Below are positions 1-35,553 of a stretch of 35,553 nt of DNA, one piece after another. A program made the position numbers and the translations under genes. Below the pieces are notes generated by a model that saw only the letters and a list, made by a program, of their open reading frames with translations, was not told where the DNA came from and made no database searches. Origin of the DNA: Lachnospiraceae bacterium. GTDB taxonomy: Bacteria; Bacillota; Clostridia; Lachnospirales; Lachnospiraceae. The stretch is from positions 1 to 35,553 of the forward strand of contig JAFZWG010000003.1 of assembly GCA_017617395.1 (NCBI GenBank), read 5' to 3'. How positions within the stretch are numbered: the stretch's first letter is position 1; each line of letters opens with the position of its first letter.

Positions 1-43
1 ACTGAAAATCCGCGTGTCACTGGTTCGATTCCGGTTCTGGGCA
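1..43 (+). tRNA. tRNA-Phe (GAA), 3' part only
   Basis: The window opens inside a tRNA. Bases 2-8 form the anticodon loop CTGAAAA with anticodon GAA, followed by the 3' half of the anticodon stem (TCCGC), the GTGTC variable region, a T arm (ACTGG, loop TTCGATT, CCGGT), a 3' acceptor strand at 36-42 and discriminator A at 43. The arrangement closely follows bacterial tRNA-Phe. No CCA is encoded. A T-run (44-49) follows immediately. The 5' part lies outside the window. Confidence 0.9.
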
Positions 44-75
44 TTTTTTCATATCCAAAAAGGGTGTGAAGAGAT

Positions 76-148
76 GGAGCACTAGCTCAGGTGGTAGAGC
101 ACTTGACTTTTAATCAAGTTGTCGCGGGTTCGAATCCCGCGTGCTTCA
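76..148 (+). tRNA. tRNA-Lys (UUU)
   Basis: A complete 73-nt tRNA. The acceptor strands GGAGCAC (76-82) and GTGCTTC (141-147) pair with one G-T. The D arm contains TAGCTCAGGTGGTAGAGC, the anticodon loop is CTTTTAA (anticodon TTT), and the T loop is TTCGAAT flanked by the GCGGG/CCCGC stem. CCA is not encoded. It lies 32 nt after tRNA-Phe, so the two are probably one transcript. Confidence 0.97.
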
Positions 149-156
149 GCACAGTC

Positions 157-190
157 GCACGGTAACTCGCGAGGGTTGCCGTGCTCTTTG
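157..190 (+). terminator. Terminator of the tRNA cluster
   Basis: A 10-bp stem (157-166 with 175-184, one G-T pair) with an 8-nt loop, followed by a short T-rich tail, lies 9 nt after tRNA-Lys. It is the likely end of the tRNA transcript. Confidence 0.75.
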
Positions 191-224
191 TATATATGCA
201 TTTTCTGCCGTTTTGGCGTAAAGG

Positions 225-260
225 AAGTCAAAAAAGTGCTAAAACAAGTCAAAAATGTGC
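225..260 (+). promoter_or_regulatory. Two 15-bp direct repeats at 21-bp phasing, putative operator
   Basis: AAGTCAAAAAAGTGC (225-239) and AAGTCAAAAATGTGC (246-260) differ at one base and start 21 bp apart, two helical turns. The second copy ends just before the poor -35 position of the candidate promoter for the solute-binding gene at 344. Tandem half-sites with about 21-bp phasing abutting the -35 are typical of AraC-family activators, and the YesN-like gene at 4196 has such an HTH. That link is inference. The repeats could instead be integrase arm sites next to the tRNA-Lys gene. Confidence 0.4.
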
Positions 261-261
261 G

Positions 262-290
262 TTCCATTTTATAAATAAATATTTTATACT
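262..290 (+). promoter_or_regulatory. Candidate activator-dependent promoter for the gene at 344
   Basis: A good -10 (TATACT, 285-290) lies 17 bp after a very weak -35 (TTCCAT, 262-267). A poor -35 directly next to the direct repeats fits an activated promoter. The stretch is AT-rich compared with its surroundings. Confidence 0.4.
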
Positions 291-343
291 GATAGCCGGA
301 TGTTGATGACCGCGGGGTCGCGTTCGTCCGGCAGGAGTTGCTT

Positions 344-1639
344 ATGAGAAGGTTTGGTAAGATTCTTGCATTTGTGCTTACGGCCGCGCTGTTCGCGGGG
401 CTGTTCGCAGGTTGCGGCGCCGAGGAAAATCGTCCGGAGGACGATCGCATCACTATCACCATCTGGACGATTGCCACCGAGGGTGACGCGTTTCACAAGC
501 CGTTCACCGAGGCGATCGCGGAGTACAACCGTAGCCAGGACAAGTACAAGGTCGTGATGGAGACATTCGAGAACGACCAGTACAAGGCGAAGCTGCCGAT
601 TCAGGTCAAGGCGAATCAGCTGCCCGACATTTTCTACACGTGGGCGGGTGGATTTTCCGAAGCGTTCGTGGCGTCCGGCAAGGTTCTGGAACTCGATTCC
701 TTCTACGAAAAATACCGTGACGAGCTCCCCGAGAGCAAGCTCGCCGCCCGCTACGACGGCAAGCTGTACGGAATCCCGTACGTCACCCCGATTTCCGTAG
801 TTTTCTATAACAAGCAGGCATTTGCCGCGGCGGGCATCGAAGCGACGCCCACGACATACGACGAGTGGATCGATTGCTGCGAGAAGCTCAAAGCGGCGGG
901 TATCATCCCGATCGGCAACGCGGCCAAGTCCGACAACTCCTGGGTTCTGGCGATGCTCTACGATGCGGTGATCCTGAAGACCGTCGGGCCCGAGAGGCTT
1001 GCGAAGGTGCTGACCGACAAGGAAGGCTCCTACAACAGTGCCGCCTTCATCGAGGGCACGGAGGCATTCCGAAGGTTCATCGACCTCGGCTACATGGACC
1101 CCCGCGCCGGCATGATCAACAACGATCAGGCGCTCGAAAAGCTGTACCGCGGCGAGTCCGCGATGTACGTCACGGGTTCTTGGATGGCCGGCCTGTTCTA
1201 CGATCCGAAGAATTGCGAAAACCCGGAAGATTTCGATTTCTTCCCGGTTCCGGTGATCAATGAGGCAAATGCTTCCGCAACCGACTTCATGGGCGGTTCG
1301 GCGGACACCCTCATGGTAAACCGATATTCCGAGCACCCCGAGGAGGCTGCGGAAATTGCATTTTTGCTTGCCCGCTCGGTTTCGCGCCGCTCCTACTTAA
1401 GCGGTGCGGGCACACCCGCATGGAACGTCGATTACGACACTTCCGCGGTGCTGCCGCTTCCGAAAAAAATCGCGGAAACCTGCGAAGGCGCTACGTCTTT
1501 CACGCTCTGGTTCGACACTTTGATGGTCGCCGACGACAAGGACGAATACCTCAAAAACCTCACCGATCTGTACAACGGTACCATCGATGCAAGGCAGTTT
1601 GTGAGGAACATGGCCGAGAAACTTTCGCAGAAGCGATAA
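344..1639 (+). CDS. Extracellular solute-binding lipoprotein, sugar ABC-transporter type (family 1)
   Basis: This 431-residue protein has the signature of a carbohydrate ABC-transporter binding lipoprotein (COG1653-like): an N-terminal signal segment with lipobox FAGC (Cys24), then ITIWTIATEGD near the start of the mature domain, a PDIFYTWAGG segment, GIPYVTPISVVFYNKQAF, and the later GESAMYVTGSWMAG segment. It should be lipid-anchored outside the membrane and bind an oligosaccharide or sugar. ATG344 is chosen over a TTG at 338 because AGGAG (333-337) sits 6 nt before the ATG and directly abuts the TTG. No permease or ATPase genes are next to it, which is unusual. The YesM/YesN-like pair follows after an intergenic repeat, so two-component control of this gene is plausible. 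The ligand cannot be inferred. Confidence 0.88.
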   Translation: MRRFGKILAFVLTAALFAGLFAGCGAEENRPEDDRITITIWTIATEGDAFHKPFTEAIAEYNRSQDKYKVVMETFENDQYKAKLPIQVKANQLPDIFYTWAGGFSEAFVASGKVLELDSFYEKYRDELPESKLAARYDGKLYGIPYVTPISVVFYNKQAFAAAGIEATPTTYDEWIDCCEKLKAAGIIPIGNAAKSDNSWVLAMLYDAVILKTVGPERLAKVLTDKEGSYNSAAFIEGTEAFRRFIDLGYMDPRAGMINNDQALEKLYRGESAMYVTGSWMAGLFYDPKNCENPEDFDFFPVPVINEANASATDFMGGSADTLMVNRYSEHPEEAAEIAFLLARSVSRRSYLSGAGTPAWNVDYDTSAVLPLPKKIAETCEGATSFTLWFDTLMVADDKDEYLKNLTDLYNGTIDARQFVRNMAEKLSQKR

Positions 1640-1858
1640 TGAATTTGCCATCATCGTAACATTTTTCCAAATATACGCACAAGACCTCGAATGAAAGCTT
1701 CGTCTGCAGCGATGCGGGTGAAGCGGCTGGCCGCCGGGATCCCCCGCGCGGCCGACCCTGTCGAGGTAAACACAACGCAGAGGATGCTCCGATCACGGAG
1801 CGCGCAACAACGTTTCGCGATGAACACTACTTCACTTATATTTGTTTGCGCATAAGGC

Positions 1859-1890
1859 AAAACAGGCCCGGTTTTCCGGGCCTGTTTTGT
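1859..1890 (+). terminator. Strong hairpin, terminator-like
   Basis: A perfect 13-bp stem (1859-1871 with 1876-1888) with a TTTT loop and a T-rich 3' arm. It lies 220 nt after the solute-binding gene and overlaps the left end of the foldback element beginning at 1869. The 1640-1858 stretch before it holds no gene; it has only a GC-rich hairpin around 1727-1754 without a T tail. Confidence 0.6.
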
Positions 1891-2261
1891 TTGGGAATCT
1901 AAGCGGGCGCGGACGCGGAAAGCGCGGGGAACAGAGTCTCGCAAGAGGCTTCCCGGGCTCGGGCAACGGGCAGATCGTGGTCCTCGTCAGCTGCACGGGG
2001 CATCTAAGCGCCCGCTTCAAACGCATATCGAAAGGCCGCATCTGCGAAACTCGCTTCGCTCAAACATCTTGATGCGGCCTTTATGCATTCTCCCGGGCGC
2101 TAAGATGAGCCCTCTCGCAGGCTTGGCCTGCTCGAGTAGCAATGCTTCCGAGGACGACGATCGCCCGGCCGAGGGAAGCCTCGTTCACATCGGATTCCCG
2201 CGCTTCCCGCGTCAGCGCGCCCGCAAAGATTCCCCAACAAACAAAACAGGCAGGAAAACCG
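1869..2261 (+). repeat. Foldback intergenic element, copy 1 (about 393 bp imperfect palindrome)
   Basis: The segment folds back on itself at several nested levels. The outer arm 1869-1930 is complementary to 2197-2261; both contain the block CCTGTTTTGTTTG or its complement and the GAATCT...GCGGGCGC block. A middle pair is around 1945-1988 and 2147-2181. The core stems are 2001-2014 with 2094-2107, and 2031-2041 with 2072-2082 (11 bp, perfect). A further hairpin lies at 2113-2136. Bases 1985-2069 match 10981-11065 without gaps at about 92%. The core motif ATCTAAGCG...CGCTAAGAT recurs at 15065-15169 and, with paired changes, at 23412-23517. No protein is supported here. Function unknown: structured RNA or palindromic mobile repeat. 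Confidence 0.75.
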
Positions 2262-2328
2262 TGTCGCAGACAAGCGCAGGGGGCCCCACAATATTGTGTC
2301 AGACGCGCCTGGCGGCGATGTATTATGG

Positions 2329-2357
2329 TTGAAAATATGAGATGTTTTTGCTATCAT
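2329..2357 (+). promoter_or_regulatory. Promoter of the yesM-yesN-like operon
   Basis: TTGAAA (2329-2334), a 17-bp spacer and TATCAT (2352-2357) make a good sigma-A-like promoter, giving a leader of about 70 nt before the ATG at 2432. A perfect 12-bp palindrome CACAATATTGTG (2287-2298) lies 30 bp upstream and may be an operator. Confidence 0.6.
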
Positions 2358-2431
2358 GAAGGAGAGTTTTGTTGCACTGTCACTGGTTGTCGGTTTGCCG
2401 TTTTGTTTCGGCAGGGGGTGTCTAAAGCGAT

Positions 2432-4192
2432 ATGAAGAATCATCCGTTTCGTTCCTTGCCGTTGAAGCAGAAGTTGCGGCGGTTGTTTTTGCTGACGTCG
2501 ATTCTGTATATCATTTTCATGTTCGTGCTGTTCATTTTTCTGTTTCAGAGGCAGAGCGTGGAGTCGGCGCAGAAGACGCTGAAGGCGAATTTGTTGACAA
2601 TCGGCGGGACGATCCGGTCGAAGGTGGAGAAGGTCAATGCGTTCACATTCCTGATTTTGATGGACGAGGACGTGCAGGATTATCTGACGTATGATCTGAA
2701 GGCTGCGGATGCGGACGAGGCGACGTTTAAGAATCTGGAGCGGAATGCGCTCGCATCGATGCGGAACGTGATGGTTCCGTACGATGAGGTGTGCTCTGTG
2801 TATGTGGTGCGCGAGGACTTGAAGTACGCGTGTCTGCAGCAGGACGTGCGGGTGTTCCGCGTGGAGCGGTTTGCGGAGGATCCGTGGCGCTCGGCGCTTG
2901 CGCAGAAGCACGGCAAATACGTTGTCTGGAAGAACGGTGACGGTATCTTCAACATTCCCGATCAGAGCATCATGAGTATGATGCGCGTCTATAACGACAC
3001 GAAGACGCAGGAGAAGATCGGGTACTTAAGCGCAAACTTTTATGTCTCCGAGCTGATGGACACGCTGGTCGGGGAGGATTTGGAGCGGAGAGAGTATCAA
3101 TTCCTCGATCACAACGGCCTTTCCATCACGGTCACCGGCAATTCGGGGACGGAGATTTTTGACCGCTACCGCGAGACGGCGGCGAAGAAGGGGACGACGT
3201 CGTTTGTGACGAGCGGGATTTTCCGTAGAGATATCTATGCGGAGTATGCAATCCCGGAGACGGACATGACAATCGTGTGTGTGGAGCATTTCCTGTTGTG
3301 GGAAAATCTTTCCTACAAATTCATCACGATTCCGCTGGCGTCGACGGCGCTGATGCTGGCCGCGTTGCTGTGGCTGGATGCGATGATCCGCCGCTACGTC
3401 ACGAGGCCGATCCGTATGCTGTCGGGGTCGATGCAGTCCGTCAAGAAGGGTCTGTTCCGGCGGGCATCGATCGTCACGTACGACGATGAGATCGGTATGC
3501 TCAAGGACAGCTACAACGAGATGATGGTCGAGATGAACCGGCTGATCCACGAGCTTCTCGAGAAGGAGGAGACGGTTCACAAGACGGAGATCAACGTGCT
3601 GCAGCAGCAGATCAAGCCGCATTTTCTGTATAATACGATCGAGATGATCGCGAGCCTTGCGGTGGACGAGGACACCGACCGCGAGCAGGTGTACGATGCA
3701 CTGGAGACGCTCGGCAGCTTCTACCGGCAGTTCCTTAGCAACGGCAGCAACGAGGTGTCGCTTGCGACGGAGATCGAGATTGCGAAGAAATATCTTAAGC
3801 TTCAGAAGCTTCGCTACGGCGAGATTTTTGAGGATGTGTACGAGATTGACGAGTCGTGCCTTTCGCTTCGGCTGCCGAAGCTGACGATTCAGCCGATCAT
3901 CGAGAACAGTCTGTACCACGGCATCCGCCCGAAGGGCGAGTTCGGTACGATCCGGATCCGCGTGTTCCGGGAGGGCGACGAGGTGCATGTGGAGCTGTAC
4001 GACAACGGCGTCGGCATGCGCGGCAGTCTGGTGGCCAACATCATGAAGGATTCCGAGGAGCATTTCGGGCTCCGGCGGACGATCGAGCGGTTCTGCTACT
4101 TTGAGAAGCGGGACGACTGCTACACGATCGAGAGCAAGGAAGGGGAGTATACGCAGATTACGCTGGTTCTTCGGGACCAGAAAGGAGACTAG
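2432..4192 (+). CDS. YesM-like sensor histidine kinase
   Basis: This 586-residue membrane kinase has the layout of the YesM/LytS-type (HPK8) family: a first transmembrane helix at about 18-40, an extracellular sensor region to about 295, a second helix at about 296-318, a HAMP-like linker starting at RPIRMLSGSM, a coiled segment, then the His_kinase domain with phospho-accepting His397 in LQQQIKPHFLYN. The ATP-binding domain shows N492 (ENSLYHGI) and D524 (DNGVGM). It should phosphorylate the response regulator whose gene follows after 3 nt. In Clostridia and Bacilli such kinases usually sense a carbohydrate-related signal and control sugar uptake genes. The ribosome-binding site AGGGGGTG (2413-2420) is 11 nt before the ATG, a little far, so translation may be modest. 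The signal is unknown. Confidence 0.9.
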   Translation: MKNHPFRSLPLKQKLRRLFLLTSILYIIFMFVLFIFLFQRQSVESAQKTLKANLLTIGGTIRSKVEKVNAFTFLILMDEDVQDYLTYDLKAADADEATFKNLERNALASMRNVMVPYDEVCSVYVVREDLKYACLQQDVRVFRVERFAEDPWRSALAQKHGKYVVWKNGDGIFNIPDQSIMSMMRVYNDTKTQEKIGYLSANFYVSELMDTLVGEDLERREYQFLDHNGLSITVTGNSGTEIFDRYRETAAKKGTTSFVTSGIFRRDIYAEYAIPETDMTIVCVEHFLLWENLSYKFITIPLASTALMLAALLWLDAMIRRYVTRPIRMLSGSMQSVKKGLFRRASIVTYDDEIGMLKDSYNEMMVEMNRLIHELLEKEETVHKTEINVLQQQIKPHFLYNTIEMIASLAVDEDTDREQVYDALETLGSFYRQFLSNGSNEVSLATEIEIAKKYLKLQKLRYGEIFEDVYEIDESCLSLRLPKLTIQPIIENSLYHGIRPKGEFGTIRIRVFREGDEVHVELYDNGVGMRGSLVANIMKDSEEHFGLRRTIERFCYFEKRDDCYTIESKEGEYTQITLVLRDQKGD

Positions 4193-4195
4193 CTT

Positions 4196-4948
4196 ATGTA
4201 TCGGGTGATGATCATTGACGACGAGCCGGCAATCTATCGGCTTCTTTCGAAAATGATTGACTGGTCGGCTTACAATATGGAGATTGTGGGCACGGCGGCG
4301 AGCGGCATCGAAGCGATCAACACGATCGACGATCTGCAGCCGGACGTGTGCTTTGTGGATGTGCAGATGCCGTTCATGGACGGGATTGAATTTTCCAAGC
4401 TCGCCAAAGTGCGGTATCCGGACATGGCGATCGTGGTGCTCTCCGCGTACGACGAGTTTCAATATGCGCGCGAGTGTATCGGCATCGGCGTGTTCGACTA
4501 TCGCCTGAAGCCGATCGAGAAAAAGGATATCAACGACACGCTGAGACGGTTGTTTCTTTATCTGAATAATCAACGCGAGGCGAGGGGTGAGGAGCCGGAA
4601 ATCTCCTCCGTTGCAAAGGCGTCGTACAGCCTTGAGAAGGTAAAGGAATACATTCAGACGCGGTATTTTGAGGTCGATATGAACGTGTCGAAGGTGGCGA
4701 AGGCGTTCGGCTTTAACCAGAGTTACTTAAGCCGGAAGTTCAAGAGCGAGACGGGCGAGCGCCCGGTCGACTACCTGCTTGCGTGCCGCATGGAGCATGC
4801 GAAGCGTGCGGCGCTGGCGGGGAAGCAGCCGTACCAGGTGGCGAAGGAGATCGGAATTCCGGATCCCAACTATTTTGCGCGGTGCTTTAAGAAGTACACC
4901 GGCATGGCGTACTCTGCGTACCAGCAGAGTGTGAAGAAAGAATCCTAG
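4196..4948 (+). CDS. YesN-like response regulator with AraC-type HTH (short form)
   Basis: A 250-residue response regulator. The receiver domain occupies about residues 1-120 with acidic D8/D9, phospho-acceptor Asp55 (FVDVQMPF) and Lys105 (YRLKPI). An AraC/XylS-type double helix-turn-helix fills about 148-246 (KVAKAFGFNQSYLSRKFKSE, then DPNYFARCFKKYTG). AAGGAG (4180s) stands before the ATG, and the gene lies 3 nt after the kinase, so they are co-transcribed. Many YesN proteins exceed 500 residues because of a middle region; that region is missing here, so phosphorylation probably acts directly on the HTH. Likely targets are the solute-binding gene at 344 or distant transporter genes; this is inference. 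Confidence 0.92.
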   Translation: MYRVMIIDDEPAIYRLLSKMIDWSAYNMEIVGTAASGIEAINTIDDLQPDVCFVDVQMPFMDGIEFSKLAKVRYPDMAIVVLSAYDEFQYARECIGIGVFDYRLKPIEKKDINDTLRRLFLYLNNQREARGEEPEISSVAKASYSLEKVKEYIQTRYFEVDMNVSKVAKAFGFNQSYLSRKFKSETGERPVDYLLACRMEHAKRAALAGKQPYQVAKEIGIPDPNYFARCFKKYTGMAYSAYQQSVKKES

Positions 4949-4962
4949 CGGCGGGAAGCGGA

Positions 4963-4991
4963 TTGCATTTTCCGGCTGCTTGCGATACAAT
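4963..4991 (+). promoter_or_regulatory. Promoter for the DUF4428 protein gene
   Basis: TTGCAT (4963-4968), a 17-bp spacer and TACAAT (4986-4991). The spacer start overlaps one copy of the over-represented 9-mer (CATTTTCCG, 4966-4974). The next ATG is at 5051 with AGGAGG at 5036-5041. Confidence 0.6.
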
Positions 4992-5050
4992 GTTTCTGTC
5001 GGACCGTGGGGCCCGGCAGGCGCGTATTTTAAAACAGGAGGTTCTTTTGT

Positions 5051-6208
5051 ATGGGTTTGTTTGACAAGAAGTTTTGCGACATTTGCGGTGAGAAGATCAG
5101 CTTCTTGGGGAATCACAAGCTTGAGGACGGCAACATGTGCTCGGCCTGCAACAAGAAGATGTCCCCGTTCTTCAGCGGCCGCAGAAAGACGACCGTTGCG
5201 GAGATGAAGGAGCACCTTGCGGAGCGCGAGGCGAACCGCGCGAGACTCGCGACGTTCAATGTGAACGCGGTTTACGGCGATTCCAAGAAGGTTTACGTGG
5301 ACACCGCAAACGGCAATTTCGTGGTGACGTATGCGGCGCCCGGGAATTTTGAGAAGGATAACCCCGACATCCTGCCGCTCTCGGCGGTTACCCGCTGCGA
5401 TCTCGACGTGAAGGAGCAGCGCGAGGAGGAATTTTCCAAGGATGCGAACGGCAACCGCGTGAGCTACAACCCGCCTCGCTATCGCTATTTCTATGATTTC
5501 AAGGTTGTCATCGGCGTGAACTGGAAGTGGTTCGACGAGATCGACATCAACTTAAATACCACCCGCGTTGAGGGTATGCAGTCTGCAAGATATCATCAGT
5601 TTGAGCTGATGGGCCAGCAGATTCGCAACGCTCTGACGGGCCAGCCGATCACGATCACGCAGACGTATGCGAACGCTCAGCCGCTGACCGGTGCCGATCT
5701 TTTGAGCATGATGGCGCAGGCGAACGTGGCCGCTTCCGCTGCTTCCGGCAGTGCGAACAGCTCGGTGGCATCGGTGTCCGCGCTCGGCAGCCAGCAGGCT
5801 CCGGTTTCGGTTGCCGCTTCGCAGGCAGCTCCGATTTCCGCGGCGCAGCCGACGGCAAATGTTCAGGCAGCTCCGACATCTGCGGCTCAGCCTACGGCGA
5901 ACACGTTCTCGAACGTGGCTCCGAACTGGATGTGTCCTTCTTGCGGTCGCTCGAACGACGGTGCATTCTGCAGCAACTGCGGTACCAAGAAGCCCGAGCC
6001 GAAGCCGCTTACGACGCACACCGAGTTCAAGACGGCTGCACCGAACTGGATGTGCCCGTCCTGCGGTCGCTCGAATGACGGCGCGTTCTGCAGCAACTGC
6101 GGCACCAAGAAGCCGGCGCCTCGCAAGAAGTGCCAGTCCTGCGGATGGCTTGCTCCGGTTGACGGCGCACCGAACTTCTGCCCGCAGTGCGGATCGAAGC
6201 TGGAGTAG
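5051..6208 (+). CDS. DUF4428 protein with C-terminal duplicated zinc ribbons
   Basis: A 385-residue, cysteine-rich, probably cytoplasmic protein with no signal or membrane segment. An N-terminal treble-clef-like zinc motif (CDICGEKI then CSACNKKM, residues 10-36) matches the DUF4428 type, followed by a beta-rich globular part to about residue 190. A low-complexity Ala/Ser/Gln/Pro linker covers about 220-290. The C-terminus has two nearly identical zinc ribbons (MCPSCGRSNDGAFCSNCG) 40 residues apart, and a third, diverged one (CQSCGWLAPVDG...CPQCG) at the end. Such ribbon arrays usually mediate protein or nucleic-acid contacts; the actual role is unknown. It is transcribed from its own promoter and stands alone. 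AGGAGG lies 9 nt before the ATG. Confidence 0.8.
   Translation: MGLFDKKFCDICGEKISFLGNHKLEDGNMCSACNKKMSPFFSGRRKTTVAEMKEHLAEREANRARLATFNVNAVYGDSKKVYVDTANGNFVVTYAAPGNFEKDNPDILPLSAVTRCDLDVKEQREEEFSKDANGNRVSYNPPRYRYFYDFKVVIGVNWKWFDEIDINLNTTRVEGMQSARYHQFELMGQQIRNALTGQPITITQTYANAQPLTGADLLSMMAQANVAASAASGSANSSVASVSALGSQQAPVSVAASQAAPISAAQPTANVQAAPTSAAQPTANTFSNVAPNWMCPSCGRSNDGAFCSNCGTKKPEPKPLTTHTEFKTAAPNWMCPSCGRSNDGAFCSNCGTKKPAPRKKCQSCGWLAPVDGAPNFCPQCGSKLE
5921..6114 (+). repeat. Two 74-bp direct repeats inside the DUF4428 gene
   Basis: 5921-5994 and 6041-6114 are direct repeats spaced 120 bp apart. They encode the same 24-residue zinc ribbon. The differences are almost all at third codon positions, so the amino-acid sequence has been kept while the DNA drifted. 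Confidence 0.85.
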
Positions 6209-6238
6209 CATTTTTCGACGAGAATTAGAAACAGTTAC

Positions 6239-6300
6239 CTGCCCCGGGAACGTGAGTCTTCTGTGAAAGACTTGCTTTTTCGGGGCAGATAGTCTATAAT
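6239..6300 (+). promoter_or_regulatory. Hairpin plus promoter of the LCP gene
   Basis: CTGCCCCG (6239-6246) pairs with CGGGGCAG (6281-6288) around an inner AGTCTT/AAGACT hairpin; this may end the upstream transcript. Overlapping it is a promoter: TTGCTT (6272-6277), 17-bp spacer, perfect TATAAT (6295-6300). The LCP start codon is about 100 nt downstream, so the mRNA has a long leader. Confidence 0.55.
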
Positions 6301-6402
6301 GCGAGTGCATTTTGCGCACGAGGCGGCGAGAGGGGAAAATGGTTTGCGCCGTCAAAATCGGGAGTCTTAGGGGAGTGCTCCGGGAGTGCGCAGGGAGGTT
6401 GT

Positions 6403-8592
6403 ATGACACTTAAGAAAGAACGGGCCGGCATCATTGCCATGGTGATGTATGCGCAGATGATCCTGGTCGTTTTTGTGATCAGTGCATCGCTTGCAAGAGA
6501 CGTCGGTCTCGGCGGCGTTGTTCTGCCTTTGATCATTCGCGCGGCGGTGCTTACGGCTTTGGTGCTGATCGGTGCGATTGTTGCGTATTTTCTGGTTCCG
6601 AAGAAGAAGCGGTCGTGGTTTATCCTCGGCGCGTTCGGCTTTGAGATTCTTGCCTGGGCGCTCGCGGCTGTCTGGATGGGTCTTAAGGGCGTGTTCGGTG
6701 CCACCGAGTTTTTGTGCGTCTTCCTGATTGCGGCGCTTTTGGTGATCGGAGCAGCGGTTCATACGCTGCTGGCGCCCAGGAAGGAGAAGGGAAACTGGTC
6801 GCGCGTTCGACTTATGGCTTCTCTTTGCACCATCGTTTTGATGGTCGGTGCATTTTACGTCGTTCTGCATTTCCGCAACGACTTTATGCGCGCGGATGTG
6901 ACGCTTTTGATGTTCTGCCTGTGTGCGGTATCGCTTTTGTGCTTCTGGTGGTTCTCCGATTCCGTGAACCATGTGCTGACGCTTATAATCATCCTTGTTC
7001 AGGTGATTTCGTATATCGTGTGCTTCGGCAAATTGTGCGCGAACAAGGAGCAGCAGGAGCTGATTGGTGTTGTGCTTAAGAGCAACAACATGTCGCACAT
7101 TCTGACGATGCTCGCGATGCTTCTGGTGTTCCTGCTGGCGGTTGCTGTTTTGCTGCAGTACCTCAAGAACCTTCAGGTCATCGGCAAATACGCCTCGGTA
7201 ACGTTCACGTGCATCGTGATCGGTATGCTGATGCTGCTCGGATCGTTGCAGGATAAGCTCGGCAACGCGGCCGGCATCGATTCCGGCGACGCGGTTACGA
7301 CCGAGGATTACTGCCTGTATGTGCGCACGGATGACCCTGCGCAGGAGCTCTCCGATGCGACCGGATACAAGATTGCATACGGCGCTGAGGGCCGCACCAT
7401 CGCGATGGCGAAGGCTGTGGAGGCGCTTTCGGAGAAAGCCGGCACGTCGCTTACGCTTCGCGGTTACGATTCCCGCATCGAGGCAGCGGAGGCGCTTCGA
7501 AACGGGGAGGTGCAGGCGGTATTTATCGAGGGGTTGTACGCGGAGATCATTGACGCTGCGTACGATGCGATGGAGATGGATGCGTCGTTTACCGGCAGTA
7601 CCCGTTCGATTCTGACTCTTTCGATTCCTTCGGTTCCCGACGATCCCGAGCCTACGGATGAGCCGGAGGATCCGAACGCGACACCGACACCGACGCTTAA
7701 GCCGGGTGACCCGACACCGACGCCGGATCCGTTCCAGCCGGCAGAATTTAAAGAGCGGCCGGACAACTCCGGAATTGACCTTTCGACGACTCCGTTCACA
7801 GTTCTTTTGAGCGGTATCGATACCTTCGGCGGTATTTCCGCGAGAAGCCGAAGCGACGTGAACCTTCTGATGTGTATCAACCCGACGACGAAGGAGATTG
7901 CGATCGTCACGACGCCTCGAGACGCTTACGTTCATATTCCGGGCAAGACCAGGAAGCTTCGCGACAAGCTCACGCACGCGGGCATCTACGGTCCGCAGTA
8001 CTCGATGGCGACGCTGGAGCACCTCTACAGCGTGCCGGTGGACTTCTATGTGAGAGTGAATTTCTCGAGCGTTGTAAAGATTGTGGATGTTCTCGGCGGT
8101 GTGGATGCGCAGTCGCTGTACACGTTTACTTCCGAGGACGGATACAACTACCGCAAGGGCATGATGCATATGAACGGAGCACAGGCGCTCTCGTTCGTGC
8201 GCGAGCGTCACAACGTTCCGGGCGGCGACTATACGAGAGGAAAGCACCAGATTGAGGTCATCAAGGGCCTGATCAACAAGGTGACATCCTCGAAGGTGCT
8301 CTCGAATTACGAAAGCTTCCTGAATACGCTGTCGAAGAGCTTCCAGACGGACATCACGGTTTCGCAGATCGCGCAGCTGGCGACGATGCAGTCGAGTGAC
8401 GGTGCGAACTGGCACATCACGTCGTATGAGACGGTGGCGAGCGGCGATTGGGCGCTTTGCGATGCGATGCCGAGCACGAAGCTGTGGGTAGCGGTTCTCG
8501 ATGTGGATTCGATCGCGAAGTCCTCGGGCCTGATGAGACGTGTCTTAAACGGTGAGTATATCCAGGACGGCGAGTATAAGTACGACAAGTAA
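6403..8592 (+). CDS. Polytopic LytR-CpsA-Psr (LCP) family protein
   Basis: A 729-residue membrane protein. The first ~295 residues contain eight or nine hydrophobic helices. A small extracytoplasmic domain follows (about 300-405), resembling a piece of a periplasmic binding fold. Then comes a Pro/Thr/Asp-rich linker (about 409-446) and a C-terminal LCP domain (about 467-660) with LLSGID, the acidic/Arg motif at TTPRDAYVHIPG and FVRERH near 597-602. LCP enzymes transfer polyprenyl-phosphate-linked glycopolymers (teichoic acid, capsule) to peptidoglycan. Typical LCP proteins have one helix; this multi-helix form with an extra domain is a larger variant. AGGGAGG precedes the ATG by 4 nt. The adjacent kinase/regulator pair could be an envelope-stress system, but no link is shown. 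Confidence 0.85.
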   Translation: MTLKKERAGIIAMVMYAQMILVVFVISASLARDVGLGGVVLPLIIRAAVLTALVLIGAIVAYFLVPKKKRSWFILGAFGFEILAWALAAVWMGLKGVFGATEFLCVFLIAALLVIGAAVHTLLAPRKEKGNWSRVRLMASLCTIVLMVGAFYVVLHFRNDFMRADVTLLMFCLCAVSLLCFWWFSDSVNHVLTLIIILVQVISYIVCFGKLCANKEQQELIGVVLKSNNMSHILTMLAMLLVFLLAVAVLLQYLKNLQVIGKYASVTFTCIVIGMLMLLGSLQDKLGNAAGIDSGDAVTTEDYCLYVRTDDPAQELSDATGYKIAYGAEGRTIAMAKAVEALSEKAGTSLTLRGYDSRIEAAEALRNGEVQAVFIEGLYAEIIDAAYDAMEMDASFTGSTRSILTLSIPSVPDDPEPTDEPEDPNATPTPTLKPGDPTPTPDPFQPAEFKERPDNSGIDLSTTPFTVLLSGIDTFGGISARSRSDVNLLMCINPTTKEIAIVTTPRDAYVHIPGKTRKLRDKLTHAGIYGPQYSMATLEHLYSVPVDFYVRVNFSSVVKIVDVLGGVDAQSLYTFTSEDGYNYRKGMMHMNGAQALSFVRERHNVPGGDYTRGKHQIEVIKGLINKVTSSKVLSNYESFLNTLSKSFQTDITVSQIAQLATMQSSDGANWHITSYETVASGDWALCDAMPSTKLWVAVLDVDSIAKSSGLMRRVLNGEYIQDGEYKYDK

Positions 8593-8636
8593 GTTTCATT
8601 GATGATCACGGCGCGGGGGCAGGGCTCCCGTGCCGT

Positions 8637-8661
8637 ATTTTCCGAAGGGAGCGCGGAAAAT
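8637..8661 (+). repeat. Small palindrome built from the 9-mer word
   Basis: ATTTTCCG (8637-8644) and CGGAAAAT (8654-8661) form an 8-bp stem with a 9-nt loop between the LCP gene and the kinase gene. A GGCGCGGG/CCCGTGCC hairpin lies just upstream (about 8610-8635). Together they may act as a weak terminator. Confidence 0.4.
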
Positions 8662-8687
8662 GCTCCCCGGCAACCCAGGAGGCGACC

Positions 8688-10175
8688 ATGCGTCTTAGAA
8701 GGCGAATTCTCATTGCCATCATCCTCTGTCTGTTACTGCCGCTTCTGGCAATTGCGATCGTGGTTGCCCTGATTCTCAGGTTTCAGGTGCATCTGCTGTC
8801 GGTTTCGTACAACGTCAAGACCGACACGTTCGAGGTCATTCAAAACTCGCCTTCGCTGTTTGAGAGCCTGACGAGGGACGATTACAACGACCTGCTCGAG
8901 ACGGTACGCAATGACCCTTTGCTGGTCAATGACCCAGCGTGGCTTTCGGAGCGAAACGCAGGCCTTTCGGAGAAGCACACGTTTTTATGCTTCCGTGTGG
9001 ACGGGTTGATCGTGTATAACGGAAACCCCGACTTTTATGACAAGCTGGAGTCGCCGCTTCCCGATTTCCGGGAGCCGGACGAGGAGAGCGACAAGAGCAT
9101 ATACCTGGAGGGCGAGTCACATGCGCTGATCCGCCAGATTGACATGCGCGGCGAGGACGGGTCGGAGCAGTCGCTGTTCTTTATCACGGACATCAACCAC
9201 GTGCTGCCGCAGTGGAAGAAGACATTTTTCGAGGCGCTGATCGCGATGTTGATCGTGCTGACGATCACAACGCTGATTGTTGTGCGGTGGCTCACCCGAA
9301 GCGTTGTCGTGCCGCTCTCGGCGATCAACGAGGCGGCGAACCAGATTGCGAAGGGAAACCTTGATTGTGCCTTGCCGGTCGGCAAGAAGGACGAGATCGG
9401 GCGGCTGCAGGCGGACTTCGAGTCGATGCGCGTGAACCTGAAAGAGATGACGGAGAGCCGCCGGCGCTACGAGCAGGATTACCACGACATGATCGCGAGC
9501 ATCAGTCACGACTTAAAGACGCCGCTTACGGCCATCCGCGGCTACGCCGAGGGCCTTCTTGACAACGTCGCGGACACGCCCGAGAAGCGCGAGCGGTATT
9601 TTCGGACGATCCACACCAAGGCGACCGACATGGAGCGCATGGTGGAGGAGTTGACATTTTTCGCGAAGATCGAGCAGCGCGCGATGAAGTACGAGTTTCG
9701 GGAAATGCAGGTCCACGGCTTCCTAGCGGACTGCATCGAGGACCTTTCGCTTGACCTCGAGACACGCGGCGTGACGATCTCGTGCGAGGAGCACATTCCG
9801 GAGAGCCTCACGGCGGTGTTTGATCCCGAGCACATCAAGCGTGTGCTCGTCAACATCATCGGAAACTCCGAAAAATACATGGACAAGCCGGACGGGCGCA
9901 TCTCCGTCGGCGTGGACGAGGAGGGCGATTTCGTGCGCTTCTCGGTCACGGACAACGGCTGCGGCATCCCCGCGTCCGACATGCCCTTCATCTTTGATCG
10001 TTTCTACCGCGGCGACGCGTCCCGCGGTACGAAAAAAGGCGGCAACGGCATCGGCCTTTCGATCGTGAAGTCCATCGTGAGCGCGCACGGCGGGTCTGTG
10101 AAGGCCTCGAGCGCCCCCGGCAAATGGACCACCATCAGCTTCACGCTCCCGAAGCATGCGGAGCAACTGCCGTAG
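8688..10175 (+). CDS. HAMP-domain sensor histidine kinase
   Basis: A 495-residue classic membrane kinase: helix 1 at about 6-30, an extracytoplasmic sensor of about 130 residues, helix 2 at about 180-203, a HAMP domain, HisKA with His274 (SISHDLKTPLTAIRGYAEG), and HATPase_c with N393 (IIGNSEKY), D422 (DNGCGIP), the FDRFYRGD motif and the KGGNGIGLSIVKSIV loop. It should phosphorylate the OmpR-type regulator whose gene starts 26 nt downstream. The order kinase-then-regulator is the reverse of the common order. AGGAGG stands before the ATG. The stimulus is unknown; the LCP neighbour upstream suggests but does not prove an envelope signal. Confidence 0.92.
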   Translation: MRLRRRILIAIILCLLLPLLAIAIVVALILRFQVHLLSVSYNVKTDTFEVIQNSPSLFESLTRDDYNDLLETVRNDPLLVNDPAWLSERNAGLSEKHTFLCFRVDGLIVYNGNPDFYDKLESPLPDFREPDEESDKSIYLEGESHALIRQIDMRGEDGSEQSLFFITDINHVLPQWKKTFFEALIAMLIVLTITTLIVVRWLTRSVVVPLSAINEAANQIAKGNLDCALPVGKKDEIGRLQADFESMRVNLKEMTESRRRYEQDYHDMIASISHDLKTPLTAIRGYAEGLLDNVADTPEKRERYFRTIHTKATDMERMVEELTFFAKIEQRAMKYEFREMQVHGFLADCIEDLSLDLETRGVTISCEEHIPESLTAVFDPEHIKRVLVNIIGNSEKYMDKPDGRISVGVDEEGDFVRFSVTDNGCGIPASDMPFIFDRFYRGDASRGTKKGGNGIGLSIVKSIVSAHGGSVKASSAPGKWTTISFTLPKHAEQLP

Positions 10176-10201
10176 TCTGACGTCGGTAACGGAGGTTTTT
10201 T

Positions 10202-10909
10202 ATGGAATCGGAAAATAAACAATCCATCCTGATCATTGAGGACGAGGAGGCCATCGCCGAGCTGGAGCGCGACTACCTGGAGCAGTCGGGCTACCGCGTG
10301 GAACTTGCCGGCGACGGTTCCCTTGGCCTTGCGCGCGCCCTCGAGGAGGACTTCGACCTTGTCATCCTCGACATCATGCTTCCCGGCCTTGACGGCTTCA
10401 GCGTCTGCAAGCGCATCCGCGAGTCCAAAAACATCCCGATCCTCCTTGTCTCGGCCAAAAAGGACGAAGCCGACAAGGTCAGCGGCCTGGGCCTCGGTGC
10501 CGACGACTACATCACCAAGCCCTTCAGCCCTTCCGAGCTCACTGCCCGCGTTCGCGCCCACCTCTCCCGGTATGCGCGCCTCACCGGCTCGGGCTCCCGC
10601 TCCGTCAGCGATGTCATCGAGATTCGCTCTCTCCACATCGACAAATCCGCCCGCCGTGTCCTCGTGAACGGCGAAGAGCGCCTCTTTACGAACAAAGAAT
10701 TTGACCTCCTCGTCTTCCTTGCGGAGCACCCGAACCAGGTCTTCTCCAAGGACGAACTCTTCCGCGCCATCTGGGAGATGGAGGTTGTCGGCGAGATCGC
10801 GACCGTGACGGTGCACATCAAAAAGATCCGCGAGAAAATCGAGCCGGTTCCGGGTAGCCCTCAGTTCATCGAAACCATCTGGGGCGTCGGCTACCGGTTT
10901 AAGGCGTAA
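10202..10909 (+). CDS. OmpR/PhoB-family response regulator
   Basis: A 235-residue transcription factor. The receiver domain (about 8-120) has the acidic pair in IEDEE, phospho-acceptor Asp57 (VILDIMLPG), Thr/Ser in LLVSAKK and Lys106 (ITKPF). The C-terminal winged helix (about 135-233) ends in the usual FIETIWGVGYRFK motif. ATG10202 is preceded by GGAGG. It is the partner of the kinase directly upstream. Targets are unknown. Confidence 0.95.
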   Translation: MESENKQSILIIEDEEAIAELERDYLEQSGYRVELAGDGSLGLARALEEDFDLVILDIMLPGLDGFSVCKRIRESKNIPILLVSAKKDEADKVSGLGLGADDYITKPFSPSELTARVRAHLSRYARLTGSGSRSVSDVIEIRSLHIDKSARRVLVNGEERLFTNKEFDLLVFLAEHPNQVFSKDELFRAIWEMEVVGEIATVTVHIKKIREKIEPVPGSPQFIETIWGVGYRFKA

Positions 10910-10980
10910 GGCGGCTGAGCGTTCGGACGCCGGGGCTCTGCCTCCCGGAAGGAATTCGGGCAGAGGCTCAGCAAAGCCCG

Positions 10981-11065
10981 CGTCAGCTGCACGGGGCATC
11001 TAAGCGCCCGCTTCAAACGAATATCGAAAGGCCGTTCCGTCGAAACTCGCTACGCTCAAACATCT
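10981..11065 (+). repeat. Foldback element, copy 2 (5' half only)
   Basis: These 85 bp match 1985-2069 without gaps at about 92% (seven differences), including the ATCTAAGCGCCCG arm (10999-11011) and the ACTCGCT.CGCTCAAACATCT loop. The 3' half, with the complementary arm CGCTAAGAT, is absent; the match stops exactly where an ordinary terminator begins. A CTCTGCC/GGCAGAG hairpin lies just upstream (about 10935-10970). This looks like a truncated copy. Confidence 0.75.
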
Positions 11066-11071
11066 ATTATT

Positions 11072-11096
11072 GGCGGAGACTGACTCCGCCTTTTTT
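11072..11096 (+). terminator. Rho-independent terminator
   Basis: A 7-bp GC-rich stem, GGCGGAG (11072-11078) with CTCCGCC (11084-11090), loop ACTGA, followed by six T. It can end the kinase/regulator transcript. The 11097-11239 stretch after it shows no gene. Confidence 0.85.
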
Positions 11097-11239
11097 GTTG
11101 AGTTCTTTGCGGGAGGCAAAGGAGGCCTTGGACAGGGGCAAGGAGTGGCATAAAACGCGGTTTTGACGGAAATCATTGCTTTTTTGGTGAATTTTGCGGC
11201 GGTTTTGGAAGGGGGAGGCAGGATGGGCAAAATCTGTGG

Positions 11240-11268
11240 TGGAGATTCCTCTTTTGGGATGCTATACT
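11240..11268 (+). promoter_or_regulatory. Promoter of a candidate small RNA
   Basis: TGGAGA (11240-11245), a 17-bp spacer and TATACT (11263-11268). No gene with a ribosome-binding site follows before the terminator at 11355-11383. Confidence 0.5.
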
Positions 11269-11274
11269 AAGGCC

Positions 11275-11383
11275 AGAGAAAAGACATCCTAACCGCCTCA
11301 AACACAAACATGGTTGTCAAGTATTCACCTTTGTTATTAACACTTTCCGAAAAGGCCGGAAGACGCAAGTCTTCCGGCTTTTT
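11275..11383 (+). ncRNA. Candidate small non-coding RNA (about 110 nt)
   Basis: A promoter-like pair (TGGAGA-17-TATACT) and a perfect intrinsic terminator (10-bp stem 11355-11364/11369-11378, GCAA tetraloop, T5) bracket about 110 nt, and another terminator (11072-11096) lies upstream. The body is AT-richer than the neighbourhood. It does not look like SRP RNA, 6S or tmRNA. An ATG at 11310 opens a 38-codon frame running through the terminator without a good Shine-Dalgarno, so a peptide is unlikely. Identity unknown; the call rests only on the promoter and terminator signals. Confidence 0.4.
11355..11383 (+). terminator. Strong rho-independent terminator
   Basis: GCCGGAAGAC (11355-11364) pairs perfectly with GTCTTCCGGC (11369-11378) across a GCAA tetraloop, followed by T5. 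Confidence 0.88.
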
Positions 11384-11422
11384 CGTGTTTGGGATTTTCG
11401 GGCGCGGAGGCGCGGCGAGACG

Positions 11423-11451
11423 TTGAAAACGGGGCGGTTTTGTGCTATTCT
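11423..11451 (+). promoter_or_regulatory. Promoter of pepD
   Basis: TTGAAA (11423-11428), a 17-bp spacer and TATTCT (11446-11451) lie 50 bp before the pepD start codon. Confidence 0.65.
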
Positions 11452-11501
11452 ACAGGTAGAATTGCGGGCGCGGGTGGCGCCCGGGATGAGGAGGAGACGA
11501 C

Positions 11502-12980
11502 ATGGCGACCGAGATTACGGCGAAGGAAGTAAGGAAGTATTTTGCGGAGATTTGCGCGATCCCGCACGGGTCGGGCAACACGAAGGGAATTCAGGAGTAT
11601 TTGCAGAAGTTTGCGGCGGCGCACGGGCTTGCGTGCGTGACGGAGCCGTGCGGGAATGTGATCATCAAGAAGGCGGCGACGCCGGGGTGCGAGGGCGCGC
11701 CGGCGGTGGTGCTGCAGGGACATATGGACATGGTGGCCGTGAAGGAGCCCGGCTGCGCGAAGGACCTCGAGCACGAGGGGCTTGACCTGGCGATCACGCC
11801 GGACGGGCAGTATCTCTTCGCCAAGGGCACGTCCCTGGGCGGCGACGACGGCATTGCGATCGCGTACGGGCTGGCGGTGCTGGCGTCCGAGGAGATCGTG
11901 CATCCGGCGATTGAGCTGGTGGCGACGGTGGACGAGGAGACCGGCATGGACGGCGCGAAGGAGCTTCGGCCGGAGGATGTGGCGGGGCGCATTTGGCTCA
12001 ACCTCGATTCCGAGGACGAGGGCATTCTGCTGGTCGGCTGCGCGGGCGGTCTGACGCAGGAGTCGGTGTTCCCGGTGACGCGCGACACGGTTTCGGGTAA
12101 CCTTTTGCGCATCGCGGTTCGAGGCTGCAAGGGCGGCCACTCCGGGACGGAGATCGACAAGAACCGCGCGAACGCGATTCTGCTTTTGGCGGAGCTTCTG
12201 GAGACGATGAACTGCGGGAAAATGCTGCAGCCCCTGTGGATCTGCGGCGGCGAGAAGGACAACGCGATTCCGACGTCGGCGGAGATGGTGATCTGCGTCA
12301 ACGATTACGAGAGATATGAGATCTGCAGAGCATTTGATGCGGCCGAGCGCAAGCTTTTGGACGCGTACCGGATGCAGGAGCCGGGTGTCTCATTTGCGCT
12401 TGAAGAAACGGAAAATGGTGGCGAATTCATGATTCAGGAGGGCAGCTACCGCGTGATGAACGCGGAGAGCGTGCGAAAGCTTCTCGATTTCCTGTTGCTC
12501 GTGCCGTTCGGCGTGAGCGAGATGAGCGTGGAGCCCAAGGGGCTCGTGGAGACGTCGAACAACGTGGGCATCGTGCGCACGGTCGGCGAGACGGTGATCG
12601 TGGACAGCTCCGTGCGAAGCATGGTTGAGGTGAAGAAGCAGCTGCTTGCCGAGAAGATCGCGCTTTTGACGTCCCTGTGCGGCGGGCACACGACCACGCA
12701 GGCCGAGTATCCGGGCTGGCAGTACAAGCAGGATTCGCCGCTGCGCGACGCGTGGATCGCGGAGTACCGCGAGCAGTACGGCAGCGAGCCGGTCGTGAAG
12801 ACGATTCACGCGGGCCTTGAGTGCGGACTGATCATCGAGCACATGCCCGAGGTCGACGCGATCAGCTTCGGCCCGAACATCCTCGACATCCACACGACCG
12901 CGGAGCGCATGGAGATTGCGTCCGTGGAGCGCACGTGGAAGCTGTTGATCGGCCTTTTGGCGCGGCTTGCGCGCGGGTAG
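11502..12980 (+). CDS. pepD: Aminoacyl-histidine dipeptidase (M20 family, PepD)
   Basis: A 492-residue cytosolic metallopeptidase of the PepD type (family length about 485). Expected zinc ligands and catalytic residues are visible: His74 and Asp76 (QGHMDM), Asp115 (LGGDDG), Glu145/Glu146 (VDEETGM), Asp169 (NLDSEDEG) and His464 (DIHTTAERM). It hydrolyses Xaa-His and other dipeptides, including carnosine-like ones, for amino-acid recycling. The lid domain lies in the middle (about 205-385). GAGGAGG precedes the ATG. It is monocistronic between its own promoter and a bidirectional terminator. Confidence 0.95.
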   Translation: MATEITAKEVRKYFAEICAIPHGSGNTKGIQEYLQKFAAAHGLACVTEPCGNVIIKKAATPGCEGAPAVVLQGHMDMVAVKEPGCAKDLEHEGLDLAITPDGQYLFAKGTSLGGDDGIAIAYGLAVLASEEIVHPAIELVATVDEETGMDGAKELRPEDVAGRIWLNLDSEDEGILLVGCAGGLTQESVFPVTRDTVSGNLLRIAVRGCKGGHSGTEIDKNRANAILLLAELLETMNCGKMLQPLWICGGEKDNAIPTSAEMVICVNDYERYEICRAFDAAERKLLDAYRMQEPGVSFALEETENGGEFMIQEGSYRVMNAESVRKLLDFLLLVPFGVSEMSVEPKGLVETSNNVGIVRTVGETVIVDSSVRSMVEVKKQLLAEKIALLTSLCGGHTTTQAEYPGWQYKQDSPLRDAWIAEYREQYGSEPVVKTIHAGLECGLIIEHMPEVDAISFGPNILDIHTTAERMEIASVERTWKLLIGLLARLARG

Positions 12981-13027
12981 GCCGGGATCCGGCTGACGTC
13001 CGGGTGAATTTTACGAAAAAAGCAACG

Positions 13028-13058
13028 AAAATGCCGCCGGCTTTCGCCGACGGCATTT
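13028..13058. terminator. Bidirectional terminator between pepD and hsp20
   Basis: AAATGCCG (13029-13036) pairs with CGGCATTT (13051-13058), with an inner CCGG/CCG part. The plus strand has a T-rich 3' arm; the minus strand has a long T-rich tail after the stem (13010-13028). It serves the two convergent genes. Confidence 0.7.
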
Positions 13059-13082
13059 GTGTTTCCCGGAAGTTCCCGGGGA

Positions 13083-13649
13083 TCAGTCGATGTTGATGGA
13101 AGAGGTCTCTTCCGGCGCGTCACAGGTGACGGTCAGAATGCCGTTCGAGAAGTTCGCGCGCACGGTCGTGACGTCGATCTTGCCAACCTTGAAGGCGCGC
13201 TCCACCTTGCCGTAGTAACGGTCGGAGTAGCGGTCGTAGTTGGAAGGATTTTCCGTCTCGCCCGGGGTGATGTCCTCGAACTCGCGGTTCGCGCGGATGA
13301 TGATCTCGCTGTCGCGGTAGTCGACGCGGATGTTGGACTTGTCATAGCCGGGCAGCTCGGCGCGGATGGTGATCTTTCCGTTGGTGCGGATGACGTCCGC
13401 GTGAATCTTGCGGCCCTTGGTGAACGGATTCTCGATATCCGGAACCTTCAGGTTCTTGGTGAATTTGGCGAACGGTGCGCGATAGTTGGTTTTAGGCGCC
13501 TCTTTCTTCTCCCCGAACAGACCGTTCCGCTTCACATTCTTCTTGAAATCCTTGATCTCGCCGACACCGTCGCGCAGGCCCTTGTCGAGCGTGTCGAGCA
13601 TGTCGTGAAATGCTTCGGAAAACTGATTGATCAAATCGTTGTCGTACAT
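13083..13649 (-). CDS. Hsp20/alpha-crystallin small heat-shock protein
   Basis: A 188-residue protein whose C-terminal half (about 82-187) is an alpha-crystallin domain: ITIRAELPGYDKSNIRVDY, then FKVGKIDVTTVRANFSNGILTVTC, corresponding to the usual A-x-x-x-n-GvL block (here RANFSNGIL). The ~80-residue N-terminal region is charged and unusually long. Such ATP-independent holdases bind unfolding proteins. The I-x-I tail motif is present in altered form (SINID). AGGAGG lies just before the ATG on the minus strand. No CIRCE operator (TTAGCACTC/GAGTGCTAA) is visible upstream, so HrcA control is not indicated. Confidence 0.9.
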   Translation of the reverse strand: MYDNDLINQFSEAFHDMLDTLDKGLRDGVGEIKDFKKNVKRNGLFGEKKEAPKTNYRAPFAKFTKNLKVPDIENPFTKGRKIHADVIRTNGKITIRAELPGYDKSNIRVDYRDSEIIIRANREFEDITPGETENPSNYDRYSDRYYGKVERAFKVGKIDVTTVRANFSNGILTVTCDAPEETSSINID

Positions 13650-13715
13650 TGATTAAATACCTCCTGTTCCTCGTTGCTTGCGCAAGCAGGTAAACCACAA
13701 TTACCTTGTGAGTAT

Positions 13716-13744
13716 GTTATACAACATTTCCGCCCCGGAGTCAA
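13716..13744 (-). promoter_or_regulatory. Promoter of hsp20
   Basis: On the minus strand TTGACT (13744-13739), a 17-bp spacer and TATAAC (13721-13716), 67 bp before the start codon. Confidence 0.65.
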
Positions 13745-13754
13745 GAAAAATTTA

Positions 13755-13775
13755 CGGGGCGCACGAGGCGCCCCG
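13755..13775 (-). terminator. Terminator of the minus-strand solute-binding gene
   Basis: An 8-bp GC stem (13768-13775 with 13755-13762, 5-nt loop) read on the minus strand is followed by an AT-rich tail with five consecutive T. A second hairpin, TCGGAAAA/TTTTCCGA (13809-13816/13824-13831), lies between it and the stop codon. Confidence 0.7.
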
Positions 13776-13837
13776 CAGTCGTTCGGTTTCATTTTTCGCA
13801 AACGTTCTTCGGAAAATGCTGCTTTTTCCGAGGTCGA

Positions 13838-14902
13838 TCAGCGGTTGTAGTAGAAGCTGTCGTCAGGCATCTTGCCGCCCACGGATGCGTTGTTGGCATC
13901 GAAGAGCACCTGCAGGTATGCGGAAGCGGCGGCCTTCATCTCGGCGCCGGTCTTGTAGACGATGTTGCAGTACGGGATCGCCTTCTTCGCAACCGCGGCC
14001 TTGAAAATGTCAAAATGCTCCGCGAGCTCGGCGGTCTGGTCGACGTTCTCGTTCGCGTAAGCCGTGCTCAGCGCGTACTCGTCCAAAAATGCATCCACCG
14101 TCGCCTTGTGCTCGTTGAGATACTTGGTGTTGGCAACGATGACGCCCGTCACAACGGTGGAGTCGTTGGATTTTTCCCACTCCTTGGTGACATCCAGGGC
14201 GATGCGTGCCTTCTCATTTTGCGAAAGAACGGAGATTACGAAGGGCATCGGGAGCATGGCGATCGTGTCGCCCTCGGCGGAAGCCATCTTCGCGGCAACC
14301 TCGCTCGCCTCGGAGAGCATCACGATGGTGACGTCCTTGTCGGGGTCGATGCCGTTGGTTGTCAAGAGGTAGCGGAGCGTGTACTCCGGGGTCGTGCCGG
14401 CGCCGGTTGCGTAGATCGTCTTGCCCTTGAGGTCAGCGACGCTCTGCACGCTCGTGCCGGTGTCGAGGATGTAAAGGACGCCCAGCGTGTTGATTGCAAG
14501 AAGCGTCACACCGCCGTTCGACTTGTTCCAAAGCGTTGCTGCCAGGTTGCAGGGAACGGCCGCGATCGGGATGTCGCCCTTGATCACGGAGCCGACAATC
14601 GCGTCGGCGGAACCTGCTACCGTGAAGTCGTAGTCATTTTTCGACGTGCCCTTCTCGTCGTCGTCCATCAGCTTCAGCATGCCGATGGCCGTGGGTCCCT
14701 TGAGAACCGCGACGCTCACATTCTCGCGAACGGCGGGCGTCTCCGTCGGGGTCGGCTCGGCGGGCGTGTCGGTCGGGTTAGCGCTCTCCGTAGGCGTTGC
14801 TGCCTGCGTCGGCGTAGTCGTTGTGTTGTTGTCGGAGCTTCCGCAGGCCGTCACGCCGAACACCAGCGCGAGGCACAGAAGAATCGAAATCAGTTTCTTC
14901 AT
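13838..14902 (-). CDS. NMT1/SsuA-like ABC-transporter substrate-binding lipoprotein
   Basis: A 354-residue lipoprotein: signal segment and lipobox VTAC (Cys20), a Thr/Pro/Glu-rich linker to about residue 60, then a type-2 periplasmic-binding fold of the NMT1/THI5/SsuA kind (nitrate, sulfonate, taurine or pyrimidine-precursor binding proteins), with VAVLKGPTAIGMLKL, ADAIVGSVIKGDIPIAAVP, and LKGKTIYATGAGTTPEYTLRYLL. ATG14902 is preferred over the GTG at 14914 because AAAGGTGG lies about 8 nt before it and the GTG overlaps that site. No permease or ATPase gene is near, so it is an orphan binding protein here, perhaps served by a transporter elsewhere. Ligand unknown. Confidence 0.88.
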   Translation of the reverse strand: MKKLISILLCLALVFGVTACGSSDNNTTTTPTQAATPTESANPTDTPAEPTPTETPAVRENVSVAVLKGPTAIGMLKLMDDDEKGTSKNDYDFTVAGSADAIVGSVIKGDIPIAAVPCNLAATLWNKSNGGVTLLAINTLGVLYILDTGTSVQSVADLKGKTIYATGAGTTPEYTLRYLLTTNGIDPDKDVTIVMLSEASEVAAKMASAEGDTIAMLPMPFVISVLSQNEKARIALDVTKEWEKSNDSTVVTGVIVANTKYLNEHKATVDAFLDEYALSTAYANENVDQTAELAEHFDIFKAAVAKKAIPYCNIVYKTGAEMKAAASAYLQVLFDANNASVGGKMPDDSFYYNR

Positions 14903-14978
14903 GGAAAATACCACCTTTCTTGGACGTCAGGGCGCGCGTCCCGCGCGCGGCTTCCGTCGTAGTTGAATATGCGCCCAG

Positions 14979-15007
14979 ATTCTAGCATAGCACACCCCGG
15001 ATGTCAA
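14979..15007 (-). promoter_or_regulatory. Promoter of the minus-strand solute-binding gene
   Basis: On the minus strand consensus TTGACA (15007-15002), a 17-bp spacer and TAGAAT (14984-14979), about 80 bp from the start codon. It lies 12 bp from the left edge of foldback copy 3. Confidence 0.75.
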
Positions 15008-15018
15008 GTGCCCGAACC

Positions 15019-15237
15019 GCCGGCCCGATAAGAAAGGACCTATTCTCACGCGCAGATTCAGGGAATCTAAGCGTGCGCGGCGATCTCATGGGCAAGGGCG
15101 TTTCTGCGGGGCTCGCTTCGCTTCGGACAGTCCTCGAAACGCCCTAATCGATCTTGCGCGCGCTAAGATAGCCCTCCCAACGGCCGCGCCGTTGGGAGTC
15201 ATATGCTTGTTCGAACAGGCCCTTTTTCCGGGCCGGC
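15019..15237 (+). repeat. Foldback intergenic element, copy 3 (219 bp)
   Basis: Ends are inverted repeats: 15019-15045 (starting GCCGGCCCG, with GGACCTATTC inside) and 15213-15237 (GAACAGGCCC...GGGCCGGC). The core has stem 15065-15078/15156-15169 (ATCTAAGCG.../...CGCTAAGAT), stem 15095-15103/15137-15145 (AGGGCGTTT/AAACGCCCT, perfect) enclosing a loop almost identical to copy 4 (CTGCGGGGCTCGCTTCGCTT), and hairpin 15174-15184/15188-15198 (11 bp, perfect). It lies between two divergent promoters. The 15238-15397 stretch after it holds nothing recognisable. Confidence 0.8.
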
Positions 15238-15397
15238 CGTTCGGCAACGGACTATCCGGGGGAGATGGCACGGACCTCCTATCGGGCTGCCTTCCGGTCG
15301 TCTCTTTCCGCGAAGGATTTCCGTCCTCCGAGTCGGGAAATGACGGAAAACACGTCGTGGAAGAGTTGGCCCGGAAGGGGGCCAAAAGGGGCAAGGG

Positions 15398-15427
15398 TTG
15401 ACTTTTCGGGGTGGAGTGTGGTACAAT
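15398..15427 (+). promoter_or_regulatory. Promoter of the secreted C39-like protein gene
   Basis: TTGACT (15398-15403), an 18-bp spacer and TACAAT (15422-15427), 82 bp before the GTG start at 15510. Confidence 0.65.
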
Positions 15428-15509
15428 CGCACTTGCCCTTCGACCGTGGATCAACGGGGGAAGAGAAGAGTCGTTGGGTTGCAACAGACAAGCAGGAGGA
15501 TACAGTTTC

Positions 15510-16589
15510 GTGCAACGAAAGCAACGAGCAGTGTCGTTAACGATCGTGTTGGCGATGCTGGTGTGTCTTTTCTCTCAGATGACCGAGCGGGCTGACGCCA
15601 TAAGTGTGTCGCTCGGATCTACGGTGGAGGTTATTTTTGACTCCAACGCACCGGATGGTCATGTCGGAACTCTGAATGGAGAGGCACAGAAGACAAAAAC
15701 GATTTCGTCCATTGAGTACGGTGCGAGCGTCGAGCAGACGCCTGCGTACCGGCCGAAGTGCATTTTCCTCGGGTGGTATACGGACCCGTGGGACGGCGAG
15801 CGGGTGACCGCGGAGACCGCGACAATCGCGACGCACGTGTATGCACACTGGGAATGCGGATTTGACGTTGTCAATCGACAGTTTGATTTTTCGCAGGTAT
15901 TTTTCAATGCATTCCGAAGAGGGGAGTATTCGACGTTCAATTTCGGAACGTGCCGGATCTTCGCAGACGGGAACGGAAAGAACACGTGGTGTTCGGACGC
16001 GGCATTTGTCGAGCTGATGAACCGGGCGCTCGCGTACGACGGACTTCTTCGGGCAGATTATTTCTATGATATCAGAGACATTCTGACGGCGAACTGCAAC
16101 AACAACGGTTGGGTTGCGGGAATGTCGGTTTCGGCGATGCCGCGGTGCTTCTCCGCGTACAACAATGTCGGCGGGTCCGGCGGCGAGAAGCTCAACAACG
16201 ACGGCGTGAACTCGCGCAAGAGCCTTGATATCATTAACGCGTACGGTTCGCGCAACGTGGATCCGACAACGTACACGGTGACGTTCGATTACACGCTGCA
16301 GAAGACGCGCTGGAAGGGAACCAACAAGGATTATATCGCGCGGCTGTTGTCGAAGCATCCGGAAGGATTGTGGATTCGCGTCGCGCACAGCCACAAGGCG
16401 GGCTCGCATTGCTTCATCATTGCCGGCTACGATGAGAAGGGCTTCCTTTACATCGACAACGGCAACTGCAACCGAAGCAACGGCTCGACCGGAATTGTTC
16501 GCTACAATCAGCTGTACGACCACTTCTTCGCAAGCGAGGACGACATGCTGAACAACTACACGCTGGTGGTCGGCTACGTGGAGCGCTAA
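15510..16589 (+). CDS. Secreted putative C39-like cysteine peptidase with InlB-type repeat
   Basis: A 359-residue exported protein. The GTG start at 15510 is chosen because AGGAGG (15494-15499) precedes it and because it gives a normal signal peptide (basic start, hydrophobic core, ADA cleavage near residue 30). Residues ~35-110 look like one Listeria-Bacteroides (InlB B-type) repeat: FLGWYTD, then VYAHWECG. The rest resembles a papain-like C39 fold: Cys161 (TWCSDAAF), His300 (GSHCFIIAGYDEKGFLYIDNG) and Asp316 are in the right order for a catalytic triad. No sortase motif or membrane anchor is present, so it is probably released. Substrate unknown. The triad is read by eye and could be degenerate. 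Confidence 0.65.
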   Translation: MQRKQRAVSLTIVLAMLVCLFSQMTERADAISVSLGSTVEVIFDSNAPDGHVGTLNGEAQKTKTISSIEYGASVEQTPAYRPKCIFLGWYTDPWDGERVTAETATIATHVYAHWECGFDVVNRQFDFSQVFFNAFRRGEYSTFNFGTCRIFADGNGKNTWCSDAAFVELMNRALAYDGLLRADYFYDIRDILTANCNNNGWVAGMSVSAMPRCFSAYNNVGGSGGEKLNNDGVNSRKSLDIINAYGSRNVDPTTYTVTFDYTLQKTRWKGTNKDYIARLLSKHPEGLWIRVAHSHKAGSHCFIIAGYDEKGFLYIDNGNCNRSNGSTGIVRYNQLYDHFFASEDDMLNNYTLVVGYVER

Positions 16590-16630
16590 GCGCCCTCGGG
16601 CAGACAAACCGATTAGACAGGACGAATCGC

Positions 16631-16660
16631 AAAGCGTCCGGGAGCTTCCCGGGCGCTTTT
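16631..16660 (+). terminator. Rho-independent terminator
   Basis: AAAGCG plus CCGGGA (16631-16643) pair with TCCCGG plus CGCTTT (16647-16659), followed by T-rich sequence. It ends the C39-like gene transcript. A TACAAT at 16680-16685 with only a weak -35 in the T-run may start the next operon. Confidence 0.8.
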
Positions 16661-16728
16661 CTTTATGCGGAAAATGTGGTACAATTCTAGGTGTCGCGGG
16701 TATGCCGCGGAAAATGCGAGGAGACGGT

Positions 16729-17847
16729 ATGGGCGAGTCGATTACCATCATTCATACGGCGGATCTGCATCTGGGGATGCAGCCGGAGAAGGACCTTCCG
16801 ATCGGGAAGGAGCGCGCGAGGGAAGTTGCGGAGAGTCTGCCGCGGCTCGTCGCGGCGTGCAACGAGCTGGAGGCGGACCTTCTGCTGATCGCCGGCGATT
16901 TGTTCCACAAGGCGCCCCTGGTGCGCGAGCTAAAGGACGTCGCGTATCAGTTCGGAAAGCTTGCGAAGACGCGCGTCGTGATGATCGCGGGCAACCATGA
17001 TTACATCTCCGCGCGGTCGAACTATCCGGCGTGGATTGCGGCGAACGGCTATGCGCCCGAGGACGCGGCAGATGGCGCGCGGGTGACGATGTTTGCGGGC
17101 GCGGAGGCGGAGAAAGTGTACCTGCCCGAGCTCGGGACGACCGTGTACGGAAGAAGCTTCCGCTCGCAAAATGTGACCGAGGGCATCTATGACGACATCG
17201 TTCCGACGGAGCCGGGCATTCGAATCCTGCTCGCGCACGGCGGCGATGCTACCGACGCTCCGCTGGACGTTAAGAAGATTGCAGGAAACGGCTGGGATTA
17301 CGTGGCGCTCGGACATATCCATAAGCCGGGCATGCTGGCGCCCGGGATTGTGTATCCGGGATCGCCGGAGCCTCTGGATCGGAACGAGACCGGCCCGCAC
17401 GGGTATTCGCTGGTGCGCATCACCGTGGACGATGCGGGGCGGCACAAGACTGATGCGACGTTCGTGCCGTTTTCAAAGCGCGAGTACCGCGATCTGGAGA
17501 TACTGCTTACGGCGGAGACGACGGCCGGAAGTCTTGCGGATGCGGCAGCGGCGGCAATCGCCGCGGACGGCGGTGAGAATCTGTACCGGTTCGTTCTGAC
17601 GGGACGGCGGGATGCGGATTTTGCACCGGATGCGGAGGCATTGGCGGCGCTTGGGAACGTGACGGAGGTCGTCGACCGGACGCTTCCGGAGTACGACCTG
17701 GCGGCGCTTCGCGCGGCAAATGCTGACAACCTCATCGGCATGTTCATCGACGCGCTCGCAGAGCGCGCGGAGACGGATGAGGTGGCGAGGAAGGCGCTGT
17801 ACGAGGGCCTGACGGCACTCTTGCGGCAGAACAAACGAGGATTTTAG
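16729..17847 (+). CDS. SbcD/YhaO-like metallophosphoesterase (DNA exonuclease subunit)
   Basis: A 372-residue calcineurin-like phosphoesterase of the SbcD/Mre11 branch. All metal-binding motifs are seen: Asp12 and His14 (HTADLHLG), Asp57 (IAGDLF), Asn89/His90/Asp91 (AGNHDYIS), His170 (LLAHGGD), and His196/His198 (ALGHIHKP). The C-terminal ~110 residues are the usual capping region. It should be a Mn-dependent nuclease acting with the ATPase encoded 23 nt downstream, like YhaO with YhaN or SbcD with SbcC. ATG16729 follows GAGGAG at proper distance; an in-frame ATG at 16702 lacks one. Confidence 0.9.
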   Translation: MGESITIIHTADLHLGMQPEKDLPIGKERAREVAESLPRLVAACNELEADLLLIAGDLFHKAPLVRELKDVAYQFGKLAKTRVVMIAGNHDYISARSNYPAWIAANGYAPEDAADGARVTMFAGAEAEKVYLPELGTTVYGRSFRSQNVTEGIYDDIVPTEPGIRILLAHGGDATDAPLDVKKIAGNGWDYVALGHIHKPGMLAPGIVYPGSPEPLDRNETGPHGYSLVRITVDDAGRHKTDATFVPFSKREYRDLEILLTAETTAGSLADAAAAAIAADGGENLYRFVLTGRRDADFAPDAEALAALGNVTEVVDRTLPEYDLAALRAANADNLIGMFIDALAERAETDEVARKALYEGLTALLRQNKRGF

Positions 17848-17870
17848 GTCGGAGCGGACAGGAGACGGGC

Positions 17871-20012
17871 ATGAAGATCAAGGGATTGTACCCGGCGGGC
17901 TTCGGAAAGCTTCGCGACCGGGAATATACATTTTCCGACGGGATCAACCTGATTACGGGCGGAAACGAGGCGGGCAAGACGACGCTTCGGCAGTTTTTGA
18001 CGGCGATGCTTTTCGGCTGGGAGAAGGGCCGCGCGAAGGCGGACCCGTACCGGCGCTACAAGCCGTGGGACGGCGCGGGCGTGTACGGCGGCGCGATGGA
18101 CATCGAGGTCGGCGGGAAGGAGTACCGCGTGTGGCGGGATTTTGCGGCGGACGAGAAGACGTTGTCGGTGCAGCAGTACCCCTCGATGCGTGAGATTCCC
18201 GCACCGAACGGGCTGCTGCCGGCGATTGGGTCGGCGCTCACGCGCGCGGGATACGAAAACACGGTCATGGTGCCGCAGGGCAGCGCGCTTCCGGATGAGG
18301 CGCTCTCGGTGCTGTACGCCAACCACATTGCGAACCTTAGCGCGAGCAGGGACCGCGGGCTCGATGTGGCGGAGGCGACGACCGCACTTGCGGATCGGCG
18401 GAAAATGATCGAAAAGCGCAAAACCGCGGATACCGTCTCGGCGCTTCAGAAGTCAATCGCAGCGCTAACGAAGCGCACGGCGGAGCTTGACCGCGTCGCG
18501 GAGGACCTGGCGGAGGTGCGTGCGCAGAAGGAGACAAATGCCGAGAGGCTTCGCGAGCTCGGAGCGCAGAACGGCGGGGCCGAGGAGGCTGCATTTTCCG
18601 AGTGGGAGCGGCGGTACGATGCGTACCGGGGCGACCTGGCGGAGCATGAGATTGCGTGTGAGGCGCTCGAGGCGAAGAGACGGACGAGGGAGGAGCTTCT
18701 GGCGGACCTTCCGGACGTTGCGTCAATCGAGGAGCGCGAGCGGCGGATGGACGAGCTTTTGCGCGCAAAGGAGCGCGAGGATGCGGCGAGAGAGGCCGCG
18801 CGCGCCGAGGTGCAGCGCAGGGAGACGCGCATCGCGTCGAGACGGCGGAAGCTTTCGTGTGTGTGGATTCCCGCGGCAGCGGTGTTGGTGCTTGCGGCTG
18901 CGTGGATCGTGTATCTTGTGATTGCGGGAGGACGCGAGGGCGCGGACGCGGCGAAGCAGACGAGCCTGTGGTCCGACTGGAAATTCTGGCTCGGAATCGT
19001 TGCGGCGACGATCGCGGCAACGGTGTTTGCGGGCGCGATGATCGTGCGGGCGCAGCTTACGAAGCGCTACCGCGAGGTAGTTGCTGCAAGGAAGGCCGCG
19101 GAGGCATCGTCGGACGCGCAGCGGGAGCTGGCGGCCGAGATTGCGATGATGCCGACGGAGGACAGCCTCCATGCGGAGCGTGACTTAGCCGTCGGAGGAA
19201 AGGCGCGCGCGGAGGCGCTGGCGGAGCAGATCGCCGAGCAGGAGCGGGAGCTCGCCGCTGCAGCGGAGATGTTGGCGGCGGAGGAAGCAAAGCTTCGCGA
19301 GGACCTTGCGGCGTTTGAGCCGGAGAACGAAGCGCCGACGCTTACGGACGGAACGATCAGCCGGATCCGCGGGCGGATCCTGGCGAGAAGTGTGCAGGAC
19401 CAGGGCCGCAGGGAGCGGTTGATCACCGAGTCCGAAGCGCTCACGACAAGGATTGCGCGGCTTTCGCAGATTCTGGAGGACGGCGAGGGCGTCGCCGACG
19501 AGATGCTCGAGGCGGAGCGGAAGCTCACGGAAGCGGAGCGGACGCTCGCGGCGGAGAAGACGGACCTTGCGGCATTACAGCTTGCGGAGGATACGATCCG
19601 CGAGATTTCGGCGAATATTCACGACAGTTTCGGGACCGAGCTGAACCGCGCGGTGTCCGAATATGCGGCAGCATTTTCCGGCGGAGCCCACGGCAAATTG
19701 TCCGTCGACGAGGCGTTTACGGTGCGCACGGGCGGCTCCGCGAAGGCGAAGGAAAGCACGCTTCTTAGCACCGGCGCGGTCGAGCAGCTGGCGCTTGCGC
19801 TGCGGCTTGCGAGCGCGGAAAAAATGTATGCCGGAGAGCATTTGCCGCTTGTTTTTGACGATAGCTTTGTGTATTATGATAACGTGCGACTGCGCTCCGC
19901 GCTTAGGCGTCTTGCAACCGTCGGAGAGCAGATTCTGATCTTCACCTGCTCGGACCGCGAGGAGGCGATTCTGGCAGCGGAGGGGATCCCCTTTGCGAAG
20001 GTGGAGATGTAG
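17871..20012 (+). CDS. YhaN-like SbcC/Rad50-type AAA ATPase with central membrane helices
   Basis: A 713-residue ATPase. The N-terminus carries the Rad50-type Walker A GGNEAGKTT (residues 30-38). Two long charged coiled-coil stretches surround two hydrophobic helices at about 329-351 and 371-393. The C-terminus has a signature-like LSTGAVEQLALALRLA (about 631) and Walker B LPLVFDDSF (about 659). This is shorter than SbcC (about 1000), has no CxxC zinc hook, and is of the YhaN kind, where membrane helices replace the hook. It should tether and gate the nuclease encoded just upstream, at the membrane, in DNA-end processing or repair. GGAG precedes the ATG. Confidence 0.88.
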   Translation: MKIKGLYPAGFGKLRDREYTFSDGINLITGGNEAGKTTLRQFLTAMLFGWEKGRAKADPYRRYKPWDGAGVYGGAMDIEVGGKEYRVWRDFAADEKTLSVQQYPSMREIPAPNGLLPAIGSALTRAGYENTVMVPQGSALPDEALSVLYANHIANLSASRDRGLDVAEATTALADRRKMIEKRKTADTVSALQKSIAALTKRTAELDRVAEDLAEVRAQKETNAERLRELGAQNGGAEEAAFSEWERRYDAYRGDLAEHEIACEALEAKRRTREELLADLPDVASIEERERRMDELLRAKEREDAAREAARAEVQRRETRIASRRRKLSCVWIPAAAVLVLAAAWIVYLVIAGGREGADAAKQTSLWSDWKFWLGIVAATIAATVFAGAMIVRAQLTKRYREVVAARKAAEASSDAQRELAAEIAMMPTEDSLHAERDLAVGGKARAEALAEQIAEQERELAAAAEMLAAEEAKLREDLAAFEPENEAPTLTDGTISRIRGRILARSVQDQGRRERLITESEALTTRIARLSQILEDGEGVADEMLEAERKLTEAERTLAAEKTDLAALQLAEDTIREISANIHDSFGTELNRAVSEYAAAFSGGAHGKLSVDEAFTVRTGGSAKAKESTLLSTGAVEQLALALRLASAEKMYAGEHLPLVFDDSFVYYDNVRLRSALRRLATVGEQILIFTCSDREEAILAAEGIPFAKVEM

Positions 20013-20041
20013 CCCGCGGCGCGGGCGGAAAGGACGCGGCG

Positions 20042-20617
20042 ATGAAGAGCTTGGAGGAGCGAATCCTCTCGGAAGGAATCGTGAAGGACGGCGAGATTCT
20101 TCGGGTGGACAGCTTTTTGAATCATCAGATGGACCCGGCGATGTTCCGGGAGATGGCGAAGGAGTGGTACCGCGAGTTTGCGGATGCCGGCGTGAACAAG
20201 ATCCTCACGATCGAGGCGTCGGGCATCGGTCTGGCGGTTGTTGCGGCGGAGGAGTTCGGCTGCCGCGCGGTCTTCGCGAAGAAGGTTTCCGGGCGCAACA
20301 TGGACACCGATGTATACGCGACGAAGATCACGTCGTTTACGAAGGGCAAGGTGTACGACGTCGTCGTTTCGAAGCGATTCTTAAACCCGGGCGACCGCGT
20401 TTTGATCGTGGATGACTTCCTGGCCAACGGCTGCGCGCTCGACGGTTTGATGGACCTGGTCCGCCAGGCCGGCGCGACGCTTGTGGGCTGCGGCATCGCG
20501 ATCGAGAAGGGCTTCCAGGGCGGCGGCACGCGCATTCGCGCACAGGGCGTTCGCGTGCATTCGCTGGCGATCATCGAGAGCATGGACGGGGATCAGATTG
20601 CATTTTGCGAAGAGTGA
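20042..20617 (+). CDS. xpt: Xanthine phosphoribosyltransferase
   Basis: A 191-residue protein matching Xpt in length and order: start MKSLEERILSEGIVKDGEIL, SFLNHQMDP, the LTIEASGIGLAV segment, and the PRPP-binding loop VLIVDDFLANGCALDGL at about 120-136. It makes XMP from xanthine and PRPP in purine salvage in the cytoplasm. It sits in the middle of the operon, 29 nt after the ATPase gene. There is no room for the purine riboswitch that often precedes free-standing xpt, so it shares the operon promoter. AAAGGA is the ribosome-binding site. Confidence 0.95.
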   Translation: MKSLEERILSEGIVKDGEILRVDSFLNHQMDPAMFREMAKEWYREFADAGVNKILTIEASGIGLAVVAAEEFGCRAVFAKKVSGRNMDTDVYATKITSFTKGKVYDVVVSKRFLNPGDRVLIVDDFLANGCALDGLMDLVRQAGATLVGCGIAIEKGFQGGGTRIRAQGVRVHSLAIIESMDGDQIAFCEE

Positions 20618-20642
20618 TCCGTTCGGAAAATGAGGTTTTACA

Positions 20643-21101
20643 ATGCGGTTTTTAGTCCAGCGCGTGACGGAGGCGTCCGTCACCGTTTCGGAAAATGAAA
20701 TAGCGAAGATCGGCAAGGGCTACCTTGTGCTCCTCGGCGTGTGCGACACCGACACCGAGGCCATTGCGGACGCGATGGTGAAGAAGCTTGTGAGCCTACG
20801 GATCTTCGAGGATGAGAACGGAAAGACCAACCGCTCCATCGGTGACGTCGGCGGCGAGATGCTCGTCGTATCGCAGTTCACGCTCTACGCGGACTGCCGT
20901 CACGGAAACCGGCCGTCGTTCACTCGCGCGGGTGACCCGGCTTCGGCGGAGCGATTGTATGAGTACGCGGTCGGAAGACTCCGCGATGCCTACGGCGTGG
21001 CCGTGCAGACCGGAAGCTTCGGCGCGGACATGAAAGTGCGTCTGCTGAACGACGGGCCGTTTACGGTGCTGCTGGATTCGGCGGAACTCGGGAAGGAGTA
21101 A
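20643..21101 (+). CDS. dtd: D-aminoacyl-tRNA deacylase
   Basis: A 152-residue protein matching Dtd (usual length about 145-150). The catalytic motif SQFTLYAD and the cross-subunit motif NDGPFT (Dtd NxGPxT) are both present, with GSFGADMKV between. As a homodimer it hydrolyses D-aminoacyl-tRNA and mischarged Gly-tRNA(Ala). It is 25 nt after xpt. GAGG precedes the ATG. Confidence 0.96.
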   Translation: MRFLVQRVTEASVTVSENEIAKIGKGYLVLLGVCDTDTEAIADAMVKKLVSLRIFEDENGKTNRSIGDVGGEMLVVSQFTLYADCRHGNRPSFTRAGDPASAERLYEYAVGRLRDAYGVAVQTGSFGADMKVRLLNDGPFTVLLDSAELGKE

Positions 21102-21107
21102 GAGAGG

Positions 21108-23282
21108 ATGGATCGGAACACAGACCGGAGACCGACGACGAACCGGAGTTCGTCGGGAAGCCGGAGCTCTTCGGGAACAGGTCGAAGCACTTCGGGAACG
21201 AGGACGGCGGCGAGCAGAAGCAGCAAAAAGCGCAAGCGCAGACAAAAGCGCCTGGCCATTTTGTGGGGCGGCATCGCGGCGATCATACTGATTCTCGGAC
21301 TGGTGATTTATTTTACGTCGAAGGACGATGGCGGAGATGACAAATCCCCGACCGTAACCTCCGCGCCCGGCAAGACGACGCCCGGCGTCGATGTGACCGG
21401 AACGCCCGGCCCGGACGAGCCGTCGCCCACGGAGGAGGCGGGAATCGACTGGAAGACGATGCCCTTGACGGGCCTGCGGTTTACCGAGGCGATGTCCTCG
21501 AACACCAAATACGCCGAGCTGAACGGCACCTTCCCCGACTGGGTGGAGCTCTACAACGCCTCCGACGCGGCGATCCAGCTCTCCTCGTACTGGATCTCGG
21601 ACGACAAGGATATCCCGCAGAAGTATCAGCTGCCGGCATATTCGCTTGCGCCCGGCGAGCGCTACATCATCTACTGCAACGGTGTCGGCGAAGGCAATCA
21701 GGCGCCGTTTAAGATCAGCTCCGACGGTGAGAAGGTGTACCTCTCGACCGTGGATGGATTTGTCGACCGAATCAAGGTTCCGGCCGACCTTCTGAAGGAT
21801 ACCAGCTACGGCCGCAGCGGCGACGAGTGGCTCTACTACGACACGCCGACGCCCGGCAAGGAGAACGGCTCCGGCTACGCGGCGCGCACGTCCGTTCCCG
21901 AGGCAAATTTCGTCTCCGGCGTTTATGACAACCCGATCACCGTGACGCTGTTCGGCGAGGGAACCATCTACTACACGCTCGACGGCACCAAGCCGACGAC
22001 CTCCTCGTCGGTCTACAAGGACGGCATCGCCATCTCCGGCGTCAAGACGCTCCGCACGATGGCCGTGAAGGACGGCCGCGAGAGCGACTACGCCGCCTAC
22101 ACTTATGTCGTCGGCCAGAAGCACACGCTTCCGATCGTGGTTCTGAGCGGCCCGTATGAGACGACGATCGGCCCGAACGGTGTCGACCAGAAGAACAAGA
22201 AGGGCAGCGGCATCGAGGCCGAGGTCATGATGACCCTGATCGAGAACGGCGAAGAAAAATTCTCCATCCCCGCAGGAATCACCCTCCACGGCAACAACGG
22301 CGGAAGCCGCGACCTTCCGAAGAAGAATTTTAATGTGCATTTCCGCTCCGCATACGGCGCGGGCAAGCTCCACTACAAGGTGTTCGACGACCTCGAGATC
22401 GAGGAGTTCAACTCCCTGCTCTTAAAGGGCGGTGCCGAAGACTGGTACCGAACGATGATCCGCGACGAATTCATGACGCACATGGTCATCGGCAACACCG
22501 CTCTGTGCGCCCAGGCGTGCAAGCCGGTTGTCCTTTACCTCGGCGGCGAATTCTGGGGCATCTACTTCCTGCGCGAGCGCTTCAGCGCCGACTACGTTGC
22601 GACCCACTACAACGTCTCGACCGATTCCGTCAACCTGATCTCGGGCTACGGCAACGTCGAGGAGGGCAGCATCAAGAGCTATAACGAGATCGTCAAATTC
22701 GTCAAGAACAACAGTCTCGACAACGACGAGAACTACCAGTGGTTTGAAGAGCATGTCGACATCAACAGCCTTATGGACTGGTACATCTGCCGCTCCTACA
22801 TGGGTGACAAGGATCTTGCCAACATCCGCTACTTCAACTCCACCGAGGGCGACGGCAAATGGCGCTGGATGTTCTACGATATGGACTGGGGCTTCGACCC
22901 CTCCGCCGCAACACAGGCGAACCCGATCTCGGGCATCATCCAGAACAACGACCGCCACATCCTGATCTACAAGCTCGTTCACTCGAAGCGCGGCAAGGAC
23001 GCTTTCCTCAAGCGCTACGCCTACCTGATGAACACCATCCTCAATGAGGAGTACGTGAAAAAGGAGCTCGACTACTGGCGCAACATCCTTCAGCCCGAGA
23101 TTGAGGCTGACCGCACGCGCTGGGGCAAGACCGTCGAGGCCTGGAACAACAGCATGGACTTCCTCTACACCTACAATAAGGATGGCAAGCGCGACAAGGC
23201 TGTGCTGGCCGACATCAAGAAATACTTCGGGCTGTCCGATGCCCAGATGACCGAATACTTCGGTTCCAAGTACCAGAAATAA
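21108..23282 (+). CDS. CotH-family protein with lamin-tail and chitobiase-type domains
   Basis: A 724-residue membrane-anchored protein. Order of parts: Ser/Arg/Thr-rich cytoplasmic tail (1-47), one helix (about 49-71), Thr/Pro linker, lamin-tail domain (about 120-235, FPDWVELYNASDAAIQLSSYWISDD), a chitobiase/Fn3-associated beta domain (about 262-330, GTIYYTLDGTKPT), and a CotH kinase-fold domain (about 340-660) with KKNFNVHFR, GGAEDW, and RWMFYDMDWGFD near 584-596. CotH proteins are atypical protein kinases first known from spore coats; extracellular forms with these accessory domains are common in cellulolytic and gut Clostridia. It starts 6 nt after dtd. The target is unknown. Confidence 0.88.
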   Translation: MDRNTDRRPTTNRSSSGSRSSSGTGRSTSGTRTAASRSSKKRKRRQKRLAILWGGIAAIILILGLVIYFTSKDDGGDDKSPTVTSAPGKTTPGVDVTGTPGPDEPSPTEEAGIDWKTMPLTGLRFTEAMSSNTKYAELNGTFPDWVELYNASDAAIQLSSYWISDDKDIPQKYQLPAYSLAPGERYIIYCNGVGEGNQAPFKISSDGEKVYLSTVDGFVDRIKVPADLLKDTSYGRSGDEWLYYDTPTPGKENGSGYAARTSVPEANFVSGVYDNPITVTLFGEGTIYYTLDGTKPTTSSSVYKDGIAISGVKTLRTMAVKDGRESDYAAYTYVVGQKHTLPIVVLSGPYETTIGPNGVDQKNKKGSGIEAEVMMTLIENGEEKFSIPAGITLHGNNGGSRDLPKKNFNVHFRSAYGAGKLHYKVFDDLEIEEFNSLLLKGGAEDWYRTMIRDEFMTHMVIGNTALCAQACKPVVLYLGGEFWGIYFLRERFSADYVATHYNVSTDSVNLISGYGNVEEGSIKSYNEIVKFVKNNSLDNDENYQWFEEHVDINSLMDWYICRSYMGDKDLANIRYFNSTEGDGKWRWMFYDMDWGFDPSAATQANPISGIIQNNDRHILIYKLVHSKRGKDAFLKRYAYLMNTILNEEYVKKELDYWRNILQPEIEADRTRWGKTVEAWNNSMDFLYTYNKDGKRDKAVLADIKKYFGLSDAQMTEYFGSKYQK

Positions 23283-23287
23283 TCCCA

Positions 23288-23315
23288 TCCCCCGGCTTCC
23301 TGCCGGGGGATTTTT
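23288..23315 (+). terminator. Operon terminator after cotH
   Basis: A perfect 9-bp stem TCCCCCGGC (23288-23296) / GCCGGGGGA (23302-23310), loop TTCCT, and T5. It closes the nuclease-ATPase-xpt-dtd-cotH operon. Confidence 0.9.
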
Positions 23316-23321
23316 GCGCCT

Positions 23322-23627
23322 TGCGGCCGGGCGGGCCGGGGAAACAAGGCCGCGGCAGGCCAGAATCGGCAGCGAGCTCAGAGCAGATTGGCTCAGTCGC
23401 AGGTTCAGGGAATCTAGGCGCGCGCTTCACCCGCATAACCAAGGCCGCTTCTGCGGGGCTCGCTTCGCTTCGAACAGTCCTCGAAGCGACCTATGCTCTG
23501 CTCCCGCGCGCCAAGATAGCCCTCGCGAAGGCACGCCTTCGCGAGTCACATGCTCCTTCGCCAATCTCTCTGTGTTCGCTGCCGTTTGTGCGGTTTCGGG
23601 CGGCCTTGTTCCGGCCCGTCGGCCGCA
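23322..23627 (+). repeat. Foldback intergenic element, copy 4 (306 bp)
   Basis: A long imperfect palindrome. The outer arms 23322-23354 and 23600-23627 pair (TGCGGCCG...ACAAGGCCGC with its complement). The second arms 23367-23392 and 23560-23584 pair (CGGCAGCGA..CAGAG..GATTGGC). Core stem 23412-23424/23505-23517 is ATCTAGGCGCGCG/CGCGCGCCAAGAT. Inner stem is 23442-23451/23483-23492. The third hairpin is 23522-23531/23536-23545 (10 bp, perfect). The central loop is nearly identical to copy 3. It follows the cotH terminator directly. Confidence 0.8.
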
Positions 23628-23689
23628 GGGGAAAAACCGGCGGGAGCGGGGGTGGGATTATTGTGGCGGGAACGGACGGTAGGTTGATA

Positions 23690-23757
23690 ATGAGGAGGGG
23701 GATGGAACCGACTGAGCCGGATCCCCCTTGTGGGGGCGGCTCAGCCGGTTGCCTCAT
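23690..23757 (+). repeat. Large stable hairpin
   Basis: Nested pairs: ATGAGG/CCTCAT at the base, AACCG/CGGTT, CTGAGCCG/CGGCTCAG, and CCCCC/GGGGG around a TTGT loop. There is no T tail, so it is not an ordinary terminator. It lies between foldback copy 4 and the REPIN-like element. No gene is recognisable in 23628-23822. Confidence 0.7.
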
Positions 23758-23822
23758 GCGCGGATACGCGGGGAAGGGGCATCGCGAGGTTCCCGGGCGC
23801 GCCTTCGGCCCTGGGGCGAGGG

Positions 23823-24080
23823 AAGGTGACAAGGGGACAGTTCTTTTGTCACCTTCTGCGCCTGTCGTGCCGAGGCGGTCGGCGACGGCGGGCACGTTTT
23901 TTGATAACGCCAATTGATCCGAAACCGCAGAAACTTTTTCGAGCGAGCATTTTCCTGCGAGCGAGAGAAAGTCTTCTGCGGGGTTCGGATGGTTTTGTTT
24001 AAAAGCGTGCCCGCCTCCGTCGAACGCCACGGCACCGAGCAAGCTCGTTTTGGTGACAAAAGAACTGTCCCTTTGTCACG
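23823..24080 (+). mobile_element. REPIN/MITE-like palindromic element (258 bp, non-coding)
   Basis: The two ends are inverted copies of a 29-bp sequence (23825-23853 and 24052-24080 reversed, 27 of 29 identical) holding GGGACAGTTCTTTTGTCACC. Each end is itself a hairpin with GTGACAA/TTGTCAC arms. The interior (23856-24051) also folds back: GGCGGGCACG with CGTGCCCGCC, and CCGAAACCGCAGAA with its near complement. This is the build of a REP doublet or MITE mobilised by a RAYT/IS200-like transposase supplied in trans. No transposase lies in the window. Family assignment is from memory of similar ends. Confidence 0.65.
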
Positions 24081-24086
24081 TTTTTG

Positions 24087-24115
24087 TTGACAGCCGGGGC
24101 GGCGGATGTAATAAT
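24087..24115 (+). promoter_or_regulatory. Promoter of the YbjQ-family gene
   Basis: Consensus TTGACA (24087-24092), 17-bp spacer, AATAAT (24110-24115). The mobile element ends 6 bp before the -35. Confidence 0.7.
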
Positions 24116-24175
24116 GATACTAATCGGGCGGAATCTGCCGTCCGGGCAAAAACTATACTTTTGGAGGGAAGAAAT

Positions 24176-24490
24176 ATGCTTTTGGTTACGACCGATCAGA
24201 TTGAGGGAAAGAAACTTATGCCGCTTGGCATCTGCAAGGGCAGCACCGTGCAGTCCAAGCACATCGGTAAGGATTTTATGGCGGGTCTTCGCAACATCGT
24301 CGGCGGCGAGATCACTGCATACGCTGAGATGATGGACGAGGCGCGCGGCATCGCGACGCGCCGTATGGTTGAGGAGGCACAGCGCATGGGCGCGGATGCC
24401 GTTGTTGCGATGCGCTACGCGACCAGCGCAATCATGCAGTCGGCAGCAGAGGTTATGGCTTACGGCACCGCTGTGAAGTTCATCCAGTAG
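24176..24490 (+). CDS. YbjQ/UPF0145 family protein
   Basis: A 104-residue cytoplasmic protein. The start LLVTTDQIEGKKL, the central GLRNIVGGEITAYAEMMDEAR and the AQRMGADAVVAMRYATS segment are typical of the small YbjQ (PF01906) family, which forms pentameric rings; it is sometimes called heavy-metal binding, but its function is not established. ATG24176 follows GGAGGG by 8 nt and its own promoter, so earlier in-frame codons in the mobile element are not used. Confidence 0.93.
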   Translation: MLLVTTDQIEGKKLMPLGICKGSTVQSKHIGKDFMAGLRNIVGGEITAYAEMMDEARGIATRRMVEEAQRMGADAVVAMRYATSAIMQSAAEVMAYGTAVKFIQ

Positions 24491-24551
24491 CCTGCGGCAA
24501 TGCTGTGAAGGGCATTTCGCAGAGCGCGGCACAATTTGGTTTGAAATCGGG

Positions 24552-24577
24552 CTCCTCCGGCGGTTTTGCCGGGGGAG
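24552..24577 (+). terminator. Weak terminator-like hairpin
   Basis: CTCC-CCGGC pairs with GCCGG-GGGAG around GGTTTT, with only a short T tail. It is the likely end of the YbjQ transcript. Confidence 0.45.
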
Positions 24578-24613
24578 TTGTGATAAAGAGAGGTTGTTTT
24601 GGAGGGGATTCGT

Positions 24614-25714
24614 ATGGGTAAACTGTGGAAAGTGTTGATTGTGGCAGCCATGCTGGCGCTGTTGCCGGGGTGCTGCCTTAAGCACGAGTGGGCGGAAGCG
24701 ACGTGTACGGAGCCGAAGCGCTGCGTAAAATGCGGCGAGACGGAAGGCCTGTCCCTCGGGCACACGTGGCGGGATGCGACGTGCACCGAGCCGAGGACGT
24801 GTGCCGTGTGCAAGGCGACGCAGGGCGAGCCGCTCGGACATACGTGGGTCGACCGGACCGTGGACGCACCGAAGACGTGCTCCGTTTGTAATGCGACGGA
24901 GGGCGAGCCGATCAAGGTCACCGAGTACAAGTTCAATAAGCTGACCTTCTCGGGCAAAAACTGGGCGATTTTCCTCGATCATACGATCTTTTACGTGGAC
25001 AGGGGGAACGGCTGTCTGCGCTTTTACGATCTCGCGGAAAATGAGATTACAACCATCAAGCCGGAGGTCCCGGAGGGTCGCGGCTGGGCCTTTGATGTCT
25101 ACCCCGAGTCGTACTATGCCGGAAAAGGAAAGCTTTTTGCGGTGGACTACGACGATGCGGGGAATTGTTCTCTCCTGGTGTATGACGAACGCGGGACACA
25201 GATTGCGTCGCTTGAGAATGTGGCAAAGGTTCCGGAGGGGCATTATATCAGCCCCAGCACCGTCGCGGACAATCGGTATCTGCGCTTCTATGACAGGAAG
25301 GATACCCAGAAAAACGCGAAACCGGTATTCGGGCTGGATCTGGAGACGCTACAGATTGTTCCGACCGAGGACATGCCGGTTGCCCGCTGGTATGACGGCA
25401 GGCAGTACGGCGCCTGCAACGTGATTCCGAACAGCGAGGACAAGTATATGCTGGCGTACTCGCTGGATTACACCAAGATGTACCTTGTGCATCCGGTGTA
25501 CTACTCCATCAAGGCGGAGTGTCTGGATTTTTCGGGCTTCAACGAGCTCGGATACGCGTTGATCTCGGAGGACGGCGTCAACTATAATCTCATCGACAGA
25601 GATCTGAATGTTCTCGGAACGAATGTGCTTTCGGGATCGGATGCCGACTGGGCCGGCAAGACGATTTTCAGCATCAAGCAGGGCGATGAGTATAAGTATT
25701 ACTCCGTCGAGTAA
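24614..25714 (+). CDS. Lipoprotein with three cysteine-pair modules and a WD/propeller-like domain
   Basis: A 366-residue exported lipoprotein: lipobox LPGC (Cys20). Next are three tandem modules of about 25 residues, TEPKRCVKCGETEG..LGHTW, TEPRTCAVCKATQG..LGHTW, APKTCSVCNATEG, each with a CxxC pair; such modules are widespread in surface proteins of gut Clostridia. Residues ~110-366 are beta-rich with Tyr/Asp repeats (FYVDRGNGCLRFYDL, LRFYDRKD, MLAYSLDYTKM) and look like a propeller-type domain. Function unknown. ATG24614 follows GGAGGGG; an in-frame TTG at 24599 lies upstream of that site and is rejected. Confidence 0.75.
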   Translation: MGKLWKVLIVAAMLALLPGCCLKHEWAEATCTEPKRCVKCGETEGLSLGHTWRDATCTEPRTCAVCKATQGEPLGHTWVDRTVDAPKTCSVCNATEGEPIKVTEYKFNKLTFSGKNWAIFLDHTIFYVDRGNGCLRFYDLAENEITTIKPEVPEGRGWAFDVYPESYYAGKGKLFAVDYDDAGNCSLLVYDERGTQIASLENVAKVPEGHYISPSTVADNRYLRFYDRKDTQKNAKPVFGLDLETLQIVPTEDMPVARWYDGRQYGACNVIPNSEDKYMLAYSLDYTKMYLVHPVYYSIKAECLDFSGFNELGYALISEDGVNYNLIDRDLNVLGTNVLSGSDADWAGKTIFSIKQGDEYKYYSVE

Positions 25715-25756
25715 CCCGCGCAGGTAACGCGAGGCGCGCAACAATAATGCAATATG

Positions 25757-25785
25757 AAGCGGAGCTTAAAAGGCTCCGCTTTTTT
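25757..25785 (+). terminator. Rho-independent terminator
   Basis: AAGCGGAGC (25757-25765) and GCTCCGCTT (25773-25781), 7-nt loop, followed by T-run. It ends the lipoprotein gene. Confidence 0.88.
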
Positions 25786-25797
25786 GCGGCCCGCGGC

Positions 25798-25817
25798 ATT
25801 TTCCGCATCGGAAAATG
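25798..25817. repeat. Perfect palindrome of the 9-mer word
   Basis: CATTTTCCG (25798-25806) and CGGAAAATG (25809-25817) overlap or abut around a 2-nt centre, forming a short perfect inverted repeat between a terminator and the ABC operon promoter. It could be a protein site. Confidence 0.5.
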
Positions 25818-25848
25818 TAAAAAAAGAATGAAATGTGGAATTCTGATG

Positions 25849-25877
25849 TTGTAAATACTGTTTACGTGTGATATACT
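25849..25877 (+). promoter_or_regulatory. Promoter of the ABC exporter operon
   Basis: TTGTAA (25849-25854), a 17-bp spacer and TATACT (25872-25877), 45 bp before the ATG at 25922. Confidence 0.65.
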
Positions 25878-25921
25878 TGGCGGAGTGGTGTAATATAAAA
25901 TCCACAACGGAGGTTGGAAAA

Positions 25922-26860
25922 ATGTCATTTGAAGTAAGAGAATTGAGGAAGTCCTACGGAGAGAAGACCGTTGTGAACGGCTTAAGCTTCAAGATGGACG
26001 GCCCCGGAGTGTACGCGCTCCTGGGAACGAACGGCGCCGGCAAGACCACGTCGATTCGTATGATACTCGGAATGTTGAAGAAGGATTCGGGGGAAGTGCT
26101 CTGGAATGGGCAGGAAATGAATCCTGAGAAGATGAACATCGGGTATTTGGCGGAGGAGAGAGGTTTGTATCCGAAATATACGCTCCTCGATCAGCTGCTG
26201 TATTTTGCGAAGCTCAAGGGCGTCGGCAGAAGCAAGGCGATGGAGAAGATCCGCTACTGGTCCGGCCGTCTGCAGCTGGATGAGTACATCTTCCCGCCGA
26301 AAAATGCAAAGGGAAGACCGGTGAAGAGCATGCGTGCGGAGCAGCTCAGCAAGGGTAATCAGCAGAAGGTGCAGCTGATGGCGGCGCTTCTGTCGGATCC
26401 GGAGTTTGTTGTGCTGGACGAGCCGATGAGCGGTCTCGACCCGGTCAACACGGACCTCTTTAAGGAGGTTATCCGCGACGAGATTTCCAAGGACAAGTAT
26501 GTTATCATGTCGAGCCACCAGATGCCGACGATCGAGGAGTTCTGCTCCGACATCACGATCATGAACCGCGGCAATGTGGTGCTGCAGGGCAACCTGAACG
26601 AGATCAAGAAGAGCTACGGCCGCGTAAACCTCTTCGTAAAATGCGAGCAGCCGATTGACGAGTTTATCAAGGCGGCGGGTCTTACCGTCATCGAGGAGAC
26701 TCCGGCGGAGACGCAGCTGCGCGTGAGCGGTGAGGAGCAGGCGATGCAGTTTTTGAATCTCCTGATCGCGAACAAGGTGACGGTCATCCGTTTCGACCTT
26801 CGCGAGCCCTCGCTGCACGAGATCTTCGTGGAAAAGGTAGGTGCCGGCAATGAAGAGTAA
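25922..26860 (+). CDS. NatA-like ABC transporter ATPase
   Basis: A 312-residue ATPase: Walker A GTNGAGKTT (35-43), signature LSKGNQQKVQ (about 142-151), Walker B FVVLDEPMSGLD (about 161-172), H-loop MSSHQM (about 199), and a C-terminal ~90-residue extension of the DUF4162 kind seen in NatA/YhaQ exporters. It powers the two ABC-2 permeases encoded next. Such systems export sodium ions, drugs or peptides; no substrate can be assigned. ATG25922 follows CGGAGG by 8 nt; the longer in-frame option has no such site. Confidence 0.93.
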   Translation: MSFEVRELRKSYGEKTVVNGLSFKMDGPGVYALLGTNGAGKTTSIRMILGMLKKDSGEVLWNGQEMNPEKMNIGYLAEERGLYPKYTLLDQLLYFAKLKGVGRSKAMEKIRYWSGRLQLDEYIFPPKNAKGRPVKSMRAEQLSKGNQQKVQLMAALLSDPEFVVLDEPMSGLDPVNTDLFKEVIRDEISKDKYVIMSSHQMPTIEEFCSDITIMNRGNVVLQGNLNEIKKSYGRVNLFVKCEQPIDEFIKAAGLTVIEETPAETQLRVSGEEQAMQFLNLLIANKVTVIRFDLREPSLHEIFVEKVGAGNEE

Positions 26861-28220
26861 TGAGCTTCGGGGGACCGGTTCGGTCTTTCGTTTCACGCTC
26901 ATTCAGACGCTCAAGAGCAAGGCGTATATCGTTTCCGTGGTGTTGCTTCTGCTGACATCGTTGTTGGCGTCGCCGATCATGCAGGTGATCAAGGGCGGTG
27001 CGGCCGGCAGCAAGAAGGTGTCCACCAGCGAGATCGAGAAGGCCTATGTCTGCAATGAGTTACCGTTCCTCCCGACGGGTCTGGAAATCACGGACATGGT
27101 CGGGGAAGGTTCGGAAGCATTTTCCAAGGTGAAGTTCGAGGCGAGAAAGGATTCCTTCAAGGATCTCTGCGATGAGCTGGAGAAGGAAGGGTCCGGAAGC
27201 AAGAACATCATCGTTCACCCGTATATCAGTGCGACGTACGAGATCACCGTGGAGATCGTCCGTGTGGGCGGCAGCTCGATCGGCAGCGACGAGTGCGCCC
27301 AGCTGTCGGGCATTCTTTGCGACAACTTAGACCGCTACAAGAAGACGCTCAGCATGTTGAGCGCGGATGAGCTCGCGCTTTTGGAATACACCTACGACGT
27401 TGAGATGAATTATCTGACGGCCGACGGCGGCCTGACGGACGATGCGGACAAGGGCATCGGCGGCGGCCAGTTCGGCGTGGCGTACATCATCATGTTCATC
27501 GTCAGCATGGTTTGCATCATGGCCTCGACGCAGGTTGCGACGGCGGTTGTGACCGACAAATCGAGCCGTGTTGTGGAGCTTTTGCTCACATCGGTGCGTC
27601 CGATGGCACTGCTCCTTGGAAAAATCCTCGCCATGCTCGTGGCGACGATCGGCCAGTTTGTCGTTTTGATTGCGGCATTTGTCATCTCGAACAAGGTGAC
27701 GGGCGTGCTCTTTAATACGGAGTCGACGTACATCACGTCGCTGATTCCCTCGGGCATCCTGTCGAATATGACCATCGCAAACGCTGTTGTGAGCATTGTT
27801 TTGATCGCGCTCGGCCTCGTGTTCTACGCGACGCTCGCCGGTCTGTGCGGCGCGATGGTTTCCAAGATGGAAGAGCTGCAGGATTCGCTGAAGTATTTTA
27901 CGGCGGTTTCGCTCATCGGCATGTACGCCGCGATCGCCGCGATCATTTCCATGCAGAAGTCGGCGACCAATGTGTTCGTCCGGTTCTGCGAGCTGTTCCC
28001 GCTGACGTCGCCCATGACGACGCCCGGCGCGTTGATCATCGACGTTGCGCCGTTGTCGTATGCGCTGATCGCAGTTGCGATCCTGCTCGTTCTGGACCTT
28101 CTCGTGCTCCGCTTTGCCGCGGGCGTGTATGAGGCCCTGATCACCAACATGGGCAATCGCATGACGCCAGGTGATGTCATCAAGATGTTGAAAACTACGA
28201 AAAAAGGAGGTGCGAAGTGA
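26850..28220 (+). CDS. ABC-2 type permease (NatB/YhaP-like), first subunit
   Basis: A 456-residue membrane protein: one helix near residues 24-45, a soluble extracytoplasmic domain of about 150 residues, then five or six helices from about 210 on, with the conserved block MASTQVATAVVTDKSSRVVELLLTS cut across the membrane entry, LGKILAMLV, and a final pair around residues 400-430. It forms half of the exporter pore. ATG26850 overlaps the ATPase gene by 11 nt and has AAGGTAGG in front, indicating translational coupling. Confidence 0.88.
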   Translation: MKSNELRGTGSVFRFTLIQTLKSKAYIVSVVLLLLTSLLASPIMQVIKGGAAGSKKVSTSEIEKAYVCNELPFLPTGLEITDMVGEGSEAFSKVKFEARKDSFKDLCDELEKEGSGSKNIIVHPYISATYEITVEIVRVGGSSIGSDECAQLSGILCDNLDRYKKTLSMLSADELALLEYTYDVEMNYLTADGGLTDDADKGIGGGQFGVAYIIMFIVSMVCIMASTQVATAVVTDKSSRVVELLLTSVRPMALLLGKILAMLVATIGQFVVLIAAFVISNKVTGVLFNTESTYITSLIPSGILSNMTIANAVVSIVLIALGLVFYATLAGLCGAMVSKMEELQDSLKYFTAVSLIGMYAAIAAIISMQKSATNVFVRFCELFPLTSPMTTPGALIIDVAPLSYALIAVAILLVLDLLVLRFAAGVYEALITNMGNRMTPGDVIKMLKTTKKGGAK

Positions 28221-29578
28221 TGCGTAGCTCCTTTGGTACGAAAACGAGACATGTGTATAATTTTACGTGCAGTCAGATGCTCAAGAAGAAGGGGTACCTG
28301 GTCTCCACGATTCTGATCGGCCTTTTGATCTTCGGCGGTATTCTGGCGGTCGTTTTGATCGGTGCGAAGAAGGATGAAAAAGAAGAGCCGACGAAAAATG
28401 CAACCTTCGTCATTTGCAACGATTCCGACATCGTGTGCGGCGAGGAGGGCGACACCTCCGGCCTGACCACGGACGCGATCGCGGCAGCGGTCAAGGAAGC
28501 GATGTTCGCCAAGGAAGTGACGGCCGACTGGCGCAAGGGCGTATCGGTTGTCGAGCTGGTGAAGAAGGAAGAGGCGTCCGAGGGCGACTCGAACACCGTG
28601 TTCGCGGTTGTGAAGAGAACCGAGACCGGTTACGGCGTGTACATGGTTCTCCCGAACAATTGTGAGTGGGGCGAGGCCGACGCGCTTGCGGCCGGCGAGG
28701 CTTTGGTTCCGCTTTTGCAGGGCTATATCGAGCGCAACATCGACCCGACGCTCTCGCAGTTTATCAAGCTGGAGACGGTCGGCACGACGATTGTGGTCGG
28801 CGAGGACACGAGCCTTGCGGCGACCTTCGTCAAATTCCTGCTCCCGATGATTTCCGGTTTTCTGATGTACTTCATGGTACTGATCTACGGCCAGGACATT
28901 GCGAGAAATGTCGCTGCCGAGAAGACAAGCAAGCTGATGGAGACGATGCTCTCCTTTGTGACGCCGAAGGCGCTCATCTTCGGCAAGATTCTGGCCGGTT
29001 TTGTCATGTCGGTTGCGCAGGTTCTCATCTGGGTTGCCTGCGGTATCGGCGGCTATCTGGTCGGTTCGACGATCGCAAAGGGCATCAATCCGGATTACAC
29101 GGACTACGTCCGCAAGGCATTTAGCGCAATCCGCGCGGTGACGGGCGAGTCGGCAATGACGATCGTTCCGGTGATCCTCACGCTGGTGGTGTTCTTCTTA
29201 GGACTTCTTTTGTACTACGCGATCGGCGGTATCGGCGGCAGCATGGTGACGAAGCCCGAGGAGGTTTCTTCGGCCGCTGCGGTGCTGACGTTCCCGGTTC
29301 TCATCTGCTGGATGATCGGTTACTTCGCAAGCCTCAACCAGAACGAGAGCATGCTCACGGTCTGCCGCTACATTCCGTTCACGGCGCCGTTCACGGTGAC
29401 CGCGGAAATCCTGGTCGGCAAGGTTTCGAGCTGGGTCGGACTGTTCGTGGTCATCGAGATGTTCGCCGCAACGCTTCTTCTGGTATGGCTCGCGGGCAAG
29501 ATCTACAAGGGCCTCGTGCTGTACACGGGCGAAAAATTAAGCATTCGCAAGCTGATCGGTGTGCTGCGCGGCAAGTAA
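28220..29578 (+). CDS. ABC-2 type permease (NatB/YhaP-like), second subunit
   Basis: A 452-residue membrane protein with the same layout as its upstream neighbour: helix 1 at about 25-48, an extracytoplasmic domain, and five or six C-terminal helices; the block IARNVAAEKTSKLMETMLSFV matches the equivalent stretch of the first permease. The two are therefore likely duplicates forming a heterodimer. Stop and start overlap as TGATG; AAGGAGG lies 9 nt before the ATG. Confidence 0.88.
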   Translation: MRSSFGTKTRHVYNFTCSQMLKKKGYLVSTILIGLLIFGGILAVVLIGAKKDEKEEPTKNATFVICNDSDIVCGEEGDTSGLTTDAIAAAVKEAMFAKEVTADWRKGVSVVELVKKEEASEGDSNTVFAVVKRTETGYGVYMVLPNNCEWGEADALAAGEALVPLLQGYIERNIDPTLSQFIKLETVGTTIVVGEDTSLAATFVKFLLPMISGFLMYFMVLIYGQDIARNVAAEKTSKLMETMLSFVTPKALIFGKILAGFVMSVAQVLIWVACGIGGYLVGSTIAKGINPDYTDYVRKAFSAIRAVTGESAMTIVPVILTLVVFFLGLLLYYAIGGIGGSMVTKPEEVSSAAAVLTFPVLICWMIGYFASLNQNESMLTVCRYIPFTAPFTVTAEILVGKVSSWVGLFVVIEMFAATLLLVWLAGKIYKGLVLYTGEKLSIRKLIGVLRGK

Positions 29579-29608
29579 TGCATTTGTCGGAAAATTGAAT
29601 TGTACGGA

Positions 29609-29646
29609 AAACGGCGAGGATTTACCATTGTGAATTCTCGCCGTTT
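29609..29646 (+). terminator. Terminator of the ABC operon
   Basis: AAACGGCGAG (29609-29618) pairs perfectly with CTCGCCGTTT (29637-29646) around an 18-nt loop that can pair further. The T tail is short. Confidence 0.7.
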
Positions 29647-29706
29647 GTGCTTTATTGAGAGTATGAGGCCCTGGGGCGTTTTTTGGAAATTCGGAGGTGT
29701 TGCAAA

Positions 29707-31713
29707 ATGATTTTTTACGAGGATAACGGTGCGTTGATCGCGAAGCGGCAGGGAGAGACGCTGCGGATCGAAGGCTGGGGTGCGGACTCGCTGCGCGTGC
29801 GCGCGACGATGCAGACGGAGCTTTCGGACGAGGCGTGGGCCCTGACGGAGGCGGTGCCGGCGCAGGCGGCGTCGGTGACGATCGGCCGCGAGGCGGACGG
29901 CAATCCGTGCGCGGAGATTGTGAACGGAAGACTGAAGGCGACGGTGAATTTTGCGGGCGTGTTGTCGTTTTACCGCGACGGTGCGCTCATTTTGCGCGAG
30001 TATTACAGAAGCTACGGCGGAACGCTCTCCCGCGAGAGCCGCTGCTTAAAGGTTGTAAACCGCGAGTGGAAGGGCGTCCCGGGCGGCAGCGAGTACAAGC
30101 TCAAGGTTTTGTTTGAGAGCAACGACGGCGAGAAGCTCTACGGCATGGGCCAGTACCAGCAGCCGTATCTCGACCTCAAGGGCTGCACGCTCGAGCTGGC
30201 GCAGAGAAACTCGCAGATCAGCGTTCCTTTCCTGGTGTCGTCGTTTGGCTACGGCATGCTCTGGAACAACCCTGCGGTCGGCAGCGTGACGTTCGGAAAG
30301 AACATCACCGAGTGGAACGCGCGCGCGACGAAGCAGATGGACTACTGGCTCACCGTGGCGGACACGCCGAAGGAAATTTTGGCATCGTACACGGGCGTGA
30401 GTGGCCGTGCGCCGATGTTCCCGGAGAATTTGATGGGACTTTGGCAGTGCAAGCTTCGCTACCGCACGCAGGACGAGGTTTTGGAGGTCGCTCGTCGCTA
30501 CAAGGCCGAGGGCATCAAGATCGACCGCATCGTGATCGACTTCTTCCACTGGACGCTGCAGGGCGACTGGAAGTTTGACAAGACATACTGGCCGGATGTG
30601 AAGGCGATGGTCGACGAGCTGCACGAGATGGGCATCGAGGTGATGGTGTCCGTGTGGCCGTCCGTGGACCGCAAGAGCGAGAACTTCTACCCGATGACCG
30701 AGCTCGGCCTTTTGATCCGCACCGAGCGCGGCGCACAGCAGACGTACGATTACCAGGGCGACTGCGTGGAGATCGACCCGTTCAACCCGGCGACCCGCAA
30801 GTACGTCTGGGAAAAATGCAAGCAAAACTACGCGAGCTTAGGCATCGACTCGTTCTGGCTCGACAACTCCGAGCCGGACTACGGCGTGTATGATTTTGAG
30901 AATTACCGCTACTGCATCGGTCCCGCGCTTACGTGCAGCAACATGTACCCGCAGATGTACAGCCGCATCTTCTGGGACGAGATGAAGGGGGGCGGCAAGA
31001 CGCCCGTGAATCTTCTTCGCTGCGCCTGGGCGGGCAGCCAGAAGTACGGCAATGTCGTGTGGTCGGGCGACGTGCCCTCGACGTTTGAGGCATTTGCCGA
31101 CCAGCTGCAGTGCGGCCTGAACATGGGCCTCGCGGGCATTCCGTGGTGGACGACCGACATCGGCGGCTTCATGACCGACGACGTGAACGACCCCTACTTC
31201 CGGCAGCTGCTGATTCGCTGGTACCAGTTCGCGACATTTTCCGCGGTGCTTCGCATGCACGGCGACCGCGGCCCGTACGATATCCCGGCCCTCGACGACC
31301 GCGACTGGGGCGGCGGCTACCTGCACACGGGCCAGCCGAACGAGCTGTGGAGCTATGGCGAGGACAACTACCGCATCATGCGCAACTACTACGACATCCG
31401 CATCGCCATGAAGGACTATATCGTCTCGCTCTACAACGAAGCCTCGGAAAATGGGTCCCCGCTCATCCGTACGATGTTCTACGAGTTTCCGGAGGACGGC
31501 CGCTGCTGGCAGGTGACCGACCAGTACATGTTCGGAAGCCGTTATCTGGTGGCGCCCATCCTACGGCATAACTGCTTCCGGCGCGATGTGTACCTCCCTG
31601 CGGGAAGCTGGAAACTGACCTCCACAGGCGACGTTTTCGTGGGCGGACAGACCGTTACGGTGGACGCGCCGATTGAGTATATGCCGGTGTTTGAGAGGGT
31701 TGCCGGTGTTTGA
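29707..31713 (+). CDS. Glycoside hydrolase family 31 (alpha-xylosidase / alpha-glucosidase type)
   Basis: A 668-residue, signal-less GH31 enzyme. After an N-terminal beta domain comes the (beta/alpha)8 barrel with FPENLMGLWQCKLRYRTQDEVL, the nucleophile Asp386 in FWLDNSEPD, the acid/base Asp455 in VWSGDVPS, and the FSAVLRMHGDRGPYD segment. The WLDNSEPD motif and early FFHWT segment favour alpha-xylosidase (YicI-like), but alpha-glucosidase activity is possible. It would split intracellular oligosaccharides taken up by a sugar transporter. The protein ends shortly after MPVFERV, where many relatives continue into a distal beta domain; a 19-bp tandem duplication sits right at this 3' end. ATG29707 follows GGAGG; the earlier in-frame codon at 29683 does not. 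Confidence 0.92.
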   Translation: MIFYEDNGALIAKRQGETLRIEGWGADSLRVRATMQTELSDEAWALTEAVPAQAASVTIGREADGNPCAEIVNGRLKATVNFAGVLSFYRDGALILREYYRSYGGTLSRESRCLKVVNREWKGVPGGSEYKLKVLFESNDGEKLYGMGQYQQPYLDLKGCTLELAQRNSQISVPFLVSSFGYGMLWNNPAVGSVTFGKNITEWNARATKQMDYWLTVADTPKEILASYTGVSGRAPMFPENLMGLWQCKLRYRTQDEVLEVARRYKAEGIKIDRIVIDFFHWTLQGDWKFDKTYWPDVKAMVDELHEMGIEVMVSVWPSVDRKSENFYPMTELGLLIRTERGAQQTYDYQGDCVEIDPFNPATRKYVWEKCKQNYASLGIDSFWLDNSEPDYGVYDFENYRYCIGPALTCSNMYPQMYSRIFWDEMKGGGKTPVNLLRCAWAGSQKYGNVVWSGDVPSTFEAFADQLQCGLNMGLAGIPWWTTDIGGFMTDDVNDPYFRQLLIRWYQFATFSAVLRMHGDRGPYDIPALDDRDWGGGYLHTGQPNELWSYGEDNYRIMRNYYDIRIAMKDYIVSLYNEASENGSPLIRTMFYEFPEDGRCWQVTDQYMFGSRYLVAPILRHNCFRRDVYLPAGSWKLTSTGDVFVGGQTVTVDAPIEYMPVFERVAGV

Positions 31714-31719
31714 GAGGGT
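31682..31719 (+). repeat. 19-bp perfect tandem duplication at the GH31 stop
   Basis: TGCCGGTGTTTGAGAGGGT occurs twice in immediate tandem (31682-31700, 31701-31719). The second copy shifts the frame and provides the TGA stop of the GH31 gene. Confidence 0.95.
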
Positions 31720-31723
31720 GCGC

Positions 31724-31752
31724 TTGACAAGCGACTTCGGATATGCTATTTT
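31724..31752 (+). promoter_or_regulatory. Promoter of the accessory lipoprotein cassette
   Basis: Consensus TTGACA (31724-31729), 17-bp spacer and TATTTT (31747-31752), about 70 bp before the GTG start at 31823. A GGAAGAA/TTCTTCC hairpin with GAAA loop (31773-31790) lies in the leader. Confidence 0.65.
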
Positions 31753-31822
31753 GGACGTGTAATGAAGAGGAGGGAAGAAGAAATTCTTCCTAAAAGATTT
31801 GAGATTCTAAGGAGGTATTGCC

Positions 31823-32236
31823 GTGAACAATCAAATTCTTAAGCGAATCATTGTTTGTTTAGGATTATGCGTAGTCCTGGCTGTTGTCATTGGAAGCGCG
31901 GAGGCTAAAAAGACAGAATACACAATTACTGTGGATGGGTATACAGTGCGAGTTTCCAACAGCATTATTTCCAATGGTATTTCAGCTGCCGCCGAAACAA
32001 CATATGGAGGGACCGGAGGATATTGTACAGTTTCTGCGACGATGTATGCGATAGACAGGAATACAGATGTGGAATACACAATAAGTGATTCTGCCGGACA
32101 CAGTTACAGTGCAGTTGTTGGACATGGAGTGGCAAACACGACGTCAGATGTCTTTTATAAGATTGAGTCGTCTCATAATTTCACAAAGGGTGCGGGCAAT
32201 CATACCTGGAACAATATTGTTACATTGTACCCGTAG
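31823..32236 (+). CDS. Small secreted beta-rich protein, unknown
   Basis: A 137-residue protein with a clear signal peptide (basic start, long hydrophobic core, cleavage near SAEA at residue 28). The mature part (about 109 residues) is rich in Thr, Ser, Gly, Tyr and Asn and looks all-beta; it has a single cysteine. No family was recognised. GTG start with AAGGAGG 7 nt upstream. The gene is clearly AT-richer than the genes before 31713. The first lipoprotein gene begins 8 nt after its stop, so the two are one unit; the product may act with the lipoproteins at the cell surface. Confidence 0.75.
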   Translation: MNNQILKRIIVCLGLCVVLAVVIGSAEAKKTEYTITVDGYTVRVSNSIISNGISAAAETTYGGTGGYCTVSATMYAIDRNTDVEYTISDSAGHSYSAVVGHGVANTTSDVFYKIESSHNFTKGAGNHTWNNIVTLYP

Positions 32237-32244
32237 GAGAAATC

Positions 32245-33648
32245 ATGGAAAAACGAAGGGAACCCGTTCGAAGGATTTGGATTGTAGTGCTTTTTGTCCT
32301 AGCGTTGGGGTGCTTCAGTGCCTGTACCTCCCATAAAAACAATGTAGATGGATTGAGGAAAGAGGAAATAACGGTAACACCCACAGGGCGTCCTGCGCAG
32401 TCGAACACGCCGATAATCACAGGGGAACCTTTGCGGGAAACAACGTATCGGCTTGCATGGGAAGTCTTTTCACTTGATGCACCAACGCCGGAATCTTCTT
32501 TTGAGATAAATCGGCTTCTTCAGGAGAAAGGGTTAGATGTTACGGTTGACTTCATTAATGTCGGGATGCTGAGTAATGAAGACAATGAAAAATGGATTTC
32601 TGAACAAGAAAAAAGCGGAACGATTCCTGACATCCTGAACACAGGAATTTGGTCGAATGAGGGGATGGTAAAAGAATATCTTCAGAAACGTTTTTTTCAA
32701 CTAAACGATTTCCTTGCAACAAACGAGGGAGCGCGGCTTAAAAGCACCTTCAGCAGATTAGAATGGGGTGGCGCGTCTTTCGATTCAAACATATATGTGA
32801 TTCCTAAATCGTTGTTTTCGGGATACGATTACGGGGTATATCTTTCCGTAAGAGACGAATACGCGAGTAGATTTCTGGAGTTCGATGGAACATTTGAATC
32901 GTTGATGAGGATTTATACAGACATCGGGGAAGATTGGCAGATTATTGTCGATGACGTCCCGGAATGGTTGGTTTACTCCTTCTTGGGGTATCATTATTAT
33001 TTGTCACTTCCTTACGATGAAAACAAGCATGAATTTATAAATCCAATCAATGATGAGAGATTGGAGCCCCTGTTGGATGGTATTTTCAGCAATTTGTCAA
33101 AAGGGATATTTGTTTATTCGCTCTCGGGCGAGTATGAATGGGATCATATTCTGGCACAGTTTCATTTAGGTGCATGGCCGCGCCAGGAAGGGTTTACTGA
33201 CATTTGTGTTTGTGAAGATATAGGAGCGCCGCGACTGAACAATACTTATGGAGTTAGTGTAGCGTCAGACAAAAAAGAACTCGCGTTACAAGTGTTGACA
33301 GCATGTTATTCTGACTCAAGAATCGAAGCATTGCTGTTTCCCGAGAACAAATCTGCGATTTTGGCGGAAGAACGCGCAGATGTAATGAAAACAAAATCTT
33401 CAGGAGAATTGACAGGGTTTCTTTTAAGCGTTCCGAAAGATATAATGAGCTCGGAAATGGAATATAAAAAAGCTCTTCGTTCTTTGTCCGCCGGAATGTT
33501 TGTTTTGAAAGGTGATAAGTATATAGTTTCGTTACAATACCAAGCAAGCGCCAGAAGTAATGCGTTGACGAATCAAACATACACAGTTTTTCTCGATGAG
33601 GCAAATCGACAGGTGACAGAGTTCTTGAAAAAACGAGACAGAGAATGA
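32245..33648 (+). CDS. Solute-binding-like lipoprotein of the accessory cassette
   Basis: A 467-residue lipoprotein with lipobox FSAC (Cys27). The mature part has scattered features of family-1 extracellular solute-binding proteins (IPDILNTGIWSNEG, YVIPKSLFSGYDYGVYLSV, and C-terminal KKELALQVLTACYSD as in the helix that follows the hinge), but is diverged and no ligand can be suggested. AGGAG overlaps the preceding stop codon. AT-rich codon use (AAA, GAA, TTT) contrasts with the GC-rich binding protein at 344. A rho-independent terminator follows directly. Confidence 0.65.
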   Translation: MEKRREPVRRIWIVVLFVLALGCFSACTSHKNNVDGLRKEEITVTPTGRPAQSNTPIITGEPLRETTYRLAWEVFSLDAPTPESSFEINRLLQEKGLDVTVDFINVGMLSNEDNEKWISEQEKSGTIPDILNTGIWSNEGMVKEYLQKRFFQLNDFLATNEGARLKSTFSRLEWGGASFDSNIYVIPKSLFSGYDYGVYLSVRDEYASRFLEFDGTFESLMRIYTDIGEDWQIIVDDVPEWLVYSFLGYHYYLSLPYDENKHEFINPINDERLEPLLDGIFSNLSKGIFVYSLSGEYEWDHILAQFHLGAWPRQEGFTDICVCEDIGAPRLNNTYGVSVASDKKELALQVLTACYSDSRIEALLFPENKSAILAEERADVMKTKSSGELTGFLLSVPKDIMSSEMEYKKALRSLSAGMFVLKGDKYIVSLQYQASARSNALTNQTYTVFLDEANRQVTEFLKKRDRE

Positions 33649-33653
33649 ATAAG

Positions 33654-33680
33654 AAAAACGCTGCATCAGTCAGCGTTTTT
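33654..33680 (+). terminator. Terminator between the two cassette lipoprotein genes
   Basis: AAAAACGCTG (33654-33663) pairs perfectly with CAGCGTTTTT (33671-33680). The T-run of the 3' arm makes a good intrinsic terminator 6 nt after the first lipoprotein gene. Confidence 0.8.
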
Positions 33681-33701
33681 CTGTTAGAGGGAGAACATAA
33701 G

Positions 33702-34964
33702 GTGAAAGACAGATTGAGAAACAATACGACGATGCTTAAGCAGGCATGTTTATTGTTTGCAGTGATGATGGTTTGTTTGTTCACTGTGGCCTGTTCTGGT
33801 AAAGATGAGGGGAAGGAGACAGCTGAAAAGATAAACAAACGCGCATTCTACCTAAATGGGAACATTATGGTTACAGAAGAATTTGCTTTATATGATTTTG
33901 ATAATTATCTCCGATATTTTGATTCGAAGTCAAAGGCCGGGATTGTTTTTTGCTTCGACCCCAGTTGTGAGCATCTCCCGGCGGAGTTTGATTATGCAAC
34001 AGGTGAGGTTATAGAGCGATGTCCGGCATATTGCATGAGTGATGGAGCAGTTACTCTCCGAGATGACGGAGTGTTCTTCGTCCGGGAGCAGGTTTCCCCG
34101 TGTTTGATGCAGGCTGATCGGGAGGGCAAGAATAGGAAGGTGATTACGAAAGCGACGGAGCCGCTTGGATATCCGATAGCACAACTGTTTTCAGATAAGG
34201 ATTACTATGTTGCGTTTATCAACACAGATATTTTCATTAAGCAGGAAGCAGAAGACGGTACGGTTACCTGGCTTGCCAGGGGAACCAGAGACAACAATGA
34301 AGCGGGCATTTACCGCATGTCGTTGGACGGGAAACTGCAAGCGATGGTGTTCAGGAATGCTGAAAACCATGACGGTCGGGTCAATAATTTATACGAATAC
34401 AATAATCATTTGTATTTCTGCTATCAATACCTGGATGTGCCGTTTGATGCTTTAACTCCAGCGACGGAAAGTTATCCGCGATACTTGGAGGATTTACGAG
34501 AACACAGCTTCTATGAGGTTTATGATTATGACATAAAACAAGAGTGCCTGACTTGTGTGCTGAAAGATTCCGGGAAACTGTCGACGTATCGATTCTGTGA
34601 TGGCTATATTATCCAGTGCAATTCGATGGAGGGGCCGTCTGTGTTGTTTGGGATGAACGGAGAACGCTTGCGGGAACTCGAGGGGATAGTGAACAATGCT
34701 CCGCTTTGTGACGGAGATGTTATTTTGCAATGCTTCGAAGACGGACAGACCGTGTACCGATTGTATAATCCCCTGAACAACTCCGTTTCCCGGGAGATTC
34801 GAAGTGTAAAGGATTCGGTACTGTTGCTCGCTGCTATCGGGGAGAGTTATTATGTTTCCCTGCAAGATGATAATGGAGCGAAGACCGCGTATATCGGGAA
34901 GGAAGACTTCTGGAACGGAGCTTTTGAACGGGCGGTTGTGTTGCTGACAGAGCATGCAAACTGA
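33702..34964 (+). CDS. Lipoprotein with propeller-like repeats, unknown
   Basis: A 420-residue lipoprotein with lipobox TVAC (Cys31). The mature domain is beta-rich with repeated Tyr/Phe-Tyr-Asp segments (YLNGNIMV, DGVFFVRE, KDYYVAFINTD, NNHLYFCYQY, GESYYVSLQDD), like an irregular beta-propeller, with CFDPSCEHLP as an early cysteine pair. The GTG start at 33702 is preferred: GAGGGAG lies 8 nt before it and a terminator hairpin (33654-33680) would lie inside the coding part if the ATG at 33645 were used. AT-rich codon use as in its neighbours. Confidence 0.68.
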   Translation: MKDRLRNNTTMLKQACLLFAVMMVCLFTVACSGKDEGKETAEKINKRAFYLNGNIMVTEEFALYDFDNYLRYFDSKSKAGIVFCFDPSCEHLPAEFDYATGEVIERCPAYCMSDGAVTLRDDGVFFVREQVSPCLMQADREGKNRKVITKATEPLGYPIAQLFSDKDYYVAFINTDIFIKQEAEDGTVTWLARGTRDNNEAGIYRMSLDGKLQAMVFRNAENHDGRVNNLYEYNNHLYFCYQYLDVPFDALTPATESYPRYLEDLREHSFYEVYDYDIKQECLTCVLKDSGKLSTYRFCDGYIIQCNSMEGPSVLFGMNGERLRELEGIVNNAPLCDGDVILQCFEDGQTVYRLYNPLNNSVSREIRSVKDSVLLLAAIGESYYVSLQDDNGAKTAYIGKEDFWNGAFERAVVLLTEHAN

Positions 34965-35012
34965 AAGGAACAAAACAAGCATAAAGAAGAGCAACGGATG
35001 GCGGGATGATAT

Positions 35013-35048
35013 GTACCCTCTTTACTGGACAACCAGTAAGGAGGGTAT
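35013..35048 (+). promoter_or_regulatory. Hairpin that can mask the orfA ribosome-binding site
   Basis: TACCCTCTTTACTGG (35014-35028) and CCAGTAAGGAGGGTA (35033-35047) pair over 15 bp with one G-T. The 3' arm holds the AAGGAGGG ribosome-binding site. In mRNA read in from outside the element, the site would be closed. Confidence 0.7.
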
Positions 35049-35052
35049 TTTC

Positions 35053-35553
35053 ATGCGCTATAGCTATGAGTTTAAGAAAAAATGTATTGAACTGTATCGT
35101 CAAGGACAGTGGACGGAGACACCTGATAGAATTAAAGATTCTAGTAATTTTCGCGATATGGTGCGCCGGTGGGTTCGTCTCGAGGAAGGCAATGGTCCAG
35201 AGGTTCTTAAGCATACCGGGTTCAAGAAAAGCTGGACACCTGAAGAAAAACTCGAGATGGTTTCACAGGTTTTAGCGGGGCGAAGCACTCAAACTGTAGC
35301 ACTCGAGGCAGGTATTGGTTCGACAATACTCTATCAGTGGGTTCGCAATTATAAAGTTTTCGGTTATAATGGTCTTGTACCAAAACAGAAAGGCCGTAAG
35401 CCGAGGAACTCTAACATGAAAAAAGTAGGAACGAGAAAACCACCGAAACCTAACGAATCCGAGTATGAAGAACTAGTTCGATTAAGAGCTGAAAATGAAT
35501 ACATGCGGGCCGAGATTGAAGTGATAAAAAAAGAGATCGCCTTGAGAGAAGAA
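35053..35553 (+). CDS. IS3-family transposase OrfA, 3' end outside the window
   Basis: An open frame of 167 codons to the window edge without stop. It starts MRYSYEFKKKCIELYRQG, with two helix-turn-helix modules (about 1-50 and 60-110, SWTPEEKLEMV...TVALEAGIGSTILYQWV) and ends in a leucine-zipper-like helix (about 140-167, YEELVRLRAENEYMRAEIEV). This is the build of IS150-type OrfA, which binds the inverted repeats; the catalytic OrfB is normally made as a frameshift fusion. ATG35053 follows GGAGG. Confidence 0.88.
   Translation, partial: MRYSYEFKKKCIELYRQGQWTETPDRIKDSSNFRDMVRRWVRLEEGNGPEVLKHTGFKKSWTPEEKLEMVSQVLAGRSTQTVALEAGIGSTILYQWVRNYKVFGYNGLVPKQKGRKPRNSNMKKVGTRKPPKPNESEYEELVRLRAENEYMRAEIEVIKKEIALREE

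Follow-up and report, generated by a model that had tools for sequence, protein, structure and literature searches.

Among the described systems that can be compared with the foldback element reported here, miniature inverted-repeat transposable elements (MITEs) come closest. MITEs are short and non-coding, occur in many copies and are mostly intergenic, and the foldback element shares all of these properties. Repeated extragenic palindromes of the REP/REPIN type, which are moved by RAYT (TnpA_REP), are thought to form DNA hairpins with conserved unpaired bases, and the attC sites of integrons are characterized by R boxes (RYYYAAC/GTTRRRY) and a variable apex. Rickettsia palindromic elements (RPE) are described as palindromic sequences of about 150 bp that can sit in frame within protein genes (PMC10969869). 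Coding palindromes in the mitochondria of Nematomorpha evolve concertedly, with both arms changing together, for which conversion or template switching has been proposed (PMC6649704).

The foldback element was found in a window of 35,553 nucleotides, which is the whole stretch of DNA that was analysed and corresponds to contig C74 in the draft genome G000 (2.34 Mb, completeness 85%) of a Lachnospiraceae bacterium. A preliminary description of the window had reported three full intergenic copies (1869-2261, 15019-15237, and 23322-23627), the stems of which differ between copies yet stay paired. All three copies and the quoted stems are present in the sequence, and a fourth, truncated copy has to be added at 10978-11065. 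The foldbacks at 15019-15237 and 23322-23627 are real, but their paired arms extend beyond these borders. The features of the four copies are as follows, with covariance model scores referring to model R1.

About 14995-15261, unstranded: foldback copy 2, outermost paired arms, from local alignment of both flanks (DNA fold z calculated for 15019-15237).
15059-15175, plus strand: conserved core of copy 2 (R1, 96.9 bits).
15067-15070, plus strand: 5' anchor CTAA of copy 2, from the sequence; C-T-A is invariant in 35/35 cores.
15164-15167, plus strand: 3' anchor TAAG of copy 2, from the sequence; A-A-G is invariant in 35/35 cores.
15095-15103, plus strand: 5' side of the copy 2 inner stem, AGGGCGTTT, with its partner at 15137-15145 (sequence and fold).
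15137-15145, plus strand: 3' side of the copy 2 inner stem, AAACGCCCT (sequence and fold).
15103-15137, plus strand: apex block of copy 2, TCTGCGGGGCTCGCTTCGCTTCGGACAGTCCTCGA, the most conserved block of the family, from the sequence.
15115-15121, minus strand: GNA DNA minihairpin of copy 2, GCGAAGC, from the sequence and the conservation of GCGNAGC, with minihairpin properties as given in PMC4686876.
15174-15198, plus strand: third hairpin of copy 2, CTCCCAACGG/CCGTTGGGAG (sequence and fold).
1869-2261, unstranded: foldback copy 1, in which a younger element appears to lie within an older one (arms; DNA fold z -14.19).
1996-2112, plus strand: conserved core of copy 1 (R1, 85.9 bits).
23278-23662, unstranded: foldback copy 3, outermost paired arms (DNA fold z calculated for 23322-23627).
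23406-23523, plus strand: conserved core of copy 3 (R1, 87.3 bits).
10978-11065, plus strand: fourth copy, truncated after the apex (91% identity to 1982-2069; no match with R1).

Folded as single-stranded DNA, copy 1 was more stable than all of 100 dinucleotide shuffles, as was copy 3 (z -9.64), and none of 200 shuffles was as stable as 15019-15237 (z -4.43). The stem formed by ATCTAAGCG opposite CGCTAAGAT is present as first described; however, it contains an A·A mismatch, which in copy 2 is formed by the third base of the 5' anchor and position 15165 and which is invariant in an alignment of 35 cores. Pairing of the inner stems in each copy likewise holds in general, except for one C·A mismatch in the 23322 copy (AGGCCGCTTC/GAAGCGACCT). 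On the minus strand, the truncated copy has GCGTAGC at its apex. In copy 1, the outer stem (1893-1912, 2216-2236) repeats the core motif, with GGGAATCTAAGCGGGCGCG opposite CGCGCCCGCAAAGATTCCC, and by eye a younger core seems to sit inside the stem or loop of an older element. A separate observation in the window concerns two direct 96-nt repeats (5905-6120; 83% identity, 120 nt apart) within a predicted reading frame, which by eye look like tandem zinc-ribbon repeats.

Relatives of the element were detected by BLAST in 10 of 41 genomes, every one of which belongs to the window's genus. The search with a covariance model that the preliminary description had proposed resulted in 83 matches, a few of them partial, in 13 of 22 genomes of this genus. 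R1 matched, with stricter filters, in 34 of 397 Lachnospiraceae genomes and 30 of 334 genera; in a phylum-wide sample it matched in just two of 398 genomes, both Lachnospiraceae; most of the genomes are drafts and element-negative status depends on these filtered searches. In the loci examined, 67 of 88 apex-like copies carry CTA[AG] 34-38 nt before and [CTG]AAG 25-30 nt after the apex. Thirty-five cores from many loci, selected for these anchors, were aligned (A1). In A1, C-T-A in the 5' anchor, A-A-G in the 3' anchor, and the greater part of the apex do not vary at all, while the stems are free; since the anchor columns are invariant, the A·A mismatch is constant. The near-invariant parts of the core are the CTAR/YAAG stem with its mismatch and the apex. 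RNAalifold predicted 30 pairs for A1, 22 of which have changes on both sides. In the consensus structure 90.6% of the cells are paired versus 66.3% after shuffling (0/500 shuffles reach the observed value), and at most 45.8% when the structure is slid out of register. The joint variation of the arms around conserved loops, which had been noted for three copies, is a property of a real family and persists in the larger alignment with a covariation score of 0.635 versus 0.170 in the shuffled control. Integron attC sites were considered and dropped on inspection, as the invariant columns of A1 lie at other positions and no part is more conserved than the apex.

The fold is retained in divergent members, which have other variants of the apex; the outer arms of some are nearly perfect over tens of bp. 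In the G007 copies (L044, L045, L046, L048, and L051) the apical hairpin is much longer and the third hairpin longer than in other copies. An exact 25-base apex pattern occurs in 79 stretches of the genome collection, which are mostly labelled Lachnospiraceae or Pseudobutyrivibrio, the other labels being Saccharibacteria (4), Paraprevotella (2), Sulfurimonas (1), and Cellvibrionaceae (1). Contigs with these four labels include L063, L129, L102, L092, L074, and L104, for which wrong binning is possible. The CTAR/YAAG anchors are absent at the usual distances in all eight of these stretches, so that their kinship with the family is unproven. In Saccharibacteria, a foldback with the same apex lies inside a RecJ frame that scores above the TIGR00644 cut-off (L113, 2255-4105), and another lies within a LepA frame (L088, 3157-4221), which matches its model only to position 281/595 and below the cut-off, and the gene may therefore be broken. 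The apex 34-mer gave zero phage matches and a single partial match of 24 bases in plasmids, and the exact apex pattern was not present in viral contigs. Altogether, the copies form a family of short, apparently mobile foldback DNA that is scattered in some gut and rumen bacteria.

Mobility was observed for one genus only, g63, which is represented by G083 (a single-contig genome of 6.9 Mb) and G397, and is clear there. Most g63 copies span near 289 bp and share common ends near GTWACNGTTCAC, and terminal inverted repeats are present. An exact 8-bp direct repeat at the ends was found in 9 of 120 copies over all genera (null 0.24), all nine belonging to g63 and none to the remaining copies of the 120. 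In an enlarged g63 set, 19 of 39 copies have exact 8-bp target duplications (null 0.3) and 12 more have duplications with one mismatch (null 3.5). Because of these duplications, the g63 unit can be regarded as transposing or as having done so recently. Three perfect or near-perfect palindromes (L316, L320, and L323) have g63 ends and no core, and are perhaps deletion derivatives.

In the window's genus, no 8-mer of the kind expected for terminal repeats is common to at least a fifth of 58 copies. The syntenic relative G003 has an extra copy near 15323-15336, where the window has none, and G000 has an extra copy in contig C33 compared to G003; at 10902-11142, the two genomes carry different elements. 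The element-less alleles in this comparison are themselves palindromic, so that loss rather than gain is possible, and the interpretation of these "empty" sites as clean insertions was dropped for the same reason. In G003, the left arm of one element (L037, 11227-11484; corresponding to window 10902-10934) overlaps the last 6 nt of the frame of the upstream gene, and its right arm is an inverted copy of the stretch that overlaps this gene. This arm may have been templated on the host flank.

Searches based on Y1, DUF559, IS256, or two g63 end patterns did not lead to a transposase for the element. Mobilisation of the RAYT/IS200 type was discarded for lack of an association of Y1 genes with the element: PF01797 (Y1) is present in 19 of 32 carriers versus 9 of 16 non-carriers, and within the window's genus in 4 of 13 versus 2 of 9. 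The apex motif is also absent from the eight Y1 loci scanned in this genus (L136-L143). A DUF559 endonuclease was rejected as partner, being present in 1 of 22 genomes, as was IS256 as parent, which is absent from G397 and represented only by fragments in G083. An autonomous IS with g63 ends was not found with either end pattern, for the second among the matches listed.

These properties are best explained by a MITE-like foldback acting as extruded single-stranded DNA, in which the covariation results largely from copying between the arms and in which loops and apex are kept by selection; the probability of this reading is estimated at about 0.68. The working form would most likely be one DNA strand (the minus strand for the window copies) that is extruded as a hairpin, in which a long stem carries the conserved internal loops and the A·A mismatch, and the GNA DNA minihairpin closes the apex. 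A protein would read the loops and the apex, and the stem would only need to be paired. A transposase supplied in trans would insert the non-autonomous unit, leaving the 8-bp target duplications in g63. In the folded state, one arm could template the other by hairpin-templated repair or template switching during replication, by which a mutation in one arm would either be copied to the partner arm or be reversed. The single-stranded intermediate, the binding protein, and the copying biochemistry are putative components of this model. The window copies presumably work like those of g63, as the transfer of the evidence for mobility and copying to them is based on homology of the core. A farther-reaching version describes a mobile element that inherits a DNA fold and not a sequence: its single-stranded hairpin would be recognised at the GNA apex and the asymmetric loops, one arm would be re-templated in each cycle, and the apex motif would have spread to other phyla. 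This version is tentative and appears rather unlikely.

Evidence for arm-to-arm copying comes from g63. In the alignment of 39 copies, the outer arm varies between copies, with 0.8 to 1.2 bits per column, and both arms of one copy agree at 95-99%. Beside the outer arm lies an unpaired internal loop, around AGTTCCGG on one and TGTGACTTTGCA on the other side, which is conserved from copy to copy. In one copy (L259) both arms carry the 3' loop version, which is expected if one arm was copied onto the other. Among 11 separate sister insertions of a g63 subfamily (660 site pairs), 21 paired differences from the consensus, representing 15 distinct events, were observed next to 12 single-arm differences. 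From the single-arm rate (12 in 1,320), about 0.02 independent matching double changes are expected, and the 15 paired changes therefore look like coupled events. Since the paired substitutions far exceed independent mutation and L259 shows a block replacement, copying can generate covariation, and the conclusion of the preliminary description that the paired arms alone indicate a selected structure is not supported in this form. The persistence of unpaired loops despite arm copying suggests selection on the loops, with loop-losing copies spreading less. Evidence of selection is clearer in the loops, which stay unpaired, in the A·A mismatch, and in the apex than in the paired arms, and selection for pairing may act alongside copying.

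A mobile DNA foldback whose arms are paired by selection alone, with mismatches lowering mobility until they are compensated or the copy is lost, would account for the accumulation of both-arm changes with divergence, and would be compatible with loops and an A·A mismatch that remain unpaired and conserved, i.e., with pairing that is not enforced everywhere. It is improbable in view of the 15 distinct paired events versus 12 single-arm differences in recent sister insertions, where about 0.02 were expected from independent mutation, and of the block replacement in L259. Changes at orthologous sites were also compared between G000 and G003, with mixed results. In G003, locus c (window 23322) has an inner hairpin of a different type, with both arms differing jointly. 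At this locus 77 pairs are unchanged, 6 changed on both sides, 14 are broken, 8 are gapped, and 4 have become G·T or A·C by a change in one arm; the 14 broken pairs as opposed to the 6 jointly changed ones speak against the preferred reading. The orthologous copies at loci a and d are nearly unchanged, though their flanks differ, and this near-identity fits constraint as well as low turnover.

The near-identity of loci a and d could also indicate a fixed DNA site that serves the host in replication, segregation, or recombination and is not mobile, its arms drifting freely. Across genera, the arms are much less conserved than the loops, the A·A mismatch, and the apex, which agrees with such a site. 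This explanation is still less probable than pairing by selection alone, as a host site is difficult to reconcile with the patchy distribution (13/22 genomes of the genus, 34/397 of Lachnospiraceae), with the different positions in near relatives, and with the amplification with target duplications in g63.

The preferred reading of an extruded DNA hairpin also depends on the nature of the paired molecule, which the preliminary description had left open as either RNA or extruded DNA. For a comparison of the arms, up to 150 nt of flanking sequence on each side of the core were used for 120 of the 125 R1 matches (five were dropped because of short flanks). Complementarity between the two flanking arms of one copy exceeded the 99th percentile of pairs formed across copies in 117 of these 120. 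If an RNA were under selection, G·U should be acceptable on its own strand, and a clear excess of either G·T or A·C would be expected. The arm mismatches of the 120 copies comprise 165 G·T and 150 A·C, and the 25 core pairs outside the apex, scored in 120 distinct core rows (A2), include 39 G·T and 53 A·C. Acceptor stems of 16 tRNAs had 13 G·T and 2 A·C, a small control that is biased towards G·T, as G·T was scored as a pair when the stem register was set. With G·T and A·C about equally common, a symmetry expected of DNA-level pairing, the pairing looks as if it is maintained at the level of DNA. The pattern used as an Rfam-type criterion, in which G·U is tolerated and A·C is not, is not found in the element stems, neither in the arms nor in the core.

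The apex points in the same direction. On the minus strand it reads GAGCG-N-AGCGAG, where N is A in 63, C in 33, T in 6, and G in 3 of the 105 apexes found in 120 distinct cores by a fuzzy motif search, which favours this motif; all positions other than N have one base at 91% or more. Among the 15 cores without this apex, the apical stem is longer in three (L272, L273, and L282), where other bases pair, and two (L288 and L290) have a GACA loop. According to one study, GNA and GNNA loops closed by two or more G-C pairs give DNA minihairpins of extraordinary stability (PMC4686876). The apex GC-GNA-GC, in which N is the only free base, matches this known superstable minihairpin. As it reads as such on the minus strand, the recognised form is probably the minus strand as single-stranded DNA, and a protein presumably recognises its hairpin.

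With respect to the flanking genes, 36 copies between tandem genes have the same direction as these and 31 the opposite one; 22 copies lie between convergent and 14 between divergent genes, and 17 overlap predicted ORFs, 14 of which are no longer than 140 aa. In the window, the Rfam search gave just a tRNA at the gathering threshold. At 20 loci with divergent copies, the element matched only microRNA-precursor models under the gathering scores, which are read as chance matches to long hairpins; the statement that no named family fits is thus supported for the window and these loci. Mismatch symmetry and GNA apex favour DNA over RNA. A structured regulatory or non-coding RNA family held paired by compensatory evolution, to which very strong covariation, conserved loops, and the many copies in 3' flanks of genes could be attributed, is the least probable explanation and can largely be dismissed, since G·T is no more frequent than A·C, copies between tandem genes show no consistent orientation (36 in the direction of the genes, 31 opposite), g63 copies have target duplications, and the family matched no Rfam model at its threshold in the window and the 20 loci and has an apex of the DNA-minihairpin type.

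Covariation is usually read as a sign of selected RNA structure, whereas here a DNA family, which is mobile in g63, gives very strong covariation. The approximate equality of G·T and A·C together with the evidence from sister copies provides a usable test for other intergenic "RNA" motifs. The family is furthermore natural material for studying the survival, repair, and movement of long palindromes in bacteria, and raises the question of whether a GNA DNA minihairpin is read by a protein and, if so, by which one.

A description of the family was not found among the matches listed from the open-licence PMC literature searched, and the letters of the apex motif were matched in open-licence print, among the matches listed, only by three plant or animal papers. 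Compared to the known systems, the palindromes of Nematomorpha share the joint change of both arms, but they belong to animal mitochondria and do not make up a dispersed family of sequences that has a conserved core. The RPE, compared by description, resemble the related-looking foldback within the full-length RecJ frame of a Saccharibacteria contig; the Saccharibacteria foldbacks, however, share just the apex block with the family, with kinship unproven, and none of the 79 stretches that contain the exact apex pattern comes from a Rickettsia record. By analogy, the element may work like REP elements, as a DNA hairpin with conserved unpaired bases, but it is much longer and does not track Y1 transposase genes. 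The likeness to MITEs extends in g63 to terminal inverted repeats and 8-bp target duplications, which are not demonstrable for the window's genus. In contrast to MITEs, a parent IS has not been found for the foldback (by two g63 end patterns, among the matches listed, and for the IS256 family), and a single long palindrome, in which loops and apex form a conserved core, makes up the entire element. What is unusual is the mode of sequence evolution: the arms are free in sequence and vary by copy, yet match themselves within each copy.
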